This document shows positions 1 through 64,000 of a DNA stretch of 64,000 bases, one piece after another (within the stretch, counting starts at the first letter, position 1; the number at the start of each line of letters is the position of its first letter). A program made the translations under genes and the position numbers. Source of the stretch: Cupriavidus malaysiensis (GTDB taxonomy: Bacteria > Pseudomonadota > Gammaproteobacteria > Burkholderiales > Burkholderiaceae); the NCBI RefSeq assembly GCF_001854325.1, contig NZ_CP017755.1, positions 1,054,001-1,118,000 on the forward strand, written 5' to 3'. The notes beneath the pieces are model-generated. The model was not told the DNA's origin. It was given only the letters and a program-made list of their open reading frames with translations, and searched no databases.

Positions 1-160
1 GCTGCGCGCCGCTGGCCTGGTTGCCCAGGTTGAACAGGTTGGTCAGCTCGGGGCGGTCCGCGAACATATTGCGGTAGAAGGTCTGGGTGATGGCGAGGCC
101 ATGTTCCTTCAGCACGGGGACGCTGGCATCGATCAGGGGACGGGCTTGGGCGGAGAGCAT
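1..160 (-). CDS. hmp: Flavohemoglobin (nitric oxide dioxygenase), N-terminal part only
   Basis: The reading frame entering from the window edge starts MLSAQARPLIDASVPVLKEH and continues with an ITQTFYRNMF stretch and an LTNLFNLGNQASGAQ stretch. This is the conserved start of the globin domain of Hmp/FHP flavohemoglobins, which turn nitric oxide and oxygen into nitrate using FAD, heme and NAD(P)H. Only about 53 residues are visible, so the FAD and NAD domains cannot be checked. The ATG lies at 160-158. Two NsrR-like dyads upstream fit nitric-oxide induction. Identification rests on recall of the family's N-terminus and is quite secure. Confidence 0.88.
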   Translation of the reverse strand, partial: MLSAQARPLIDASVPVLKEHGLAITQTFYRNMFADRPELTNLFNLGNQASGAQ

Positions 161-167
161 GATTGAA

Positions 168-190
168 TTGATGTATTCGAAATGCAACAA
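168..190 (-). promoter_or_regulatory. NsrR-like operator, start-proximal
   Basis: A dyad centred on base 179 pairs 8 of 11 positions and contains ATGTATTC-G-AAATGCA. It resembles the known NsrR consensus of two 11-bp halves (AAGATGCATTT type) separated by one base. It sits immediately upstream of the flavohemoglobin start codon, so bound repressor would block transcription or initiation. Confidence 0.55.
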
Positions 191-271
191 AAATGGCGAA
201 CGACCGGCATGGAGGCCGTGGCGTGTCGCGCGGATGAGGTGATGGCGGTCACGCTGGATCCGATTCTATGA

Positions 272-294
272 AAGATGCATTTGTGATGCAATAA
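272..294 (-). promoter_or_regulatory. NsrR-like operator, distal
   Basis: AAGATGCATTT followed by G and TGATGCAATAA contains the inverted repeat TGCAT-N5-ATGCA and matches the left half of the NsrR consensus exactly. It lies about 110 bp upstream of the flavohemoglobin start. Two sites in one promoter suggest cooperative NO-responsive repression. Confidence 0.55.
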
Positions 295-433
295 ATAACC
301 CGCCGCAGCGCGGGATCCGCGGTGCGACGGATTGCCGCGCCCGTGGCCCGGGGCGGGTGAGGCGCCGGGCAGGCCACCGCGGCGGACATGCCGGCCGCGC
401 CCCGGCGGCCGCACTGGCCGGCGCGGAGCAGGC

Positions 434-1897
434 TCAGGCGCCCAGCGCGATGCCGTCCTTGCGCTTGTCGGAGGCGCCCAGCAGGCTGCCGTCGGCGGCG
501 CGCAGCACCGCCTGGGCGCCGCCGAAGTCGCTGCGGCCGCCCAGTTCGCCGGCGCCGACCGGATCGGTATAGCCGGCTGCGCGCAGCGCGCGGGTGACGG
601 CCTCGGGCATGCCGTGCTCGATGGCCAGCGCCGTGGCGGACTCCAGGCGCCAGCGCGGCGCGTCGAGGGCGGCCTGCAGCGGCTGCTGCCAGGCCGCCAG
701 CCGCACCAGCAGCTGCAACTGGCCTTGCGGCTGCATCAGCCCGCCGACCACGCCGAAACCGGCATGGAAGCGGCCGTCGCGCTTGGCCGCGCCGGGCACC
801 ACCGTGTGGTAAGGGCGCTTGCGCGGGGCGGCACTGTTGATGTGGCCGGGGCCGGCGAAGCCGAAACCGCGGTTCTGCAGCACGAAGCCGCAGTCCGGCA
901 CCGCGATGCCGGAGCCGAAGCGCTTGAAGATGCTGCTCATCAGCGTGATGGCGAGGCCGTCGGCGTCGACCACGACGGTGCAGACGGTATTGCCGGCCGG
1001 GTCGGCCACGGTCTGGCTGGCATGGCGCATGGCCTCGCCCATGGCGCGCACGGTCTGCAGCACGGCGCCGGGATCGTCGGCGGCGAGCGCCTGCGGTTCC
1101 AGCGCATCGAGCGCGTGCAGGATGGCGACGCCATGCGTGTTGGGCGGGCATTCGAAGACTTCCAGGCCACGGAAGCGGGTCGACACCGGCGCGCGGAAAT
1201 CGCCGCGATGCTCGGCGAAGTCGCCGGCCGCGAGCACGCCGCCGTGTGCCTGGCAGGCCTGCGCCGCCGCGCGTGCCGGCTCGCCGAGGTAGAAGGCGTC
1301 GGGCCCGTCGCTGGCGATGGCCTGCAGCGTGCGCGCCAGCCCGGGATTGGCGAAGCGCTCTCCGGCGGCGGGCGGACGGCCCGCGCGGTAGAGCGCGGCG
1401 CAAACCGGGTCGGCATGGAGCACGCGGTCGAACAGCGCCCATTCGCGCGCCGCCACCGGGGCCACGGCGAAACCGTCGCGCGCCAGCGCGATGGCCGGGG
1501 CCAGCAGCCGCGGCCAGGGCAGCCGCCCATGGCGTTGGTGCAGGTCGTGCCAGCCGCGCACCACGCCGGGCGTGGTGCAGGAATAAGGGTGGCGCTCCGG
1601 GATGCGCTGCCCGGGCAGCGCATCCAGCAGGGCCGGATCGAGGGCCGCCGGCGCGCGTCCGGTGCCGTTGTAGCTGCTGACCTCGCCATCCGGCGCGACC
1701 ACCATGGCCAGCACGTCGCCGCCGATGCTGGTGGCCATCGGTTCGACCACGCCGAGGATGGCGTCGGCGGCCAGCGCGGCGTCGACCGCGCTGCCCCCCT
1801 CGCGCAGGCACTGCAGTGCGGCCTGCGCCGCCAGCGGGTGGCCGCTCGCCACCATGCAGCGTTGGGCGCGCACGCCTTCGGCTTGCGGATTGCTCAT
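434..1897 (-). CDS. Gamma-glutamyltransferase family protein with altered active-site motif
   Basis: A 487-aa protein whose N-terminus (VASGHPLAAQAALQCLREGG, SAVDAALAADAILGVVEPM, IGGDVLAMVV) is typical of GGT-type Ntn hydrolases, which cleave gamma-glutamyl amides. In canonical members the nucleophile is the second Thr of a TTH motif just before VVDADGN. Here that stretch reads NTVCTVVVDADG, so a Val occupies the expected position while a Thr is kept one residue earlier. The downstream FGSGIAVPDCGFVLQNRG block is conserved. No signal peptide is evident, unlike periplasmic GGTs. It is the last gene of the permease-ferredoxin operon. It may be a paralogue with a shifted nucleophile, or inactive. 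The family is secure, the activity is not. Confidence 0.8.
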   Translation of the reverse strand: MSNPQAEGVRAQRCMVASGHPLAAQAALQCLREGGSAVDAALAADAILGVVEPMATSIGGDVLAMVVAPDGEVSSYNGTGRAPAALDPALLDALPGQRIPERHPYSCTTPGVVRGWHDLHQRHGRLPWPRLLAPAIALARDGFAVAPVAAREWALFDRVLHADPVCAALYRAGRPPAAGERFANPGLARTLQAIASDGPDAFYLGEPARAAAQACQAHGGVLAAGDFAEHRGDFRAPVSTRFRGLEVFECPPNTHGVAILHALDALEPQALAADDPGAVLQTVRAMGEAMRHASQTVADPAGNTVCTVVVDADGLAITLMSSIFKRFGSGIAVPDCGFVLQNRGFGFAGPGHINSAAPRKRPYHTVVPGAAKRDGRFHAGFGVVGGLMQPQGQLQLLVRLAAWQQPLQAALDAPRWRLESATALAIEHGMPEAVTRALRAAGYTDPVGAGELGGRSDFGGAQAVLRAADGSLLGASDKRKDGIALGA

Positions 1898-1940
1898 GCG
1901 ATGCTCCCTGGTCTCGGATGGGGCGGATGGGGCGGCCGCG

Positions 1941-2243
1941 TCAGCGCGACACCGTCTCGACGACCTTCCACGACACGCCGATGTCGCCGTTGACGAAGGT
2001 CTGGCAGGCCATGCGATAGCCGGCGGCCAGTTCTTCGGCGCTGAGGTGCTTGTGTTCCTTCGGCTTGACCGTGTCGGTGTGCTCGAGGCCCTGTTCGATC
2101 CTGCACTTGCAGGTGCCGCACAGGCCGCCGCCGCACTTGAAGGGAATGCCGCCTTTCTCGCGCAGCGAGACGCGCAGCAGATTGCTGTTGGGCGGAGCGG
2201 TGACGACCTTGTTGTCGTTGCTCAGGAAGGTGATCTGGATCAT
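1941..2243 (-). CDS. 2Fe-2S ferredoxin (100 aa)
   Basis: A small plant-type ferredoxin with cluster cysteines C37, C42, C45 (C-x4-C-x2-C) and C80. It should carry single electrons in the cytoplasm to an oxygenase or other redox enzyme. It lies in the same operon as a second ferredoxin and the 97-aa protein, 36 bp after the latter. No oxygenase component is encoded in this operon. The nearest candidates under the same operator type are the HDO oxidase (6883-7614) and the flavin reductase (9806-10816), so it may shuttle between them. The partner assignment is inference. Confidence 0.9.
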   Translation of the reverse strand: MIQITFLSNDNKVVTAPPNSNLLRVSLREKGGIPFKCGGGLCGTCKCRIEQGLEHTDTVKPKEHKHLSAEELAAGYRMACQTFVNGDIGVSWKVVETVSR

Positions 2244-2279
2244 CGTTCAGTCCGTATCGGATGGGGGCGGCGGCGGGGC

Positions 2280-2573
2280 TCAGGCCTGCGCCAGTTGCAG
2301 GTCCATGCTGCCGAAGCTGGCCAGGCGGCGCAGCGCGTCGCGCGCGGCCTCGAGCGTGTCGAATCGCTCGAGAAACTTGGTCGGCACGTGGTTGACGAGC
2401 GCGGGCGGCGTTTCCTCGACCACGCGGATCTTCGTTTCGCGCTGCAGCTCGGCGATGACGAAATGCGTGGTGCGGCGGCCATAGAAGAGGTAGTCGTAGC
2501 TTTCCACCGGCACCACGCCGTCGACGGGCTCGGTGCGGAATTGGCCGGGTTTGCTGGTCAGGATCACATACAT
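2280..2573 (-). CDS. Conserved small protein between two ferredoxins, function unknown
   Basis: A 97-aa soluble protein starting MYVILTSKPGQFRTEPVDG, with no cysteine, no signal peptide and no membrane segment. Mixed hydrophobic strands (residues 1-6, 26-45) and a charged C-terminal helix (LERFDTLEAARDALRRLASF) suggest a compact alpha/beta fold. I do not recognise the family. Its position between two ferredoxin genes, with short gaps on both sides, suggests it belongs to the same electron-transfer system, perhaps as an adaptor or small subunit. Confidence 0.75.
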   Translation of the reverse strand: MYVILTSKPGQFRTEPVDGVVPVESYDYLFYGRRTTHFVIAELQRETKIRVVEETPPALVNHVPTKFLERFDTLEAARDALRRLASFGSMDLQLAQA

Positions 2574-2661
2574 GGTCGGGTGTGCAGGCTAGGCGGGGAG
2601 GGGCGGCGGGGCGCCCCGGCCGGGCTGGTGAAGAATGGTTGGCGCGGCGGCTCGCGCCGCC

Positions 2662-2994
2662 TCAGGCGGCGGCCGCGGCGGCAGGCGCGGCGGCATTGGC
2701 CTCGTCGTCCTGGGCCAGTTCGATGTCGTGCGAGATCCAGAGCTGGCAGGCCAGGCGGTAGCCCTGTTCGAGCCGCTCGCCGAGCTGCTTCTTCTCCTTC
2801 CAGTTGGGGGCGGGCAGGTGTTCGCCGCCGGCGATCACGCGGCACGCGCACTTGGAGCACTTGCCCATGCCGCACTCGTAGCGCAGGTTGGGGTAGGGAA
2901 ACTGCTTGATGCCGGCGCGCACCACCAGGTTGGTGTTGTCCTTGACCTCGTCGGCGAAGACCTGGCCGTGCTTGTGAAAGAGAACCTTGGGCAT
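2662..2994 (-). CDS. 2Fe-2S ferredoxin (110 aa)
   Basis: A ferredoxin with cysteines C41, C46, C49 (YECGMGKCSKCAC) and C83. It differs clearly from the ferredoxin at 1941-2243, so the operon carries two distinct electron carriers rather than a recent duplicate. The last 15 residues are an alanine-rich tail ([12 protein letters not shown]) that looks like a low-complexity extension. It follows the permease gene by 73 bp on the same strand. Likely role: electron supply to an oxygenase or oxidase encoded in the divergent half of the cluster. Confidence 0.9.
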   Translation of the reverse strand: MPKVLFHKHGQVFADEVKDNTNLVVRAGIKQFPYPNLRYECGMGKCSKCACRVIAGGEHLPAPNWKEKKQLGERLEQGYRLACQLWISHDIELAQDDEANAAAPAAAAAA

Positions 2995-3067
2995 GACGTC
3001 TGCTCTGTTTGCTGCGGGATGGCTGGGGATGTCCGGGGAGGCGGGCGATGCGCCGGATCGGGGCGGT

Positions 3068-4603
3068 TCAGGACCAGATCAGCATGGCCGCCGCGGTGGA
3101 GCAGGCCAGGCCGATCAGCACCGGGATCAGCAGGGCGCGCACGGCCTCCAGCACCGGCACGCGGGCGAAGCCGGCCACGGCGATCAGCGAGGACCAGGCG
3201 ACCAGCGTGCCGCCGCCGGTCCAGACCGCGCCCATCTGGCCGACCGCCGCCAGCGTGGCGGGATCGAAGCCGACCACCGGGCCCAGCGCGCCGGCCAGGG
3301 TGCCGGTCAGCGGCAGGCCGGCGAAGCCGGAGCCGTCGATGCCGGTGATCATGCCGACCAGCAGCACGCCGAAGGCGACCAGCACGTGGTTGTCGGGAAT
3401 CATGTGCTGGTAGGCCTGGATCAGTTCGAACAGCAGGCTGGGCGCCTTGCCCGGCGGCAGGCCGAGGATCTGCGCGGCGGTCTCGCCGGCGCCGACGAAG
3501 AAGAAGCCCGCGATCGGCAGCACCGAACCCATGGCCTTGAAGGCGAACACGAAGCCGTCGGTGATGTGCTCGGGGCAGACGTCCAGCATCCTGCGCGGGC
3601 CTTCGGCGGCGAGCGTGGCCAGCATCATCAGCACCGCCGCCACGCCGCCCACCAGCGCGGCTGCCTCGCCGCCCTTGAGATCGGCAATGTCGGAGCCGAG
3701 CTTGGGCATCACCATGATGGCGACCACGCAGAGGAAGGCCAGCGGCGTCACCAGCGCGAAGCACTTCGACCACTTGATGCGGCGGCGCTCCACCATCGAC
3801 AGGCTGGCCGCGATGTTCTGCTCGGTCACCAGCGGTTCCTCGTGGCTGGTGCCGCGCGCCAGCTCGGCCTTGTCGAAAGTGCCGCCGCCGTCCACCGGCT
3901 GGGCCCCGCCCGCGCGTGCCTGCCAGCGGTCGAGCAGCAAGCCGCTGGCCGGCACGATGTGCTTGCGCATCGACAGGTAGGCCAGGCTCAGGGCGATGGC
4001 GCCGGTGATGATCGACAGCGTCAGCGCGCGGTCGGCCACCACGGCGGCGCTGACCGCCGCGCCGGCGGCCTTGGCGCTGATGCCGGGCGCCACGCCGATC
4101 ACATAGTCGGACGACAGCGCCATGCCCTGGCCGGCGATGGCGATGGCCATGGCACCCGCCAGCGGCGGCAGCCCGGCGGCGATCGCGGCCGGCAGCAGGA
4201 TGGCCGACACCAGCGGCACCGCCGGGGTCGGCCAGAAGAACAGCGAGATCACGTAGGTGATGGCGGCCAGGATGAAGAAGGCCGAGTGTCCGTTCTTCAT
4301 CACCACGCGGAAGGGCTCGACCATGCGGATGTCCGAGCGCAGCGTCTTCAGCGCGTTGAGCAGCGCCGTCATGAAGGCGATCACCAGGAAGATGTTGAAC
4401 AGCTCCTTGGCGGCCACCAGGCTGGCCGAGAAGATTCCGCCCAGCGCCTGGATCGGGCTGCCGGTCAGGGCGAAGATGACCAGAAAGGTGCCGGTGATGG
4501 CGGGTACCACCACGTTGGCGCGCAGGATCATGGTCAGGACGATGACCGCGACTCCTAGTAGGTAGATCCAGTGCGCGGCACCGATCACGACATCTTGTTG
4601 CAT
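3068..4603 (-). CDS. Multi-spanning inner-membrane permease (ion-transporter type)
   Basis: About 511 aa from the ATG at 4603, which is preceded by an AGGGGA ribosome site. A longer upstream frame exists but would run through the promoter element. At least ten hydrophobic segments are separated by short loops, with one large hydrophilic loop near residues 215-270 (TFDKAELARGTSHEEPLVTEQN). The glycine-rich repeats resemble the ion-transporter superfamily (DcuC/GntP/citrate-type carriers), but I cannot name the subfamily. As first gene of the operon it probably imports the substrate of the pathway. Confidence 0.75.
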   Translation of the reverse strand: MQQDVVIGAAHWIYLLGVAVIVLTMILRANVVVPAITGTFLVIFALTGSPIQALGGIFSASLVAAKELFNIFLVIAFMTALLNALKTLRSDIRMVEPFRVVMKNGHSAFFILAAITYVISLFFWPTPAVPLVSAILLPAAIAAGLPPLAGAMAIAIAGQGMALSSDYVIGVAPGISAKAAGAAVSAAVVADRALTLSIITGAIALSLAYLSMRKHIVPASGLLLDRWQARAGGAQPVDGGGTFDKAELARGTSHEEPLVTEQNIAASLSMVERRRIKWSKCFALVTPLAFLCVVAIMVMPKLGSDIADLKGGEAAALVGGVAAVLMMLATLAAEGPRRMLDVCPEHITDGFVFAFKAMGSVLPIAGFFFVGAGETAAQILGLPPGKAPSLLFELIQAYQHMIPDNHVLVAFGVLLVGMITGIDGSGFAGLPLTGTLAGALGPVVGFDPATLAAVGQMGAVWTGGGTLVAWSSLIAVAGFARVPVLEAVRALLIPVLIGLACSTAAAMLIWS

Positions 4604-4655
4604 GGCGATTCCCCTGGGGCTGAGGTATGTGATGTGAGGGCGGCTCGTTTGCCGT

Positions 4656-4672
4656 TTTCGTATACTATATTC
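4656..4672 (-). promoter_or_regulatory. GTATAC-type element A, permease-ferredoxin operon
   Basis: TTTTCGTATACTATATT lies about 55 bp upstream of the permease start. The GTATAC core fits the general GntR-family operator form GT-M-(N0-1)-K-AC. The same core with similar flanks recurs before four other transcription units of the cluster. It could also overlap a -10 box, since TATAGT is present on the minus strand. Confidence 0.5.
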
Positions 4673-4836
4673 CGATTCGCACTCAAACAAGCGAAATCTG
4701 ATCCGGATTTCTACGTACCCATTTTTGGTGCGGTTTGACGGGAAGCCGCGCATTTATTGGGAATGCGGGCGCCAATCTGGGGCCGGCCGGGCATCGCCGG
4801 CTTCCCTTGGCTTGTGATCTTTCGCTTCTTTTGTGT

Positions 4837-4853
4837 AGACTGTATACCAAATT
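4837..4853 (+). promoter_or_regulatory. GTATAC-type element B, TSUP/OCD unit
   Basis: The element reads GACTGTATACCAAATT on the plus strand, or AATTTGGTATACAGTC in reverse. It lies about 30 bp upstream of the ATG at 4882, in the divergent promoter region shared with element A. Confidence 0.5.
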
Positions 4854-4881
4854 AAGCGAGCCGAGCCGGCCACACGCAGCA

Positions 4882-5637
4882 ATGCACAGCACCTTCCCTT
4901 ACCTGCCTGCGGGCCTGTCCGCCCTGGACTACGCGCTGATGGGCGCCCTGATCTTCGCCGGCGCCTGCCTGCAGGGCATCGGCGGCATCGGCTTCGCCAT
5001 GCTGTCGGCGCCGCTCGGGGCCTTGTTCTTCCCGCAACTGGTGCCGGGGCCGCTGCTGGCGCTGGGCGGCTGCGTGTCGCTGCTGTCGGCGCTGCGCGAA
5101 TTCCGTGCCATCGCCTGGCCGCTGGCGGGCGCGGCCCTGTGCGGGCGCGCCGGTGGCGGCCTGCTGGCGGTGGCGGTGATCAGCAGCCTGCGCCCGGAGC
5201 CGCTCGCCGTGCTGTTCTCGGTGTCCATCCTGCTGGCCGTGGCGATGAGCCTGCTGGGCTGGCGCGTGGCCGCCTCGACCGCCTCGCTGGCGGTGGCCGG
5301 CGCCGCTTCCGGCTTCATGGGCACCATCACTTCGGCCGGGGCGCCGCCTTTTGCCATCGTGATGCAGCACGTGGCGCCCGAGCGCATGCGCGCCACCATC
5401 GGCTGCATCCTGTGCGGCGGGGCCGCGCTGTCGCTGGCCATGCTGTCGGTGGCGGGGCGCTTCGGCGCGGCCGAGGTGCGACTCGGCGTGGCGCTGTCGC
5501 CCTTCCTGCTGGCCGGTTTCGCCCTGTCCAACCGCCTCAGGGGGCGGTGGTCGGCGCTGGCGGTGCGGCGCCTGCTGCTCGCGCTGTGCGCGGCGGGCGC
5601 CCTGGGCGTGCTGGCCAAGCTGGCCTGGCCGGGCTGA
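4882..5637 (+). CDS. TSUP (TauE/SafE) family membrane permease
   Basis: A 251-aa hydrophobic protein with about eight predicted membrane segments. The N-terminal ALIFAGACLQGIGGIGFAML block and the later GAASGFMGTITSAGAPPFAIVM block are the two pseudo-symmetric signatures of TSUP permeases, which export or import organic anions such as sulfonates or sulfoacetate. I chose the ATG at 4882 because an upstream in-frame start would place the operator-like GTATAC element inside the gene. The ribosome site is weak. It is followed by the cyclodeaminase-family gene 127 bp downstream. The substrate is unknown. Confidence 0.85.
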   Translation: MHSTFPYLPAGLSALDYALMGALIFAGACLQGIGGIGFAMLSAPLGALFFPQLVPGPLLALGGCVSLLSALREFRAIAWPLAGAALCGRAGGGLLAVAVISSLRPEPLAVLFSVSILLAVAMSLLGWRVAASTASLAVAGAASGFMGTITSAGAPPFAIVMQHVAPERMRATIGCILCGGAALSLAMLSVAGRFGAAEVRLGVALSPFLLAGFALSNRLRGRWSALAVRRLLLALCAAGALGVLAKLAWPG

Positions 5638-5764
5638 GCCCCGCCCGGCGCGGCGCGGCGCCGGCCTGTGCCGCAGCCCCTTCCCCGGCGCAATCTTCCC
5701 GTTTCCTTTTCGTGTTCGAACCCCAGCGCCAGGCGCCCCCCGCCGGCCAAGTACCGGAGTTGCC

Positions 5765-6688
5765 ATGCAGCATATTTCAGATGAGATGATCGACCGCCAC
5801 GTCAGCGGAGCCGAAGCGCAGCAGGTGATGCTGGAGGCCTTCCGCAGTTTCGCCGACGGTCGCGCGGCCATGCAGGAACGGATCCGTACGGAAGCCGGCG
5901 GCGTCAAGCTGTCGACGCTCGGCGCGGTCATTCCCGAGCGCGGCGTGGCCGGCGCCAAGGTCTATACGACCATCGCCGGCCAGTTTTCCTTCGTCATCCT
6001 GATCTTCTCGAGCGAGGACGGCCGCCCGCTGGCCTCCTTCGATGCCGGCGCCATCACGCGCCTGCGCACCGCTGCCTGCTCGGTGGTCGCCGCGCGCCAC
6101 CTGGCGCGGGCGGATGCCGCCACGCTGGCCTTGTTCGGCGCCGGCACGCAGGGCGTTGCCCATGCCCGGCAGCTCAGCGCGGCCCTGCCGCTCGAACGCA
6201 TCCTGGTCAACGATCCCCACGCCGACGCCGGCCTGCCGGCGCGGCTGTCCGACTGGTGCGGCATTCCGGTCGAACTGGCCGAGGCGGAGGAGGCCGCGGC
6301 CCGGGCCGACATCGTGGTGACCGCCTCGCGCTCCACCACGCCGCTGTTCCCGGGCGCTTCGCTCAAGCCGGGCGCCTTCGTGGCCGCGATCGGTTCCAGC
6401 CTGCCGCATACGCGCGAGCTGGACGACGAGGCCCTGCGCCGCGCGGCGGCGGTGGTGGTGGAGTGGCGCCCGCAGTCCACGCGCGAGGCCGGCGACATCG
6501 TGCTGGCCGGCCCCGGCGTGCTGCCGGCCGACAAGGTGGTCGAACTGGGCGACGTGCTGCTGGGCAAGGTGCGCCCGCGGCGCGGCGACGCCGACATCGT
6601 GGTCTACAAGTCCGTCGGCGTGGGCCTGGAAGACATCGCCCTGGCGGGTTTTGCCTGGGAAAAGATCCGCGCGGCGGGCCACGCCTGA
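5765..6688 (+). CDS. Ornithine cyclodeaminase / mu-crystallin family protein
   Basis: 307 aa with the family's N-terminal dimerisation part and a Rossmann domain (ATLALFGAGTQGVAHARQL, about residues 118-136), then VVTASRSTTPLFPG and AIGSSLPHTRELDD. Members are NAD(P)-dependent and act as ornithine cyclodeaminases, ketimine or pyrroline-2-carboxylate reductases, or related imino/amino-acid enzymes. The sequence alone does not separate these. The cluster context (oxidase, aldehyde dehydrogenase, GGT-like protein) makes an amino- or imino-acid intermediate plausible. The ATG at 5765 gives full family length. Confidence 0.88.
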   Translation: MQHISDEMIDRHVSGAEAQQVMLEAFRSFADGRAAMQERIRTEAGGVKLSTLGAVIPERGVAGAKVYTTIAGQFSFVILIFSSEDGRPLASFDAGAITRLRTAACSVVAARHLARADAATLALFGAGTQGVAHARQLSAALPLERILVNDPHADAGLPARLSDWCGIPVELAEAEEAAARADIVVTASRSTTPLFPGASLKPGAFVAAIGSSLPHTRELDDEALRRAAAVVVEWRPQSTREAGDIVLAGPGVLPADKVVELGDVLLGKVRPRRGDADIVVYKSVGVGLEDIALAGFAWEKIRAAGHA

Positions 6689-6792
6689 CCGTGCCTGCCC
6701 GTCGCCGCGCCGCGGCGGCGTTCTCCGTGGGCGACAGAAGCCATGCAAGCGATGGAAACGCAGAAAACGCTTGCAGCGCCCTGATGAATGTA

Positions 6793-6810
6793 TATAGTAT
6801 ACCAAAAACA
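6793..6810 (+). promoter_or_regulatory. GTATAC-type element C, HDO oxidase unit
   Basis: TATAGTATACCAAAAA, or TTTTTGGTATACTATA in reverse, lies about 75 bp upstream of the oxidase start. The reverse reading shares its TTTNGTATACTATA stretch with element A. Possible -10 boxes (TATAGT, TATACC) overlap it. Confidence 0.5.
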
Positions 6811-6882
6811 GCGACGCGATCCCGAGCGGAGCTGACCCGTCCCAAAGCCACCTGAAGCCAAGCCAAGACAAGGAGCCCCGAC

Positions 6883-7614
6883 ATGGCTGAACTGATGAAC
6901 CGCGAAGCATTCCGTACCGCCCTGGAAGAAGCGATCAAGGGCAAGAGCGCCAACAAGGCCCCGTTCAGCGTGGCCTGGGCGAGCGGCAAGCTGAGCCGCG
7001 CGCACCTGGCGCGCTGGGCCGAGAACCACTATCACTACGTCGGCCCCTTCGCGGACTACCTGGGCTACATCTACGCCCGCACGCCCGACCGCTACACCGA
7101 GGCCAAGGACTTCCTGCTGGCCAATATGTATGAAGAGGAGATCGGCGGCGACCGCCACACCGACCTGCTGATCCGCTTCGCCGAGGCCTGCGGCACCACG
7201 CGCGAGCGCGTGGTCGATCCTGACAATATGTCGCCCACCACGCGCGGCCTGCAGTCGTGGTGCTACGCCGTGGCCATGCGCGAAGACCCGATCGTGGCGG
7301 TGGCCGGCCTGGTGGTCGGGCTGGAGTCGCAGGTGCCGTCGATCTATCGCAAGCAGACGCCGACGCTGCGCGACAAGTACCAGTTCACCGACGAAGAGGT
7401 CGAGTTCTTCGACCTGCATATCGTCTCCGACGAGATCCACGGAGAGCGCGGCTACCAGATCGTGCTGGAGCATGCCAACACGCCGGAACTGCAGCAGCGC
7501 TGCCTGAAGATCTGCGAGATCGGCGCACAGATGCGCCTGCTGTACACCACGGCGCTCTATCACGACTACGTCGCCAAGGACCTGTCGATGGCCGAGCTGG
7601 CGATGGCCGCCTGA
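6883..7614 (+). CDS. Heme-oxygenase-like diiron oxidase (HDO / TenA-PqqC-CADD fold)
   Basis: A 243-aa all-helical protein of the TenA/PqqC/CADD fold. A full set of six candidate iron ligands is present: E85 and H92 (EEEIGGDRH), E148 (VVGLES), and H179, D183, H186 (DLHIVSDEIH). The spacings (7, 56, 31, 4, 3) nearly match those I recall for chlamydial CADD and other HDO oxidases, whereas classic TenA and PqqC lack the metal set. HDO enzymes activate oxygen at a labile Fe2 centre to cleave C-C or C-N bonds or to oxidise amines and carboxylates, and they need external electrons. The ferredoxins and reductase of this cluster could supply these. The substrate is unknown. The ribosome site AAGGAGC precedes the ATG. 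Confidence 0.85.
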   Translation: MAELMNREAFRTALEEAIKGKSANKAPFSVAWASGKLSRAHLARWAENHYHYVGPFADYLGYIYARTPDRYTEAKDFLLANMYEEEIGGDRHTDLLIRFAEACGTTRERVVDPDNMSPTTRGLQSWCYAVAMREDPIVAVAGLVVGLESQVPSIYRKQTPTLRDKYQFTDEEVEFFDLHIVSDEIHGERGYQIVLEHANTPELQQRCLKICEIGAQMRLLYTTALYHDYVAKDLSMAELAMAA

Positions 7615-7647
7615 GTGTCGCGCGGCGCGGCTCTGCCCGCCATGCAC

Positions 7648-7672
7648 GGCGCCCCGCCCGGTGCGGGGCGCC
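7648..7672. terminator. Strong GC hairpin after the HDO gene
   Basis: Arms GGCGCCCCGC and GCGGGGCGCC pair perfectly around a 5-nt loop. There is no T-run, so it may attenuate, terminate with Rho, or protect mRNA ends. Identical arms recur at 10826-10845. Confidence 0.5.
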
Positions 7673-7700
7673 GATCCCATCGATTTCCAGGGTTTGCATC

Positions 7701-9161
7701 ATGACTGTCGGACAGCAAGACGAGTTCTTCAACCACATCGACGGCGAATGGACCAGGAGCCGTTCCGGCCGGACCTTCGACAACGTCAATCCGGCTGACG
7801 TCGCGGACATCGTCGGCCGCTTCCAGGCCTCCTGCGCCGAGGACGCCCAGGCCGCCGTGGCCGCCGCCGCGGCCGCCTTCGATGCCTGGCGCCGCACGCC
7901 GGTGAGCAAGCGGGCCGCGATCCTGAACCGCGCCGCCGATCACCTCGAGGCCAATGCCGCCGGCATCGCCGAGGAACTGACGCGCGAGGAAGGCAAGGCG
8001 CTCTCGCTGAGCAAGGACGAGGTCCTGCGCTCGGCGCAGACCCTGCGCTTCTATGCGGTGGAAGGGCAGACCTTCACCGGCGAGACCTATCCGAACGACG
8101 ATCCCGAGATGGTGGTCTACAGCCAGCGCGAGCCGCTCGGCGTGGTCACCGTGATCGCGCCGTGGAACTTCCCGGTGTCGATTCCCGCGCGCAAGATCGC
8201 GCCGGCGCTGATCGCCGGCAACACCGTGGTGTTCAAGCCGTCCTCGGATGCGCCGCTGTCCGGCTACCGCCTGGCCGAAGCGCTGGTCCAGGCCGGGCTG
8301 CCCAAGGGCGTGCTCAACTTCGTCACCGGCAGCGCCGCCGAGATCGGACCCGGCATCACCGAGCACCCGGCGGTGCGTGCGATCTCCTTCACCGGTTCGA
8401 CCCGCGCGGGCGAACAGATCCACCGCGCCGTGCCGCTGACCACGCGCACGCAGATGGAACTGGGCGGCAAGAACCCGCTGATCGTGATGGAGGATGCCGA
8501 CCTCGACAAGGCGGTCGACCTGACCATCAAGGGCGGCTTCTCGCTCAGCGGCCAGGCCTGTACCGGCACCAGCCGCGTGCTGGTGGCGGCGGCCGTCAAG
8601 GCGCAGTACACGCAGAAGCTGCTGGCGCGCGTGCAGGCCCTCAAGATCGGCAGCGGCATGACGCCGGGCATGGACCTCGGCCCGCTGGCCACGCGCAGGC
8701 AACTCGAGACCGTGCTGTCCTACATCGAGATCGGCAAGGCCGAGGCCACGCTGCTGTGCGGCGGCGAGCGGCTCACCGGCCCCGGCTTCGACCAGGGTTA
8801 CTACGTGTCGCCAGCGGTCTTCACCGACGTGACGCAGTCGATGCGCATCGCCCGCGAAGAGATCTTCGGGCCGGTGATCGCCATCATCGAGTTCAACGGC
8901 TACGCCGATGCCATCGCCAAGGCCAACGACACCGAATACGGGCTGTCCGCGGCGATCGTGACGGCCGATCCGCGCTACATCCACCACTTCGCCACCGACA
9001 TCGAGGCCGGCACCGTGAAGATCAACCGCACCACCACCGGCAACCTGGTGAACGCGCCCTTCGGCGGCCTCAAGCGCTCCAGTACCTCGACCTTCCGCGA
9101 GTCGGGGCGCACCGGGCTCGAGTTCTACACCCAGGTCAAGACGGTCTACCGCGGCTGCTGA
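7701..9161 (+). CDS. NAD(P)-dependent aldehyde dehydrogenase, ketoglutarate-semialdehyde type
   Basis: 486 aa with the full ALDH set: APWNF oxyanion/cofactor motif (residues 153-157), general base E253 in MELGGKNP, nucleophile C287 in SGQACTGTSR, and EEIFGPV near residue 390. The C-terminal INRTTTGNLVNAPFGGLKRSS block is typical of alpha-ketoglutarate-semialdehyde dehydrogenases, but related enzymes accept other short semialdehydes. It probably oxidises an aldehyde released downstream of the HDO reaction. It starts 86 bp after the HDO stop, across the GC hairpin. Confidence 0.9.
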   Translation: MTVGQQDEFFNHIDGEWTRSRSGRTFDNVNPADVADIVGRFQASCAEDAQAAVAAAAAAFDAWRRTPVSKRAAILNRAADHLEANAAGIAEELTREEGKALSLSKDEVLRSAQTLRFYAVEGQTFTGETYPNDDPEMVVYSQREPLGVVTVIAPWNFPVSIPARKIAPALIAGNTVVFKPSSDAPLSGYRLAEALVQAGLPKGVLNFVTGSAAEIGPGITEHPAVRAISFTGSTRAGEQIHRAVPLTTRTQMELGGKNPLIVMEDADLDKAVDLTIKGGFSLSGQACTGTSRVLVAAAVKAQYTQKLLARVQALKIGSGMTPGMDLGPLATRRQLETVLSYIEIGKAEATLLCGGERLTGPGFDQGYYVSPAVFTDVTQSMRIAREEIFGPVIAIIEFNGYADAIAKANDTEYGLSAAIVTADPRYIHHFATDIEAGTVKINRTTTGNLVNAPFGGLKRSSTSTFRESGRTGLEFYTQVKTVYRGC

Positions 9162-9208
9162 CCGGCACGCCGCCGGCAGCACGCATCCCAAGCATCAGGA
9201 GAATCGCA

Positions 9209-9688
9209 GTGAAGAAAGCCATCAAGCTGGAACTGAAGGAAGCGCGCCACATGGTGGCCGCGGCCATCGCCAGGTCGGAACAGATCGGCGTGCTCGAATC
9301 GATCTGCGTGGTCGACGAGGGCGGCTATCCGCTGGCGCTGGAGCGCATGGACGGCGCCCGCATCACCGGCCCGCAGATCGCCTGGAACAAGGCGTTCACC
9401 GCCGCCGGCCACAAGCGCTCCACGCACCTGTTCAACCAGGCGCCCAACGGGCCGGCCCTGCCGGGCAACGAGGCCTTCGGCATCCAGTGGAGCTTCGAAG
9501 GCAAGTTCGCCGTCTTCGTCGGCGGCTTCCCCATCGTGGTCAACGATGAAGTGGTCGGCGGCATCGGCCTGAGCGGCGGCAATGGCGAGCAGGACACGCA
9601 GGCCGGCCTGGCCGCCCTGCAGGCGCTGCAGGAACTGCTGGCGCCGCAGGATCTCAAGGTGCTGGTGCAGGCCGACATCAAGCGCTAG
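9209..9688 (+). CDS. GlcG/HbpS-family protein
   Basis: A 159-aa protein beginning at GTG 9209, with AGGAGA at a good distance. It shows the family pattern LKEARHMVAAAIARSEQIG, SICVVDEGGYPLALERMDGA and PIVVNDEVVGGIGLSGG, with a C-terminal LALQ-rich helix. Members bind heme or corrinoids or act as small accessory enzymes in catabolic operons (glcG, pduO-C type). There is no signal peptide, so it should be cytosolic. Its place between the aldehyde dehydrogenase and the flavin reductase suggests an accessory role in the same pathway. The biochemical function is not known. Confidence 0.85.
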   Translation: MKKAIKLELKEARHMVAAAIARSEQIGVLESICVVDEGGYPLALERMDGARITGPQIAWNKAFTAAGHKRSTHLFNQAPNGPALPGNEAFGIQWSFEGKFAVFVGGFPIVVNDEVVGGIGLSGGNGEQDTQAGLAALQALQELLAPQDLKVLVQADIKR

Positions 9689-9715
9689 TCCGCTGGTCCG
9701 CTGGTCCGCCAGTCC
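9684..9715 (+). repeat. 8-bp tandem repeat across a stop codon (4 units)
   Basis: Units GCTAGTCC, GCTGGTCC, GCTGGTCC and GCCAGTCC run head to tail across the TAG stop of the GlcG/HbpS gene. One of several short tandem arrays at gene ends in this window. Confidence 0.85.
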
Positions 9716-9805
9716 ATCACCCACCTGCCGCGCCGGGCATCGCCGGCGCGGTGCATCGCCCGCATCTGCCTGAACTGAACCGGCAGGAAACCGCCCGAGT
9801 CCATC

Positions 9806-10816
9806 ATGTCCTACCGCATCCAGATCCTGGAGACGCACGAGTCGTTTGTCGTCGAACCCGGCGAAACCCTGCTGCAGGGCGCCACGCGCGCCGGCGTCTG
9901 CCTGCCCCATGACTGCCAGCTCGGCGGTTGCGGCACCTGCCGCATCAAGCTGGTCGAAGGCACCGTGGCCTACGAGGAGTTGCCGATGGGGCTGGCGCCG
10001 GACGAGGAGGCGGCCGGCTACGCGCTGGCCTGCCAGGCCCTGCCGCAGGGCGATGCCGTCATCAGCACCGCGCGCGACGACGAGGCCTGCGCCGCCCCGG
10101 TGGCGCATCACGCGCTGGTGCGCGAAGCCCGCCCGCTTTCGCGCGATGTGCACTACCTGAAGCTGGAGGTGCCCGAGGCGGGCCTGCTCGACTACCGGCC
10201 CGGCCAGTACCTGAAGATCCTCACCGGCGACGGCCGCACGCGCAGCTTCTCGATGGCCTCGGTGCCCAGCGCCGGCGTGGTCGACCTGCACGTGCGCCGC
10301 ATTCCCGGCGGGACCTTCACCGACGGCGCCCTCCAGCAGCTGCGCCCGGGCGATGCGCTGCAGGTGGAGCTGCCGCACGGCGCCTTCTTCTACCGGGCCA
10401 AGGACTACCGGCCGCTGCTGATGGTGGCGACGGGCACCGGGCTGGCACCGATCAAGAGCATCCTCGAGGCGCTGATGGACGACGGCGACTGTCCGCCGGT
10501 CTCGCTCTACTGGGGCGCGCGCGAGCCGTCCGACCTGTACCTGCACGATGAGATCCGCGGCTGGGGCGAGCGCCTCTACGATTTCCGCTACGTACCCGTG
10601 CTGTCGCGCGCGCGGGACGACTGGCAGGGCCGGCGCGGCTACGTGCAGTCGGCCGTGCTGGAAGACCTCGGCGAACTGTCGGGCGAGCTCTCCGAGTACG
10701 CCATCTACCTGTGCGGCTCGCCCGAGATGATCCGCGATGCGCGCGCGGCCTTCGTCGCCCGCGGCGCCAGTCCGGACCATATCTACGCGGACAGCTTCAC
10801 CTTCCAGCGCGGCTGA
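9806..10816 (+). CDS. 2Fe-2S/FAD oxidoreductase (oxygenase reductase component)
   Basis: 336 aa in the order ferredoxin, FAD, NAD. The N-terminal plant-type cluster uses C37, C42, C45 and C76 (HDCQLGGCGTC, ALACQAL). The flavin domain has RSFSMAS and the NAD domain has MVATGTGLAPIKSILEAL and a late IYLCGSPEMI. This layout is that of CDP-glucoseen reductase, phenol-hydroxylase reductase and similar proteins that pass NAD(P)H electrons to oxygenases. No hydroxylase subunits follow it. In this cluster the HDO oxidase and the two ferredoxins are the likely electron acceptors. This is inference from position and the shared operator type. Confidence 0.9.
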   Translation: MSYRIQILETHESFVVEPGETLLQGATRAGVCLPHDCQLGGCGTCRIKLVEGTVAYEELPMGLAPDEEAAGYALACQALPQGDAVISTARDDEACAAPVAHHALVREARPLSRDVHYLKLEVPEAGLLDYRPGQYLKILTGDGRTRSFSMASVPSAGVVDLHVRRIPGGTFTDGALQQLRPGDALQVELPHGAFFYRAKDYRPLLMVATGTGLAPIKSILEALMDDGDCPPVSLYWGAREPSDLYLHDEIRGWGERLYDFRYVPVLSRARDDWQGRRGYVQSAVLEDLGELSGELSEYAIYLCGSPEMIRDARAAFVARGASPDHIYADSFTFQRG

Positions 10817-10825
10817 GCCTGCGCC

Positions 10826-10845
10826 GGCGCCCCGCGCGGGGCGCC
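10826..10845. terminator. Perfect GC palindrome after the reductase gene
   Basis: GGCGCCCCGC is followed directly by GCGGGGCGCC, giving a 20-bp perfect inverted repeat 10 bp after the stop. The arms equal those at 7648-7672. There is no T-tract. Confidence 0.5.
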
Positions 10846-10909
10846 GCTTCGCTTCCAGCTACCGGCCGGCGGATTCCTGACCTTCGAATCACCACGACAC
10901 GAGGCAGCC

Positions 10910-11632
10910 ATGCCATCTCGCGGCGAGGCAAGCATCGCAACCGGCCTGGACGCGCAGCCGGACGACGATGCCGGATTGCGCACCATTCCCCTCTTCGCGC
11001 AGGTGGCGGAACTGCTGCGCCGGCGCATCGTCGCCGGCATCTACACCCAGGGCACGCGGCTGGTGGAAGGGCGGCTGTCGGCGGAGCTGGGCGTGTCGCG
11101 CGTGCCGGTGCGCGAGGCGCTGCACGCACTGGCCACCGAGGGGCTGGTCGAGCTGTCGCCGCGCCGCAGTGCTTCGGTGACGCGCGTGCCCGATGCCATC
11201 GGCCGCGAACTGGTCGAGGTGCGCGCCACGCTGGAGGGCCTCAATGCGCGCCTGGCGGCCCAGCGCCGCGACCCGGCGCTGGGCGCCCGGCTCGAGGCGG
11301 TGCAGCGTGAAGGACGCCTGGCCGCCGCCGACGGCCGTACCGAAGCGCTGCTGCGGCTCAATGCCAGCTTCCACGAACTGCTGGCCTCCACCGCCGCCAA
11401 CAGCGTGCTGCGCGAGATGGTGCGCTCGCTGCGCGAGCGCACCTTCCTGATGTTCGCGCCGGTCGACGCGGCGCGCGCGCGCCAGAACTGGGAAGAGCAT
11501 GCGCGCATCCTGCAGGCGGTGATCGATGGCGACGCCGACCTGGCGGCGCTGCTGGCCAGCCGCCATGTCTACAGTGCCCATGCCGCCATGTCGCGGCGCG
11601 GCGCCGGCGCGGGCGGGGCGGCGCCGGGGTGA
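10910..11632 (+). CDS. GntR-family regulator, FCD subfamily (copy 1)
   Basis: A 240-aa protein with an N-terminal winged helix (residues about 20-90, containing ELGVSRVPVREALHALATEGLVEL) and an all-helical FCD effector domain (about 95-230). It is clearly a paralogue of the next gene, sharing EMVEVRATLEGLNA-type and LAAQRRDPAL blocks, so the two arose by tandem duplication. FCD regulators usually repress catabolic operons and respond to the pathway substrate or an intermediate acid. It starts 93 bp after the reductase, behind the GC palindrome, and no GTATAC element precedes it. Confidence 0.93.
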   Translation: MPSRGEASIATGLDAQPDDDAGLRTIPLFAQVAELLRRRIVAGIYTQGTRLVEGRLSAELGVSRVPVREALHALATEGLVELSPRRSASVTRVPDAIGRELVEVRATLEGLNARLAAQRRDPALGARLEAVQREGRLAAADGRTEALLRLNASFHELLASTAANSVLREMVRSLRERTFLMFAPVDAARARQNWEEHARILQAVIDGDADLAALLASRHVYSAHAAMSRRGAGAGGAAPG

Positions 11633-11644
11633 TGTCTTGACATC

Positions 11645-11660
11645 TCTGGTATACAATACC
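11645..11660 (+). promoter_or_regulatory. GTATAC-type element D, second GntR gene
   Basis: TCTGGTATACAATACC lies about 90 bp upstream of the second GntR/FCD gene and directly after the stop of the first. It would suit autoregulation. The core equals that of elements A, B, C and E. Confidence 0.5.
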
Positions 11661-11750
11661 GGCAAATGTCTCCCAACCTGCCGAGCCGCGCCGCCGCGTG
11701 GCGGTTGGCGGGTGGCGGCGGAGCATCCTGCCAACCCCGGTCATTCCTTC

Positions 11751-12470
11751 ATGTCAGAAAAGCGCGCCAATGCCCAGTCCGGGCCTGTTTCCGAGCCTGC
11801 GGTCGTGAGTCTCGGGGCGAGCCATTCGCCGCTGTTCGCGCTCGTCACCGACAAGCTGCGCGAGCGGATCCTCAACGGGCAGTACGAGCCGGGCGAGCGC
11901 TTGGTGGAGAACAAGCTGTCTTCCGAACTCGGCGTGTCGCGCATTCCGGTGCGCGAGGCGCTGCGTTCGCTGGCGACCGAGGGGCTGGTGGTGATCGAGC
12001 CGCGCCGCGGCGCTTCGGTGGCCAAGCTGTCGCCGGACGTGGCGCGCGAGATGGTGGAAGTGCGCGCCACGCTGGAAGGCCTCAATGCCAAGCTGGCGGC
12101 GCAGCGGCGCGATCCTGCGCTGCTGGCCGAACTGGAGCAGGTGCTGCGCGACGGCGCCGAAGCCGCCGCCCAGGGCCGCGGCGACCAGTTGCTGGCGCTC
12201 AACTCGCGCTTCCACGAAGTGCTGGGCACCATCGCCGCCAACAGCGTGCTGCAGGAAATGATGCGCTCGCTGCGCGAGCGCACCGCCGCGCTGTTCGCGC
12301 CGGCCAACCTGGTGCGCGCCCGCCAGAACTGGGATGAGCACGCGCAGATCCTGCAGGCCGTGATCGCCGGCGACGCCGACCTGGCGGCCCTGCTGGCCGC
12401 GCGGCATGTCTACAGCGCCGCCAAGGCGGCCGAACTGTCCGTCGGCGATACCACTACGCGCGCTGCCTGA
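11751..12470 (+). CDS. GntR-family regulator, FCD subfamily (copy 2)
   Basis: 239 aa from ATG 11751. The winged helix holds KLSSELGVSRIPVREALRSLATEGLVVIEPRRGASV, and the FCD domain includes RFHEVLGTIAANSVLQEMMRSLRER and WDEHAQILQAVIAGD. Much of the sequence is identical to copy 1, mainly outside the N-terminal tail. Having its own GTATAC element suggests that it, or both copies, reads that operator. Copy 2 could be the principal regulator and copy 1 a diverged sensor with a different effector range. Confidence 0.93.
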   Translation: MSEKRANAQSGPVSEPAVVSLGASHSPLFALVTDKLRERILNGQYEPGERLVENKLSSELGVSRIPVREALRSLATEGLVVIEPRRGASVAKLSPDVAREMVEVRATLEGLNAKLAAQRRDPALLAELEQVLRDGAEAAAQGRGDQLLALNSRFHEVLGTIAANSVLQEMMRSLRERTAALFAPANLVRARQNWDEHAQILQAVIAGDADLAALLAARHVYSAAKAAELSVGDTTTRAA

Positions 12471-12547
12471 GCGGCGCGTGCGCCGCGCAGGTCTTGCGCA
12501 AAACGTGCCTGGACGCCATCAGCGCGCGCCGATGGCATTGATCGCGC

Positions 12548-13171
12548 TCAGCGCGCCGGCTGTTCGCGCAGGGCGAAGGCCCGGCGCGCGGCCGGGCGCG
12601 CCAGGCAGCGCCGGTGCCAGTCCCAGGCTGCCGCATACCGCTCGCCGCCAAGCTCCGCGAAGCGGTGCAGCACCGCCGCCAGGTTCAGGTCGGCCACACT
12701 GAATTCCTTGCCCAGCAGGTAGTCCCGTTGCGCCAGCTGCGCCTCCAGCACCGCGAAGCGCCGGGCGAGCGCCTGCAGGGCCTCGTCCGCCAGCTCGGGC
12801 CGGCGCCGCTCGGGCGGCAGCATGCGGCTGTGCTGGGTCCATTGCGTGGTCAGCGGCTCGACCGAGGTCGCCGCCCACAAGGTCCACTGCAGCGCCAGCG
12901 ATTGCGCATCGGCATCCGCCGGCCACAGGCCGGCCGCGGCGTGCTTGCGCGCCAGGTGCAGCGTGATGGCCAGCGATTCGAACAGCACCAGGCCGTCATC
13001 CTCGATGGTCGGCACCAGTCCGTTGGGATTCAGCTTCAGGTAGGGCGCCGCCTTGACCTCCGGCGAGGCGTAGTGCAGCGGGATGTTCTCGTAGGCCAGG
13101 CCGAGTTCCTCTGCCGCCCACAGCGGGCGGATCGCGCGGGAGGCCGGGATGCCGTAGATTTTCAGGGTCAT
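12548..13171 (-). CDS. Glutathione S-transferase family protein
   Basis: 207 aa with an N-terminal thioredoxin fold (LKIYGIPASRAIRPLWAAEELGLAYENIPL; catalytic Ser/Thr region at residues 9-12; VPTIEDDG and LFESLAITLHLA for glutathione contacts) and a C-terminal helical domain (LLGKEFSVADLNLAAVL). It would conjugate or isomerise an electrophile with glutathione, or act as a peroxidase. It is on the opposite strand at the right edge of the cluster, but it has its own GTATAC element, so it may be co-regulated. Together with the GGT-like protein it hints at thiol chemistry in the pathway. Confidence 0.92.
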   Translation of the reverse strand: MTLKIYGIPASRAIRPLWAAEELGLAYENIPLHYASPEVKAAPYLKLNPNGLVPTIEDDGLVLFESLAITLHLARKHAAAGLWPADADAQSLALQWTLWAATSVEPLTTQWTQHSRMLPPERRRPELADEALQALARRFAVLEAQLAQRDYLLGKEFSVADLNLAAVLHRFAELGGERYAAAWDWHRRCLARPAARRAFALREQPAR

Positions 13172-13232
13172 GTCGCGTCGGGTAGCGGTTGCGGATAGGC
13201 GGCGGCGCCAGTCCAGGGGCCGTTCGCTGCAG

Positions 13233-13248
13233 AACTGTATACCTTATG
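13233..13248 (-). promoter_or_regulatory. GTATAC-type element E, GST gene
   Basis: AACTGTATACCTTATG, or CATAAGGTATACAGTT on the GST strand, lies about 62 bp upstream of the GST start. It shares the GGTATACAGT stretch with element B. Confidence 0.5.
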
Positions 13249-13250
13249 CG

Positions 13251-13508
13251 ATCTGATGGGAATCCACGGGGCAGGAGACAGGAGGGCGGAGATCGAAGGC
13301 GGGCCATGCGGCGCAGCACGGCGGCCAGGCACCAAGGCCGGCTCCTGGCCGCAGGGTACGCGCCTAGCGCGCCTTTCTGGCCTTTCCTGACCTTTATAAG
13401 CCGTTAAGGCGCCGTGGTGGGCCTCCTGGCTTCAACTCAATCGATGCGTGCCGCCCCCCAGGCCGGTGCTGTCTTGCGCACCCTGGCGGGGCACGGGCAT
13501 GCCCGGAT
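13251..13508. other. Intergenic stretch without recognised features
   Basis: The bases between GST element E and the small-ORF promoter hold no frame I can support and no clear repeat. They are less GC-rich than the genes around them. Confidence 0.5.
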
Positions 13509-13537
13509 TTGGCGCAATGCACAAAAATATGTATACT
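13509..13537 (+). promoter_or_regulatory. Sigma-70-like promoter, also a sixth GTATAC site
   Basis: TTGGCG and TATACT are separated by 17 bp, a good -35/-10 pair, 34 bp upstream of a 59-aa ORF. The -10 box overlaps GTATAC (13531-13536), with the flanks AATATGTATACTGTGAA. It may be a simple promoter rather than an operator. Confidence 0.5.
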
Positions 13538-13570
13538 GTGAACAATAAAGAAACGCCATAGGGAAAAACC

Positions 13571-13750
13571 ATGCACCAAGTCGATGCCAAGTACCTGCGT
13601 ACGCCCGTCGGCCAGCAACTCCTCGAACACTATGCCGGCCGCGATGCGGTGCGCCATGCCACGCCGCTGCTGCCGCTGCGCCTGGCCGACGTGACCGGTT
13701 TCGCGCGCGCCCTGTTCGGCCGCCGCAACGCAGGCCACCGTCCCTGCTGA
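13571..13750 (+). CDS. Small hypothetical protein (59 aa)
   Basis: Starts MHQVDAKYLRTPVGQQLLEH and ends FGRRNAGHRPC, followed by TGA. It is soluble, arginine- and leucine-rich, has no membrane segment and one terminal cysteine. Support for a real gene comes from a good promoter 34 bp upstream, a GGGA ribosome site and codon use like its neighbours. I recognise no family. Confidence 0.5.
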   Translation: MHQVDAKYLRTPVGQQLLEHYAGRDAVRHATPLLPLRLADVTGFARALFGRRNAGHRPC

Positions 13751-13933
13751 TTCCGTTCCTGCGGTTTCCGGCGCCGCCGGACGGATTGGCTCGGAAAAAT
13801 CCTGGCCATCAGCGGGCGCCGGCGGGCAGGCGGCGGCGCCCGCGGGGACTACAATGCACGCTTGTGCCGCGCCATGCGCAGCGGGCCTGACGGCCCCGGG
13901 CGCGATGGCGGGCTTAACCTGCAAGCGTAGCCC

Positions 13934-15748
13934 GTGCCCATGAATCCCGCGCTCTACCGGCTGATGCCGGGCCTGGAAGAGCTGGCGAAGTACCCGCGGC
14001 AGCATCTGCGTGCCGACCTCTCCGCGGGCCTGTCGGTGGCCGCCGTCTCGCTGCCGGTCAGCGTGGCCTATGCCCAGCTGGCCGGCCTCAGTCCGGCCGC
14101 CGGCCTGTACAGCTCGGTGCTGCCGATGGTGGCCTATGCGCTGTTCGGCTCGTCGCGCCAGCTGATCGTCGGTCCCGACGCCGCCACCTCGGCGATGATC
14201 GCCGCCACCCTGATGCCGCTGGCCGTGGCCGGCAGCGAGGACTACCAGGCGCTGGCGGTCTCGCTGACCCTGCTCACCGGCATCTTCTGCATGGTGGCCA
14301 GCCGCTTCCGCTTCGGCTTCCTCGCCGATTTCCTCTCCGTTCCCATCCTGACCGGCCTGCTCAACGGCGTGGCCGTCAGCATCGTCATCAGCCAGTTCGG
14401 CAAGGTGACCGGCCTGGCACTGGCCGGCCGCGATGCCATCAGCCAGATCCTCTCGCTGGCCGCCCAGGCCGGCCAGGTGCACCTGCCGACCTTCTTCGTG
14501 GCGGTCGGCACCGCCGCGCTTTACCTGACCGTCAAGGCCTTCTGGCCGCGCGGCCCGGCGGCGCTGAGCGCGCTGGTGGCCGCCGTCGCCGGCAGCCTGA
14601 TGTTCCGCGCCAAGGCGCTCGGTGTCGCCATGGTCGGGGCCCTGCCGTCAGGGCTGCCCGGCTGGGTCGCGCCGTCGCTGCCGCACGAGATGCTCGGCAC
14701 ATTGGTGCCGGCTGCCGCCGGCCTCGCGCTGATCTCCTTCAGCAGCGGCATGCTGACCAGCCGCAGTTTCGCCGTGCGCAACGGCTACCGCGTCGATGCC
14801 AACCGCGAGTTCCTCGCCATCGGCGTGGCCGACGTGGTCAGCGCGCTGAGCCAGGGTTTCGCCATCAGCGGCTCCAGCTCGCGCACGGTCGTCAACGAAG
14901 GGGCGGGCGGGCGCACGCGCCTGGTCTCGGTGGTGGCGGCCGCGGCCATGCTGCTGGTGCTGCTGGTGCTCGGCGATGTGCTGGCGCTGGTGCCGGTGGC
15001 CGCGCTGGGCGCGATCCTGGTGGCCTCCGCGCTCGGCCTGATCGACCTGGGCGGGCTGATGGCGCTGCGCCGCTTCAGCCGGGCCGAGCACGCCATCGCG
15101 CTGGTCACCCTGGCCGGCGTGGTGCTGTTCGGCGTGATGTCCGGCATCCTGGTGGCGGTGACCCTTGCCCTGCTGCGCTTCCTGGTGCAGATGGCGCGGC
15201 CGTCGGACCAGCTGTTCGGCATCATTCCCGGGCACGAAGGACTCTATGAACTGGCGCACTACCCGGAAGCGCAGGCCGTGCCCGGCCTGCTGATCTACCG
15301 CTTCGAGTCGCCGCTGACCTTCTTCAACGCCGACTATTTCAGCGTGCGCGTGGCGGCGCTGGTGGAGGCCCAGGCGCCGCGCTGGGTGGTGATCGACGCG
15401 GTCTCGATCGCTTCGCTGGACCTGACCGGCGCGCTCGCGATCCGCGACCTGCAGGAAGCGCTGGCCAAGCGCGGCATCCAGCTCGTCATCGCCGGCCGCA
15501 CCGCCCAGCTGCTGGCGTGGCTGGACCGGCGCGGCATCGCGCCGGAAAGCACCGGCATCCTCTACTACCCGAACCGGCTGGCGGCACTGGCCGCCTTCGA
15601 GGCGAGCGCGGCGGCCGCGCAGGCCGCCGCTGGTGATGGCGGCGGCCCCAGCGCTGTTGTCGCAGCGCCGGGCGACGGCGTCGACGATGCGCATGGCGCT
15701 GCGCCGGCGCGGGACCGGGAAGGCCCGACGCCGGGTACGGCCGCCTGA
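13934..15748 (+). CDS. SulP-family anion transporter with C-terminal STAS domain
   Basis: 604 aa. Residues about 25-410 hold ten or more membrane segments with the SulP signature region (PVSVAYAQLAGLSPAAGLYSSVLPMVAYALFGSSRQLIVGPDAATSAM). A STAS domain follows at about 450-560, with DAVSIASLDLTGALAIRDL. SulP carriers move sulfate, bicarbonate or dicarboxylates, and the substrate cannot be told from sequence. The last 50 residues are a low-complexity Ala/Gly/Pro tail without known role. It stands alone between convergent and divergent neighbours. Confidence 0.92.
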   Translation: MPMNPALYRLMPGLEELAKYPRQHLRADLSAGLSVAAVSLPVSVAYAQLAGLSPAAGLYSSVLPMVAYALFGSSRQLIVGPDAATSAMIAATLMPLAVAGSEDYQALAVSLTLLTGIFCMVASRFRFGFLADFLSVPILTGLLNGVAVSIVISQFGKVTGLALAGRDAISQILSLAAQAGQVHLPTFFVAVGTAALYLTVKAFWPRGPAALSALVAAVAGSLMFRAKALGVAMVGALPSGLPGWVAPSLPHEMLGTLVPAAAGLALISFSSGMLTSRSFAVRNGYRVDANREFLAIGVADVVSALSQGFAISGSSSRTVVNEGAGGRTRLVSVVAAAAMLLVLLVLGDVLALVPVAALGAILVASALGLIDLGGLMALRRFSRAEHAIALVTLAGVVLFGVMSGILVAVTLALLRFLVQMARPSDQLFGIIPGHEGLYELAHYPEAQAVPGLLIYRFESPLTFFNADYFSVRVAALVEAQAPRWVVIDAVSIASLDLTGALAIRDLQEALAKRGIQLVIAGRTAQLLAWLDRRGIAPESTGILYYPNRLAALAAFEASAAAAQAAAGDGGGPSAVVAAPGDGVDDAHGAAPARDREGPTPGTAA

Positions 15749-15770
15749 GCAGGGCGCGGCCCGCCCAGGC

Positions 15771-16730
15771 TCAGTCCGCCGACGCGCCCGAGCGCCGCAC
15801 CACCGGCCCCCACTTGCGGATCTCGCTGGCGACGAAGCGGCCGGTCTCGTCGGGGCTCATGGGCATCGGCTCGGAGCCGCGCTCGACGATGAATCGCTTC
15901 AGTTCGGGACTCTGCAGGGCCTTGACGGTCTCGGCATTGAGCTGGCCGAGGATGGCCGCCGGCACGCCCTTGGGGGCCATCAGCACGGCCCAGCCCACCG
16001 CGTCGAATTCCGGCCAGCCCTGCTCGCGCACCGTCGGCACGTTCGGCAACTGCGGCACGCGCCGCGACGAGGTCACGGCCAGCGGCACGGCCTTCTGCGA
16101 CTGGATCAGCGGCAGCGCGGCCGTGACCGAATCCACCATCAGCGGGATCTGGTTGCCGAGGAAGTCAGATTGCGCCGGGCCGCTGCCCTTGTAGGGAATG
16201 TGGACCATGAAGATGCCGGCCTGCGCCTTCAGCAGCTCGGCCGAGAGGTGCTGGGTGCCGCCGATGCCGGCGCTGGCATAGCTGTACTTGCCCGGCGCCG
16301 CCTTGGCCTTGGCCACCATGTCGCGCAGCGAGGTGATGCCCGAGGCCGGCGTGGCCAGGAATACCAGCGGCACCGAGAACACGCCCGAGACCGGGGCGAA
16401 ATCGTGCTGGGGATCGTAGGCGAGCTTCTTGTACAGCGTCTGGTTGATGGCCATGGCGCTGCCCGCCATCACCAGCGTATAGCCGTCCGGCGCGGCGCGC
16501 GCCGCCAGTTCCATGCCGAGGTTGCTGCCCGCGCCGGCGCGGTTGTCGACCACCACCGACTGGCCGAGCTGCTTGCCCAGCCGCTCGGCCAGCGCGCGCG
16601 CGAAGATGTCGGTGGCCTGTCCCGGCGGGAACGGCACGATCAGCTTGATGGGGTGGTCGGGATAGGCGGCGTGCGCTTGCGCGGCTGCACTCAGCAGCAG
16701 CGCCGCGCACAGGCGGGCGGCAGGTTTCAA
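15771..16730 (-). CDS. Bug-family (TctC) periplasmic solute receptor
   Basis: About 319 aa from a TTG at 16730, with GAGGAG upstream. A longer frame to 16871 would bury the signal peptide. Residues 1-21 ([20 protein letters not shown]) form a signal peptide, followed by the Bug hallmark [38 protein letters not shown] and [12 protein letters not shown]. Bug proteins bind carboxylates in the periplasm for TctAB carriers. No tctAB is nearby, so this is one of the many orphan receptors of Burkholderiales. The VOC gene and KgtP-like permease lie upstream on the same strand. Confidence 0.9.
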
Positions 16731-16898
16731 TGCGGTCTCCTCGGGGGTGGCGTCGCCGCCGGACCGGACTGCCGGCGGCGCGGTCGCTCGATCGATGCGG
16801 CGTGCCTTCGCACTCGCGGTGGCGCGTTGGTCGGGGCGGGCGACTCCGTTATTGTACTGAAACCAAGACATGACTGTGCCGGCACCGCAGGGAGCCGT

Positions 16899-17333
16899 TC
16901 AGGGCTCGCCGCTGCCGCCGCTGCCGAATGCAGGGGCATCGCGCAGGGCCGGATCGGCGTCGCTGTCGATCTCCACCAGCAGTCCGCCGGGGAGGCGCAC
17001 GAACACCTGCGTATCGCCGCGCTCGGGCACGCGGCGTACTTCCGGCGCGTAGCCCAGCGCGCGCAGCCGCGCGATCAGCGCCGCCGGCGCTTCGTCGGTG
17101 CGGAAGGCGATATGGCCGAGCGTGGCAATGCCGGCGCGCGGGTCCTCGCTCTCCACCACGTGCACGAAGGCGTCGTCGCCACGGTAGAGCCACTCGCCGG
17201 GGAAGGGGAAGGGCGGGCGCCAGCCGGGCGCGAAACCCAGCGCCTCGGAGAAGAAGCGCCGCGTCTGCGCGCTGTCGTGGCTGATCAGGTTGAGATGGTC
17301 GAACACGACCTTGGGGCTGGCTTCGGATGGCAT
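16899..17333 (-). CDS. VOC (glyoxalase/dioxygenase) superfamily protein
   Basis: 144 aa with the paired beta-alpha-beta-beta-beta modules of the VOC fold. FDHLNLISHD (His13) and LGHIAFRTDE, plus VRLPGGLLVEIDSD (Glu near 125), give the usual metal-ligand pattern. Members include glyoxalases, epimerases, ring-cleavage enzymes and fosfomycin or bleomycin resistance proteins. The length suits a small lyase/isomerase. The last dozen residues are Gly/Ser rich. The reaction cannot be deduced. Confidence 0.85.
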   Translation of the reverse strand: MPSEASPKVVFDHLNLISHDSAQTRRFFSEALGFAPGWRPPFPFPGEWLYRGDDAFVHVVESEDPRAGIATLGHIAFRTDEAPAALIARLRALGYAPEVRRVPERGDTQVFVRLPGGLLVEIDSDADPALRDAPAFGSGGSGEP

Positions 17334-17463
17334 GGCGGCTCCGGGGATGAGTGGTACACGGGCATCGTGCGCGCGCCGTGCGCGCGCATCAAGCCGCCGC
17401 GGTTTGCAGGAGTTTCAAGCGCCGTTTGACATGGCGCGCGCTGACGGCCCCGCCGGGCGCGCC

Positions 17464-18777
17464 TCAGAGCTCGTGGTGCAGGTAGGCGGCCTGGCGCGGC
17501 AGGCGCAGCGCCACCAGGAAGGCGACCACCATCATCACGGTGACGTACCAGAAGAACGCGGTCTCGTGGCCGATTGTCTTGAGCCCCAGCGCGACATACT
17601 CGGCCGAGCCGCCGAAGATGGCGTTGGCGATCGCATAGGCCAGTCCCACGCCCAGCGCGCGCACCTCGGGCGGGAACATCTCCGCCTTCACGATGCCGCT
17701 GATCGAGGTATAGAAACTGACGATGGCCAGCGCCACGCTGATCACGATGAAGGCCAGGAAGGGATTGTGCACCTGCTGCAGCCAGGTCAGGATCGGCACG
17801 GTGAAGATGGCGCCCAGCGCGCCGAACAGCAGCATGTTGGCGCGCCGGCCGATATGGTCCGACAGCGAGCCGAACAGCGGCTGCATGCACATGTAGAAGA
17901 ACAGGCAGGCGGTCATCACATAGCTGGCGGACTTGATGGTCATGCCGGCCGAGTTGACCAGGTACTTCTGCATATAGGTGGTGAAGGTGTAGAAGATCAG
18001 CGAGCCGCCGGCGGTGAAGCCGAGCACGGTGAGGAAGGCCGCCGTGTGGTTGCGCAGCAGGCTCGCCAGCGATCCCGCCTCGCGGCTCTCGCGCGTGGCC
18101 GCGGTGGTGGTCTCGTGCAGCGAGCGGCGCAGGAACAAGGCCACCACCGCCGTGGCCGCGCCGACCGCGAAGGGAATGCGCCAGCCCCAGTCCTTCAGCT
18201 CGGCCTCGTCGAGGAACTGCTGCAGGATCACCACCACCAGCACCGCCAGCAGCTGGCCGCCGATCAGCGTGACGTACTGGAAGGAGGAGAAGAAGCCGCG
18301 CCGGCCGCGCAGGGCCACCTCGCTCATATAGGTGGCGGTGGTGCCGTACTCGCCGCCGACCGAGAGGCCCTGGATCAGGCGCGCGACCAGCAGCAGCGCG
18401 GGCGCCATCACGCCGATGCTGGCGTAGGTGGGCAGGCAGGCGATCAGCAGCGAGCCGCCGCACATCATCGTCACCGAGATCACCATCGCGATCTTGCGGC
18501 CGTGGCGGTCGGCGATGCGGCCGAACATCCAGCCGCCGATCGGCCGCATCAGGAAGCCGGCGGCAAACACCCCGGCCGAGTTGAGCAACTGGACGGTGGG
18601 ATCGTCCTTGGGGAAGAAGGCGTGCGCGAAGTAGATCGCGCAGAAGGCGTAGACGTAGAAGTCGAACCACTCGACGAGATTGCCCGACGAGGCCGCCACG
18701 ATGGCGAAGACACGTTTGCGCACTTCCTCGGCGCTGTAGTGGCCGGGGGCGCTGGTCTGGCTGTCCGCGATGGTCAT
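17464..18777 (-). CDS. kgtP: MFS dicarboxylate symporter, alpha-ketoglutarate permease type
   Basis: 437 aa, 12 membrane segments, metabolite-H+ symporter subfamily: [26 protein letters not shown] at TM1, [15 protein letters not shown] after TM2-3, and [35 protein letters not shown] at TM4-5. These match KgtP and related proline/betaine carriers, and KgtP is the closest fit I recall. The start at ATG 18777 is preferred over an upstream extension of about 70 residues with no family similarity. Proximity to a Bug receptor gene suggests carboxylic-acid uptake. Confidence 0.85.
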
Positions 18778-18980
18778 GTCGGTCGCGCTGCAATGTCTTG
18801 CCGTCGCACGCCACGGCGAGAGGCCGGTTGGCGCTGGTTCCAGTCGATTATAGGAGGCGTTCGGCGCGATGGCGCAGGCATAGCGTGCGCCGCACGGCAT
18901 AATCTGCGGGCGGTGCGCGCAACGGGTGGAACGGATGTTGCGCCGCGCCATCCGATCGACAGGGACAGGAGGAGCAAGAC

Positions 18981-19379
18981 ATGGCAATCCGCATCGTACG
19001 GCTGGGCACGCCGCGCGCGCCCGGCGAGGGCCTGCGCATCGGCACGGTCCGGCGCCCGCCGCGCGGCGTGCCCAAGACCGAGTTCGCGGCGCAGGACTGG
19101 TACGACGTATGGTTCCCGAACCTGGCGCCCAGCGCGGAGCTGATGAAGCAGGCGCTGGAAGCCCAGCGCAACCACGACGAGAAGGGCTGGGCCGGCTTCG
19201 TCAGGCAGTTCCGCGCCGAGATGGCGCAGCCGGGACCCACGCACGACCTCGATCTGCTGGCCGCGCTGTCGCATCGCAGCGATGTCGCCATCGGCTGCTA
19301 TTGCGAGGACGAGGCCCATTGCCACCGCTCGGTGCTGCGTGTGCTGCTGGCCGGGCGCGGGGCGGCGCTGGTGGACTGA
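18981..19379 (+). CDS. DUF488 family protein
   Basis: 132 aa. The DUF488 pattern is clear: [28 protein letters not shown] at the start, [16 protein letters not shown] in the middle, and a Cys/His motif [18 protein letters not shown] near the C-terminus. The function is not established. The conserved Cys-His residues suggest nucleic acid or metal binding. It is transcribed away from the KgtP gene, with AGGAGGAGC before the ATG. Confidence 0.85.
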
Positions 19380-19445
19380 GCCGGCGCGGGCGGTGCCGTC
19401 CCTCGCCGCGCGCAGCGGGGCCGGCGTCGCTTGGCTTCGGCGGCT

Positions 19446-20282
19446 TCAGCCGCGCTCGGGCAGGCCGCCGAAGTACAGGTCGGTGCGGCGGTGATCCCAG
19501 GCCGGCAGCGCGCCGCGCAGGCGCGCCACGCGGGCAGGGTCCAGTTCGGCCGTGATGTGGCCGGTGGTGTCGGGCATGCAGGCCAGCACCGTGCCCCAGG
19601 GGTCGATGATCATGCTGCGGCCCAGGCAGGGCAGGCCCGGCCCCGGTCCGCCGATCTGCGCGGCGGCGATCACATAGCACTGGTTCTCGATGGCACGGGC
19701 GCGCAGCAGCGTCTCCCAGTGGTCGCGGCCGGTGTGCACGTTGAAGGCGGCCGGCACCAGCAGCACATCGGCGCCGCGCGCGCGCAGCGTGCGGTAGAGC
19801 TCGCCGAAGCGCAGGTCGTAGCAGATGCTGAGGCCCAGCGTCAGGCCTTCCGCGGCCACCGTCTGCAGGCTGTCGCCCGGCGCGAAGTCGGCCGATTCGC
19901 GGTAGGGCAGGCCGTCGACCACGGCATCGTAGAGATGGACCTTGCGGTAGCGCGCGGCCAGGCTGCCGTCCGGCGCGAAGGTCAGGCTGCTGTTGCCGAG
20001 ACGTGCTTCGCCCGGCAGGCGTTCATGCATCGAGCCGAGGTGGATCCAGCAGCCGGTGCGCCGCGCCAGTGCCGCGATGTGCTCGGAGACCGGGCCCGGC
20101 ACCGTGCTGGCCGCGGCCTGCAGGGCGGCGGAATCGCCACGCACGTCGCTGTATTCGGGGGTCACGATCAACCTGGCGCCATCGGCGGCGGCGGCCAGGA
20201 TCCCCTGTTCCAGCGCGGCCAGGTTGGCTTGGCGATCCTGCCGGCTGTCGAGCTGGAGCGCGGCTACCTTGATACCCATCAT
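19446..20282 (-). CDS. Carbon-nitrogen hydrolase (nitrilase superfamily amidase)
   Basis: 278 aa with the Glu-Lys-Cys triad E43 (TPEYSD), K114 (RYRKVHLYD) and C154 ([13 protein letters not shown]). The CYDLRF-type motif places it near Nit1/Nit2 amidases, which hydrolyse deaminated glutathione or omega-amides. It begins at ATG 20282, overlapping the upstream serine-hydrolase stop as ATGA, so the two are translationally coupled. As last gene of the D-amino-acid operon it may hydrolyse an amide arising from deaminated substrates. The substrate is unproved. Confidence 0.88.
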
Positions 20283-21277
20283 CTTCCCCCCTGGCCTGCG
20301 TTGTCTGCGTTGCCCGTGTCGCAGGGATCGCAGGGATCGCCCTCCGGCTCTGCCTCCAGCGCCAGCGCGACCGCGCGCGCCACGCCGGCGAGCAGGGCGG
20401 CGCCGTCGCCGCCCTGCAGTTCGCGGGCGGTGCGCGGGTCGGTGAAGCCGTCGGCCAGCACCGCCAGCACGACGCTCTGGTCGCCCACCGTCAGGATGCC
20501 GGCATCGTGGCGCAGGCCGGGCAGTTGCCCGGTCTTGTTGGCCAGCCGCGCCGCCGCCGGCAGCGCGGCGCCGAAGTGGGCGCGCTCGCGCTGGTCGGCC
20601 AGCAGCGCGAGCCCGAAGGCACGCAGCGGCGCCGGCAGCGTGTCGCCGCGCAGCAGCCAGCCCAGCGCCGCGGCCGTGTCGCCGGCGCTGGTGAAGTTGT
20701 CGCGGCCGGCCGCGCGCGCGGCGGCATCCATCATGCGGCGCTGCAGCCGCGTCTGCGCCAGTCCGGCCCGTTCGCACCAGCCGTTCACGGCGTCGAAGCC
20801 GAGCAGGGCGATCAACGCATTGGTGGCGACGTTGTCGCTCAGCACGATCATCAGCCGTGCCAGCTCGGCCAGCGTCAGCTGCCGCACGCTCGGCAGCTGC
20901 GCCAGGATGCCGGTGCCGCCGACCCGCTCGATGCCCGCCAGGGACATCTCCTGCGCCAGGCGCAGGCGGTCCTGGCCGACCTGTTCGAGCATGGCCAGCA
21001 GGATGGGCACCTTGACCAGGCTGGCCGAGGGCATGGCGCAGGACGCCGCGCGCTCCAGCACGATCGAACCGTCGCGCAGGCGCAGGCTCAGCGCCACGCG
21101 CGCCGGCGTGGCGGCCAGCAGCGGGGCCAGGCCGGCCTCCACGCGCGCGCGCAGCATGGCGCGCCCGGGCAGGCGCGCGCCGAGCGGGAAAGCGTCGCCG
21201 TCCACGTTGTCCACGTCGTTCACGTCGTTCACGTCATTCACACCCTTCACCTCGTTCGCATCGATGGCATCGATCAT
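20279..21277 (-). CDS. Cytosolic class-A beta-lactamase-fold serine hydrolase
   Basis: 332 aa. The three penicilloyl-serine motifs are present: S86-LV-K89, S147-D-N149 and K248-T-G250. The omega-loop stretch after them ([22 protein letters not shown]) has no obvious equivalent of the class-A general base Glu166. There is no signal peptide, only a repetitive acidic N-terminus ([15 protein letters not shown]). True beta-lactamases are exported, so this is more likely a D-peptidase, esterase or amidase. Its operon (D-aminoacylase, DadA) supports action on D-amino-acid derivatives. The ribosome site GGAGGAG precedes the ATG. Both ends carry 9-bp repeats. Confidence 0.82.
20296..20340 (-). repeat. 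9-bp degenerate tandem repeat, C-terminus of serine hydrolase
   Basis: Five consecutive 9-bp units (CTGCGTTGT, CTGCGTTGC, CCGTGTCGC, AGGGATCGC twice). They encode the periodic tail [16 protein letters not shown]. Confidence 0.8.
21201..21254 (-). repeat. 9-bp tandem repeat, N-terminus of serine hydrolase
   Basis: Six 9-bp units of the type TTCACGTCG encode the Asn-Asp-Val triplets of the N-terminus. The array keeps the frame because the unit is a multiple of three. Confidence 0.9.
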
Positions 21278-21291
21278 CGCCGCTCCTCCGT

Positions 21292-22737
21292 TCAGACCAG
21301 CAGGAAGAACAGCCCGGAGAACATGGCCAGGTTGACCACGATCACCGCCCAGCCGTTGTAGAGCATGTACTTGAGCTGGGTCGAGCGCGCCAGGCCCATC
21401 TGGCCGAACATGTCCGAGGTGGGGAAGGGGCCGAACCAGTCGATCTGCGAGCTGCCCAGGATCACCGCCGTGGTGGCCGCGGGGCCGACGCCGGCCGCCG
21501 CCAGCAGCGGGCCGAAGATCTTGGCGGTGAAAGTCATCTGCGCCACCGCCGCGCCGGGGATGTGGCCGATCACGTTGAACCACAGGATGATCACGCACAG
21601 CATGGCGCCGCCGATGCCGGCCAGGTGCGGGCTGGCGAGGTCGAGCAGCGCATGGTAGGCGTTGAGCTTGTCGACCAGCACCAGCACCGGGTTGAACAGC
21701 CAGAACAGGAAGAAGATCCAGATCAGCTTGCCGGCGCCGGCATACATGGCCTGCAGGATGGCGCGCGGGCCCATGCCGCCGGCCAGGCCGGTGGTGGCGG
21801 CCAGGGAGACCATGACGATGATGGCGAAGGCGAAGCCGGCCTTGGCGACCACGCCGGCGGCGGCCAGGCCGACGATGGTCAGGCAGAAGGCCCAGGCGGC
21901 GCGCACGGCCTGGCGCGGCGGCTCGGCGGACAGGTCGAAGGCGGCGCGGCTGCCGTCGGCGGCTTCCTCGTACTGGTGCTGCGCCTCGGTCATCTTCTGG
22001 ATGCGGCCGGACATGAACCAGCCGCTGGCCAGCGTGGCGGCGGCCATCGGCAGGCCGGCCACCATCAGGTACTCGGGGTAGCTCAGGCCGGTCAGGCCCA
22101 GTACCGTGACCACGTTGGGCGTGAACGGTCCCAGCACCAGGCCGGCCGAGCCCGCGGTCTGGAACAGCGCGGCGACCGCCGGCGGCGACAGGCGCACCGC
22201 GGCCGCGATCGGGATCACCACCGCGGCGATGATGGCGTTGCCGCCCGCCAGCGTGCCCAGCGCGCCGCAGATCAGCGTCGACGTCACCATGATGCCCAGG
22301 CGCACGCGCACCTGGTTGGACAGGCCGATGCGGCGCACGATGGCGCGCACCAGCTGCTCGGCGGCGCCGGTGCGCGCGGCCACCTCGCCCACGCCGGCCC
22401 CCAGCACGATGATCAGGCCCACCACCGCGATGAAGGAGCCCAGCGAATCCGCCAGCAGCTTGCCCATCGCCACCGGCGTGGTGCCGGTCATGATCGCGCC
22501 CAGCACGATGGCGGCAATGGTGGACAGCACGATGTCCACCCCCAGCAGCGCGATGATGGCGAAGACGAGCACGGGGGCCAGTCCCCACAGGCTGGTCTCG
22601 CCGGGCATGGCGAAGTGGGCGTAGAGGGCGATGGCCAGCCCGGCGAGGAACACGGCGATGGCCGCGTTGCGCTTGCCTGGCTGGAGTCCGGGGGAAGCCG
22701 CGCTGGCGGGCGCGGCCGGGCTTGCTGCGGATGTCAT
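21292..22737 (-). CDS. Na+/H+ antiporter-like organic-anion permease
   Basis: 481 aa with about 11-12 membrane segments after a 25-residue Ala/Pro tail. Features include [29 protein letters not shown], a [28 protein letters not shown] re-entrant-like block and [14 protein letters not shown]. This fits ion-transporter families annotated as Na+/H+ antiporter family or GntP-like, many of which import organic acids. AGGAG precedes the ATG. It follows the Bug receptor gene by 66 bp and is likely the operon's importer. Confidence 0.78.
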
Positions 22738-22803
22738 TGGGGGCTCCTGCTTGCTGTGGTGTTGCCTGGGGGGGGGGCGGATAGGACTGCGGCGGCCCGC
22801 GTC

Positions 22804-23778
22804 TTATTGCGGCGCGATGCCGGCCTTGCGGATCACGCTGCCCCAGCGCTCGTATTCCTGGCGGATCTGGCGCGCGAAGGCGTCCGGCCCGGAGGCGACC
22901 GGGAAGGCGCCGGCATCGACCAGGCGCTGGCGCGTGGCAGGATCGTCGAGCGCGGCCTGGAAGGCGTCCGCCAGCCGCGCGCGCACCTCGGCCGGCAGCC
23001 TGGCCGGGGCCACCACGCCGTACCAGGCGCTGACGTCGTAGTCCTTGAAGCCCTGCTCGGCGAAGGTCGGCACCTCGGGCAGCTTGTCGTTGCGCTGGGT
23101 GCCGGTGATGGCCAGCGCGCGCAGCTTGCCGGCCTTGATGAAGGGCAGCGAGGAGGGGAAGTTGTCGAAGATCACCTTGACGTTGCCGCCGATGGCGTCG
23201 TTCAGCGCCGGCGCCGAGCCCTTGTAGGGGACGCTGATCATGCTGGCTTCGCTGAGCTGCAGGAACCAGGCCATGCCCAGGTCGTTGATGCCGCCCGCGC
23301 CGGCGTTGGCGTAGCTTTCCTTGCCGGGGTGCGCTTTCACGTAGGCGACGAACTCATTCAGGTTGTGCGCCGGAAAGCCCGGATGCACGCTGAGGATGTT
23401 GGGGCTGCTGACCAGGTTGCGCACCGGCGTGAAGTCCTTGACCGAGTCATAGGGCGGCCGCGCCAGCAGGTGCGGCGCGGTGCCATGGGTGCTGACCGTG
23501 GCCAGTCCCAGCATGTAGCCGTCGGGCCTGGCCCGTGCCACTGCGGTCATGCCGATGGTGCCGGCCGCGCCGACGCGGTTGTCGACCACGATCTGCTGGC
23601 CGAGGATCTCCGACGCCTTGCTGGCGACGATGCGGCCGATCACGTCGGTGGGGCCGCCGGCGGAGAAGGGGATCACCAGCGTGATGGGCCGCTCGGGATA
23701 GGCGGCGTGGGCCAGGGCGGCGGCGCCCAGCGCCAGGGCGCCCAGCGCGGGTGTCAGCAGGAAGTGTCGGCGTTTCAA
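22804..23778 (-). CDS. Bug-family (TctC) receptor in the D-amino-acid operon
   Basis: 324 aa: signal peptide with an [10 protein letters not shown] start and cleavage near AHA-AYPERP, then [45 protein letters not shown] and [12 protein letters not shown], the Bug ligand loops. Bug receptors bind carboxylated ligands including amino acids. Here the only membrane partner is the Na+/H+ antiporter-like permease just downstream, not TctAB. It may use a distant tctAB or serve as a sensor. Its ligand could be an N-acyl-D-amino acid, judged from neighbours. Confidence 0.9.
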
Positions 23779-23830
23779 GGCAGTCTCCTCTCGTATCTCG
23801 AATCTCTAATTTCGTGTTTCGTATCGCGCG

Positions 23831-23852
23831 GGGGGCGTGCAGGGGGCGTGCA
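23831..23852 (-). repeat. 11-bp direct tandem duplication
   Basis: GGGGGCGTGCA occurs twice head to tail in the gap between the D-aminoacylase and Bug receptor genes. Confidence 0.8.
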
Positions 23853-23883
23853 GGGTGTCCCGGCGGCCCGCCGTGCGCACTGT

Positions 23884-25317
23884 TCAGTGGTGCAGGAATT
23901 GCCCAGCGGCGGCGCCGCTCGCGCCCTCGGGCCCCCACACCTGCAGGCCGTTGACGTAGACGGCGTCGATGCCGGCCGAGGGCTCGCAGGGCTGGTCGTA
24001 GTCGGCCCGGTCGATCACGCGCCCGGGATCGAACAGCACCAGGTCGGCGGCATAGCCGGCCTGCAGCACGCCGCGTCCGGGCAGGCCGAACACCGCCGCC
24101 GGCAGCGAGGTCATGCGGCGCACCGCGTCCTCCAGCGTCAGCAGGCCCAGCTCGCGCGCGTAGTGGCCGAGCACGCGCGGGAAGCTGCCCCACAGGCGCG
24201 GATGCGGGTAGGGGCCGGGAATGCCGTCCGAACCGATCATGGTGCGCGGGTGCGACAGCACGCGGCGCAGGTCGGCCTCGTCCATCTGGAAGTAGATCGC
24301 GGTGGCCGGGCCGAGCCGGGCGGCGGCGTCCTCCAGCGACACCCCCCAGTCGGCGGCGATCGCCGACAGGTCGCGCCGCGCCTGTTCCGGATGGGGCTGC
24401 GAACTGGTCACGATGATGCGCTCGGCCTCGCCGACGAACTCGGGCAGCAGCACCGTCGAGCTGGCGGTGTACGGGTAGACGTCGAGCGCCACGTCCTGCG
24501 TGGCCAGCGCCTTGTCGATCAGCCCCAGCGTGACCGTGGTCTTGCCGAAGTTGCGGCGGCCGATGCATTTGTGGTGCGAGATCACCACCGGGATGGCCGC
24601 CTCGCGGCCGATCTCCAGCGTCTCGCCCACGGCCTCGACGACCTGGTCGCGCTCGCTGCGCATATGGGTGGTGTAGAGCGCGCCCGGGTGGCGCGCCGTC
24701 ACGCGCGCCAGCGCCACCACCTCGGCGGTGGGCGCGGCGCGGCTGGCCGGGTAGCTGAGCCCGGTGCTGAGCCCCAGGCCGCCATCGCGCAGGGCCTGGT
24801 CCAGCGCCGCCGCCATGGCCTCGATCTCGGCGCCGGTGGCCGCGCGCGCGGTGTCGTCCATGGCGCCGGCGCGCAGGGTGCTGTGGCCGACCAGCAGTCC
24901 CACGTTGACGCTGGGTGGCGCCGCTTCCAGCGCGCGCCGGTAGTCGGCCACGGTGGGGAAGCGGTAGTCGGCGGCTTCGCCCAGCAGCATCAGCGGCGGC
25001 GGCAGGCCGTGGCGCGGCACCAGCGGCGCGATGCTGATGCCGCAGTTGCCGGCGATCACGCTGGTGACGCCCTGGCTGGTCTTGGCCGCCATGGCCGGAT
25101 CGGCCAGCAGCGCGCTGTCGTCGTGCGTGTGCACGTCGATGAAGCCCGGCGCCAGCGCGCGGCCGCCGGCGTCGATGGTGCGCGCGGCCTGCCAGCCGGC
25201 GCAGTCGCCGACGGCGGCGATGCGCCCCGCGCTGACGGCGAGCGCGCCGTCGCGGCGCGCGGCGCCGGTGCCGTCGATCAGGGTGGCATGGGTGAACAGC
25301 AGGTCGCAGGTTGGCAT
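23884..25317 (-). CDS. N-acyl-D-amino-acid deacylase (D-aminoacylase)
   Basis: 477 aa of the amidohydrolase superfamily. Zinc-site residues are visible: H63 and H65 in GFIDVHTHDD, C92 in AGNCGIS, His in VVISHHKCIG, and Asp in MIGSDGIPG. The Cys ligand is a hallmark of D-aminoacylase versus other amidohydrolases. GLSYPASRAAPTAEVVALARV and TTHMRSE are also family-typical. It releases free D-amino acids and a carboxylate from N-acyl-D-amino acids in the cytoplasm. DadA and RidA are encoded upstream in the same operon and would take the product onward. Confidence 0.92.
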   Translation of the reverse strand: MPTCDLLFTHATLIDGTGAARRDGALAVSAGRIAAVGDCAGWQAARTIDAGGRALAPGFIDVHTHDDSALLADPAMAAKTSQGVTSVIAGNCGISIAPLVPRHGLPPPLMLLGEAADYRFPTVADYRRALEAAPPSVNVGLLVGHSTLRAGAMDDTARAATGAEIEAMAAALDQALRDGGLGLSTGLSYPASRAAPTAEVVALARVTARHPGALYTTHMRSERDQVVEAVGETLEIGREAAIPVVISHHKCIGRRNFGKTTVTLGLIDKALATQDVALDVYPYTASSTVLLPEFVGEAERIIVTSSQPHPEQARRDLSAIAADWGVSLEDAAARLGPATAIYFQMDEADLRRVLSHPRTMIGSDGIPGPYPHPRLWGSFPRVLGHYARELGLLTLEDAVRRMTSLPAAVFGLPGRGVLQAGYAADLVLFDPGRVIDRADYDQPCEPSAGIDAVYVNGLQVWGPEGASGAAAGQFLHH

Positions 25318-25379
25318 GGGGGAGGCTCTCCGGGAGGGGGCGGCGTGGGGGCCGGCGGTGGTGCGTGGGCGCTGGTCCT

Positions 25380-25754
25380 TCAGCCTGGCGCGGCGTAGGC
25401 CAGGATCTCGACCAGCATCTCCGGGCGGCCGAAGCCCGCGGTGACGATGGCGGCCCGGTTGGGGTAGGGGGCCGGGATCATTTCCGCATAGACGCGGTTG
25501 AAGACGGCGAGGTCGGCCCGGTCGGTGACGTAGACGACGACCTGGGTGAGGTCGGCAAGGGTACCACCGGCCGCTTCCAGGGTCTGCTGCAGGTTGCGCA
25601 GCGTCTGGCGCGCCTGCGCCTCGATGCCGCCGGCCACCACGGCGCCGTCGGCGCCGAGCGGGATCTGCGTGGTGAACAGGATGCCGTTGCCCAGCACGGC
25701 CCATTCCACGGGGGCGGGCGAGCGGGGCAAGGCGGTGTCGATGATCTGTTTCAT
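25380..25754 (-). CDS. RidA/YjgF family imine deaminase
   Basis: 124 aa with the RidA fold markers LGNGILFTTQIPLGADGAVVAGGIEAQARQTLRNL, the substrate arginine in PYPNRAAIV, and the glutamate in MLVEILAYA. RidA proteins hydrolyse reactive 2-imino acids to 2-oxo acids. DadA, encoded directly upstream, produces exactly such imines, so this copy probably speeds release of the keto acid. It starts at ATG 25754, 73 bp after dadA. Confidence 0.93.
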   Translation of the reverse strand: MKQIIDTALPRSPAPVEWAVLGNGILFTTQIPLGADGAVVAGGIEAQARQTLRNLQQTLEAAGGTLADLTQVVVYVTDRADLAVFNRVYAEMIPAPYPNRAAIVTAGFGRPEMLVEILAYAAPG

Positions 25755-25827
25755 GATGGGTTTGCTGGCGGGTTTCTGGTGTGCTTGCCCGGGGCTGGTA
25801 TGGGACCGCGATGAGGGGCGGAGCGCG

Positions 25828-27081
25828 TCAGCGCCCGAGCGCGAAGGCGGACAGGTCCAGCGCGGCCGGCCGCCCGGCCATGGCATCGGCCAGCAGGGTG
25901 GCGCTGCCGCAGGCCAGCGTGAAACCCAGCGCGCCGTGGCCGGTGTTCAGCCACAGGTTGCTGTAGGGCGTGGCGCCGACCAGGGGTTTGCTGTCCGGCG
26001 TGGCCGGACGGCCGCCGCACCAGGTGGCGGCGGCGTCGAAGTCCGCGCCGCCGGGGAAGGTCTCGCGCGCCTGCTGCGTCAGCAGGGCGATGCGGCGCTG
26101 GTCGGCACGCGCATGGCGGCCCACCAGGTCGACCATGCCGGCCACGCGCAGCTGCCCGCCCAGGCGGGCATAGACCACCTTGTAATGCAGGTCCGTCACG
26201 CTGAGGGCGGGCGGCAGGTGGCGCGCCGGGTCGACCGGCGCGGTGAGGCTGTAGCCGGTGAGCGGATACATCGGCAGGCGCAGGCCCAGCGGCGCCAGCA
26301 GCGACACGCTGCGCATGCCGGCGCAGACCACGAAGGCGTCGGCCTCGATGTCGCCCGCGCTGGTCTGCGCGGCCACCACGCGGCGGCCTTCGCGGCGCAG
26401 CCCGTCCACGCGCACGCCGCAGCGTATGCGCGCGCCGAAGCGGCGTGCGGCCGCGTCGGCCAGGCCGACGGTGAAGGCATGGCAGTCGCCGGCTTCCTCG
26501 CTCGGTGTGTGGATGCCGCCCGCGAGCTTGTCGCGCAGGGCGGCCAGCGCGGGCTCCAGCGCCACGCAGGCGGCGCTGTCGAGCGCTTGCTGATGGCTGC
26601 CCAGGGTGGCCTGGTAGGCCAGTTGCCGGCGCGCGGCGGCGAAGGCCTCGGGATCGCGGTAGACCACCAGCTTGCCATTGCGCTGGTAGTCGAAGGCGAG
26701 CGCCTCGCGCTCGACCAGCTCGTGCACGCGGGCGCGGCTCAGCTGGCCCAGGCCGAGCAGTTCGGCTGTGACGCGCCTGGCTACGCTGCCGCGGCAGGCG
26801 CGCAGGAAGGCCAGGCACCAGCGCCATTGCTGCCAGTCCAGGCGGGGCACGAAGCGCAGCGCGGAATCCCGGTCGAGCAGCCAGCCGGGCAGCTTGGGCA
26901 GCACGGACGGATCGGCCAGCGGCGCCACGTAGCTGTAGCTGAGCTGGGCGCCGTTGGCGAGGCTGGTCTCCAGCCCCAGACCGTCGCGCGCCTCGAGCAA
27001 GGTGACGGTATGCCCCTCGCGCGCCAGGAAATAGGCGCTGGCGACGCCGACCACGCCGCCGCCCAGAACGCATACCCGCAT
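25828..27081 (-). CDS. dadA: D-amino-acid dehydrogenase (FAD, DadA family)
   Basis: 417 aa. The dinucleotide motif VCVLGGGVVGVASAYFLAREG begins at residue 3, and family blocks include YRNPEAF-like VVYRDPEAF, HTPSEEAGDCHAFT, and near the C-terminus WCGGRPATPDSKPLVGATPYSNLWLNTGHGALGFTLACGSA. It oxidises D-amino acids to 2-imino acids at the inner membrane and feeds electrons to the respiratory chain. It is the first structural gene after the LysR regulator, with a perfect palindrome in the promoter. Substrate range is unknown and could differ from D-alanine. Confidence 0.93.
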   Translation of the reverse strand: MRVCVLGGGVVGVASAYFLAREGHTVTLLEARDGLGLETSLANGAQLSYSYVAPLADPSVLPKLPGWLLDRDSALRFVPRLDWQQWRWCLAFLRACRGSVARRVTAELLGLGQLSRARVHELVEREALAFDYQRNGKLVVYRDPEAFAAARRQLAYQATLGSHQQALDSAACVALEPALAALRDKLAGGIHTPSEEAGDCHAFTVGLADAAARRFGARIRCGVRVDGLRREGRRVVAAQTSAGDIEADAFVVCAGMRSVSLLAPLGLRLPMYPLTGYSLTAPVDPARHLPPALSVTDLHYKVVYARLGGQLRVAGMVDLVGRHARADQRRIALLTQQARETFPGGADFDAAATWCGGRPATPDSKPLVGATPYSNLWLNTGHGALGFTLACGSATLLADAMAGRPAALDLSAFALGR

Positions 27082-27209
27082 GTCTTGCCTCCCGCCTCTA
27101 GATACCAGTGCCAATCCCATTCCGATGCAGCGGCCGCCGGGGCGGCCACGCAGGACGACAGTGTTGACGAGGCGGCGCCGCGATTCAAATGACGATTAGC
27201 GCATACCCT

Positions 27210-27224
27210 ATAACCTGAGGTTAT
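27210..27224 (-). promoter_or_regulatory. Perfect LysR-type palindrome before dadA
   Basis: ATAACCTGAGGTTAT is a 15-bp perfect palindrome in LysR T-N11-A form. It overlaps the stop codon of the LysR gene and lies about 130 bp upstream of dadA, so the upstream regulator could activate the operon from here. Confidence 0.6.
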
Positions 27225-28153
27225 GCAGTCGGCGCGGACGCCGCGCCGGCACCGTCGCCCGGCGCCTCGCCGAAACGGGTCCGCAGCACGTCCAGCAGGG
27301 TTTCCAGCGCGTGCGACGAGGCGGCCCCGTCCGGATAGATGGCCGCCACTCCTACCGACAGCGGCGGCGCCAGCGGCCGGATCAGCAGTTCCTCCTTGCT
27401 GGCGCGCAGCGCGAACTGGGCCGTGAACTGGTCGACCAGGGCGTAGCCCACGCCGCACTCGGCCAGGGCCGCGGCCACGTAGTAGGTGCGTGCCTCCACC
27501 ATCGGCGTGCGCTCCTCCAGCCCCAGGTCGTGGCAGGCCTGCGCGATCAGGCCGCCGAGCGGGTCGCTGTTGCCGATGCCGATCCAGTGCTGGTCGTCGA
27601 GCCCGGCCAGCGCCACCGGCCCCTGTGCCGGCGCGCTGGCCGGCGGCCCCAGGTAGACCACCGCCGCCCGGCCCAGCTCGGCGGCGTGCACGCCCGCGCG
27701 GGCCGGCGGATCGAATACCACGGCGATGTCCAGTTCGCGCGACAGCACCAGTGCCAGCAGTTCGTCACCGTGGCGGGTCTGCACTTCCAGCGACACGCCG
27801 GGGCAGCGCTGGCGGAACTCGCGCACCGCCTGCGGGATCAGGCTCAGCCCCAGGCTGGGCAGGCAGCCGATGCGCAGGTGTCCCTCCGGATGCCGCTTCA
27901 GGTTGCGCGCCAGCCGCCGCACGTTCTCCAGGTTGGCGAACAGGTGCGCCGTCTCGGCGTGCAGCAGTTCCGCCTCGCGCGTGGGCAGCAGGCGGCCGTG
28001 GGCGCGCGTGAACAGCTTGAAGCCGAGGTCGCGCTCGGCGTGGGCCAGCACCTTGCTGGCGGCGGGCTGGGAGATGAAGAGGAGCTCGGCGGCACGGCTC
28101 AGCGAGCCGGTGCGCATCACGGCATGGAAGATCTCGAGGTGGCGGAGGCGCAT
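27221..28153 (-). CDS. LysR-family regulator of the D-amino-acid operon
   Basis: 310 aa. The winged helix is MRLRHLEIFHAVMRTGSLSRAAELLFISQPAASKVLAHAERDLGFKLF and a periplasmic-binding-like effector domain spans about residues 90-295. The start with MRLRHLEIF is family-typical. Unusually for LysR genes it lies upstream and co-directional with its presumed target operon rather than divergent. The palindrome at its 3' end would serve the operon. Close in style to the regulators of amino-acid oxidation genes. Confidence 0.9.
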   Translation of the reverse strand: MRLRHLEIFHAVMRTGSLSRAAELLFISQPAASKVLAHAERDLGFKLFTRAHGRLLPTREAELLHAETAHLFANLENVRRLARNLKRHPEGHLRIGCLPSLGLSLIPQAVREFRQRCPGVSLEVQTRHGDELLALVLSRELDIAVVFDPPARAGVHAAELGRAAVVYLGPPASAPAQGPVALAGLDDQHWIGIGNSDPLGGLIAQACHDLGLEERTPMVEARTYYVAAALAECGVGYALVDQFTAQFALRASKEELLIRPLAPPLSVGVAAIYPDGAASSHALETLLDVLRTRFGEAPGDGAGAASAPTA

Positions 28154-28253
28154 GGCGCGGCGGGGAGGGCGGTCGGTCTGGCCGCAGTGTAGCGGATGGC
28201 GGCCGCGGCGCCGGAGGTTCCCCTCCGGTCGGAGCGGAGGGGGCGCCGTGCTG

Positions 28254-29591
28254 TCAGGCCGCCGGTGGCGCCGCCACGGTGCCGTGGCAGGTGCCGAAGC
28301 CGATGCGCGCGAAGCCGGGGCGTTCGCACCAGCCGCGCAAGACGACGGTGTCGCCATCCTCCAGGAAGCCGCGCCGCTCGCCGTCGCCGATCTCGACCGG
28401 CTGCGTGCCCGACACGGTCAGCTCGATCAGCGCGCCGGCCTCGCCGGCGGTGGGACCGGAGATGGTGCCGCTGCCGAGCAGGTCGCCGGGCTGCAGGTTG
28501 CAGCCGCCCATGGTGTGGTGCGCGATCATCTGCCCGAGCGTCCAGTACTGGTGGCGGAAGCTGGTGCGGGTCAGCGCATGCGGCTGGCCGCCGCGTGCGC
28601 GCTGGCGCGCGCTCTGGATCGACACTTCGAGCAGGATGTCGAAGGCGCCGGCGCGGGCGTTGTCTTCGGAGCGCAGGTAGTCGAGCGGCTGCGGTCGCTG
28701 CGGCGCGCGCGACCAGCCGGTACGGTAGGGCAGCAGGGCTTCCAGCGTGACCAGCCAGGGCGAGACCGTGGTGGCGAAGTTCTTGGCCAGGAAGGGGCCG
28801 AGCGGCAGCATCTCCCAGGCCTGGATGTCGCGTGCCGACCAGTCGTTGAGCAGGCACAGGCCGAACAGGTGCTGCTGGGCGTTCGCCAGCGGGATCGGCG
28901 TGCCGCGCGCGTTGCCGGTGCCGATCACCGCGCCCAGTTCCAGCTCGTAGTCGAGCCGGCGGCACGGCTCGTGGACGGGGGCGGCGCCCGGCCTGGCGCG
29001 GGTCTGCCCGAGCGGCCGGAACACCTGCTGGCCGCTGACGCCGATCGACGAGACCCGGCCGTGGTAAGCGATCGGCAGCCAGTCGAAGTTGGCGCTGACC
29101 TCCAGGCCCAGCTGGCGGCTGCAGTTCACCGCGTGGTCGAGCGAAGTATAGAAATCCGTGTAGTCGCCGATGCGCACCGGCACCGCATACTCGGCCTGCG
29201 CCTGCGGCACCAGCGCCGCACGCACGGCCTGCACGGCCTGTTCGCGGGCGCTGCCGGCCAGCAGCAGGGCGAACAGTTCGTGGCGCAGTGCCTGCCAGGC
29301 GGCGGGGCCCAGCTCCAGCAGGGCATTGAGCGTGGCCCCGGCCGCGGCGGCGGCGGCCTCGGCGGCGCGGTCGCGCAGGCAGCCTGCCTGCAGCAGGGCG
29401 GCGAGGTCGACGATGCGGTCGCCGATGCCGACGCCGCCGCGCCAGGCTTCAGCGCTGTTGCCGCGCCGGAACACGCAGAACGGCAGGTTCTGCAGCGGGA
29501 AGTCGGTATCGCTCGCATTGGCCTCGTCCAGCCAGCTGCGGCGGGAGGCGTCGTGGGTATGGTTCAGTTCCATGTTCATGCCTGTCGTCAT
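28254..29591 (-). CDS. fahA: Fumarylacetoacetase
   Basis: 445 aa, full-length FAH with its N-terminal SH3-like part and catalytic domain: [21 protein letters not shown] (catalytic His), [15 protein letters not shown] (metal carboxylates), [33 protein letters not shown] and [16 protein letters not shown]. The enzyme splits fumarylacetoacetate to fumarate and acetoacetate at the end of homogentisate catabolism. No hmgA is in the window. Three in-frame ATGs (29591, 29579, 29573) compete. The first overlaps the preceding stop as ATGA and arises from a 12-bp tandem duplication. Confidence 0.92.
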
Positions 29592-29600
29592 GCCTGTCGT
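29577..29600 (-). repeat. Perfect 12-bp tandem duplication at a gene junction
   Basis: CATGCCTGTCGT is present twice, head to tail. It spans the stop of the cyclase gene and duplicates the ATG of the FAH gene, giving the N-terminus MTTGM. Confidence 0.9.
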
Positions 29601-30418
29601 GGCGCGCTCAACCCGCCCGCCGCGTTCAGCGCGTCGTCGAAGATGGCGACGGCGCGCGTCCAGCCCGCCGAGGCGCCGCGGATCTTGTGCGGGAAGCAGG
29701 AGATGTAGAAGCCGTGCGGCGGCAGCGCCTCGAGGTTGTGCAGCTTCTCCAGGTGGCAGTAGCCGATATTGCGCCCCGCCTTGTGGCCTTCCCAGATCAG
29801 CGCGGCATCGTGGGACTGCGCGTACTTCTTCGCCGTGTGCACGAAGGGCGCGTCCCAGCTCCAGGCATCGGTGCCGGTCAGGCGCACGCCGCGCTCCAGC
29901 AGGTACATGGTGGCTTCCAGTCCCATGCCGCAACCGGCCGCGACGTAGTCGGGATGCCCGTAGCGCTGCCCCGCGCGGGTGTTGACGACGACGATCTCCA
30001 GCGGCGCCAGCACGTGGCCGATGCGGGCCAGCTCGGCCTCGACGTCGGCGGCGGTGACCACGTAGCCGTCGTCGAAGGCGCGGAAATCCAGCTTGACGCC
30101 CGGCTGGAAGCACCACTCCAGCGGCACCTCGTCGATGGTGGTCGAGCGCTCGCGTTCGCCGAGCGCCTCGTTCATGGTGCTGTGGAAGTGATACGGCGCG
30201 TCGAGGTGGGTGCCGTTGTGGGTGCTGAGCTGGATCTGCTCGATGGCCCAGCCTTCGCCGTCGGGCAGGTCGGCCGGCCGCAGCCCGGGAAAGAAGGACG
30301 CTACCTGCTCGGCGGTGGAGCGGTGCGACAGGTATTCGATCCGGGGGCCGAAGCCCGGGGGATCGGAGACGACATCGTTTTCCAGGTAGATCGACAGGTC
30401 GACGAAGCGGCGGGTCAT
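29588..30418 (-). CDS. Cyclase family metal hydrolase (kynurenine formamidase / isatin hydrolase type)
   Basis: 276 aa with the metal motif H67-N-G-T-H71-L-D73-A-P-Y-H77 characteristic of the KynB/isatin-hydrolase superfamily, plus the [15 protein letters not shown] and [15 protein letters not shown] regions. Members hydrolyse aryl formamides or cyclic amides/lactams with a Mn or Zn pair. Coupling to fumarylacetoacetase and an aromatic-acid MFS carrier points to an aromatic substrate. The exact one is unclear, and kynurenine genes are absent. Confidence 0.85.
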
Positions 30419-30461
30419 GGGCGGTGCTCCTTGGCGATGGCGGGAGAGGGTGTCGGGGGGA

Positions 30462-31736
30462 TCAGGAATCGAGCGAGGCATCGGCCGGTGCGCCGGCAGC
30501 GCTGCGGGGGCGGGAACCCGCGCCGGCGGCATCGCGCGGCAGCAGGGCCACCACGGCGGCGGCCAGCAGGAACAGCGCGCCGCACAGCGCGATGCTGTTG
30601 GCGAAGCCGAGCACGCCGGCCACCGAGCCCAGCGTCAGCGGCGCGAAGGCGGAGATGCCGCGGCCGACGTTGAAGCAGAAGCCGGCCCCGGTGGCGCGCA
30701 GCCGGGTCGGGAACAGCTCGGCGAAATAGGCGCCGACCAGGCCGGCGAAGGCCATGAAGAAGGCGAACACCGGGCCGAGCAGCAGCAGCGCGCCGTGGCC
30801 GGTGGTCATCGCATACAGGGGCAGCGTGAGACCGGTGCCGAGCAGCGACACGATGATGGCGCGCTGCTTGCCGATGCGGTCGGCCAGCAGCCCGAAGGCG
30901 TTGTAGCCGAGGAACATGCCGAGATTGAGGACTGCCACGAAGCCGGCCATGGTGGCCACGTCCAGGCCGCGCTCCTTGACGAGGAAGGTGGGCAGCCAGG
31001 TGGTCGCGCCCCAGTAGGCGGCAAGGGCCAGCGCCGAAGTGGCGGTGCCGAGCACGGTGATGCGGCGCAAGGCCGGGTCGAACAGCTCGGCGAGGCTGGC
31101 GCCGGCCGGGGCGCCCGCGGCGGACGCCGTGGTGGATACCCTCATGCGGCGCTGCGCCAGCCAGACCTCCGATTCCGGCACGCGCAGCCAGACATAGGCG
31201 ATGGCGATGGCCACCGCGGCGCCGCAGGCGAAGAACAGCACGCGCCAGCCGTGCGCCGGCAGCAGCCAGGCCGAGGCGGCCGCGGCCACGCTGGCCCCGA
31301 CCGAGAAGGAACTGAGCACGAAAGCCGTGGCGCGCCCGCGCTGGTGTGCCGGCCAGGTCTCGTTGACATGGGCGGCGGCGGTGCTCCAGACCCCGCCGAG
31401 CCCCAGCCCGGAGAAGAAGCGCAGCACCAGGATCTGGCGCCAGTCGGTGGCGCCGGCGATGGCCATGGTCAGCACGCCGAAGCTCGCCAGCGACAGCAAC
31501 AGGGCGGTGCGGCGGCCCAGCGTGTCGGCCAGCCGCCCCATCACCACGCTGCTCAGGCCGATGCCCAGCAGCGTGGCCGTGACCAGCAGGCCGGCCTGGG
31601 CCTGCGTGATCTGCAGCGAGGCCGTGATGGCCGGCATGGCGATGGTCAGGATGATGATGTCGACCGCGTCGAACAGGTAGCTGAGGAAGCAGCCGATCAA
31701 CACGCGCCACTTCAGGGATGCCGGGGTGGGGGCCAC
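30462..31736 (-). CDS. MFS aromatic-acid:H+ symporter (AAHS type)
   Basis: 424 aa, 12 membrane segments. The N-terminal [23 protein letters not shown], with an acidic residue in TM1, and [21 protein letters not shown] after TM2-3 match the AAHS subfamily (PcaK/BenK-like), which imports aromatic acids with protons. It is the first gene of the cyclase-FAH operon, 43 bp ahead of the cyclase. A perfect palindrome lies between it and the divergent TetR gene. Substrate unknown. Confidence 0.87.
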
Positions 31737-31785
31737 GATCTCTCCTCGTCAGGTCCGGCTGTGCGCCGGCGCATTCGGTGCACGC

Positions 31786-31803
31786 ACTGTACGATCGTAC
31801 AGT
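31786..31803. promoter_or_regulatory. 18-bp perfect palindrome, TetR operator candidate
   Basis: ACTGTACGATCGTACAGT lies 50 bp upstream of the MFS gene and 116 bp upstream of the divergent TetR gene. Its length and symmetry suit a TetR-family dimer. Confidence 0.65.
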
Positions 31804-31918
31804 CAGTTTATGTACTAGGGTAAACCGGGGGAGGAAGGAAGCGGAGGGGGCGGGAGCGGAGCCGGCCGCGGCGGCGGCATCGTTCGCTACAATCGGGACT
31901 TCTTTTCGCGGAGACAGC

Positions 31919-32593
31919 ATGCAAGGCAAGAAAGCGCCAAGGGCGGCAGCCGGGCCGGGCGCGGTGCCGGCACCGCCGGAGGCAAGCAAGCGGGAGCGGG
32001 TGCTGGACGCCGCCGAGCGGCTGTTCGCCGAAGGCGGCTTCGACGGCGTATCGATGCGCGACATCGCTGCCGCGGCCGAAGTCGGGCTGCCGCTGATCGT
32101 CTATCACTTCGAGACCAAGGCCAAGCTGTACCGGGCGCTGTTCGAGCGCCGCAAGACCGTGCTGGAAGCGCGCCTGGCCGCCTTGCACGCGCCTGTAGCG
32201 GAAGGGGAGGACCCGCTCGAACACATCGTGCGGGCCTTCGTGGAACCGGTGATGCGGATCCAGGACAGCGCGCCCGGCATCGCCTACGCCAAGCTGGTCG
32301 CGCGCGAAGCCTCGGATCCGCGTGAGTCCGAGCGCGGCATCGTGACCGACTACTTCGACCCCTTCGCCAAGGAGTTCGTGCGCGCGATCCGCAAGGTCCT
32401 GCCCGGCCATCCTGCCGGCTACGCCCACTGGGCCTACCTGTTCTCCGTCGGCGCGCTGGTCACGAGCGTGTTCGACAGCCGCATCGAGCGCATCTCCGCC
32501 GGCAAGGTCAAGGCGGGCGACCTGCGGCGCAAGACCGCCTACCTGGTCACCTTCATCATGGCGGGCATCCGCGCCGGGGCGCGGCAGGACTGA
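31919..32593 (+). CDS. TetR-family transcriptional regulator
   Basis: 224 aa. A 23-residue Ala/Pro-rich tail precedes the TetR HTH (RERVLDAAERLFAEGGFDGVSMRDIAAAAEVGLPLIVYHFETKAKLYRALF) and a helical ligand domain. The latter includes EDPLEHIVRAFVEPVMR and YAHWAYLFSVGALVTSVF, resembling the CerR-type C-terminal region. Divergent from the MFS-cyclase-FAH operon, with a perfect palindrome between, so it is the probable repressor of that operon and of itself. ATG 31919 was chosen because upstream frame would cross the operator. Confidence 0.9.
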   Translation: MQGKKAPRAAAGPGAVPAPPEASKRERVLDAAERLFAEGGFDGVSMRDIAAAAEVGLPLIVYHFETKAKLYRALFERRKTVLEARLAALHAPVAEGEDPLEHIVRAFVEPVMRIQDSAPGIAYAKLVAREASDPRESERGIVTDYFDPFAKEFVRAIRKVLPGHPAGYAHWAYLFSVGALVTSVFDSRIERISAGKVKAGDLRRKTAYLVTFIMAGIRAGARQD

Positions 32594-32600
32594 GCGGATT

Positions 32601-32615
32601 CCCCGGCCCCCGGGG
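32601..32615. terminator. Short GC stem between convergent genes
   Basis: CCCCGG-CCC-CCGGGG lies in the 39-bp gap between the TetR gene and the convergent HTH/PAS gene. No T-run, so only a modest terminator. Confidence 0.4.
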
Positions 32616-32632
32616 AGGGCGGCAGCGCCGCT

Positions 32633-33640
32633 TCAGGCGGGGCGGATGGCGACGGCGAAGTACCCGCTGGCGTGATCGCCGGTGGTGTCGCTGTCCGCGT
32701 TCCGTACCAGGGTGGCACGGACGCCGACGGCCAGCGCGGTGCCGTCGGGTGCGAGCAGTTCGGCCTGGAAATCGGCCTGGGGCCTGCCGCGCAGCATGCG
32801 CCGCAGCCGCCCGCCGCCATCGGCGAAGGCACTTGCCAGTCCGGCGCCCAGCAGCGCCTCGCGGTCCGTGCCCAGCATGGCCGCCAGGGCGAGGTTGGCT
32901 GACTCGCAGCGCAGGCCGGTGTCCAGGATCGCCATGCCTTCCGCCGCCAGGTCGAACATCACCTGGAAACGCTGCTGCTGGTCGCGCAGGGACTGCTCGG
33001 TCAGCTTGCGCGCGGTGTTGTCCATGCTGATGCCGACGATCTTGACGATGCGGCCGTCGAATTCGCGCATCGGCGTGGCGCGCGAGGAGATCCAGCGGAT
33101 GCTGCCGTCCGGCTGGATCAGCCGGAAGTCGAACTCGTGCGCATGCCCGGTACGCAGCGACTCCTCGTAGGCCGCGTTCATCATGGCGATGTCGTCGGCA
33201 TGCACGTGCTTCCAGAAGCTGGCGTTGCTGTCGATATGCCAGCCGTAGACCGACTCGACATTGGCGGAGTAGGCCACGTCGTCGGTGACCAGGTTCCATT
33301 CCCAGGTGACGATGCGCGCGCCCTCCTGGGCCAGCTTCATGCGGGCCTCGCTTTCCATGATCTCGGCGGTATAGCGGCGCCGCACGTCCGTCATCGGCAG
33401 TGTCACGGCGCCGGCGTCGTCGAGTTCGCGCCGGGCCTGCTCGCCATAGCGCAGCCAGATCCAGTTGACGCCGAGGAAGGCGGCGAGCTTGCGCAGCTTC
33501 TCGTAGTCGATCTCGCCGCCCTTGGTCCACTTGTGCACGGCCGGCCGCGAGACCTGCAGCGCCGTCGCCACGGCCTGCAAGGTCAGTTTCTTGTGTTCGA
33601 GGAGTTCCTTCAGGCGGAAAGCAAAGCTGTTCTCAGTCAT
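32633..33640 (-). CDS. HTH (XRE-type) regulator with two PAS domains
   Basis: 335 aa. An N-terminal Cro/CI-type helix-turn-helix (LKELLEHKKLTLQAVATALQVSRPAVHKWTKGGEIDYEKLRKLAAFLGV, residues about 10-60) is followed by PAS domain 1 (about 95-215, WEWNLVTDDVAYSANVESVYGWHIDS and RLIQPDGSIRWISSRATPMREFDGRIVKIVGISMDNT, including a PAC motif) and a degenerate PAS 2 (about 225-335). No output kinase or membrane segment is present, so it looks like a one-component cytosolic sensor. Its ATG overlaps the stop of the upstream LysR gene. Confidence 0.85.
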   Translation of the reverse strand: MTENSFAFRLKELLEHKKLTLQAVATALQVSRPAVHKWTKGGEIDYEKLRKLAAFLGVNWIWLRYGEQARRELDDAGAVTLPMTDVRRRYTAEIMESEARMKLAQEGARIVTWEWNLVTDDVAYSANVESVYGWHIDSNASFWKHVHADDIAMMNAAYEESLRTGHAHEFDFRLIQPDGSIRWISSRATPMREFDGRIVKIVGISMDNTARKLTEQSLRDQQQRFQVMFDLAAEGMAILDTGLRCESANLALAAMLGTDREALLGAGLASAFADGGGRLRRMLRGRPQADFQAELLAPDGTALAVGVRATLVRNADSDTTGDHASGYFAVAIRPA

Positions 33641-34554
33641 GGCCCGGCATTCTGGATCGAGGCCTCGTGCAGATGCCTCTCGAAGAACTCGACGCAGGCA
33701 CGCAGCCGCGCCGAGCCCGAAAGCCGAGAAGGATACACCGCCCAGATATCGGCATCCTGGCGGTAGTCCGGCAGGACCTGCTCGAGGGTGCCGGCGGCCA
33801 GGCTGGCGCGCACGTCCCACAGCGAGCGCAGCATGATGCCCCGGCCGCCCAGGGCCCAGCCGTGCACGATCTCGCCATGGTTGGAGGACAGCGTGCCGCG
33901 CACCTTGACGTTGCGCTGGCCGTCCGGTCCGCCCAGGCGCCAGACGCCGAAGGGATGGTCACGCTCCTTGGTCACCAGGCAGTTGTGCGTGGACAGGTCT
34001 TCCAGCGTCCGCGGCCGGCCGTGGACGGCCAGGTAGGCCGGCGCCGCGCACAACACGCGCCAGTTGCGCGCCAGCCGGCGCGCGATCAGGTGCGGGGCGA
34101 TCTCGTTGCCGATGCGGATGTCCAGGTCGATGCCCTCGGCGATCAGGTCGACCAGCTTGTCGAAGACGTCGAAGCGGATCTCCAGGCCGGGATGGGCCGC
34201 GCTCAGGCTGGACAGCAGGGGCGCCACATGGCGGCGGCCGAAGCCCACGCTGCTGCCGATGCGCACCAGGCCGCGCGGCGTGCCGCCGGCGGCGGAGACA
34301 TCGTCGAGCAGTTGTCCGACTTCGTCGAGCATGCGCAGCGCCCAGCGCCGCACGCGTTCGCCGTTCTCGGTGAGCGAGACCTGCCGGGTGCTGCGGTGCA
34401 GGAGCTTCGCCCCCATCACCTGTTCCAGCAGCTTGATGCGCTTGCTGACATAGGCCGGCGAGCTGCCCAGCTCCTGCGCGGCGGCGATGAAGCTGGCGCG
34501 CTGCGCCACCAGCAGGAACACGCGCAGGTCGTCGAGCGGCGGGAGATTGTTCAC
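33637..34554 (-). CDS. LysR-family regulator divergent from the D-malate/tartrate dehydrogenase gene
   Basis: 305 aa from GTG 34554, which has AGGAG eight bases upstream. The HTH is LDDLRVFLLVAQRASFIAAAQELGSSPAYVSKRIKLLEQVMGAKLLHRSTRQVSLTENG, resembling DmlR-type regulators that control D-malate dehydrogenase. The effector domain follows (VRIGSSVGFGRRHVAPLL). It is divergent from the dehydrogenase gene by 101 bp. The stop overlaps the next regulator's ATG, so two different sensors are made together. Confidence 0.9.
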   Translation of the reverse strand: MNNLPPLDDLRVFLLVAQRASFIAAAQELGSSPAYVSKRIKLLEQVMGAKLLHRSTRQVSLTENGERVRRWALRMLDEVGQLLDDVSAAGGTPRGLVRIGSSVGFGRRHVAPLLSSLSAAHPGLEIRFDVFDKLVDLIAEGIDLDIRIGNEIAPHLIARRLARNWRVLCAAPAYLAVHGRPRTLEDLSTHNCLVTKERDHPFGVWRLGGPDGQRNVKVRGTLSSNHGEIVHGWALGGRGIMLRSLWDVRASLAAGTLEQVLPDYRQDADIWAVYPSRLSGSARLRACVEFFERHLHEASIQNAGP

Positions 34555-34655
34555 GATTCGTACTCCTGGTATCCACGGAGGGGCGGCTGTGCCGCGAGCG
34601 GTTTGTTGGCAAGCTTGCTGTGTTCCTTGCACAGAGACAGAGAGCACAAGCCAAC

Positions 34656-35729
34656 ATGACCACACCATTCCGCATTGCCGCCATCGCCGGCGATGGCATC
34701 GGCAACGAGGTGCTGCCCGAGGGGCTGCGCGTCGTCGAGGCCGCCGCGCGCAAGTTCGACCTGCACATCGAGGTCCGTCACTTCGGCTGGGCCAACTGCG
34801 ACTACTACCTGCGCCACGGCCGCATGATGCCGGACGACTGGAAGGCCCAACTCGACGGCTTCGACGCCATCTACTTCGGCGCCGTAGGCTGGCCGGAGAA
34901 GGTGCCCGACCACGTCTCGCTGTGGGGCTCGCTGCTCAGGTTCCGCCGCGAGTTCGACCAGTATGTCAACCTGCGCCCGGTGCGCCTGCTGCCGGGCGTG
35001 CCCTGCCCGCTGGCGGGAAAGCAGCCGGGCGATATCGACTTCCTGGTGGTGCGCGAGAACACCGAGGGTGAGTATAGCGCGGTGGGCGGGCGCATGTACG
35101 AGGGCACCGAGCGTGAAGTGGTGATGCAGCAGTCGGTGTTCAGCCGCCACGGCACCGACCGCATCCTGCGCTATGCCTTCGAACTGGCACGCGCGCGCCC
35201 GCTCCGCAGGCTGACCTCGGCCACCAAGTCGAACGGCATCGCTGTCAGCATGCCCTGGTGGGACGAGCGGACCGCCGCGGTCGGCGCGCACTACCCTGAG
35301 GTGGCCTGGGACAGCCAGCACATCGACATCCTGTGCGCGCGCTTCGTGCTGCAGCCGGAGCGCTTCGACGTGGTGGTCGCTTCCAACCTGTTCGGCGACC
35401 TGCTGTCGGACCTGGGCCCGGCCTGTACCGGCACCATCGGGCTGGCGGCTTCGGCCAACCTGAACCCGGAACGGCGTTTCCCCTCGCTGTTCGAGCCGGT
35501 GCACGGATCGGCTCCGGACATCTACGGCAAGCGCATCGCCAACCCGATCGGCATGATCTGGTCGGGTGCCATGATGCTCGACTTCCTTGGCGGTGCGCCG
35601 GGCCGCCAGGCGCACGATGCCATCCTTGCCGCCATCGAGACCGTGCTGCGCGAGGGGCCGCTGACGCCAGATGCCGGCGGCCGCGCCGGCACCAGCGACG
35701 TCGGCAAGGCGATCGCCGAGGCGCTCTGA
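34656..35729 (+). CDS. D-malate / tartrate dehydrogenase (decarboxylating)
   Basis: 357 aa of the isocitrate/isopropylmalate dehydrogenase family. IAAIAGDGIGNEVLPEG, LLRFRREFDQYVNLRPVRLLPG and VVRENTEGEYS are substrate regions; SNLFGDLLSDLGPACTGTIGLAASANLNPERRFPSLFEPVHGSAPDI is the metal and NAD region. The WGSLLRFRR loop is typical of tartrate/D-malate dehydrogenases. It converts (R)-malate to pyruvate, CO2 and NADH. In this position it can consume the (R)-malate expected from L-carnitine breakdown. DmlR-like regulator divergent. Confidence 0.9.
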   Translation: MTTPFRIAAIAGDGIGNEVLPEGLRVVEAAARKFDLHIEVRHFGWANCDYYLRHGRMMPDDWKAQLDGFDAIYFGAVGWPEKVPDHVSLWGSLLRFRREFDQYVNLRPVRLLPGVPCPLAGKQPGDIDFLVVRENTEGEYSAVGGRMYEGTEREVVMQQSVFSRHGTDRILRYAFELARARPLRRLTSATKSNGIAVSMPWWDERTAAVGAHYPEVAWDSQHIDILCARFVLQPERFDVVVASNLFGDLLSDLGPACTGTIGLAASANLNPERRFPSLFEPVHGSAPDIYGKRIANPIGMIWSGAMMLDFLGGAPGRQAHDAILAAIETVLREGPLTPDAGGRAGTSDVGKAIAEAL

Positions 35730-35870
35730 CGCCATAGCCTCATCACGGCGAGCCGGAGGTGCCGCACGCCAACGGGCGTGCGGCATCGACGGATCACCAC
35801 GTCTGCCACCAACACAGGGAATACCCCATCGGTACTTGTGCATGCCGGGAAAAGTGCTTACATTAGCTTC

Positions 35871-35904
35871 GTAAACCAAAGGTTACGGTAAACCAATGGT
35901 TTAC
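35871..35904 (+). promoter_or_regulatory. Tandem palindromes before the BCCT gene
   Basis: GTAAACCAAAGGTTAC (35871-35886, imperfect) and GTAAACCAATGGTTTAC (35888-35904, perfect 17 bp) lie about 120 bp upstream of the carrier start. Repeated half-site is GTAAACC. Likely operators for one of the flanking LysR proteins. Confidence 0.6.
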
Positions 35905-36023
35905 AAAAAGCAAGGAAAGCATCGACAGAAGCAGAAAGCCGCGATTCCGTCCCACCCGCGGCCACCGGCAGGCAAGCCCGCTACAGAACACTCGTGCGCC
36001 AAGACGCACCGGAGGAGATCCAC

Positions 36024-37640
36024 TTGAAAACATCCATGCCCCGCCGCGACGGGTTCCTGACCGCCTGCACGCTCGCCGCCGTGCTGGTCACCGTCGTCGC
36101 CATGACCTACTGGCCCGCGCAAGCGGCCGCCACCGCTGCCGTGCTGTTCGACTGGTCCACGCGTTCCTTCGGTTCGCTGGTCCAGGTCTTCGTGTTCGGC
36201 TGCGTGATCGCCTGTATCGCGCTGGCCTTCAGCAAGTACGGCAACATCCGCCTCGGCGAAGGCAAGCCCGAGTACTCCACGCTGTCGTGGGTGTTCATGT
36301 TCATCTGTGCCGGCATGGGCTCGTCGACCATGTACTGGGGCGTGATGGAATGGGTCTACTACTACCAGTCGCCCGGCCTCAACCTGCCCAAGGGATCGCG
36401 CGAGGCGCTGGAATACAGCATCAGCTATTCATTCTTCCACTGGGGCCTGAGCGCCTGGGCGGTGTACGCGCTGCCGTCGCTGGCCATGGCCTATCACTTC
36501 CATGTGCGCAAGAACAAGGGCCTGAACCTCGCCGCCGTCGTCGAGGCCGTTACCGGCTTCCGCGCCACCGGCGCGGTGGGCCGCCTGGTCGACCTGATCT
36601 TCCTGCTGACCATGTTCGGTGCGCTCACGGTGTCGATCGCCCTGACGGCGTCGACCTTCACCCGCGGCCTGTCCGGCCTGTTCGGCCTGCCGGACACCTT
36701 CACCATGCAGCTGATCGTCATCGTCGGCGTGTCGGTGCTGTTCTCGATGAGTTCCTACATCGGCATCGATGGCGGCATGCAGCGCCTCAGCCACATGGTG
36801 TGCTGGGGGGCGCTGCTGCTGGCCGCGGTGGTGTTCGCCATCGGCCCGACGCTGTTCACCGGCAACAACATCGTCAACGGCCTCGGCCTGATGCTGCAGA
36901 ACTACGTGCACATGAGCCTGTTCACCGATCCCACCGGCGACGGCGCCTTCAGCCGCGGCTGGACGGTGTTCTACTGGCTCTGGTGGGTGTCCTATTCGCC
37001 CGGCGTGGCGATGTTCGTGGCACGTGTGTCGAAGGGGCGCAAGATCAAGGAGGTCATCTATGCGCTGCTGCTCGGCGGCAGCGTGGGCTGCTGGTTCTTC
37101 TTCGGTGCGCTGGAGAGCTACAGCATGCACCAGTTCCTCACGGGAACCATCGACGTGCCCGCCATCCTGAAGCAGTTCGGCGGCGAGACCGCGGTCGAGA
37201 TGCTGCTGTCGGCGCTGCCGGCCGGCAAGCTGTTCCTCGCCGTCTACCTGGCCATCATGATCGTCTTCCTCGCCGCCCACGTCGATGCAGTGGCCTATGC
37301 GGTGGCCGCCACCACGACCCGCAATCTCGCCGAAGGGCAGGACCCGGCGCCGGGCAGCCGCGTGTTCTGGTGCGTGATGCTGACCCTGGTGCCGCTGGCG
37401 ATGCTGTTCACCAAGGCCTCGCTGGAAACCATGAAGACCGCGGTGGTGCTGACGGCCATCCCCTTCCTGGCCATCCTGGCCGTCAAGCTGTTCGGCCTGT
37501 TCCGCTGGCTGCTGCAGGACTATGCCGATGTGCCGGCGCACCTGATCGAGAGCGTGCCCCCGCTGGAGTCCGCCGCCACGGCCGATGGCCGCGAGCCGGC
37601 CGGCGCGGGCGAACGGCAGACCGCCATCGCCAACGGATGA
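36024..37640 (+). CDS. BCCT-family carnitine/betaine transporter
   Basis: About 538 aa. I prefer the TTG start at 36024, six bases after GGAGGAG. The ATG at 36036 is too far from it and a GTG at 35994 lies before it. Twelve membrane segments are expected. [21 protein letters not shown] carries the aromatic substrate cage and [28 protein letters not shown] is the BCCT signature. The protein imports quaternary ammonium compounds. With cntA and cntB downstream, L-carnitine is the expected substrate, as for CaiT-like carriers. The 50-residue C-terminal tail is hydrophilic. Confidence 0.9.
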
Positions 37641-37706
37641 GTGCTGGCATCCGCGCCGCACCTGCAAGCGACGCTGCCCGCCCAGGCATTTTTTTTACGC
37701 AAGAAA

Positions 37707-37731
37707 GTTAAACAATATTTAACGGTTAACC
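37707..37731 (+). promoter_or_regulatory. AT-rich dyads before cntA
   Basis: GTTAAA-N5-TTTAAC (37707-37723) is followed by the palindrome GGTTAACC (37724-37731), directly ahead of the cntA ribosome site (GAGGAG). The gap from the transporter stop is only about 105 bp, so this may regulate cntA separately. Confidence 0.5.
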
Positions 37732-37745
37732 CGAGGAGTGAACTG

Positions 37746-38867
37746 ATGAAGCCGATCGAACAGTTGCCCGAGAATTTCTGCGCGGACGAGGAGAACGCGT
37801 GGACCCTGCCGGCCTCGTACTACACCCAGCCGTCGGTCTTCGCCTACGAGAAGGAGAAGATCTTCGCCGACAGCTGGATCTGCGTGGCCCATCGCAGCGA
37901 GCTGGCCGAGCCCAACGACTATGTGACGCGCGAGATCATCGGCGAGAGCATCGTCGTCCTGCGCGACCGCGAGGGCGTGCTGCGCGCCTTCTACAACGTC
38001 TGCCCGCACCGCGGCCACCAACTGCTGTCGGGCAGCGGCCGCGCGCGCAACGTGATCACCTGCCCGTACCACGCCTGGACCTTCAAGCTCGACGGCGAAC
38101 TGGCGCTGGCCCGCAATTGCGACAACGTGCCCAACTTCGACAAGAGCAAGGCCAGCCTGGTGCCGGTCAAGGTGGAGGAGTACGCCGGCTTCGTCTTCAT
38201 CAACATGAACCCGGAGGCCGGCACCGTCGAGGCGCAGCTGCCCGGCCTGGAGGCCCGCCTGCGCGCCGCCTGCCCGGTGGTCGACCGCCTGCACCTGGGT
38301 GCCCGCTTTGTCACGGAGACGCCGGCCAACTGGAAGAGCATCGTCGACAACTACATGGAGTGCTACCACTGCGGCCCGGCGCACCCGGGCTTCTCCGATT
38401 CGGTGCAGGTGGACAAGTACACCCATACCCTGCACGGCAACTGGACGCTGCAGTTCGGCCTGGCCAAGTCGTCGGAGAAGTCGTTCAAGCTCGACGACTC
38501 GATCAAGGACCCCAGCTTCAGCGGTTTCTGGGCGTGGCCGTGCACCATGTTCAACGTGCCGCCGGGCGGCGACTTCATGACCGTGATCTACGAGTTTCCG
38601 GCCAGCGCGGAAGTCACGCTGCAGCACTACGAGATCTACTTCCTCAACAAGGAGCTGACCGAGGCCCAGCAGAAGCTGGTCGAGTGGTACCGCGACGTGT
38701 TCCGCCCCGAGGACCTGCGCCTGGTGGAAAGCGTGCAGCGCGGCCTCAAGTCGCGCGGCTATCGCGGCCAGGGCCGGATCATGGTCGACCGGCAGCGCAG
38801 CGGCATCAGCGAGCACGGCATCGTGCATTTCCACCGCAAGGTGGCCAAGGAATACGAGGCGGGCTGA
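37746..38867 (+). CDS. cntA: Carnitine monooxygenase oxygenase subunit (Rieske)
   Basis: 373 aa and co-linear with the Acinetobacter CntA sequence I recall. Rieske cluster: C86, H88, C106, H109 (CPHRGH, CPYHAW). Mononuclear iron: H208, H213 and D323. The bridging position is Glu205 (ECYHC) rather than the usual Asp, a known CntA trait. The enzyme uses oxygen and electrons from CntB to cleave L-carnitine into trimethylamine and malic semialdehyde. The BCCT carrier is upstream and a semialdehyde dehydrogenase and CntB follow downstream. ATG 37746 has GAGGAG before it. Confidence 0.96.
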   Translation: MKPIEQLPENFCADEENAWTLPASYYTQPSVFAYEKEKIFADSWICVAHRSELAEPNDYVTREIIGESIVVLRDREGVLRAFYNVCPHRGHQLLSGSGRARNVITCPYHAWTFKLDGELALARNCDNVPNFDKSKASLVPVKVEEYAGFVFINMNPEAGTVEAQLPGLEARLRAACPVVDRLHLGARFVTETPANWKSIVDNYMECYHCGPAHPGFSDSVQVDKYTHTLHGNWTLQFGLAKSSEKSFKLDDSIKDPSFSGFWAWPCTMFNVPPGGDFMTVIYEFPASAEVTLQHYEIYFLNKELTEAQQKLVEWYRDVFRPEDLRLVESVQRGLKSRGYRGQGRIMVDRQRSGISEHGIVHFHRKVAKEYEAG

Positions 38868-38885
38868 GCGGTGTCGAGGGAGAGC

Positions 38886-40337
38886 ATGATGCAACTCAAT
38901 GACAAAGCCCTGTTCCGCCAGCAGGCGATGCTGGGTGGCGAGTGGACCGATGCCGCGGACGGTGCCACCGTGGCGGTGCACGATCCGGCCTCGGGGGCGC
39001 TGCTCGGCACGGTGCCCGGCATGGGCGCGGGCGACGCCGTGGCGGCCATCGAAGCCGCCCACGCCGCGCTGCCGGGCTGGAAGGGGCGCACCGCCAGGGA
39101 ACGGGCGGCCGTGCTGCGCCGCTGGTTCGAACTGATCCTGCAGCACGAGGAAGACCTGGCGCTCATCATGACGCGCGAGCAGGGCAAGCCCTTGCACGAG
39201 GCGCGCGGGGAAGTGCGCTATGCCGCCTCCTTCGTCGAGTGGTTCGGCGAGGAGGCCAAGCGTCTCTACGGCGAGGTGATCCCGTCGCCGGCGGCCGACA
39301 AGCGGCTGGTGGTGGTGCGCGAGCCGATCGGCGTGTGCGCCGCCATCACGCCGTGGAACTTCCCCGCCGCGATGATCGCGCGCAAGGCCGCGCCGGCACT
39401 TGCCGCCGGCTGCACGATGGTGGTCAAGCCAGCCAACGAGACACCCTTCAGCGCGCTGGCGCTGGCCGAGCTGGCGCTGCGCGCAGGCGTGCCGGCCGGC
39501 GTGCTGAATGTCATCACCGGGGACGCCGTCGCCATCGGCAGCCAGCTGAGCGGCCATGCCCATGTGCGCAAGCTCTCCTTCACCGGCTCCACGCCGGTCG
39601 GGCGGCTGCTGATGCAGCAATGCGCGGGCACGGTGAAGAAGGTTTCGCTCGAACTGGGCGGCAATGCGCCCTTCATCGTCTTCGAGGATGCGGACGTCGA
39701 CGCGGCGGTCGAAGGCGCGTTGCAGGCCAAGTACCGCAACGCGGGCCAGACCTGTGTCTGCGTGAACCGCTTCTACGTGCACGACACCGTCTATGACCGC
39801 TTCGTCGACCGCTTCGTGGCCAAGGTGGCGGCGTTGCGTGTCGGCAGCGGCCTGGAGCCGGACAGCGAGATCGGACCCCTGATCAGCGGGCGCGCGGTCG
39901 GCAAGGTGAGCGAACTGGTGGCGGACGCAGTGGCCAAAGGCGCCACCGTGGCGCTGGGCGGCGGCCTGCACGCCGCCGGCGGGCAGTTCTTCCAGCCGAC
40001 CGTGCTCACCGGGGTCAGCCCCGGCATGCGCGTGCTGGACGAGGAGATCTTCGGGCCGGTCGCGGCGATCGTGCGTTTCCATGCGGAGAGCGAAGTCGTG
40101 CGCATGGCCAACGACACGATCTACGGCCTTGCCGCCTACTTCTACAGCCGCGACATCGCGCGCGTGTGGCGCGTGGCGGAACGACTGGAGTACGGCATGG
40201 TGGGCATCAACACCGGCCTGATCTCCAACGAGGTCGCGCCCTTCGGCGGCATCAAGCAGTCCGGCCTGGGGCGCGAGGGTTCGCGCCATGGCATCGAGGA
40301 CTACCTGGAGATGAAGTACCTCTGCATGGCGCTGTAA
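38886..40337 (+). CDS. Aldehyde dehydrogenase, probable malic semialdehyde dehydrogenase
   Basis: 483 aa of the succinate-semialdehyde dehydrogenase group: ITPWNFPAAMIARKAAPALAAGCTMVVKPA, SLELGGNAPFIVFEDADVD with the catalytic Glu, NAGQTCVCVNRFYV with the nucleophile Cys, and a C-terminal APFGGIKQSGLGREGSRHGIEDYLEMKYLCM. It lies between cntA and cntB, so its substrate is most likely the malic semialdehyde released from carnitine, giving malate. Start ATG 38886, with another ATG one codon later and GAGGG upstream. Confidence 0.88.
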   Translation: MMQLNDKALFRQQAMLGGEWTDAADGATVAVHDPASGALLGTVPGMGAGDAVAAIEAAHAALPGWKGRTARERAAVLRRWFELILQHEEDLALIMTREQGKPLHEARGEVRYAASFVEWFGEEAKRLYGEVIPSPAADKRLVVVREPIGVCAAITPWNFPAAMIARKAAPALAAGCTMVVKPANETPFSALALAELALRAGVPAGVLNVITGDAVAIGSQLSGHAHVRKLSFTGSTPVGRLLMQQCAGTVKKVSLELGGNAPFIVFEDADVDAAVEGALQAKYRNAGQTCVCVNRFYVHDTVYDRFVDRFVAKVAALRVGSGLEPDSEIGPLISGRAVGKVSELVADAVAKGATVALGGGLHAAGGQFFQPTVLTGVSPGMRVLDEEIFGPVAAIVRFHAESEVVRMANDTIYGLAAYFYSRDIARVWRVAERLEYGMVGINTGLISNEVAPFGGIKQSGLGREGSRHGIEDYLEMKYLCMAL

Positions 40338-40380
40338 AGCGTCGGAAGGCGCAGTAAAGCGCCGCACAGCGCCGGAAGCC
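40331..40380 (+). repeat. Degenerate direct repeat across the ALDH stop codon
   Basis: GCTGTAAAGCGTCGGAAGGC and GCAGTAAAGCGCCGCACAGC are consecutive 20-bp units with 14 matching positions, followed by part of a third. The first contains the TAA stop. Confidence 0.6.
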
Positions 40381-40433
40381 GCTGCGCGGCGGCTCGGGCG
40401 GCAAGAGATCAAGACAGGCAGAAAGGCGGCAAT

Positions 40434-41411
40434 ATGGCCAATTCTTATCAGACCCTCCAGGTCCGGGTGGCGCGCATCGAGCGCGCCACTCCCCTGATCA
40501 AGCGATTCACCCTGGCGGCGGCGGACGGCGGGCCGCTGCCGCCGTTCACCGGCGGCAGCCACGTCATCGTGCAGATGCAGGACGGCGCGCGCCGCTACAG
40601 CAACGCCTACTCGCTGATGGGATCCCCCGACGAGCTGGGCCACTACCAGATCGGCGTGCGCCGCGAAGAGGCGTCCAAGGGCGGTTCGGCCTTTCTCCAT
40701 GACAAGGTGGCGGAAGGCGACGGCCTCGCCATCACCATGCCGAACAACCTGTTCGCGCTGAGCGCGCAGGCCAGCCACCACGTGCTGGTCGCCGGCGGCA
40801 TCGGCATCACGCCGTTCCTGTCGCAGATGCATGAGTTGCGCAAGCGTGGCGCGTCGCACGAGCTGCACTATGCCTATCGCGCCGAAGAGCACGGGGCGTT
40901 CCGCGACGAGATCGTCGCGCAGTCGCGGCAGGCCGGCGCGGGCACGGCCCGCTTCTACGTCGACAGCCTGGGCCAGAAGCTGGACCTGGATGGCCTGGCG
41001 CGCGGCCTGCAGGCCGGGGCGCACATCTATGTGTGCGGACCGGCGCCGCTGATCGATGCGGTGCGCGCGGCGGCGCAGGCAGCCGGCATTGCGCCGGAAC
41101 GCGTGCACTGGGAGCAGTTCGCGGCGCCGCCGCAGGCGGGCGACGCCTTCTCGGTGGTGCTGGCGCGCTCGGGGCGGACCGTGGAGGTGGCGCCGGGAGA
41201 ATCGATCCTCAAGGCGATCGAGCGCGGCAACGCCGCCGAGGTGGAGTGCCTGTGCCGCGAGGGCGTCTGCGGTACCTGCGAGACCCGCATTCTCGACGGC
41301 GAGGCCGAGCATTTCGACCAGTACCTGAGCGAGGCGGAAAAGCGCGCGCAGCGGAGCCTGATGATCTGCGTGTCGCGGGCCAAGGGCCAGCGGATCGTGC
41401 TCGACCTGTAA
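40434..41411 (+). CDS. cntB: Carnitine monooxygenase reductase subunit
   Basis: 325 aa with a phthalate-dioxygenase-reductase layout. Flavin domain about residues 1-105 (RRYSNAYSLMGSP), NAD domain about 110-230 (HHVLVAGGIGITPFLSQMHEL, YVCGPAPLIDAV), and a C-terminal plant-type 2Fe-2S domain with C274, C279, C282 and C312 (LCREGVCGTC, MICVSRA). It passes NADH electrons to the Rieske centre of CntA. Its cluster position, after cntA and the semialdehyde dehydrogenase, supports this strongly. Confidence 0.94.
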   Translation: MANSYQTLQVRVARIERATPLIKRFTLAAADGGPLPPFTGGSHVIVQMQDGARRYSNAYSLMGSPDELGHYQIGVRREEASKGGSAFLHDKVAEGDGLAITMPNNLFALSAQASHHVLVAGGIGITPFLSQMHELRKRGASHELHYAYRAEEHGAFRDEIVAQSRQAGAGTARFYVDSLGQKLDLDGLARGLQAGAHIYVCGPAPLIDAVRAAAQAAGIAPERVHWEQFAAPPQAGDAFSVVLARSGRTVEVAPGESILKAIERGNAAEVECLCREGVCGTCETRILDGEAEHFDQYLSEAEKRAQRSLMICVSRAKGQRIVLDL

Positions 41412-41525
41412 GGCCGGCGAGCCGGGCCATCGCGCCGGCGGGGCAGGACCCAAGAACCAGAAGAGACAGCCGGCGCCCCATGGCATGCGAGCCCGCGGGC
41501 CGCCGGCATCCGGAGGAGATCACCG

Positions 41526-42602
41526 ATGAAACACAGAGCCAGCCTGTGGCTGCTGGCGGGCACGCTGCTGCCTGCCGCCGCGCAAGCGGAGCCCGGCGTC
41601 ACACTGTACGGCGTCATCAGCACCGCCGTGCGCTATACCTCGAACCTCGACGGCAGGCACGACAACCAGGCCGAACTGGTGTCCAGCGGCATCGGCGGCA
41701 GCCGCTGGGGCCTGAAGGGGACGGAAGAACTGGGCGGCGGCAACCAGGCCGTCTTCCTGCTGGAGAACGGCTTCGGCACCGACGATGGCAGGACCGCCTA
41801 CAACGCCCTGTTCGGGCGCCAGGCCTATGCCGGGCTGACGGGCACCTGGGGCAGCCTGACCTTCGGCCGGCAGTACAACGCGCTGAACAATATCGGCTGG
41901 GCCTTCAACCCGCTCGACCAGAGCTGGGGCAACTTCTGGTCGGACCCGCTCTATACCGGCGGCGACATCTTCTTCCAGGACTACCGCATCAACCATAGCG
42001 TGGTCTACAAGCACACGCTGGGGCCGGTGTCGGTCCAGCTCGACTACGGCCTGGGCGGACAGCCCGGCAGCCTGGCGCGCGGCAGCACCTTCGGTGGCGG
42101 GCTGATGTTCCAGCAGGGAGCGCTGTCGGTCGGCGTCGCCTACGACCAGCGCCGCGTGGCGGGCGGCGGCAACACGCTGCACAACTACTCGGCCGGCGCC
42201 TCCTATGTGCTGGGCAAGGCCACCTTCTACGCCGGGCACATGGGGCGGCGGGAAGCCGCCGGCGACGCCCGCTTCGGCATCGGCTTCGTCGGCGTGGGCT
42301 ACCAGCTCACTCCGGCGCTCCATGTATCCGGTGCGTACTACCACTACCGGCAGCGCGGCGACGTCACCACGCAGTTCCAGGCCACGCCGGTGTGGCTGGG
42401 CGGCGGCCGGGCCGACAGCGTCGCCGCGGTGCTCGACTACGCGTTGTCGAAGCGCACCAGCCTGTTCCTGGAGGCCGACGCCACGCGCGCGCGTGGCGGG
42501 GCGGTCGGGCGCGAGACCGAGTACTGGGGCGGTCAGCCGCTGTCGGGGGTGGACAGCACCACGCGGGTCGGCGTGATGGCCGGCATCCGGCACCTGTTCT
42601 GA
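41526..42602 (+). CDS. Gram-negative porin (Burkholderiales Omp type)
   Basis: 358 aa with a signal peptide (MKHRASLWLLAGTLLPAAAQA) and a 16-strand barrel pattern: VTLYGVISTAVRYTSNLDG, SRWGLKGTEELGGGNQAVFLLENGF, and a terminal TTRVGVMAGIRHLF ending in Phe, the outer-membrane assembly signal. It probably allows passage of carnitine or related solutes. It follows cntB by 114 bp and is the last gene of the plus-strand run. Confidence 0.93.
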   Translation: MKHRASLWLLAGTLLPAAAQAEPGVTLYGVISTAVRYTSNLDGRHDNQAELVSSGIGGSRWGLKGTEELGGGNQAVFLLENGFGTDDGRTAYNALFGRQAYAGLTGTWGSLTFGRQYNALNNIGWAFNPLDQSWGNFWSDPLYTGGDIFFQDYRINHSVVYKHTLGPVSVQLDYGLGGQPGSLARGSTFGGGLMFQQGALSVGVAYDQRRVAGGGNTLHNYSAGASYVLGKATFYAGHMGRREAAGDARFGIGFVGVGYQLTPALHVSGAYYHYRQRGDVTTQFQATPVWLGGGRADSVAAVLDYALSKRTSLFLEADATRARGGAVGRETEYWGGQPLSGVDSTTRVGVMAGIRHLF

Positions 42603-42629
42603 GCACCGCAGCCGGCGGGGACGGGTGCG

Positions 42630-43598
42630 TCAGGCTTCCCGCCGCACCCGCGCGGCCGGGGCGAAGCCCCCCTGCAAGGCCGTCCGCAGCCATTCGACGA
42701 ACACCGACACCGCCCGCGGCACATGTGCCGCGTACGGCCGGATGGCGAAGATCTGGTCCGGGAAGGCGCCGACCGGCAGCCATTCGTCCAGCACCTCGAC
42801 CAGCTTGTTGCCCTGCAGCGCCGACTGCGCGGTGAAGTCCGGCACCAGGGCGATGCCGAGGCCGGCCAGCGCGGCGTCGCGCAGTGCTTCGCTGTTGGTG
42901 GCGCAGAAGGGCCCGGAGACCGGCACGGTGACGCGCGGCCTGGCCTGGCCCGCGCCGGGCCGGGCCTCGACGAAATGCCAGGCCGGGGTTTCGCGCGTGC
43001 GCGGGTAGTACAGGCAGTCGTGGCCGGCCAGGTCCGCCGGGGTGGCGGGATGGCCGCGCCGGCGCAGGTAGGCCCGGCTCGCCACCAGCACGTTGCGGGT
43101 GGGGCACAGCGCCCAGGCCACATGGGTGTCGGGCGGCGCCATGGTGTGGCGGATGGCGAGGTCAAAGCCCTCCAGCGCCAGCGCGCGCAGCTTGTCCGAC
43201 AGTTCCAGTTCGAGCCGGATGTCCGGATAGCGCTCGAAGAAGCCGGCCAGGCGCGGCACCAGCTGCTGGCGCGAGAAGGCGACCGGCGCGGTGACGCGCA
43301 GCACGCCGCGCGGCTCGCCGGCGGTGTCGCGCACGCCGGCGAAGCTGCGCGCGATCTGCTCGAACGGCGCGCCGACCTCCTCGACCAGCCGCTGTCCCGC
43401 GTCGGTGAGCCGCACGCTGCGCGTGGTGCGCTGCACCAGCGGCACGCCGGCGGCGCGCTCCAGGTCGGCGATGCGCTGGCTGACCGCGCCCTTGGTGACG
43501 TTCAGGTAGGCCGCGGCGGCGGTATAGCTGCCTTGCTGCGCCAGCACCGTGAGCCAGTGGAGATGGCCCCAGATCTCTTCTTTGTTCTTGGCTTTCAC
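42630..43598 (-). CDS. LysR-family regulator divergent from mmsA
   Basis: 322 aa from a GTG at 43598. The HTH (HLHWLTVLAQQGSYTAAAAYLNVTKGAVSQRIADLERAAGVPLVQRTTRSVRLTDAGQ) and a full effector domain are present. It lies between the carnitine run and the MMSDH gene. A perfect inverted repeat sits just upstream, consistent with autoregulation and control of mmsA. It could also control the carnitine genes. Weak ribosome site. Confidence 0.88.
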   Translation of the reverse strand: MKAKNKEEIWGHLHWLTVLAQQGSYTAAAAYLNVTKGAVSQRIADLERAAGVPLVQRTTRSVRLTDAGQRLVEEVGAPFEQIARSFAGVRDTAGEPRGVLRVTAPVAFSRQQLVPRLAGFFERYPDIRLELELSDKLRALALEGFDLAIRHTMAPPDTHVAWALCPTRNVLVASRAYLRRRGHPATPADLAGHDCLYYPRTRETPAWHFVEARPGAGQARPRVTVPVSGPFCATNSEALRDAALAGLGIALVPDFTAQSALQGNKLVEVLDEWLPVGAFPDQIFAIRPYAAHVPRAVSVFVEWLRTALQGGFAPAARVRREA

Positions 43599-43604
43599 GA
43601 TGAA

Positions 43605-43624
43605 TTGTTTAGAAAAATAAACAA
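43605..43624. promoter_or_regulatory. LysR-box inverted repeat between LysR and mmsA
   Basis: TTGTTTA-N6-TAAACAA is a perfect 7-bp inverted repeat, 7 bp upstream of the LysR start and about 80 bp upstream of mmsA. Confidence 0.6.
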
Positions 43625-43705
43625 GCAGTTTGCCACGGCGGGGCTTGGCGCGTGCGCGGAGGATTCTTAGACTGGATGCAGAGACAGTCCATCGGAGCAC
43701 AAACC

Positions 43706-45223
<1,518 letters not shown>

Positions 45224-45350
45224 GCGCAGCACGCCTGCATGGGCTGCCGCGCGCCGCGCGGCAGCGCCGCCGCCCGGTGCGGGTCCGGTCCCGCCGGGCG
45301 CGGCATCCGGCGTGCCGCGTCACCGAATCCCGGACGCAGGACGCAGGGCC

Positions 45351-45932
45351 CTAGACCCTCTCCACCACCACCTCCCACAGGGCCTTGCTGCGGACGTACT
45401 TGCGCGTGCGCTGGTGCGTCATGGACACGCGTTGCCACTGGCCGTCGAACAGGCGGCAGACCGCCTCCTCGTCGAAGAAGCGCTTCGGCTGCCCATCGAC
45501 CGAGTAGTAGTTCTCTTCGATCCGCACCCCCTGGCCGGCGCCGAAATTGTGGTCCTCGGTGGAATTCAGGCGGCATAGCAACCATCCGCCAGGCCTCATG
45601 ACGTCCCGGATGCGCTGGACGATCGACACGGTCTCGTCCCAGGGGAAGTAGTGCAGGGACAGGCTGGCGATGACCGCGCCGAGCTCGCTTGCCTGCGGCG
45701 GAAACGGCGCGCGGATGTCGCGGCACTCGATCTGTGCCGACGGTACGCGCAGCCGGGCCGCGGCGACGGCTGCCCGCGACAGGTCGAAGGCGATCACGCG
45801 CAGGCCGGCGTCCGCCAGCACGGCGGTGTCGTCGCCATGGCCGCAGCCGATCTCGAGCACGGGCGAGGTGGTGCTGCGGGCGGAGATCGCCGGCAGCCAG
45901 GGATGCAGCCAGGGATCGGAAAAGGAAGGCAT
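45351..45932 (-). CDS. Class I SAM-dependent methyltransferase
   Basis: 193 aa from ATG 45932. SAM-binding motif VLEIGCGHGDDTAVLADAGLRVIAFDLS is followed by ECRDIRAPFP (motif II) and AVIASLSLHYFPWDETVSIVQRIRDVMRPGGWLLCRLNS (post I-III). The C-terminal part has no acceptor-specific signature. Possibly TehB-like. It is the only gene of its unit, and the ribosome site is weak. Confidence 0.8.
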   Translation of the reverse strand: MPSFSDPWLHPWLPAISARSTTSPVLEIGCGHGDDTAVLADAGLRVIAFDLSRAAVAAARLRVPSAQIECRDIRAPFPPQASELGAVIASLSLHYFPWDETVSIVQRIRDVMRPGGWLLCRLNSTEDHNFGAGQGVRIEENYYSVDGQPKRFFDEEAVCRLFDGQWQRVSMTHQRTRKYVRSKALWEVVVERV

Positions 45933-46012
45933 GTTGCGGACCCGGACAGGGGAAGTGGTCGATCGCGCATTGTGCCACCACCGCACGCCACCACCGCGGC
46001 GCTCGCCGGGCG

Positions 46013-46038
46013 AAAAAAAACCGGGCCGACAGGCCCGG
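46013..46038 (-). terminator. Rho-independent terminator of the purine permease gene
   Basis: On the minus strand, CCGGGCC-TGTC-GGCCCGG forms a 7-bp stem followed by eight T. It lies about 60 bp after the permease stop. Confidence 0.9.
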
Positions 46039-46100
46039 TGCGGTAAGCCAGCGCCGAAGCGGCTGGAGGAGACATCGTTCCTTATCGCGGGCGGGCGGCC

Positions 46101-47483
46101 TCAGATCGCCCAGCCGCCGGCGTAGAAGGCGGCCAGCACCACGGCGATGGCCACCGTGCCGACGTTCAGCTTGCGCCATTCGCCGGCGACGATGCGGCCC
46201 ACCACCAGGGTGCAGAAGCCGAGCATGATGCCGGTGACGATATTGCAGGTCAGCACGATGAAGACGGCGCACACCAGCCCGGCGAGGGCGTCGACGGTGT
46301 CTTCCATGTGCAGGCGGCTGACGCTGGAGAGCATCAGCAGGCCGACGTACATCAGCGCCGGCGCGGTGGCGTAGGAGGGCACCAGGCCCGCCAGCGGCGA
46401 GAAGAACATCACGGCGAGGAAGAGCAGGCCGACCACCACCGCGGCCAGGCCGGTCTTGGCGCCGGCGGCCACGCCGACCGTCGATTCGATGTAGGCCGCC
46501 GCCGGGGCGCCGCCGAAGAAGGCGGAGAAGATGGAGCTGACGGAGTCGGCGGTCAGCGCGCGGCCGCCGTTGCGGATGTGGCCGCTGGCATCGAGCTGGC
46601 CGGCCTGCCCGGCTACCGCGCGGATGGTGCCGGTAGCGTCGAACACGGCGGTCATCACCAGCGCGAACACGCTCGGCAGCACGGCGGCGGAGAGCGCGCC
46701 GCGCACATCCATGGCGCCGATCAGCGAGGCGTGGCCGGGGGCGCTCAGCGAGGGCAGGGCGAACACGCCGGTGAACTTCACCGCGGGGTCGAAGGCCAGG
46801 CCCAGCGCCGAGATGCCGACGATCACCAGCAGGATGCCGCCGGGCACGCGGCGGCGCTCCAGGCCGAAGATGGCGGCCAGGCCCAGCACCGACATCACCA
46901 CCGGGAAGGCGGTGATCTTGCCCAGCGTGACCGGCAGGCCGGCGCCGCTGTTCTTGACCACCAGGCCGACGTCGTTGGAGGCGATCAGCAGCAGGAACAG
47001 GCCGATGCCGATGCCGGCGCCATGCGCCACGCCGGCCGGCAGGTTGCGCAGGATCCAGGAGCGCACGCCGGTGACGGAGATGGCGGTGAACACCACGCCC
47101 ATCAGGAAGACCGCGCCGAGCGCCACGCTGGGCGTCAGCTTCTGGCCGAGCACCAGGCCGAAGGCGACGAAGGCGGTCAGCGAGATGGCGCAGCCGATGG
47201 CGATCGGCAGGCGTGCCCACATGCCCATCAGCAGCGAGCCGAAGGCCGTGGTCAGGCAGACCGCCACGAACACTGCGCTGGTGTCGAAGCCGGCCTTGCC
47301 GAGCATGCCGGGAACGACGAAGACGGCGTAGACCATCGCCATGAAGGTGGTGATGCCGGCCACCACTTCCTGGCGCGTATTGCTGCCGCGCGCGCTGATC
47401 TCGAAGTAGCGGTCGAGCTTGCGCTGCGGCGGCGCCGACGCGGCATCGAGTTCCGTCGGCGACGGAATGGATTGGTCCATCAT
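46101..47483 (-). CDS. AzgA-like NCS2 purine permease
   Basis: 460 aa with about 12-14 membrane segments. The N-terminal [40 protein letters not shown] is the AzgA-family signature; [42 protein letters not shown] and [30 protein letters not shown] follow the conserved QX/T regions. It imports adenine, guanine or hypoxanthine with protons. A double ATG at 47483/47480 begins the protein. The gene ends in a strong terminator. Confidence 0.9.
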
Positions 47484-47915
47484 GATTGGCTGTCTCCTAG
47501 CGGGGCGCCGGGCGCCGCCAACGGCGGTCGTGGCCGGCCTGGTCTTTTGTGGTGTCGGATGCTGGCCCGCCTGCGCCGGTCTGCGCGGCATGCAAGTTCG
47601 GGCGAGGCTCAAGGCTAGGGGAGTTGCCCGCGAAATTCATAAGCGGGTCGGAATGCACGGTATGCCGGCGTGGAAATACCGGAATGCCTGGCCATTGCGA
47701 CGCTGCCCGGCCGCGTGGCTGCCGGCGGCGGGGCCAGCATCACGGTGTGTGAATCTTCGCAATCCGATCTATCCCAGGTTCCGATGTGCCGGATTCGGTA
47801 TACTCGGGAAAACCCTTATGCGGGGCCGGCGGCTGTGATGGTGCCGGACCCCGGCACGGAATGCGGGCGCTTCGCCACCAGCGCACCCCGCCGTGGAACC
47901 CACCAGGAGAAACCG
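47484..47915. other. 432-bp intergenic region between the purine permease and a small ORF
   Basis: It contains the divergent promoter zone, a TATACT box at 47799-47804 that could serve the small ORF, and a GGG-AAAA-CCC stem after it. I looked for a purine-riboswitch-like fold and saw none I would defend. Confidence 0.4.
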
Positions 47916-48086
47916 ATGCAGATCTACCTCGAAACCCACTTGCGCAAGACCCCCGCCGCCGCGCGCACCAGCGCCGCCCGTCCCACCCGTCCGCTGCTGG
48001 CGCGCCTGCAAGCCTTCCTCGATGCCGGCTGGCAGCGCAATCTGCACCATGCGCAGGCGCTGGCGCGCGTGTACGCCAACCGCTGA
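47916..48086 (+). CDS. Small hypothetical protein (56 aa)
   Basis: Starts MQIYLETHLRKTPAAARTSA and ends in AQALARVYANR. Basic, with an amphipathic C-terminal helix (LLARLQAFLDAGWQRNLHHAQALARVY); no membrane segment. AGGAG lies seven bases before the ATG and a TATACT box about 110 bp upstream, supporting expression. I recognise no family. The stop codon is inside a 13-bp tandem repeat. Confidence 0.5.
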   Translation: MQIYLETHLRKTPAAARTSAARPTRPLLARLQAFLDAGWQRNLHHAQALARVYANR

Positions 48087-48142
48087 AACCAACCGCTGAA
48101 ATCAGCCGCTGAAGCAGGCTGCTGAAGCCAGCCGCTCACTCA
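48078..48142 (+). repeat. 13-bp tandem repeat across a stop codon (5 units)
   Basis: Units AACCGCTGAAACC, AACCGCTGAAATC, AGCCGCTGAAGCA, GGCTGCTGAAGCC and AGCCGCTCACTCA follow one another. Four contain CTGA, and the first supplies the TGA of the 56-aa ORF. Confidence 0.85.
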
Positions 48143-48177
48143 GTACTCCAGTTGCATCCGGCACGCGCTGCGCGCGC

Positions 48178-49041
48178 TCAGCGCTTGAAGGCGCCGGCCA
48201 GCGCCTCGATCACCGCGCGCACGCGCGCCACGCGGCGCAGGTCCGGGTGCAGCACCAGCCAGATGTCGACCCAGTCGCGGCGATCGGGAAAGATCCGCAC
48301 CAGTCCGCTGTCGCGCTCGGCCAGGAAGGCCGACAGCAGCGCGATGCCCATGCCGCGCAGCGCGGCGGAACGCAGCGCCATCTGCGAGTTCGATTGCAGC
48401 GCCACGTGCGCGCCGCGCAGGCTTTCGCCGCCGAGCTCCTGCCAGTGGCGCGGCACCGTATCGCGCGGGAACATCAGCAGGTCGTGCCCCGACAGGCCCG
48501 CGCCGCGCCGGGGCTTGCCGCGCCGTGCCAGGTAGTCCGGCGCGGCGTAGAGCCCCATCTCCACCACGCCCAGCTTCTTGATGATGACGTTGCCCGCCTG
48601 CGGGCGCAGGCCGCGCACGGCGAGGTCGGCCTCGCGCGCCGCCACGTCGACCAGCTCGGTCGCGGTCAGCAGGGTGTACTCCAGTTCGGGGTGGCGGCGC
48701 TGCAGCGCCGCCAGCGCCGGCAGCACGAAGCCCTCGGCCAGGGTGTCGGTGGTGGCGATGCGCACCGGGCCGGCGAGCAGGCGGTCGGCCAGCGCCGACT
48801 TGCGTCCGATCGCTTCGGCCGCGCTTTCCATCTGCTCCGCATCCGCCAGCATCATCTCGCCGGCCTGGCTCAGCACGTAGCCTTGCGGCGTGCGCAGGAA
48901 CAGGGTGGCGCCCAGTTCCTCTTCGAAGGCGGCCAGGCGCCGGCCCACGGTGGCCTGGTCGACCTCCAGGCTGGCGGCGGCGCCGCGCAGCGAGCCGCTG
49001 CGGGCGATGGCGAGGAAGTAGCGGGTGTTGTCCCAGTTCAT
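48178..49041 (-). CDS. LysR-family regulator divergent from a DHA2 exporter
   Basis: About 287 aa from ATG 49041 (MNWDNTRYFLAIARSGSLRGAAASLEVDQATVGRRLAAFEEELGATLFLRTPQGYVLS). A start at 49074 is also possible and neither has a good ribosome site. The effector domain resembles the group of LysR proteins that control efflux or detoxification genes. Divergent from the MFS exporter, so it is the likely regulator of that gene. Confidence 0.88.
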   Translation of the reverse strand: MNWDNTRYFLAIARSGSLRGAAASLEVDQATVGRRLAAFEEELGATLFLRTPQGYVLSQAGEMMLADAEQMESAAEAIGRKSALADRLLAGPVRIATTDTLAEGFVLPALAALQRRHPELEYTLLTATELVDVAAREADLAVRGLRPQAGNVIIKKLGVVEMGLYAAPDYLARRGKPRRGAGLSGHDLLMFPRDTVPRHWQELGGESLRGAHVALQSNSQMALRSAALRGMGIALLSAFLAERDSGLVRIFPDRRDWVDIWLVLHPDLRRVARVRAVIEALAGAFKR

Positions 49042-49214
49042 ATCAGCGGCGGCGTGCCGCAGACGGGTGTCCATGGCCGCTGCGGTGCTCTCGGATGAAT
49101 GCAGAAATGCATCATAGCACTGCGAAAGTGCTGCTTTATTGCATGGGTCGGGATCCTTAGCATGGCGGGGTCTTCCTTGCTGCCAGGCCGATCCTACCGA
49201 CGGCCGCCGACTCC

Positions 49215-50693
49215 ATGCCTGATTCCTTCCGTTCCCGCGCTTGCCTGCCGGCCTGCGCCGGCACCACCCTTTCTCCTGCGTCTCCCGCGTCTCCTGCGTC
49301 CCCGCCGCCTTTGCGCGAGGCGCCCGGACCGGCTGTGGCGCCGCGCGGCACCGCCACGCTGTGGGTGCTGTCCGCCGGCATGTTCATGGCCATCCTCGAC
49401 ACCAATATCGTCAACGTGGCGATGCCCGCGATGCGCGCCGGCCTGGGCGCGAGCCTGTCGGAACTGGCCTGGATCGTCGACGTGTACAACCTCAGCTTCG
49501 CCGGCCTGATGCTGAGCGCCGGGCTGCTGGCCGACCGCCTCGGCGCGCGCCGGGTCTTCCTCGGCGGCCTGGCGCTGTTCCTGCTCGCGTCGGCGCTGTG
49601 CGGCCTGGCGCCCACCGTCGCGGCGCTGGTCGGCGCGCGCGCGCTGCAGGGAGCCGGCGCGGCCTTGTTCCTGCCGAGTTCGCTGGCCCTGCTGCGCGCG
49701 GCTTACCCCGACGCCGCGGCGCGGGCGCGCGCGGTCGGCGTATTCGGCGGGCTGGTGGCGACCGCGGCGGCCGCCGGGCCGGTGCTGGGCGGTATCGTGC
49801 TGGCGCCGCTGGGCTGGCGTGGCGCCTTCCTGGTCAACCTGCCGGCCGGGCTGCTGGCCCTGCTGGCCGGCCCGCGCGTGCTGGCGGCGCTGCCGGCGCG
49901 GCCCGGGCGCGGCGCCGACCGGGCCGGCCAGTTGCTGGGGATGGCCGCCCTGGGCGCGGCCAGTTTCGCACTGATCGAGGGGCCGGCGCGCGGCTGGCTG
50001 TCGCCGGCGGTCGGCCTCGCCACGCTGGCGGCGCTGGTGTCCGCCCTGGCTTTCGTGCAGGTCGAGCGGCGCGGCGCGGCGCCGATGATTCCCGCGCGCC
50101 TGTTCGCCGATCCCGCGCTGGGCGGTGCCAACTGGGTCGGCTTCGTGATCGGCGCGGCCTACTTCGGCTGCCTGTTCCTGCTCAGCCTCTACCTGCAGCA
50201 GGGCCTGTGCATGACGCCGCTGCACACGGGACTGTCGCTGCTGCCGCTGGCGCTGTGCCTGACCGCCGGCAACGTCATCGCCGGGCGCCTGCTGCCGCGC
50301 CTGGGCGCGCGACGCCAGATCGCCGCCGGCTTGGCGCTGGCCGCGCTGGGCTACCTGCTGTGCGCGCTGGCCACCCTGCATGGCGGCCTGGCTGCCTTGC
50401 TGGCGGCAATGCTGCCGCTGGCGGCCGGCACGGCCCTGGCGATCGCGCCGATGACGGCCACCGTGCTGGAGCGGGCGCCGTCCGACCTGGCCGGTACCGC
50501 CTCGGCGGTGCTCAATGCCACGCGGCAGGTGGGCGCGCTGGCGGGTACCGCCGGCGCGGCGGCGATCCTGGCCATCGCCATCGGGGCGGGTGGCGATGCC
50601 GGTGCGGCGTTGCGGCTGGGCGCCTGCGCCGCGGCCCTGCTGAGCGTGGCGGGAATCGCCGGGGCCTTGCGCATCGGGGCGCGGCCGCACTGA
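49215..50693 (+). CDS. DHA2-family drug exporter (14-TM MFS)
   Basis: 492 aa. Fourteen membrane segments are expected. GMFMAILDTNIVNVAMPAMRAGLGAS at TM1, LSFAGLMLSAGLLADRLGARRVFLGGLALF (motif A) and GPVLGGIVLAPLGWRGAFLVNLPAG (motif C of exporters) fit EmrB/QacA proteins. The 45-residue N-terminal tail has a PASPASPASP repeat encoded by 9-bp units. It would expel hydrophobic toxic compounds with protons. No membrane-fusion partner gene is adjacent. Confidence 0.88.
   Translation: MPDSFRSRACLPACAGTTLSPASPASPASPPPLREAPGPAVAPRGTATLWVLSAGMFMAILDTNIVNVAMPAMRAGLGASLSELAWIVDVYNLSFAGLMLSAGLLADRLGARRVFLGGLALFLLASALCGLAPTVAALVGARALQGAGAALFLPSSLALLRAAYPDAAARARAVGVFGGLVATAAAAGPVLGGIVLAPLGWRGAFLVNLPAGLLALLAGPRVLAALPARPGRGADRAGQLLGMAALGAASFALIEGPARGWLSPAVGLATLAALVSALAFVQVERRGAAPMIPARLFADPALGGANWVGFVIGAAYFGCLFLLSLYLQQGLCMTPLHTGLSLLPLALCLTAGNVIAGRLLPRLGARRQIAAGLALAALGYLLCALATLHGGLAALLAAMLPLAAGTALAIAPMTATVLERAPSDLAGTASAVLNATRQVGALAGTAGAAAILAIAIGAGGDAGAALRLGACAAALLSVAGIAGALRIGARPH
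49272..49307 (+). repeat. 9-bp tandem repeat near the DHA2 exporter N-terminus
   Basis: Units TCTCCTGCG, TCTCCCGCG, TCTCCTGCG and TCCCCGCCG encode Ser-Pro-Ala repeats. Confidence 0.85.
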
Positions 50694-50727
50694 ACGAGGG
50701 CGCGCCGCCCCAGGAGCGGGTGGAGGT

Positions 50728-51612
50728 TCAGGGCGCCAGCATGCGTTCCAGCACCCAGGAGCCGGCCGGGCCCAGCGGACGCTCGCGCGACCATACCGCG
50801 TCCACCGGCATGCGGCGCGGCCAGCCGCGTGCGTGCAGTTCGAGCAGGCGCCCGCGCGCGAAATGCTCGACCATGCGGCGCGGCAGCTCGGTCCAGCCGA
50901 AGCCGGCCAGCGCCATCTCCATCAGCATCAGGTAGCTCGGCGCCGACCACCAGCGCCGGCCCGCGACCAGCCCGGTCTCGAGCGGAGCGCCGCGCGGCGC
51001 CACATAGGTGTGCAGGCGCAGCTCGCGCGCCTCGTGCAGCGCGGCGAGCGGCACCTCGCCATCGCCATAGGCGGCGAAGGGATGCTGCAGGCCGACGTAG
51101 AGGCCGATCTCCGCCTGCTCGGCCACCGTCGCCGCGCCGATGTCGGGCGGGTAGCTGCTGCGTGCCGCCATCAGGCCGAGCTGGGCGCGGCCCTGCTGGA
51201 TCAGGTCGATCACATCGTCGTGCTCGGCGTTCTGGCATTCGAGTTCGAGCGTGGGAAAGCGCCGCTCCAGCTCGGCCAGCGTTTCCTCGTAGCGGCTGGA
51301 CTGGTAGGTGTCGGACACCACCAGCGTCAGCCGCGCTTCCTCGCCACCGGCCAGGCGGGCGGCGAGCTGGTCGATCGCTTCGCTGGCTTCCAGTACCCGC
51401 AGCACCTCCGGCAGCAGCGCGCGCGCCGCATCGGTGAGCCGGGGCTGGCGCGCGGTGCGGTCGAACAGTTGCACGCCCAGGTCGATCTCCAGGTTGGCGA
51501 TGGCCTCGCTGATGGTCGACTGCCGCTTGCCGAGCTTGCGCGCGGCGGCGGAGAACGAACCCAGGGAGGCGGCCTCGGCGAAGGCGAGCAGGGCTTCAGG
51601 CGAATGGCGCAT
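50728..51612 (-). CDS. LysR-family regulator divergent from a PACE exporter
   Basis: 294 aa from ATG 51612. HTH: SPEALLAFAEAASLGSFSAAARKLGKRQSTISEAIANLEIDLGVQLFDRTARQPRLT, then the effector domain with VVSDTYQSSRYEETLAELERRFP. PACE exporter genes are usually paired with a divergent LysR regulator, as here. An inverted repeat and a second dyad fill the 103-bp gap. Confidence 0.9.
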   Translation of the reverse strand: MRHSPEALLAFAEAASLGSFSAAARKLGKRQSTISEAIANLEIDLGVQLFDRTARQPRLTDAARALLPEVLRVLEASEAIDQLAARLAGGEEARLTLVVSDTYQSSRYEETLAELERRFPTLELECQNAEHDDVIDLIQQGRAQLGLMAARSSYPPDIGAATVAEQAEIGLYVGLQHPFAAYGDGEVPLAALHEARELRLHTYVAPRGAPLETGLVAGRRWWSAPSYLMLMEMALAGFGWTELPRRMVEHFARGRLLELHARGWPRRMPVDAVWSRERPLGPAGSWVLERMLAP

Positions 51613-51629
51613 CGGGGGGATTGCTCTAT

Positions 51630-51648
51630 ATATCGGAAAAACCGATAT
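51630..51648. promoter_or_regulatory. Inverted repeat in the LysR/PACE promoter
   Basis: ATATCGG-AAAAA-CCGATAT is a perfect 7-bp inverted repeat 18 bp before the LysR start. A smaller dyad, CGGA-AAA-TCCG, follows at about 51667-51677 toward the exporter gene. Confidence 0.65.
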
Positions 51649-51715
51649 TAACAAACTATGTTGAAACGGAAAATCCGATCAAAATGCCGACATCGCTGAT
51701 TTCAAGGAGTTGCCT

Positions 51716-52324
51716 ATGACGGCGCAAGTGACGTATCCACAGCAGTATCCGAAGCAATCTGAGCAATCGAAGCAATCGAAGCAATGGAAGTCTTCGAACC
51801 ACGCGGCGCATGGGATGCAGCAGGCGCAGCCGAAGCATCGCGCGTCGCCGTCCCGGCCGCGGCCGGACACCCCCAAGACGCTGGCCGAACGCCTGGCGCA
51901 CGCGCTGAGCTTCGAGCTGACGGCCATCGTCCTGTGCGCGCCGGTCGTGAGCTGGGTGCTGGGCCTGTCGCTGGTCCACGTCGGCGCGCTGACCGCGCTG
52001 GTGTCGCTGATCGCCATGGCCTGGAACGTGGCCTTCAACGCGGTGTTCGAGCGCATCGAACGGCGCTTCGGACTGGTGCGCAACGTGGCCGTGCGGATCG
52101 TCCATGCGATTGCCTTCGAACTGGGCCTGATCGCGCTGGTGCTGCCGCTGGCGTCCTGGTGGCTGGAGATCAGCCTGCTCGATGCCTTGTTGCTGGACCT
52201 CGGCATCCTGCTGTTCTTCCTGCCGTACACCTTCTTCTTCAACCTGGTGTACGACCGCCTGCGTGCCCGCCGCATCGAGCGGAAGGCGCGGAAGGCATGG
52301 AAGGCTGGGGAAGCGCGGACCTGA
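51716..52324 (+). CDS. PACE-family multidrug exporter (AceI-like)
   Basis: 202 aa from ATG 51716 with AAGGAG at 51704. Two bacterial transmembrane pair domains follow a 54-residue tail: LAERLAHALSFELTAIVLCAPVVSWVLG with ALVSLIAMAWNVAFNAVFERIERRFG, then VRIVHAIAFELGLIALVLPLASWWLE with LPYTFFFNLVYDRLRARRI. The repeated H-x3-FE and W/F-N-x2-F/Y motifs are PACE hallmarks. The family expels biocides such as chlorhexidine or short diamines. The long Gln/Ser/Lys N-terminal tail is unusual, and together with the RKARKAWKA C-terminus it is encoded by 9-bp repeats. Confidence 0.9.
   Translation: MTAQVTYPQQYPKQSEQSKQSKQWKSSNHAAHGMQQAQPKHRASPSRPRPDTPKTLAERLAHALSFELTAIVLCAPVVSWVLGLSLVHVGALTALVSLIAMAWNVAFNAVFERIERRFGLVRNVAVRIVHAIAFELGLIALVLPLASWWLEISLLDALLLDLGILLFFLPYTFFFNLVYDRLRARRIERKARKAWKAGEART
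51751..51786 (+). repeat. 9-bp tandem repeat, N-terminus of the PACE exporter
   Basis: GAAGCAATC, TGAGCAATC, GAAGCAATC and GAAGCAATG encode the Lys/Glu-Gln-Ser triplets of the tail. Confidence 0.9.
52279..52314 (+). repeat. 9-bp tandem repeat, C-terminus of the PACE exporter
   Basis: GCGGAAGGC twice, ATGGAAGGC and TGGGGAAGC encode the Arg/Trp-Lys-Ala triplets at the protein end. Confidence 0.85.
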
Positions 52325-52360
52325 CCATGCCCGGGCCCCATGCCGCATCCCGGCCAGCGC

Positions 52361-52396
52361 GATCGTTCCGATCGCTCCGAGCTTTCCGATCGTTCC
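52361..52396. repeat. Intergenic 9-bp tandem repeat
   Basis: GATCGTTCC, GATCGCTCC, GAGCTTTCC and GATCGTTCC, 37 bp after the PACE exporter stop. Confidence 0.85.
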
Positions 52397-52406
52397 ATTT
52401 CGACCC

Positions 52407-52436
52407 GAAGCCGGCCTTGCGCCGGCTTCGTCGTTT
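52407..52436 (+). terminator. Stem-loop terminator between convergent genes
   Basis: GAAGCCGGC-CTTGC-GCCGGCTTC (9-bp stem) is followed by GTCGTTT. It lies between the PACE exporter gene and the convergent acetyltransferase gene. Confidence 0.7.
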
Positions 52437-52460
52437 CCGGCGCAGGCGTTGCCGCGCCGG

Positions 52461-53183
52461 CTAGCGCATGCCGGTGGCGCCGGCCAGCGTATCCAGCGTC
52501 CAGCCCCGCCCCAGCAGGATCATGCGCGTGTGCAGGTCGTCCAGCACCGCCGGCGTGACGGCCGGCCCCAGGTAGCGCAGCGCCTTGTCGCGCAACTCGA
52601 CGTAGCCGAGCGGGTAGTGCGCGGCCAGCCGCATCCACAGGGCATGCGCGGCGGCCGACTGGCGCGCGCCGGTGATCAGGCACAGGCCGCCGTCGAGGGC
52701 CCAGCGGTAGATCGCCGAGGCCAGGCCGCGCCGCTGGTAGTCCAGCGCGTATTTCGAGTGCGGCGCGCGCAGGTGGCGGTCGGCGCGGCGGTCCACCTCG
52801 ACCAGCCGGTTGAACACCGTGTAGCCGGCCAGCCGCCCGCGCGCCACGTCCTCGACGTAGACGTAGTACTCGCCATCGGCCTCGCGGTAGCGCAGGCGCA
52901 GCCCGGGCACGCCGCAGGCCAGCGACGGCATGCCGTGCAGGGCGCCATCGGGCCGGCACAGGCGGTCGTGCACGGCGTCGATGTCGCGCTCGGTCTCCGC
53001 CGGGCCGTGGCTGACGTCGATGCGCAACTCGAGCGGGCGCGGCGGCGGCTGCATGGCGGCTTGCGCGCCGCGCGCGGGCGTGCGCCGGGCTGTCAGCAGC
53101 CGCTCGCCCCAGGGCGGCCAGGGCGGCCAGGACGGTGACGGCAAGGCGAAGGGCAGGGCACAGGCGGGCAGGGCGAGGCTCAT
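52461..53183 (-). CDS. GNAT-like acetyltransferase
   Basis: 240 aa. YYVYVEDVARGRLAGYTVFNRLVEVDRR forms the central strands and ALDYQRRGLASAIYRWALD carries the acetyl-CoA motif A (Q-R-R-G-L-A). The C-terminal 60 residues (LGPAVTPAVLDDLHTRMILLGRGWTLDTLAG) are not typical GNAT and may hold the acceptor site. The ATG overlaps the stop of the beta-helix gene as ATGA, so the two are made together. A start further in is possible, since the first 45 residues are low-complexity (SPSWPPWPPWGE). Confidence 0.7.
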   Translation of the reverse strand: MSLALPACALPFALPSPSWPPWPPWGERLLTARRTPARGAQAAMQPPPRPLELRIDVSHGPAETERDIDAVHDRLCRPDGALHGMPSLACGVPGLRLRYREADGEYYVYVEDVARGRLAGYTVFNRLVEVDRRADRHLRAPHSKYALDYQRRGLASAIYRWALDGGLCLITGARQSAAAHALWMRLAAHYPLGYVELRDKALRYLGPAVTPAVLDDLHTRMILLGRGWTLDTLAGATGMR

Positions 53184-54043
53184 GGCGCCTCCCAGTGGCC
53201 GCTGAGCAGGGCGGCGGGACGGGCGCTGGCGCGCACGCGCGCGCTGTGCGGCCAGTCTTCCAGCCGCACGCTGAGCCCGGCATGCACGCCGTAGCCGGCG
53301 CCGGGCAGGATCTCGCCCGTGGCCTCGATGCCCTCGCCCGCGCGGATGGCGCCGTGGGCGCGGATATCGCCGCCGGCCTTGATGCCCCAGCCGGCCTCCA
53401 GGTGCAGGCCGGCTTCGATGTCCGCGCCGGATTCGATGCCGCAGGCGACGCGCACCAGATCCTCCGCGTACAGGCTGCCGCCGGTGCGCAACCCCTTGCC
53501 GCAGTGCAGGGCGCCGCGCGCGTGCAGGTCCGCGCCGACCAGCAGGCCCGAGCCGGCGGAGAGCCTGTCGCCGCAGTGCAGGGCGCCGCGCACGCGCAGG
53601 ATGCCCGCGCATTGCAGCGTGCCGGCGACGTCGGCGCTCCAGCCGGCGCGCACGTCGGCGCCAGCCTGCAGGATGCCGCCGCAATGGATGGCACCGTCGG
53701 TCTCGATGGCGTCTCCCGCCTGGATGGCCTCGCCGGCGCGCAGGCCGGCCCCGGCCCGGATGGCGCCGCCGGCGCGCAGGACCGTGTCGACATGCACGTC
53801 GCCGCGCACGATGAGCGAGCCGGCGAAGACCAGCGCCTGCGCGGCGATGGCATCGGCTTCGAGCACGGTGTCGGTCGGGCCGAACTGATCGAGCAGCCAG
53901 CAGGCGTCGCTCACGCGGTGCTGCCGCACCAGGGTGTCCAGCAGGTCTTGATAGTCGGTGCCGCCGTCGCGGTTGCGCAGGTACCAGCGATAGCCGTCGG
54001 CGCAGGGGCGCTTGGCCTTGACGAAGTTCTGGCTGATTTCCAT
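53180..54043 (-). CDS. Hexapeptide-repeat beta-helix protein with an N-terminal ADGYRWY domain
   Basis: 287 aa. Residues 1-60 (SQNFVKAKRPCADGYRWYLRNRDGGTDYQDLLDTLVRQHRVSDACWLLDQFGP) form a small domain that I have seen in phage- and plasmid-type unknown proteins. Residues about 70-250 are roughly 25 consecutive six-residue units of the form x-I/L-x-A/C-G-x (GAIRAG, GLRAGE, AIQAGD, IHCGGI), expected to make a regular parallel beta-helix. No signal peptide, no catalytic residues. It may be a scaffold or a filament-like protein (bactofilin-like), with the coupled acetyltransferase as modifier. Function unknown. Confidence 0.75.
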   Translation of the reverse strand: MEISQNFVKAKRPCADGYRWYLRNRDGGTDYQDLLDTLVRQHRVSDACWLLDQFGPTDTVLEADAIAAQALVFAGSLIVRGDVHVDTVLRAGGAIRAGAGLRAGEAIQAGDAIETDGAIHCGGILQAGADVRAGWSADVAGTLQCAGILRVRGALHCGDRLSAGSGLLVGADLHARGALHCGKGLRTGGSLYAEDLVRVACGIESGADIEAGLHLEAGWGIKAGGDIRAHGAIRAGEGIEATGEILPGAGYGVHAGLSVRLEDWPHSARVRASARPAALLSGHWEAP

Positions 54044-54821
54044 GAATCTCGATGTGCATGCGCCGGCCCGCCTGCACGCGTGGCGGACCGGTGCCGGCCG
54101 CCGCGGAAGTCCGCGCGGCCGCCTGTGGGCATGGCGGCCGCCTCGGGGCAGCCGCCGCTCGGGTGCGGGTGGCAGGACGCGCCGCGCGCGGCCGATGGCC
54201 GGCACGGGCGGGCGGCCGCTGCGGCTTGGCGCCGCGGCCGGGCCCTGGTACCCGGAGGGAGCGGCCGTGCGGGGCGGCGTGCCGGCCTGGGCCGGTGCCG
54301 TCCCGCACGGCTCAGGAAAGCACGGCGAGGAGGAAATGCCGGCCGGCGCGGGCAGGCGTGCGCTGCCCGCGGCCCGCGGCGCGGCCGCCCGCGCAGGCGC
54401 GCACGCCCGGCAGCGGCTGCCGGGTCGGGGCGGTGCGGTACGGGTGGGCGCGCATGGCCGGTTTCTTGGTATCCGAGGAGGGGAGGTCAACCTGCCGGCG
54501 GCCGCGCGATGCGCGAGGCATGGCGTGGCGGGCGGCAGGGCGAATTACGCTGTATGCCATAGCCGGCGGCGCTTGTCCACCGAGAAGTGATGTGTTGGGC
54601 GGTTTCTCAAGGGGGCGCGGCACCGGGCCGCGGAGGATGGGGCAGGGGATATCCTAGAATCGGAAAGGTCGGCATCGTGAGCGCGTCCCCCGACCGCGTA
54701 CCCATGCCGGCGCCGGTGCCGCGCCTGTGCCGTCCTGATGCCACCCTCACGCGCCCGCTGGCGCGTCATGCATGCCGCCCAGGCGGCACGTGCCGACCGG
54801 CCCCGCAAGGAGACAAAGTCC
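54044..54821. other. 778-bp GC-rich region without a supported gene
   Basis: Open frames exist on both strands but have arginine/alanine/proline-rich, shadow-like composition and no ribosome sites I trust. The right end probably holds the promoters of the BNR-repeat gene. No repeat or RNA fold stood out. Confidence 0.45.
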
Positions 54822-55985
54822 ATGGCTTCATCCATTGCCGGCAGTGCCGCGCCGCATGACGGGAAGACGACCCTCCTCGTGGCGACGCGCAAGGGCGCCT
54901 GGCTGTACCGCGCGGATGCCGCGCGGCAACAGTGGGTGCCCGACGGGCCGCACTTCCTGGGCCATATCGTGCATCACCTGGTGCTCGACCCGCGCGACCG
55001 CCGCACCCTGCTGGCCGCCGCCCGCACCGGCCATCTCGGACCCACCGTATTCCGTTCCACCGACGGCGGCCGCCACTGGCGCGAGGCCACGCGGCCACCG
55101 GCCTTTGCCCGGGCCGAAGCCGGGCAGGAGGCGCGCGTGGTCGACCATGTGTTCTGGCTGGCACCGGGCCACGCGGACGAGACTGGCACCTGGTATGCAG
55201 GCACCTCGCCCCAGGGCCTGTTCCGCAGCGAGGACGGCGGCGACACCTGGGCGCCGGTGTCCGGCTTCAACGACCATCCGATGCGGCCGGCCTGGACCGG
55301 GGGCGCGCAGGACGGCACGCCGGACGGGCCCAAGCTGCACTCCATCCTGGTCGATCCGCGCGATGCGCGGCATCTCTATATCGGCATGTCCAGCGGCGGC
55401 GTGTTCGAGAGCACCGATGGCGGCGCCGGCTGGGCGCCGCTGAACGCGGGCTGCGCGGCGGACTTCCTGCCGCCGCCCCCGCCCGAATTCGGCCACGATC
55501 CGCATCGCGTGCTGCTGCACCCGGCCGCGCCCGACATCCTGTACCAGCAGAACCACTGCGGCATCTACCGCATGGACCGGCGCGAGGGGATCTGGCGGCG
55601 CATCGGCGAGGCCATGCCGGCGGAGGTGGGCGACATCGGCCTGCCCATCGTGGCGCATCCGCGCGATGCCGACACGGTCTGGGTGTTTCCCATGGACGGT
55701 ACCGACGTATGGCCGCGTGTCAGCCCGCAGGGCCGCCCGGCTGCCTACGTCACGCGCGATGCCGGCCGCAGCTGGCAGCGCCAGGACCGCGGCCTGCCGG
55801 CACAGCAGGCCTGGTTCACGGTGAAGCGGCAGGCCATGGCGACCGATGCCTGCGATCCGGTCGGCCTCTACGTCGGCACCACCGGGGGCGAGATCTGGGC
55901 CAGCGCCGACGAGGGCGGCAACTGGTCCTGCCTGGCGCAGCACCTGCCCGAGATCTACGCGCTGGAGACGGCGGTCTTCGCCTGA
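54822..55985 (+). CDS. BNR-repeat (sialidase-like beta-propeller) protein
   Basis: 387 aa from ATG 54822 with AAGGAG upstream. At least four Asp-box-like repeats are visible: VFRSTDGGRHWREA, LFRSEDGGDTWAPV, VFESTDGGAGWAPL, and YVTRDAGRSWQRQ. It forms a beta-propeller, but there is no signal peptide and no clear sialidase Arg triad, so it is probably a cytosolic propeller rather than a secreted glycosidase. It is followed 41 bp downstream by a MoaD/ThiS-like gene. I recall this pairing in other bacteria without a known function. Confidence 0.85.
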   Translation: MASSIAGSAAPHDGKTTLLVATRKGAWLYRADAARQQWVPDGPHFLGHIVHHLVLDPRDRRTLLAAARTGHLGPTVFRSTDGGRHWREATRPPAFARAEAGQEARVVDHVFWLAPGHADETGTWYAGTSPQGLFRSEDGGDTWAPVSGFNDHPMRPAWTGGAQDGTPDGPKLHSILVDPRDARHLYIGMSSGGVFESTDGGAGWAPLNAGCAADFLPPPPPEFGHDPHRVLLHPAAPDILYQQNHCGIYRMDRREGIWRRIGEAMPAEVGDIGLPIVAHPRDADTVWVFPMDGTDVWPRVSPQGRPAAYVTRDAGRSWQRQDRGLPAQQAWFTVKRQAMATDACDPVGLYVGTTGGEIWASADEGGNWSCLAQHLPEIYALETAVFA

Positions 55986-56026
55986 GGTGGCGGCATCGGC
56001 ATCGGCAACGTCATCGTGGAGGCAGC

Positions 56027-56287
56027 ATGAAGGTGATGATCTGTTCCGTCCTGCATTCCTACACCGGCGGGCAGCCGGTGGTGGAGGCGGCCGGCACGAG
56101 CGTGGCGGCGCTGCTGGACGACCTCGAGCGGCGCTATCCGGGCATGCGTTTCCGCATCGTCGACGAGCAGGGCGGGCTGCGCCCCTATATGCGCGTTTTC
56201 GTCAACCGCAGCCAGGCCATGCGGCTGGACGCGCCGCTCGGCGAGTCGGACGAAGTGCACATCCTGCAGGCACTGGCCGGCGGCTGA
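56027..56287 (+). CDS. MoaD/ThiS-family small protein
   Basis: 86 aa with the ubiquitin-like fold pattern: VMICSVLHSYTGGQPVVEAAGTSVAALLDDLERRYPGMRFRIVDEQGGLRPYMRVFVNRS, then LDAPLGESDEVHILQALAGG. The C-terminal Gly-Gly is what a sulfur carrier needs for thiocarboxylation. No moaE, thiG or adenylating enzyme is nearby, so it must use enzymes encoded elsewhere or act differently. GGAGG lies before the ATG, and it is likely co-transcribed with the BNR protein. Confidence 0.88.
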   Translation: MKVMICSVLHSYTGGQPVVEAAGTSVAALLDDLERRYPGMRFRIVDEQGGLRPYMRVFVNRSQAMRLDAPLGESDEVHILQALAGG

Positions 56288-56476
56288 GCCGGCCCCGCTA
56301 AACCTTGGCGGGAATCTGCCGTTAGCCGCCCTGAGTCCACTGGATCACCGGAGCCGGCCGGCGCCTGCCGCGCCTGCGCGCTGCTTGCCGCAAGGCATGC
56401 GCTTCGCCCGTGCCGTCGCGCCGGTGGACCGCAGTGTCGAGGATGTGCCGAACAACACCAGGTAGCGGAGCCAAGC

Positions 56477-57445
56477 ATGAGCAGCAGCAGCGCGATGAGA
56501 GAGGTCGACGAACGGACCAATCTGACCAACAATAACCAGTTCGAGTTATTGCTGTTCCGTCTCGGCGATTCGAACCACTCCGGCCAGTCCGAATGGTTCG
56601 GCATCAATGTGTTCAAGGTGCGGGAGATCCTGGTCATGCCCACCGTGACCACGGTGGTGGGCGCTGCGCCGGCGGTGCTCGGCATGGCCGATATCCGCGG
56701 CCAGGTGATCCCCGTGATCGACCTGCCCAAGCTGGTCGGCTGCACCCCGCGCAGCGGGCTGAACATCCTGCTGGTGACCGAGTATGCGCGTTCCACCCAG
56801 GGCTTCGCGGTGGAGGCGGTCGAGGAGATCGTGCGCCTCGAATGGAGCCAGGTGGTGTCGGCCGAGACCAGCGTCAAGGGCGACCTGGTGACCAGCATCG
56901 CCAAGCTCGACGCCGAGTCCGACAATCCGCGCCTGGTCCAGGTGCTGGACGTGGAGCAGATCCTGCGCGACGTGCTGCCGACGCGCCAGCCCGACGTCGA
57001 TCCCGCCACCGTGGGGCCCAGGCTTTCGCTGCGTCCCGGTGCCCGCATCCTCGCCGCCGACGATTCCGCCTTCGCGCGCAGCCTGATCGAACAGGGCCTG
57101 CAGGCCATGGGCGTGCAGGTGGTGATGACCAAGACCGGCCAGGAAGCCTGGGACGTGCTGGGCGAGATCGCCGACCAGGCCGCCGGCAGCGGCAAGTCGG
57201 TGCAGGACGAGATCGCGCTGGTGCTGACCGATCTCGAGATGCCCGAGATGGATGGCTTCACGCTCACGCGCAAGATCAAGGGCGATGCCCGCCTGAAGTC
57301 GCTGCCGGTGGTGATCCACTCCTCGCTGTCGGGCGAGGCCAGCGAGGAACACGTGCGCAAGGTCGGGGCCGACGCCTACGTCTCCAAGTTCCTGGCCAAG
57401 GATCTCGCCGAGACCATCCGCGGCGTGCTGGCGCGCCACGCCTGA
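56477..57445 (+). CDS. cheV: Chemotaxis coupling protein CheV (CheW-receiver fusion)
   Basis: 322 aa. A CheW-like domain (about residues 20-165: FGINVFKVREILVMPTVTTVVGAAPAVLGMADIRGQVIPVIDLPKLVG) is joined to a response-regulator receiver (about 190-320: ILAADDSAFARSLIEQGL with the acidic pair, LVLTDLEMPEMDGF with the phosphorylated Asp, HSSLSG and KF). CheV couples receptors to CheA and its receiver tunes adaptation. No other che gene is in the window. Confidence 0.95.
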   Translation: MSSSSAMREVDERTNLTNNNQFELLLFRLGDSNHSGQSEWFGINVFKVREILVMPTVTTVVGAAPAVLGMADIRGQVIPVIDLPKLVGCTPRSGLNILLVTEYARSTQGFAVEAVEEIVRLEWSQVVSAETSVKGDLVTSIAKLDAESDNPRLVQVLDVEQILRDVLPTRQPDVDPATVGPRLSLRPGARILAADDSAFARSLIEQGLQAMGVQVVMTKTGQEAWDVLGEIADQAAGSGKSVQDEIALVLTDLEMPEMDGFTLTRKIKGDARLKSLPVVIHSSLSGEASEEHVRKVGADAYVSKFLAKDLAETIRGVLARHA

Positions 57446-58015
57446 GGCCTCGCTGCCGGACGGGCTCGCGGGCGCGGCCCCGATCGCGCTTCCGCCCCGC
57501 CGCGCCTTCCCTCTCTTCTTCGCTGCCGCGCCCGGCGCGGCGCGCTTGCCCGCGGCTCTGCCACGCAGCCGCCGGGCGCGCCATCGCTGCGGCGATCGAC
57601 CCTGCCGGGCGCGAGGCGCCCGACGCGCGCGTAGCTTGCCTGCCTGCGTCCTGTCGGCCAGTCCATCGGACCGGGACTGCGGACAGGGAGCGCGGATACG
57701 GACGATGCCCGCGCCGCGTGCCTGCCACCGTGTTCCCTTCCACTGGCCTGCGACCTGCCCGGCAGGGCTTGACTGCACGAAGCATTCCTGCCTTCCCCGC
57801 CTCAAGCATGTGTTTGCCTATTATTTGTGCAGTCCAGCTTTTTTGAGTACTGGCGCGGCTTTGCGGGAGGCAGGTGGCTTGGATATCCACCGTTCCTGTG
57901 GATACCTTGGATAAGTCCGTCAGCGTTCCCGCGCATGTGGCCGGCCGCCTTGCTCCTGGCTCGAAGCGCATCCTATTATCATGAAATGTGATGCGATACG
58001 AATGGAGCGTGCGCC
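57446..58015. other. 570-bp region between cheV and a SulP gene
   Basis: No frame has good support. An 8-bp inverted repeat, GACTGCAC (57771-57778) and GTGCAGTC (57827-57834), with a T6 run shortly after, could be part of a transcript end. TATTAT and TATCAT boxes near 57973 may be the promoter of the SulP gene. Confidence 0.4.
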
Positions 58016-59665
58016 ATGACGGCATTGCGGGAAGCCTGGCGCGCCGGCCTGTTCCGGCGCGGGAACTGGTTGCCGAACATCGTCTCCGGGCTGATCGTCG
58101 GCGTCGTCGCGCTGCCGCTGGCGATGGCCTTCGCCATCGCTTCCGGCGCCAGGCCTGCGCAGGGCCTCTACACGGCCATCATCGCCGGCCTGCTGGTGTC
58201 AGCCTGCGGCGGCAGCCGCGTGCAGATCGCCGGCCCGACCGGCGCCTTCATCGTGATCCTGTCGGGCATCACGGCGCGCCACGGCATCGAGGGACTGCAG
58301 ATCGCCACGCTGATGGCCGGCATCATGCTGCTGGCCATGGGGCTGGCCCGGCTGGGCGTGGTCATCAAGTACATCCCGGCGCCGGTGATCGTCGGCTTCA
58401 CCACCGGCATCGCGGTCATCATCTGGGTGGGCCAGTGGCGCGACTTCTTCGGCCTGCCGGCGGTGCCGGGCGAGCATTTCCATGACAAGGTCTGGCACCT
58501 GCTGCAGGTCCTGCCGCAGTGGCATCCCGCCACCACCGGCATCGCACTGCTCAGCCTGGCCCTGGTGGTGGCCACGCCGCACATCGCCCCGCTGCGGCGC
58601 GTGCCCGGCCCCCTGGTGGCGCTGGTGGTGGCGACCGCCTTGCAGGCCGCGTTCGGCTTCGATGGCGTGGCTACCATCGGCAGCGCCTTCGGTGGTATCT
58701 CCCGTGGCCTGCCGGCCTTCGCGCTGCCGGAGGTCACGCCTGCGCGCGTGGTGGAGTTGATCGGGCCAGCCTTCACCATCGCCATGCTGGGGGCGATCGA
58801 ATCGCTGCTGTCGGCGGTGGTGGCGGACGGCATGGCCGGTACGCGGCACGATTCCAACCAGGAACTGATCGGGCAGGGCATCGCCAATATCGTCGCGCCG
58901 CTGTTCGGCGGCTTCGCCGCCACCGGCGCCATCGCGCGCACCGCCACCAATATCCGCAATGGCGGCAACAGTCCGCTGGCCGGCATCACGCACGCGGTGG
59001 TGCTGATGCTGGTGCTCGTGCTGCTGGCACCGCTGGCGGCCAGCGTGCCGCTGGCCGCGCTCGCCGCCATCCTCTTCGTGGTGGCCTACAACATGAGCGA
59101 AGTGCGGCACTTCGCCGCCATGGTGGTGCGCGCGCCGCGCGCCGACGTCGCCATCTTGCTGATCACCTTCGTGCTGACCGTCTTCGCCGACCTCGTGGTG
59201 GCGGTCAATATCGGCGTGATCCTGGCGATGATGCAGTTCCTGCGGCGCATGGCCGCCTCGGTCGAGATCGCGCGGCAGGACCATGGCGCGCTCGGCAGGG
59301 AACTGGGCGCGGTGCCGGCGCTGCCGCCGGGCACGCTGGTATACGCCATCGAGGGCCCGTTCTTCTTCGGCGCGGTCGAGAACTTCGAGCGTGCCCTGGT
59401 GCAGACGCACACCGATCCGCGCTGCCTGGTGATCCGCCTGCGCCGCGTACCCTTCATGGACATCACCGGACTGCAGACGCTGATCGAGGTGGTCGGCAAG
59501 CTGCGGCGGCGCGGCGTGGCGGTGGTGCTGTGCGAAGCCAATGCGCGGGTGCGTGGCAAGCTGGCGCGCGCGGGGGTGATGTCCGCGCTGGGCGAGGGCA
59601 ATTACGTGGACAGCCTGGAAGCGGCGCTGGAACGTTGCCGGGTGTTGCGCGCCGCAGCGGCCTGA
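58016..59665 (+). CDS. SulP-family anion transporter with STAS domain (second in window)
   Basis: 549 aa. Membrane part about residues 20-410 with LPNIVSGLIVGVVALPLAMAFAIASGARPAQGLYTAIIAGLLVSACGGSRVQIAGPTGAF, the SulP signature, and ESLLSAVVADGMAGTRHDSNQELIGQGIANIVAPLFGGFAATGAIARTATNIRNGG. STAS about 435-545 (GPFFFGAVENFE, RRVPFMDITGLQTL). This group resembles bicarbonate/sulfate SulP carriers such as BicA/YchM. Only weakly related to the SulP at 13934-15748, so not a recent duplicate. Confidence 0.92.
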   Translation: MTALREAWRAGLFRRGNWLPNIVSGLIVGVVALPLAMAFAIASGARPAQGLYTAIIAGLLVSACGGSRVQIAGPTGAFIVILSGITARHGIEGLQIATLMAGIMLLAMGLARLGVVIKYIPAPVIVGFTTGIAVIIWVGQWRDFFGLPAVPGEHFHDKVWHLLQVLPQWHPATTGIALLSLALVVATPHIAPLRRVPGPLVALVVATALQAAFGFDGVATIGSAFGGISRGLPAFALPEVTPARVVELIGPAFTIAMLGAIESLLSAVVADGMAGTRHDSNQELIGQGIANIVAPLFGGFAATGAIARTATNIRNGGNSPLAGITHAVVLMLVLVLLAPLAASVPLAALAAILFVVAYNMSEVRHFAAMVVRAPRADVAILLITFVLTVFADLVVAVNIGVILAMMQFLRRMAASVEIARQDHGALGRELGAVPALPPGTLVYAIEGPFFFGAVENFERALVQTHTDPRCLVIRLRRVPFMDITGLQTLIEVVGKLRRRGVAVVLCEANARVRGKLARAGVMSALGEGNYVDSLEAALERCRVLRAAAA

Positions 59666-59719
59666 GTGCCGCGCCGCGCCGCGGCACCCAGGCCGTGCAC
59701 GGCGCCCGGCGGCGGACGT

Positions 59720-59923
59720 TCAGCCGGCGCGCTTGCGCCCGGTGGAGGCGGCGGGGGCGCGGGCCTTGGTGGCGTACTCGACGCCGTGGTGCTGCAGATA
59801 GTCGCGGATCAGCTGGCGCACGACCTGCGACGGTGTCAGGTCCTGGGACGCACACAGCGTCTCGAAGGCCTTTTTCTTGACCGGGTCGATCAGCACGGTC
59901 AGGCGGGCGGTCTTGGATTCCAT
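59720..59923 (-). CDS. Ribbon-helix-helix (CopG/Arc-like) regulator
   Basis: 67 aa: TARLTVLIDPVKKKAFETLCASQDLTPSQVVRQLIRDYLQHHGVEY is a full ribbon-helix-helix unit (beta strand RLTVLI, then helices), followed by a basic tail. Such proteins bind DNA as dimers and are often autoregulated antitoxins or plasmid/phage repressors. No toxin gene is adjacent. A dyad lies 21 bp upstream of the start. Confidence 0.85.
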   Translation of the reverse strand: MESKTARLTVLIDPVKKKAFETLCASQDLTPSQVVRQLIRDYLQHHGVEYATKARAPAASTGRKRAG

Positions 59924-59943
59924 GAGGGGCTCGGCGCGCTGTG

Positions 59944-59960
59944 ATGTTAATCAAATTATC
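59944..59960 (-). promoter_or_regulatory. Dyad upstream of the RHH gene
   Basis: TGTTAAT-CAA-ATTATCA on the plus strand pairs 6 of 7 positions. AT-rich and next to TATAAT-like boxes on the minus strand, so a candidate autoregulatory site. Confidence 0.5.
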
Positions 59961-60511
59961 ATTATATACACAAGGAACACGGCGGCGGCTGGACTTCGGC
60001 GCGGGTCTGTGGCATAAGGGACCACACCCCGTTCGCCATGCTGCGCAGCGGTCATGGCCCGCGCCAAAGGCGCCGAGGCCAGGCCGGCGGGGCACATGAT
60101 CGACCACCTGTCTCGACCACCTGTCGCGCCGGCGCATGCCGGCGGACCAGCGCCAAGACACGAAGGATATACACGGATCGCGCATGACGATGCCTGACGC
60201 CTCCCCCCGCCACGTTTCCCGCCGCCGGCACCTGCCGTGCGGGTGGGCGTGCGCGGTCGCGGCGTCGCATCGCGCGGCGACGGTCCGCCGCGCTGCCGTG
60301 GCCGTTCCGACCGTCCCCGGCGCCGGCATGGCACGTCCTGCCCATGCCGCGCGCCTTGCCTCCGTGGCCCGCCACGGCTCCCCGGCCGTGCTTCTCCCCG
60401 CCGTGCGGGGAGTCCGCGGGCCGGTTTCCCCGGCCTGATTCTCCCGCACGGCAGCCTGTCTGGAGGCGGCATCCTGCCGCCCTTTCCAACATGCAACCGG
60501 GAGAATCCGAG
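59961..60511. other. 551-bp region before two tiny peptide genes
   Basis: No supported gene. It holds a perfect 13-bp tandem duplication (60100-60125, unit TCGACCACCTGTC) and otherwise arginine-rich shadow frames. Confidence 0.45.
60100..60125. repeat. Perfect 13-bp tandem duplication
   Basis: TCGACCACCTGTC occurs twice without a gap. Confidence 0.9.
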
Positions 60512-60586
60512 ATGCCAGCCATCTATCACAAGACGCTCTACGCGATCGGCACGGTCGCGGCCCTCTATCTGCTGATCAACCTTTGA
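60512..60586 (+). CDS. Tiny membrane peptide (24 aa)
   Basis: MPAIYHKTLYAIGTVAALYL followed by LINL and TGA. One hydrophobic segment (residues 8-24) with a short polar N-terminus. GGGAG lies 10 bases upstream. Codon use and start context look real, and a second peptide of the same design follows 83 bp later. No family recognised; comparable in size to CydX-like subunits. Confidence 0.5.
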   Translation: MPAIYHKTLYAIGTVAALYLLINL

Positions 60587-60669
60587 GCCATGCGGCCGGG
60601 ACGGGGCCAGGCGGCGGTGCGCCCGCGTCCCGGCCGTGCATGCCAAGCGCTGCCGGCAAGGAGATTGCC

Positions 60670-60756
60670 ATGTTCTACAAGCTGATGCTGATCCTGGTGC
60701 TGTTCATGGTGGCCATCGCGGCGCTGTCGCAGGCGTTCCAGCAGATGCCGGGCTGA
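60670..60756 (+). CDS. Tiny membrane peptide (28 aa)
   Basis: MFYKLMLILVLFMVAIAALS followed by QAFQQMPG and TGA. The first 20 residues form a membrane helix and the tail is polar. AAGGAG at 60658 is an excellent ribosome site, 6 bases before the ATG. It sits in tandem with the 24-aa peptide, suggesting a bicistronic unit of membrane micro-proteins. Function unknown. Confidence 0.6.
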   Translation: MFYKLMLILVLFMVAIAALSQAFQQMPG

Positions 60757-60794
60757 TCCGACGGCGGGCGGCCGCGGGCCGCCCGCCGTCGGCT

Positions 60795-61901
60795 TCAATC
60801 CGGCAGGGCCAGGTCGGCGATCACCGCGGCGAGAAAGCGCGCGGCTTCGCCGCCGGTGACGACCCGGTGGTCGAAGGTCAGGCTCAGCGGCAGCAGGCGA
60901 TGGATGGCGACGGCCCCCGCGGCCGCGACCACGGCATCATGCATACGGCCCGCGCCGAGGATGGCGACCGTGGGCGGCACCACGATGGGTGCGGCGTACT
61001 TGCCGCCGATCATGCCGAAGTTCGACAGCGTGATCGTGTTTCCACGCATTTCTTCCGGCGCGATGGTGCGCGCGCGGATGTCGGCGCGCATGCGTTCCAG
61101 CCCCTGGCGCAGGTCGGCGGCATCGCGTCGTCCCGCGTCGCGCAGCACCGGCACGAAGAGGCCCTCGGGCAGGTCGGCGGCGATGCCGACATCGATCTTC
61201 TGCAGCACGTGGCGGCGCCCGCTGCCGCCTTCGTACCAGGCATTGAGGCCGGGTTCTGCACGGCAGCCCGCCACCAGCGCGCGCACCAGGCGCATGGTCG
61301 CGTCGGTGCCCGGCGGCCACGCCTGGATGTCGGCGTCGTCCATCACCGTGGCGGCGGCCACCTCGCTCTGCGCGCGCGCCATGTTCTGCGCCATGGCGCG
61401 GCGCACCCCGCGCAGCACTTCGGCCGGGCCGGTCTCGGCCAGGGCCTTGGCCACGCGCTCGACGTCGGCGGCCGTGATGACCCCCTCCGCGCCCGAAGGC
61501 GTGACCATGGCCAGGTCGACCGACAGCTTGCGCGCCAGCGCCCGTACCGCCGGCGCGGCCCGCACCGCACCGGCGCCGGCGCCGCCGGCCAGCGGCGCCG
61601 GGGCTTCCGCCACCACCTGGCTGCCGACCGCGACGGTGCCGACCACGGTGCCGGCATCGTCCTCGCCTGCGCCTTCGAAGCCAGCCAGCGGCGCGCCCAG
61701 GTGGACGATGTCGCCCGGCGCGGCGTAATGCCTGGCCAGGCGCCCGGCGAAGGGCGAGGGGATCTCGACGATGGCCTTGGCGGTTTCCACCGACAACAGC
61801 GGCTGGTCGGCCGCGACTGTCTCGCCTTCGGCGACGTGCCAGGCGACGATTTCCGCTTCCTGCAGGCCTTCGCCGAGATCGGGCAGCTTGAAGATACGCA
61901 T
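60795..61901 (-). CDS. 2-oxoacid dehydrogenase E2 (dihydrolipoamide acyltransferase)
   Basis: 368 aa from ATG 61901. Lipoyl domain at residues 1-75, with the lipoylated K42 in VETAKAIVEIP; a peripheral-subunit-binding domain at about 118-155 (APAVRALARKLSVDLAMVTPSGAEGVITAADVE); catalytic domain at about 165-368 with LTFDHRVVTGG carrying the active His. Shorter than most E2 proteins, with a single lipoyl domain. It is the last gene after E1-beta and E1-alpha. No E3 gene is visible. Confidence 0.92.
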   Translation of the reverse strand: MRIFKLPDLGEGLQEAEIVAWHVAEGETVAADQPLLSVETAKAIVEIPSPFAGRLARHYAAPGDIVHLGAPLAGFEGAGEDDAGTVVGTVAVGSQVVAEAPAPLAGGAGAGAVRAAPAVRALARKLSVDLAMVTPSGAEGVITAADVERVAKALAETGPAEVLRGVRRAMAQNMARAQSEVAAATVMDDADIQAWPPGTDATMRLVRALVAGCRAEPGLNAWYEGGSGRRHVLQKIDVGIAADLPEGLFVPVLRDAGRRDAADLRQGLERMRADIRARTIAPEEMRGNTITLSNFGMIGGKYAAPIVVPPTVAILGAGRMHDAVVAAAGAVAIHRLLPLSLTFDHRVVTGGEAARFLAAVIADLALPD

Positions 61902-61980
61902 CGCATTGCTCCTTGCGGTCATCGCCTGCGCGGCGCGGCGCGGGCGCGAACCATCGTTTGCCGGCCCGCGGCGGGGTCGA

Positions 61981-62958
61981 TCACGCCGCCATCGCGCGGC
62001 GCGCCGCATCGACGATGCGCGCCACGCTCGGCATGTAGAGCGCCTCCTGCCGCGCCAGCGGCACCACGGTGTCGTAGCCGGTCACGCGCAGCACCGGCGC
62101 GGCCAGCGAGTAGAGGCCGGCATCGGCCAGGCCGGCGGCGATCTCCGCGCCGAAGCCGGCCGTGCGCGGCGCCTCGTGCACGATCACGCAGCGGCCGGTG
62201 CGTGCCACCGACGCCAGGATGGTGTCGAGATCGAGCGGCTTGAGCGTGGCCACATCGATGACCGCGGCCGAGATGCCTTCCTGTTCGAGCTGGCCGGCCG
62301 CGGCCAGCGTCTCCTGCAGCATCGCGCCCCAGCTCACCAGTGTCAGGTCGCTGCCGTCGCGCAGGGTGAAGCAGGCATCCAGCGGCAGCGCCTGGCCATC
62401 GTCGGCGACCTCCTGGCGGAACAGCCGGTACAGGCGGGTCGGCTCGAGGAAGATCACCGGGTCGGGGTCGCGGATGGCAGCCAGCAGCAGGCCGTAGGCG
62501 CGTGCCGGCGAGGAGGGGATCACCACGCGGATGCCCGGCATGTGGGCGAACATGGCCTCGGGACTTTCAGAATGGTGCTCGGGCGCGTGGATGCCGGCGC
62601 CGAACGGGGAGCGCAGCACCATCGGACAGCTCAGGCGCCCGCGGCTGCGATGGCGCAGGCGGCCCGCGTGGTTGATGATGTGGTCGATCGCCGGATAGAT
62701 GAAGCCGGTGAACTGGATCTCCGCCACCGGCTTCAGCCCCATGGCCGCCATGCCGACCGCGGCGCCGGCGATGCCGGATTCCGCCAGCGGGGTGTCGATC
62801 ACGCGCTGCGCGCCGAAGCGGGCCTGCAGGCCCACGGTGGCGCGGAACACGCCGCCGTTGACCCCGATGTCCTCACCCAGCAGCACGACGCTCGGGTCGC
62901 GTGCCAGTTCGTGGGCCAGGGCCTGGTTGACGGCTTCTACCAGATGGATCTCGGCCAT
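61981..62958 (-). CDS. 2-oxoacid dehydrogenase E1 component, beta subunit
   Basis: 325 aa. IHLVEAVNQALAHELARDPSVVLLGEDIGVNGGVFRATVGL at the start, then DTPLAESGIAGAAVGMAAMGLKPVAEIQF and SPFGAGIHAPEHHSESPEAMFAHMPGIRVVIPSSPARAYGLLLAAIRDPDPVIFLEP are typical for E1-beta of pyruvate or branched-chain complexes. C-terminal transketolase domain: LTLVSWGAML. Forms the heterotetramer with E1-alpha encoded upstream. Confidence 0.93.
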   Translation of the reverse strand: MAEIHLVEAVNQALAHELARDPSVVLLGEDIGVNGGVFRATVGLQARFGAQRVIDTPLAESGIAGAAVGMAAMGLKPVAEIQFTGFIYPAIDHIINHAGRLRHRSRGRLSCPMVLRSPFGAGIHAPEHHSESPEAMFAHMPGIRVVIPSSPARAYGLLLAAIRDPDPVIFLEPTRLYRLFRQEVADDGQALPLDACFTLRDGSDLTLVSWGAMLQETLAAAGQLEQEGISAAVIDVATLKPLDLDTILASVARTGRCVIVHEAPRTAGFGAEIAAGLADAGLYSLAAPVLRVTGYDTVVPLARQEALYMPSVARIVDAARRAMAA

Positions 62959-63067
62959 GGTGTGCTTGCCTCGCTAAGGTTGGCGCCGTTTCCGCTTGCT
63001 GGCGTCGTTTGCCCGGTGCCTTGCATGCCGTGCGCTCATCGGCGGTACGGGAAGTCCGGCGTCCGCC

Positions 63068-64000
63068 TCAAGGCGGCGTGTCCGTGCCCGCGAAACGCTG
63101 CGCCATGGCGAGCTGGCCGGCCAGCGCCGCCGGCAGCGTGGCGTAGAGATGCTCGAACATGGCCGCCGGCGCGGGCATGGGCGTGGCCAGGTAGGCTTCG
63201 ACCGCCTGCGCCACCTGCTGCGCGCAGTCCTTGATGAGCGCTTCTTCGCGCGCCGCATCCCACGCGCCGAGGCTGGCCAGATAGTTGCGCAGGCGCAGCA
63301 CCGGTTCCTGTGCCCAGTGCGCTTTCACGCTGGCTTCGTCGCGGTAGCGGCTGGCGTCGTCGGCGGTGGTGTGGTCGCCCAGCCGGTAGGTGATGGCCTC
63401 GATCAGCGAGGGGCCATCGCCCGCGCGCGCGCGTTCCAGCGCTTGCGCGGCGGCCTGGCGCACGGCGACGATGTCGTTGCCGTCGACCTGGCGGCCGGGC
63501 ACACCGGCGGCGATGGCCTTCTGTGCCAGCGTCTGCGCCGCCGTCTGCGCCGCGCGCGGCATCGAGATGGCCCATTGGTTGTTGCTGACCACCAGCACCA
63601 TCGGCACGCGCCAGGCGCCGGCCAGGTTCATGCCCTCGTAGAAATCGCCCTTGGAGGTGCCGCCATCGCCGAGCAGGCAGACCGCGGCGCGCGCCTCGCC
63701 GCGCAGGCGGAAGGCGTAGGCCGCGCCCGCGGCGTGGCACACCTGGGTGGCGATCGGCACGTTGTTGGGAAAGTCGTGGGGCGCCGCGGCGAAATGGCTG
63801 CCGCGCTCGTCGCCGCCCCAGTACAGCAGGCTCTCCGTCATGGTGACGCCGCGCACGAATTGCGCGGCATGGTCGCGGTAGGAGGGCACCAGCACGTCCT
63901 CGGGCCGCATCGCGCTGGCCACGCCGACCCCGATCGCTTCCTGGCCGATGGCCGAGGCGAAGGTGCCGATCTTGCCAGTACGCTGCAGGGCGATGGCCTT
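63068..64000 (-). CDS. 2-oxoacid dehydrogenase E1 component, alpha subunit (5' end outside window)
   Basis: The frame is open to the window edge, so the N-terminus is missing; 310 residues are visible. FASAIGQEAIGVG, the thiamine-diphosphate motif LLGDGGTSKGDFYEGMNLAGAWRVPMVLVVSNNQWAIS (GDG-x-N type), and the regulatory-loop region YRLGDHTTADDASRYRDEASVKAHW are visible. This resembles pyruvate/branched-chain E1-alpha of the two-subunit type. Substrate cannot be fixed. First visible gene of the E1-alpha, E1-beta, E2 operon. Confidence 0.92.
   Translation of the reverse strand, partial: KAIALQRTGKIGTFASAIGQEAIGVGVASAMRPEDVLVPSYRDHAAQFVRGVTMTESLLYWGGDERGSHFAAAPHDFPNNVPIATQVCHAAGAAYAFRLRGEARAAVCLLGDGGTSKGDFYEGMNLAGAWRVPMVLVVSNNQWAISMPRAAQTAAQTLAQKAIAAGVPGRQVDGNDIVAVRQAAAQALERARAGDGPSLIEAITYRLGDHTTADDASRYRDEASVKAHWAQEPVLRLRNYLASLGAWDAAREEALIKDCAQQVAQAVEAYLATPMPAPAAMFEHLYATLPAALAGQLAMAQRFAGTDTPP

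Follow-up and report, generated by a model that had tools for sequence, protein, structure and literature searches.

Published heme-oxygenase-like diiron oxidases/oxygenases (HDOs), except FlcD, require auxiliary reductants for multiple turnovers, according to the accessible part of PMC11363339, and for their electron supply in cells one dedicated partner has been reported so far, as far as the available text of PMC13185094 goes. What, then, does an HDO do when its gene lies among genes for two ferredoxins, a reductase, permeases and regulators? Such a locus occurs in Cupriavidus malaysiensis, within the 64,000 nucleotides that we analysed and call the window (contig NZ_CP017755.1, positions 1,054,001 to 1,118,000). 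All of the genes named in a preliminary description were recovered at or near the places given there (Table 1). We consider it probable that they form a GntR-controlled catabolic module around a multicomponent HDO oxygenase, which is fed by its own electron chain.

Table 1. Genes and operator-like elements of the HDO cluster (positions in the window)
Feature	Position	Strand	Description and evidence
ggt	434..1897	-	GGT-family Ntn-hydrolase, accessory, variable; PF01019 2.3e-107
fdA	1941..2243	-	100-aa plant-type [2Fe-2S] ferredoxin; Fer2 2e-13
p97	2280..2573	-	97-aa accessory protein, candidate effector/adaptor; co-occurs with hdo type I
fdB	2662..2994	-	110-aa plant-type [2Fe-2S] ferredoxin; Fer2 1.1e-7
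perm	3068..4603	-	~511-aa membrane permease, judged by eye from hydrophobic sequence
operator-like element, upstream of perm	4656..4669	-	motif search
operator-like element, upstream of tauE	4834..4851	+	motif search
tauE	4882..5637	+	TauE/SafE-family permease, accessory; PF01925 9.5e-14
ocd	5765..6688	+	ornithine cyclodeaminase/mu-crystallin family, accessory; PF02423 1.3e-48
operator-like element, upstream of hdo	6789..6806	+	motif search
hdo	6883..7614	+	type I heme-oxygenase-like diiron oxidase/oxygenase; PF14518, PDB relatives, invariant ligands
aldh	7701..9161	+	aldehyde dehydrogenase (ALDH); Aldedh 1.9e-165
glcG	9209..9688	+	HbpS/GlcG (DUF336) protein, GTG start; PF03928 1.1e-32
red	9806..10816	+	BenC/MmoC-like Fer2-FAD-NAD(P) reductase; BenC model 190 bits, below cut-off 430
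gntR1	10910..11632	+	GntR/FCD regulator, tandem paralogue of gntR2
operator-like element, gntR1-gntR2 gap	11645..11658	-	motif search
gntR2	11751..12470	+	GntR/FCD regulator
gst	12548..13171	-	glutathione S-transferase, accessory; one C. basilensis copy of the cluster has it too

Family and metal ligands of the HDO

The Pfam family Haem_oxygenas_2 (PF14518) matches HDO with E = 3.7e-37 and 128 bits against a cut-off of 28.9. The six candidate diiron ligands already picked out in the preliminary description, E85, H92, E148, H179, D183 and H186, form an E-H-E-H-D-H set that is 100% conserved in an alignment of 119 HDO sequences (78 of type I, including the window, 27 of type II and 14 of type III, leaving out identical sequences and pieces shorter than 180 aa). 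All six line up with metal-site residues of CADD, which we take to be its metal ligands, and a predicted HDO model, of pLDDT 72 only, gave PqqC, CADD and UndA as Foldseek relatives. Judged by its ligand set and its match to a family with the seven-helix heme-oxygenase fold, the protein is a member of the HDO superfamily. It does not score as PqqC, reaching 50.8 bits against TIGR02111, whose cut-off is 240.

Another reading takes HDO as a cofactor-making, self-sacrificing pABA synthase of the CADD type, with neighbours unrelated to it. CADD and the Nitrosomonas-type synthase (model TIGR04305) share the HDO fold and ligands, the PDB entries nearest by sequence are named 4-aminobenzoate synthases, and TIGR04305 gives the top NCBIfam score; however, its 95 bits are less than half of the cut-off of 200. 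Tyr27, presumably the residue that CADD sacrifices, is Ser29 in type I HDOs (78/78) and Ser in 100% of type II, and Lys152, presumably the other key residue of that reaction, is replaced by Gln158 in type I (78/78) and by Thr in type II. The CADD-like type III HDOs have Tyr and Lys at these positions in 93%. Because the key residues are replaced, HDO is not a CADD-type pABA synthase; the regulated transporters and the ALDH also suit catabolism, which makes this reading highly improbable.

Co-occurrence of the HDO and the ferredoxin operon

To follow the neighbourhood across genomes, we used 80 named loci of close (type I) relatives of HDO. The pairing with the ferredoxin operon held: fdB-p97-fdA was present in 77 loci and contiguous in every one (77/77). 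The remaining loci comprise two that are interrupted by the end of a contig and one, on a 9.5-kb contig, that is undecided. The three genes lie directly beside hdo on the same strand in 48 of the 77 loci and are adjacent and divergent in 4.

The distribution of p97 follows that of type I HDO. Of 399 genomes sampled from the order, 10 have HDO type I; p97 was present in 9 of these and in 0 of the other 389. In 76 genomes of a distant order p97 occurred in exactly the 3 HDO-I genomes, and none was found in 29 HDO-II genomes of that order. Within the genus sample, 55 of 60 genomes carry HDO. HDO without p97 was seen in G809, where HDO is split across contig ends, and in G814, where it begins 539 bases into the contig; p97 without HDO was seen in G818, 0.5 kb from a contig end. 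The G558 lineage (81% HDO) has hdo, fdB and fdA and lacks p97. Relatives of the cluster occur in the cultured genera Cupriavidus, Achromobacter and Bradyrhizobium. The ferredoxin operon is a real partner of HDO. Neither of the two results that the preliminary description had named as refuting it was obtained: the ligand residues do line up with HDO metal sites, and, apart from the three cut or undecided loci, hdo and the operon do occur together.

Candidate electron carriers in type I and type II loci

The claim of two ferredoxins and a 2Fe-2S/FAD reductase was verified. Both small proteins are Fer2 proteins with invariant presumed cluster cysteines (C41, C46, C49 and C83 of fdB in 79/79; C37, C42, C45 and C80 of fdA in 78/78), and the reductase has a Fer2-FAD-NAD architecture, in which three Fer2 cysteines are kept in 56/57 sequences and the fourth in 57/57. 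This reductase is present in 57 of the 80 loci, and none of its type was found in the other 23. Another FAD/NAD/Fer2 protein, which may be linked to HDO, lies 6-9 kb away in 7 Bradyrhizobium loci.

The third member of the operon, p97, belongs to no Pfam or NCBIfam family (no Pfam match up to E 10). Its predicted structure is confident and beta-rich (pLDDT 93), and comparison with PDB folds gave no clear match. Neither search clearly linked it to MmoB/TmoD-type effectors, and the fold may be an unlisted one. The window's p97 has no cysteine, and cysteines occur in 16 of 77 relatives, none of them conserved.

In the type II sister clade, a Rieske-type protein takes the place of the ferredoxins and adjoins HDO in 40/40 loci and 28/28 genomes, divergently in 39 of the 40; thus, an Fe-S protein is kept, and its kind differs. 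The Rieske domain PF00355 scored above cut-off in all 7 partner proteins scanned, and an alignment of 39 rows has CxH and CxxH in its 90% consensus. In 6 of the 7, PF00848, the mononuclear-iron catalytic domain, gave no match or one that fell short of the cut-off, and YH...H after NWK, which we take to be the pattern expected of a Rieske oxygenase catalytic iron site, was found in none of the 39 rows, L191 included. In L191, the most divergent type II locus, the protein exceeds the PF00848 cut-off (30.6 vs 24.9 bits), so that on sequence grounds it may have an enzymatic role. GlcG and GntR are retained in 13/13 long type II loci, and type II loci contain an AMP-binding protein. No relatives of red or aldh were found in the 13 long loci; therefore, ALDH lies outside the core common to types I and II.

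YfaE serves diiron cofactor assembly and repair for class I ribonucleotide reductase. By analogy, the ferredoxins and p97 might assemble or repair the diiron cofactor of HDO rather than feed turnover, which would agree with the small size of the Fer2 proteins and their place next to a diiron protein, with the weak likeness of the Fer2 part of red to YfaE (34 bits, cut-off 75) and with the loci in which the window's reductase type was not found. But two ferredoxins, mostly a full reductase and the sister-clade Rieske protein would be a lot of machinery for repair, and the permeases, ALDH and regulator point to substrate flux, so that we regard this possibility as unlikely.

Shared operator and variable neighbours

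A GntR relative is present in 78 of the 80 loci. The promoter element proposed earlier proved real: TATAGTATACCAAA, allowing up to 3 mismatches, has 4 sites in the window vs 0.06 expected, one each ahead of perm, tauE, hdo and gntR2, the last of them in the gntR1-gntR2 gap. A stricter form, which loses two of these four sites, gave 2 sites genome-wide (7.95 Mb), both within the cluster, and its backwards control gave 1.

GlcG is found in 79 of the 80 loci; DUF336 proteins take part in many different pathways, which counts against the function proposed below. ALDH was found in 75 loci and not in 5; its nearest models in NCBIfam and the PDB are alpha-ketoglutaric semialdehyde and betaine aldehyde dehydrogenases, both below cut-offs. 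The permease gene perm, also in 75 loci, had no Pfam match up to E 10, and tauE is in 48. GGT, GST and ocd (PDB 3hdj match, 381 bits) are accessory and occur in 5, 1 (L025) and 31 loci, respectively; the GGT-like protein, which the preliminary description had put in its title, thus lies outside the core. The window's ggt has a candidate catalytic residue, Thr304, and relatives in three loci show > 60% identity; it scores well above the PF01019 cut-off but misses that of TIGR00066, the model for gamma-glutamyltransferase proper (260.9 vs 357.85 bits). The data do not support a gamma-glutamyl substrate as typical of the cluster; other loci carry an AS-family amidase (20 loci), an alpha/beta hydrolase (Caballeronia) or a carboxylesterase (L149).

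These neighbours also bear on whether HDO belongs to a small biosynthetic cluster for a natural product or signal, with the permease as exporter and ALDH as tailoring enzyme. Characterised HDOs function mainly in natural-product biosynthesis, as the accessible part of PMC13108848 describes; however, the recurrent type I neighbours inspected include none that encodes a carrier protein, a synthetase or a peptide, and the presence of HDO in 55 of the 60 sampled genomes of the genus, together with the variable hydrolases, suits nutrient use. We consider a biosynthetic cluster improbable.

Proposed function of the cluster

From the above-described observations, we infer a catabolic route. The permease would take up a small organic substrate, which in some strains an amidase, GGT-type or esterase-type hydrolase perhaps frees first. 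Electrons would pass from NADH through the BenC-like reductase and the two [2Fe-2S] ferredoxins to the diiron site, the ferredoxins supplying two further electrons per turnover, and HDO would activate O2, with the substrate being hydroxylated, dehydrogenated or oxidatively cleaved. Having no conserved cysteine, p97 would most likely couple ferredoxin to HDO as an adaptor or effector. The reaction may often yield an aldehyde, as product or by-product, which ALDH would oxidise and GlcG may bind or sense.

The cluster suggests that the HDO family also has multipart degradative versions. Here the candidate electron donors of an HDO are encoded beside it, and between this clade and its sister the type of donor has changed naturally. 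According to the available part of PMC13108848, none of the HDOs examined so far depends on a protein effector, and p97, if required, would contradict this statement. The substrate, once found, would give a function to the HDO of 55 of the 60 sampled genus genomes.

Comparison with known systems

Soluble (ferritin-like) diiron multicomponent monooxygenases consist of a hydroxylase, a ferredoxin/reductase and an effector. The cluster shares this logic, with a diiron oxygenase, an MmoC/BenC-like reductase, ferredoxins and a small cofactor-free protein; their hydroxylase, however, is ferritin-like, whereas the cluster's oxygenase is of the heme-oxygenase-like family, which sets it apart from a classical soluble diiron monooxygenase. 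A bolder proposal, which we advance only tentatively, is that this is the first multicomponent HDO monooxygenase, a catabolic heme-oxygenase-fold counterpart of these enzymes, with a reductase, two ferredoxins and p97 as the first protein effector of an HDO and a new family, and with the sister-clade Rieske protein derived from a ring-hydroxylating oxygenase by loss of the catalytic iron site.

GlcG is homologous (52 bits) to EfgA, a DUF336 formaldehyde sensor (PMC8153426), and EfgA K57, S114 and D121 correspond, matched by eye and spacing, to GlcG K61, S122 and D129, invariant in 79/79. Among the matches listed, literature searches returned no paper on the cluster, although one may exist, and none on a two-ferredoxin HDO system with a fold-orphan accessory protein; in their accessible parts, PMC13061610, which concerns a ferritin-like enzyme, and PMC10849742 have no bearing on it. 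A close parallel is MboA/MboB, published in April 2026, an HDO and a flavin/Fe2S2 reductase of mangotoxin biosynthesis, in which MboB is required for the second oxidation by MboA (PMC13185094, available part). Compared by description, that pair is unlike the cluster in its biosynthetic tripeptide substrate, and separate ferredoxins, p97, GlcG, ALDH and a permease are not described in the accessible text. It is like the cluster in its canonical 3-His 3-carboxylate site and its neighbouring NAD(P)H-flavin-[2Fe-2S] partner gene, so a dedicated electron partner of an HDO is not wholly new. The electron chain that the preliminary description had put forward is thus no longer without precedent; it stands as an apparently dedicated one, in a cluster that is conserved, regulated and seemingly catabolic.

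Metal site of the HDO and its relation to CADD

The protein encoded by hdo, a heme-oxygenase-like diiron oxidase (HDO), is a Haem_oxygenas_2 member (Pfam, 3.7e-37) whose closest named relatives, at 96% identity, come from Cupriavidus. By sequence, its nearest solved relatives are the CADD-type 4-aminobenzoate synthases; by structure model they are PqqC and CADD. The six candidate iron ligands named in the preliminary description (E85, H92, E148, H179, D183, H186) are paired by the HMMER alignment with residues of the CADD metal site. In an alignment of 78 type I sequences (the window's included), 27 of the sister clade, type II, and 14 of type III (13 CADD-like), made after removal of duplicates and of fragments shorter than 180 aa, all six are 100% conserved within each type. 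At the position of the sacrificed CADD tyrosine, all type I and II sequences have Ser, and 93% of type III have Tyr; the position of the CADD lysine is Gln in type I, Thr in type II and Lys in 93% of type III. In CADD these two residues are Tyr27 and Lys152, which belong to its self-sacrificing reaction. Type II proteins share 43 to 49% identity with the window's HDO, and a quick tree sets each of types I and II apart by a branch, with support of 97 and 88.

Elsewhere in the window's own genome, a 573-aa frame gives a weak HDO-like match (23% identity, E 2.9e-4). A third HDO, in genome G558, is 34% identical to the window's and adjoins a TctC-type receptor gene, with no window-type ferredoxin gene labelled within the locus; it is possibly another HDO branch.

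Coordinates of the genes and loci described
Feature	Location	Coordinates	Strand
hdo	window	6883..7614	+
perm (permease)	window	3068-4603	-
gntR1/gntR2 (GntR/FCD regulators)	window	10910-12470	+
weak HDO-like match	L002	G000:C2:1946096-1946656	
two HDO modules, Cupriavidus basilensis	L025	2078-15312	
CmcJ/NvfI-family oxidoreductase	L145	7919-8776	
third HDO	L147 (G558)	9014-9700	
tandem type II hdo	L192 (G1099)	9542-11114	

The ferredoxin genes accompany hdo in close relatives

The cluster is on contig 2, in a genome of 7.95 Mb and three contigs. The module was also found on replicons of plasmid class, two in Caballeronia and four in Cupriavidus. Reading outward, the minus strand carries ggt-fdA-p97-fdB-perm (a GGT-family gene, two [2Fe-2S] ferredoxins flanking a 97-aa protein, and a permease), while the plus strand carries tauE-ocd-hdo-aldh-glcG-red-gntR1-gntR2 (permease, ornithine cyclodeaminase family, HDO, aldehyde dehydrogenase, HbpS/GlcG protein of DUF336, BenC-like reductase and two regulators), with the glutathione S-transferase gene gst past its end. 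The regulator genes are paralogues in tandem, matching over 300 nt at 78% identity and over 192 nt at 72%, with a spacing of 841. The shared promoter element proposed earlier was recovered as TATAGTATACCAAA, which with up to 3 mismatches occurs four times against 0.06 expected, at perm, tauE and hdo and ahead of gntR2. The 6-mer GTATAC is enriched across the 80 loci described below (414 occurrences against 137 expected from base composition), these loci being related and hence non-independent.

A search of genome contigs gave 465 HDO relatives, of which the best 80 (86 to 96% identity) were kept as loci with flanks of up to 10 kb either side of hdo, so the figures apply to close relatives. In tblastn searches at 1e-6, these loci contained hdo (80), glcG (79), fdB and gntR (78 each), fdA and p97 (77 each), perm and aldh (75 each), red (57), tauE (48), ocd (31), GGT (5) and gst (1); even at E values up to 10, perm itself matched nothing in Pfam. 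Median identity to the window was highest for hdo (89.6%) and glcG (85%), about 76 to 78% for fdB, fdA, ocd, aldh and perm, and lowest for red (58.8%), p97 (58.6%) and tauE (54.5%). The ferredoxins had been suggested as partners of the HDO, and fdB-p97-fdA is indeed contiguous on one strand in all 77 loci with the three genes; in 48 of these the block lies beside hdo on the same strand, and another 4 have it next to hdo but divergent. Three loci show neither p97 nor fdA: one begins 538 bases before hdo (L005), one stops about 450 bases past it (L069), and one, a 9.5-kb contig with 1.7 kb ahead of hdo, is a possible case of real absence (L080). Seven Bradyrhizobium loci without the BenC-like reductase have an FAD/NAD/Fer2 protein 6 to 9 kb off, with a different domain order in the one of the seven that was scanned.

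A sister clade pairs its HDO with a Rieske-type protein

In all of 40 type II loci, from 28 genomes and with some fetched twice, hdo has a neighbouring gene for a Rieske-type protein of about 275 aa. In 39 loci the two genes diverge with at most about 130 bases between them; in the other (L191, G1112) they share a strand, 514 bases apart. In this set, glcG was present in 39, the remaining locus (L158) being a 2.3-kb piece, and the 13 long loci all have both glcG and gntR; no relatives of fdA, fdB, p97, red or aldh were found in these 13 by tblastn at 1e-6. The most economical interpretation is that HDO, GlcG and GntR form a shared core whose Fe-S partner differs between clades, which supports an electron-supply role of fdA and fdB better than synteny alone and places the aldehyde dehydrogenase and BenC-like reductase outside that core.

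The Rieske protein could instead be catalytic, at least in L191. PF00355 scored above cut-off in all seven proteins scanned, and PF00848, the ring-hydroxylase catalytic domain, was below cut-off or absent in six and above it in L191. The YH...H pattern usual after NWK in ring hydroxylases was found in none of the 39 aligned rows. The L191 result, together with type II loci without red and aldh, slightly lowers our confidence in a multi-component catabolic HDO oxygenase and, equally, in the more novel reading of it. In one genome the type II hdo is tandemly duplicated; in another locus, a CmcJ/NvfI-family oxidoreductase stands just past the Rieske gene, and this family recurs in 8 of 15 loci compared.

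p97 follows type I HDO across genomes

Among 399 genomes of the order sample, type I HDO occurs in 10 (at least 81% identity), and 13 further genomes have distant relatives only, near 30%. p97 occurs in nine genomes, all within these 10; the lone exception, G558, has fdB directly followed by fdA and represents one lineage managing without p97. In a distant order (76 genomes), type I HDO was found in 3 genomes and type II in 29, with p97 in exactly the 3. The genus sample of 60 genomes gave HDO in 55 and p97 in 54 (both 53; HDO only 2, G809 and G814; p97 only 1, G818; neither 4), and the three discordant cases are all located at contig ends. Matches at 1e-40 in the phylum sample number 5 in 398 genomes, four type I (three from the home genus) and one type II, and in the order of G287 the sole match in 249 genomes is the centre genome itself, indicating that the module has a scattered distribution beyond its home genera.

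No Pfam, NCBIfam or PHROGs family matched p97 at a meaningful score. It has no conserved Cys (zero in the window protein, some in 16 of 77 relatives), and its confident structure prediction (pLDDT 93, pTM 0.83) combines a beta-rich fold with a single main helix, for which no clear PDB counterpart was found. According to PMC13108848, no protein effector is required by the HDOs characterised to date, and p97 is thus a candidate first protein effector of an HDO.

Hints on the substrate

The aldehyde dehydrogenase is closest to alpha-ketoglutaric semialdehyde and betaine aldehyde dehydrogenases, under every cut-off shown. EfgA, described as a formaldehyde sensor (PMC8153426), is a homologue of GlcG. 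Three residues aligned with EfgA's proposed formaldehyde-binding residues are kept, but this argument is weak because the same three are common in DUF336. Some HDO reactions, e.g., that of BesC, release small aldehydes, and such a release would fit the presence of the dehydrogenase and GlcG.

Hydrolases vary by lineage: an amidase and an MFS transporter occur in 20 of the 80 loci each (together in 19), Caballeronia clusters have an alpha/beta hydrolase, and L149 has a carboxylesterase. An amide or ester may thus be a common form of the incoming substrate. GGT and GST, earlier counted as cluster members, are rare in the 80 loci and do belong to one variant, as indicated by a C. basilensis locus (L025) where a pair of HDO modules face opposite ways: the first reads perm-hdo-aldh-glcG-red-gntR and the second copy, on one strand, hdo-fdB-p97-fdA-perm-GGT-gst.

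Comparison with known HDO systems

Our literature searches found no published description of this HDO-ferredoxin system. Characterised HDOs, FlcD excepted, are described as requiring auxiliary reductants for multiple turnovers (PMC11363339). In the literature consulted, one dedicated HDO redox partner is reported, MboB for MboA, a pair that its authors call possibly the first characterised (PMC13185094). Unlike MboA/MboB, the window's system has two ferredoxins, p97, GlcG and catabolic-looking neighbours.
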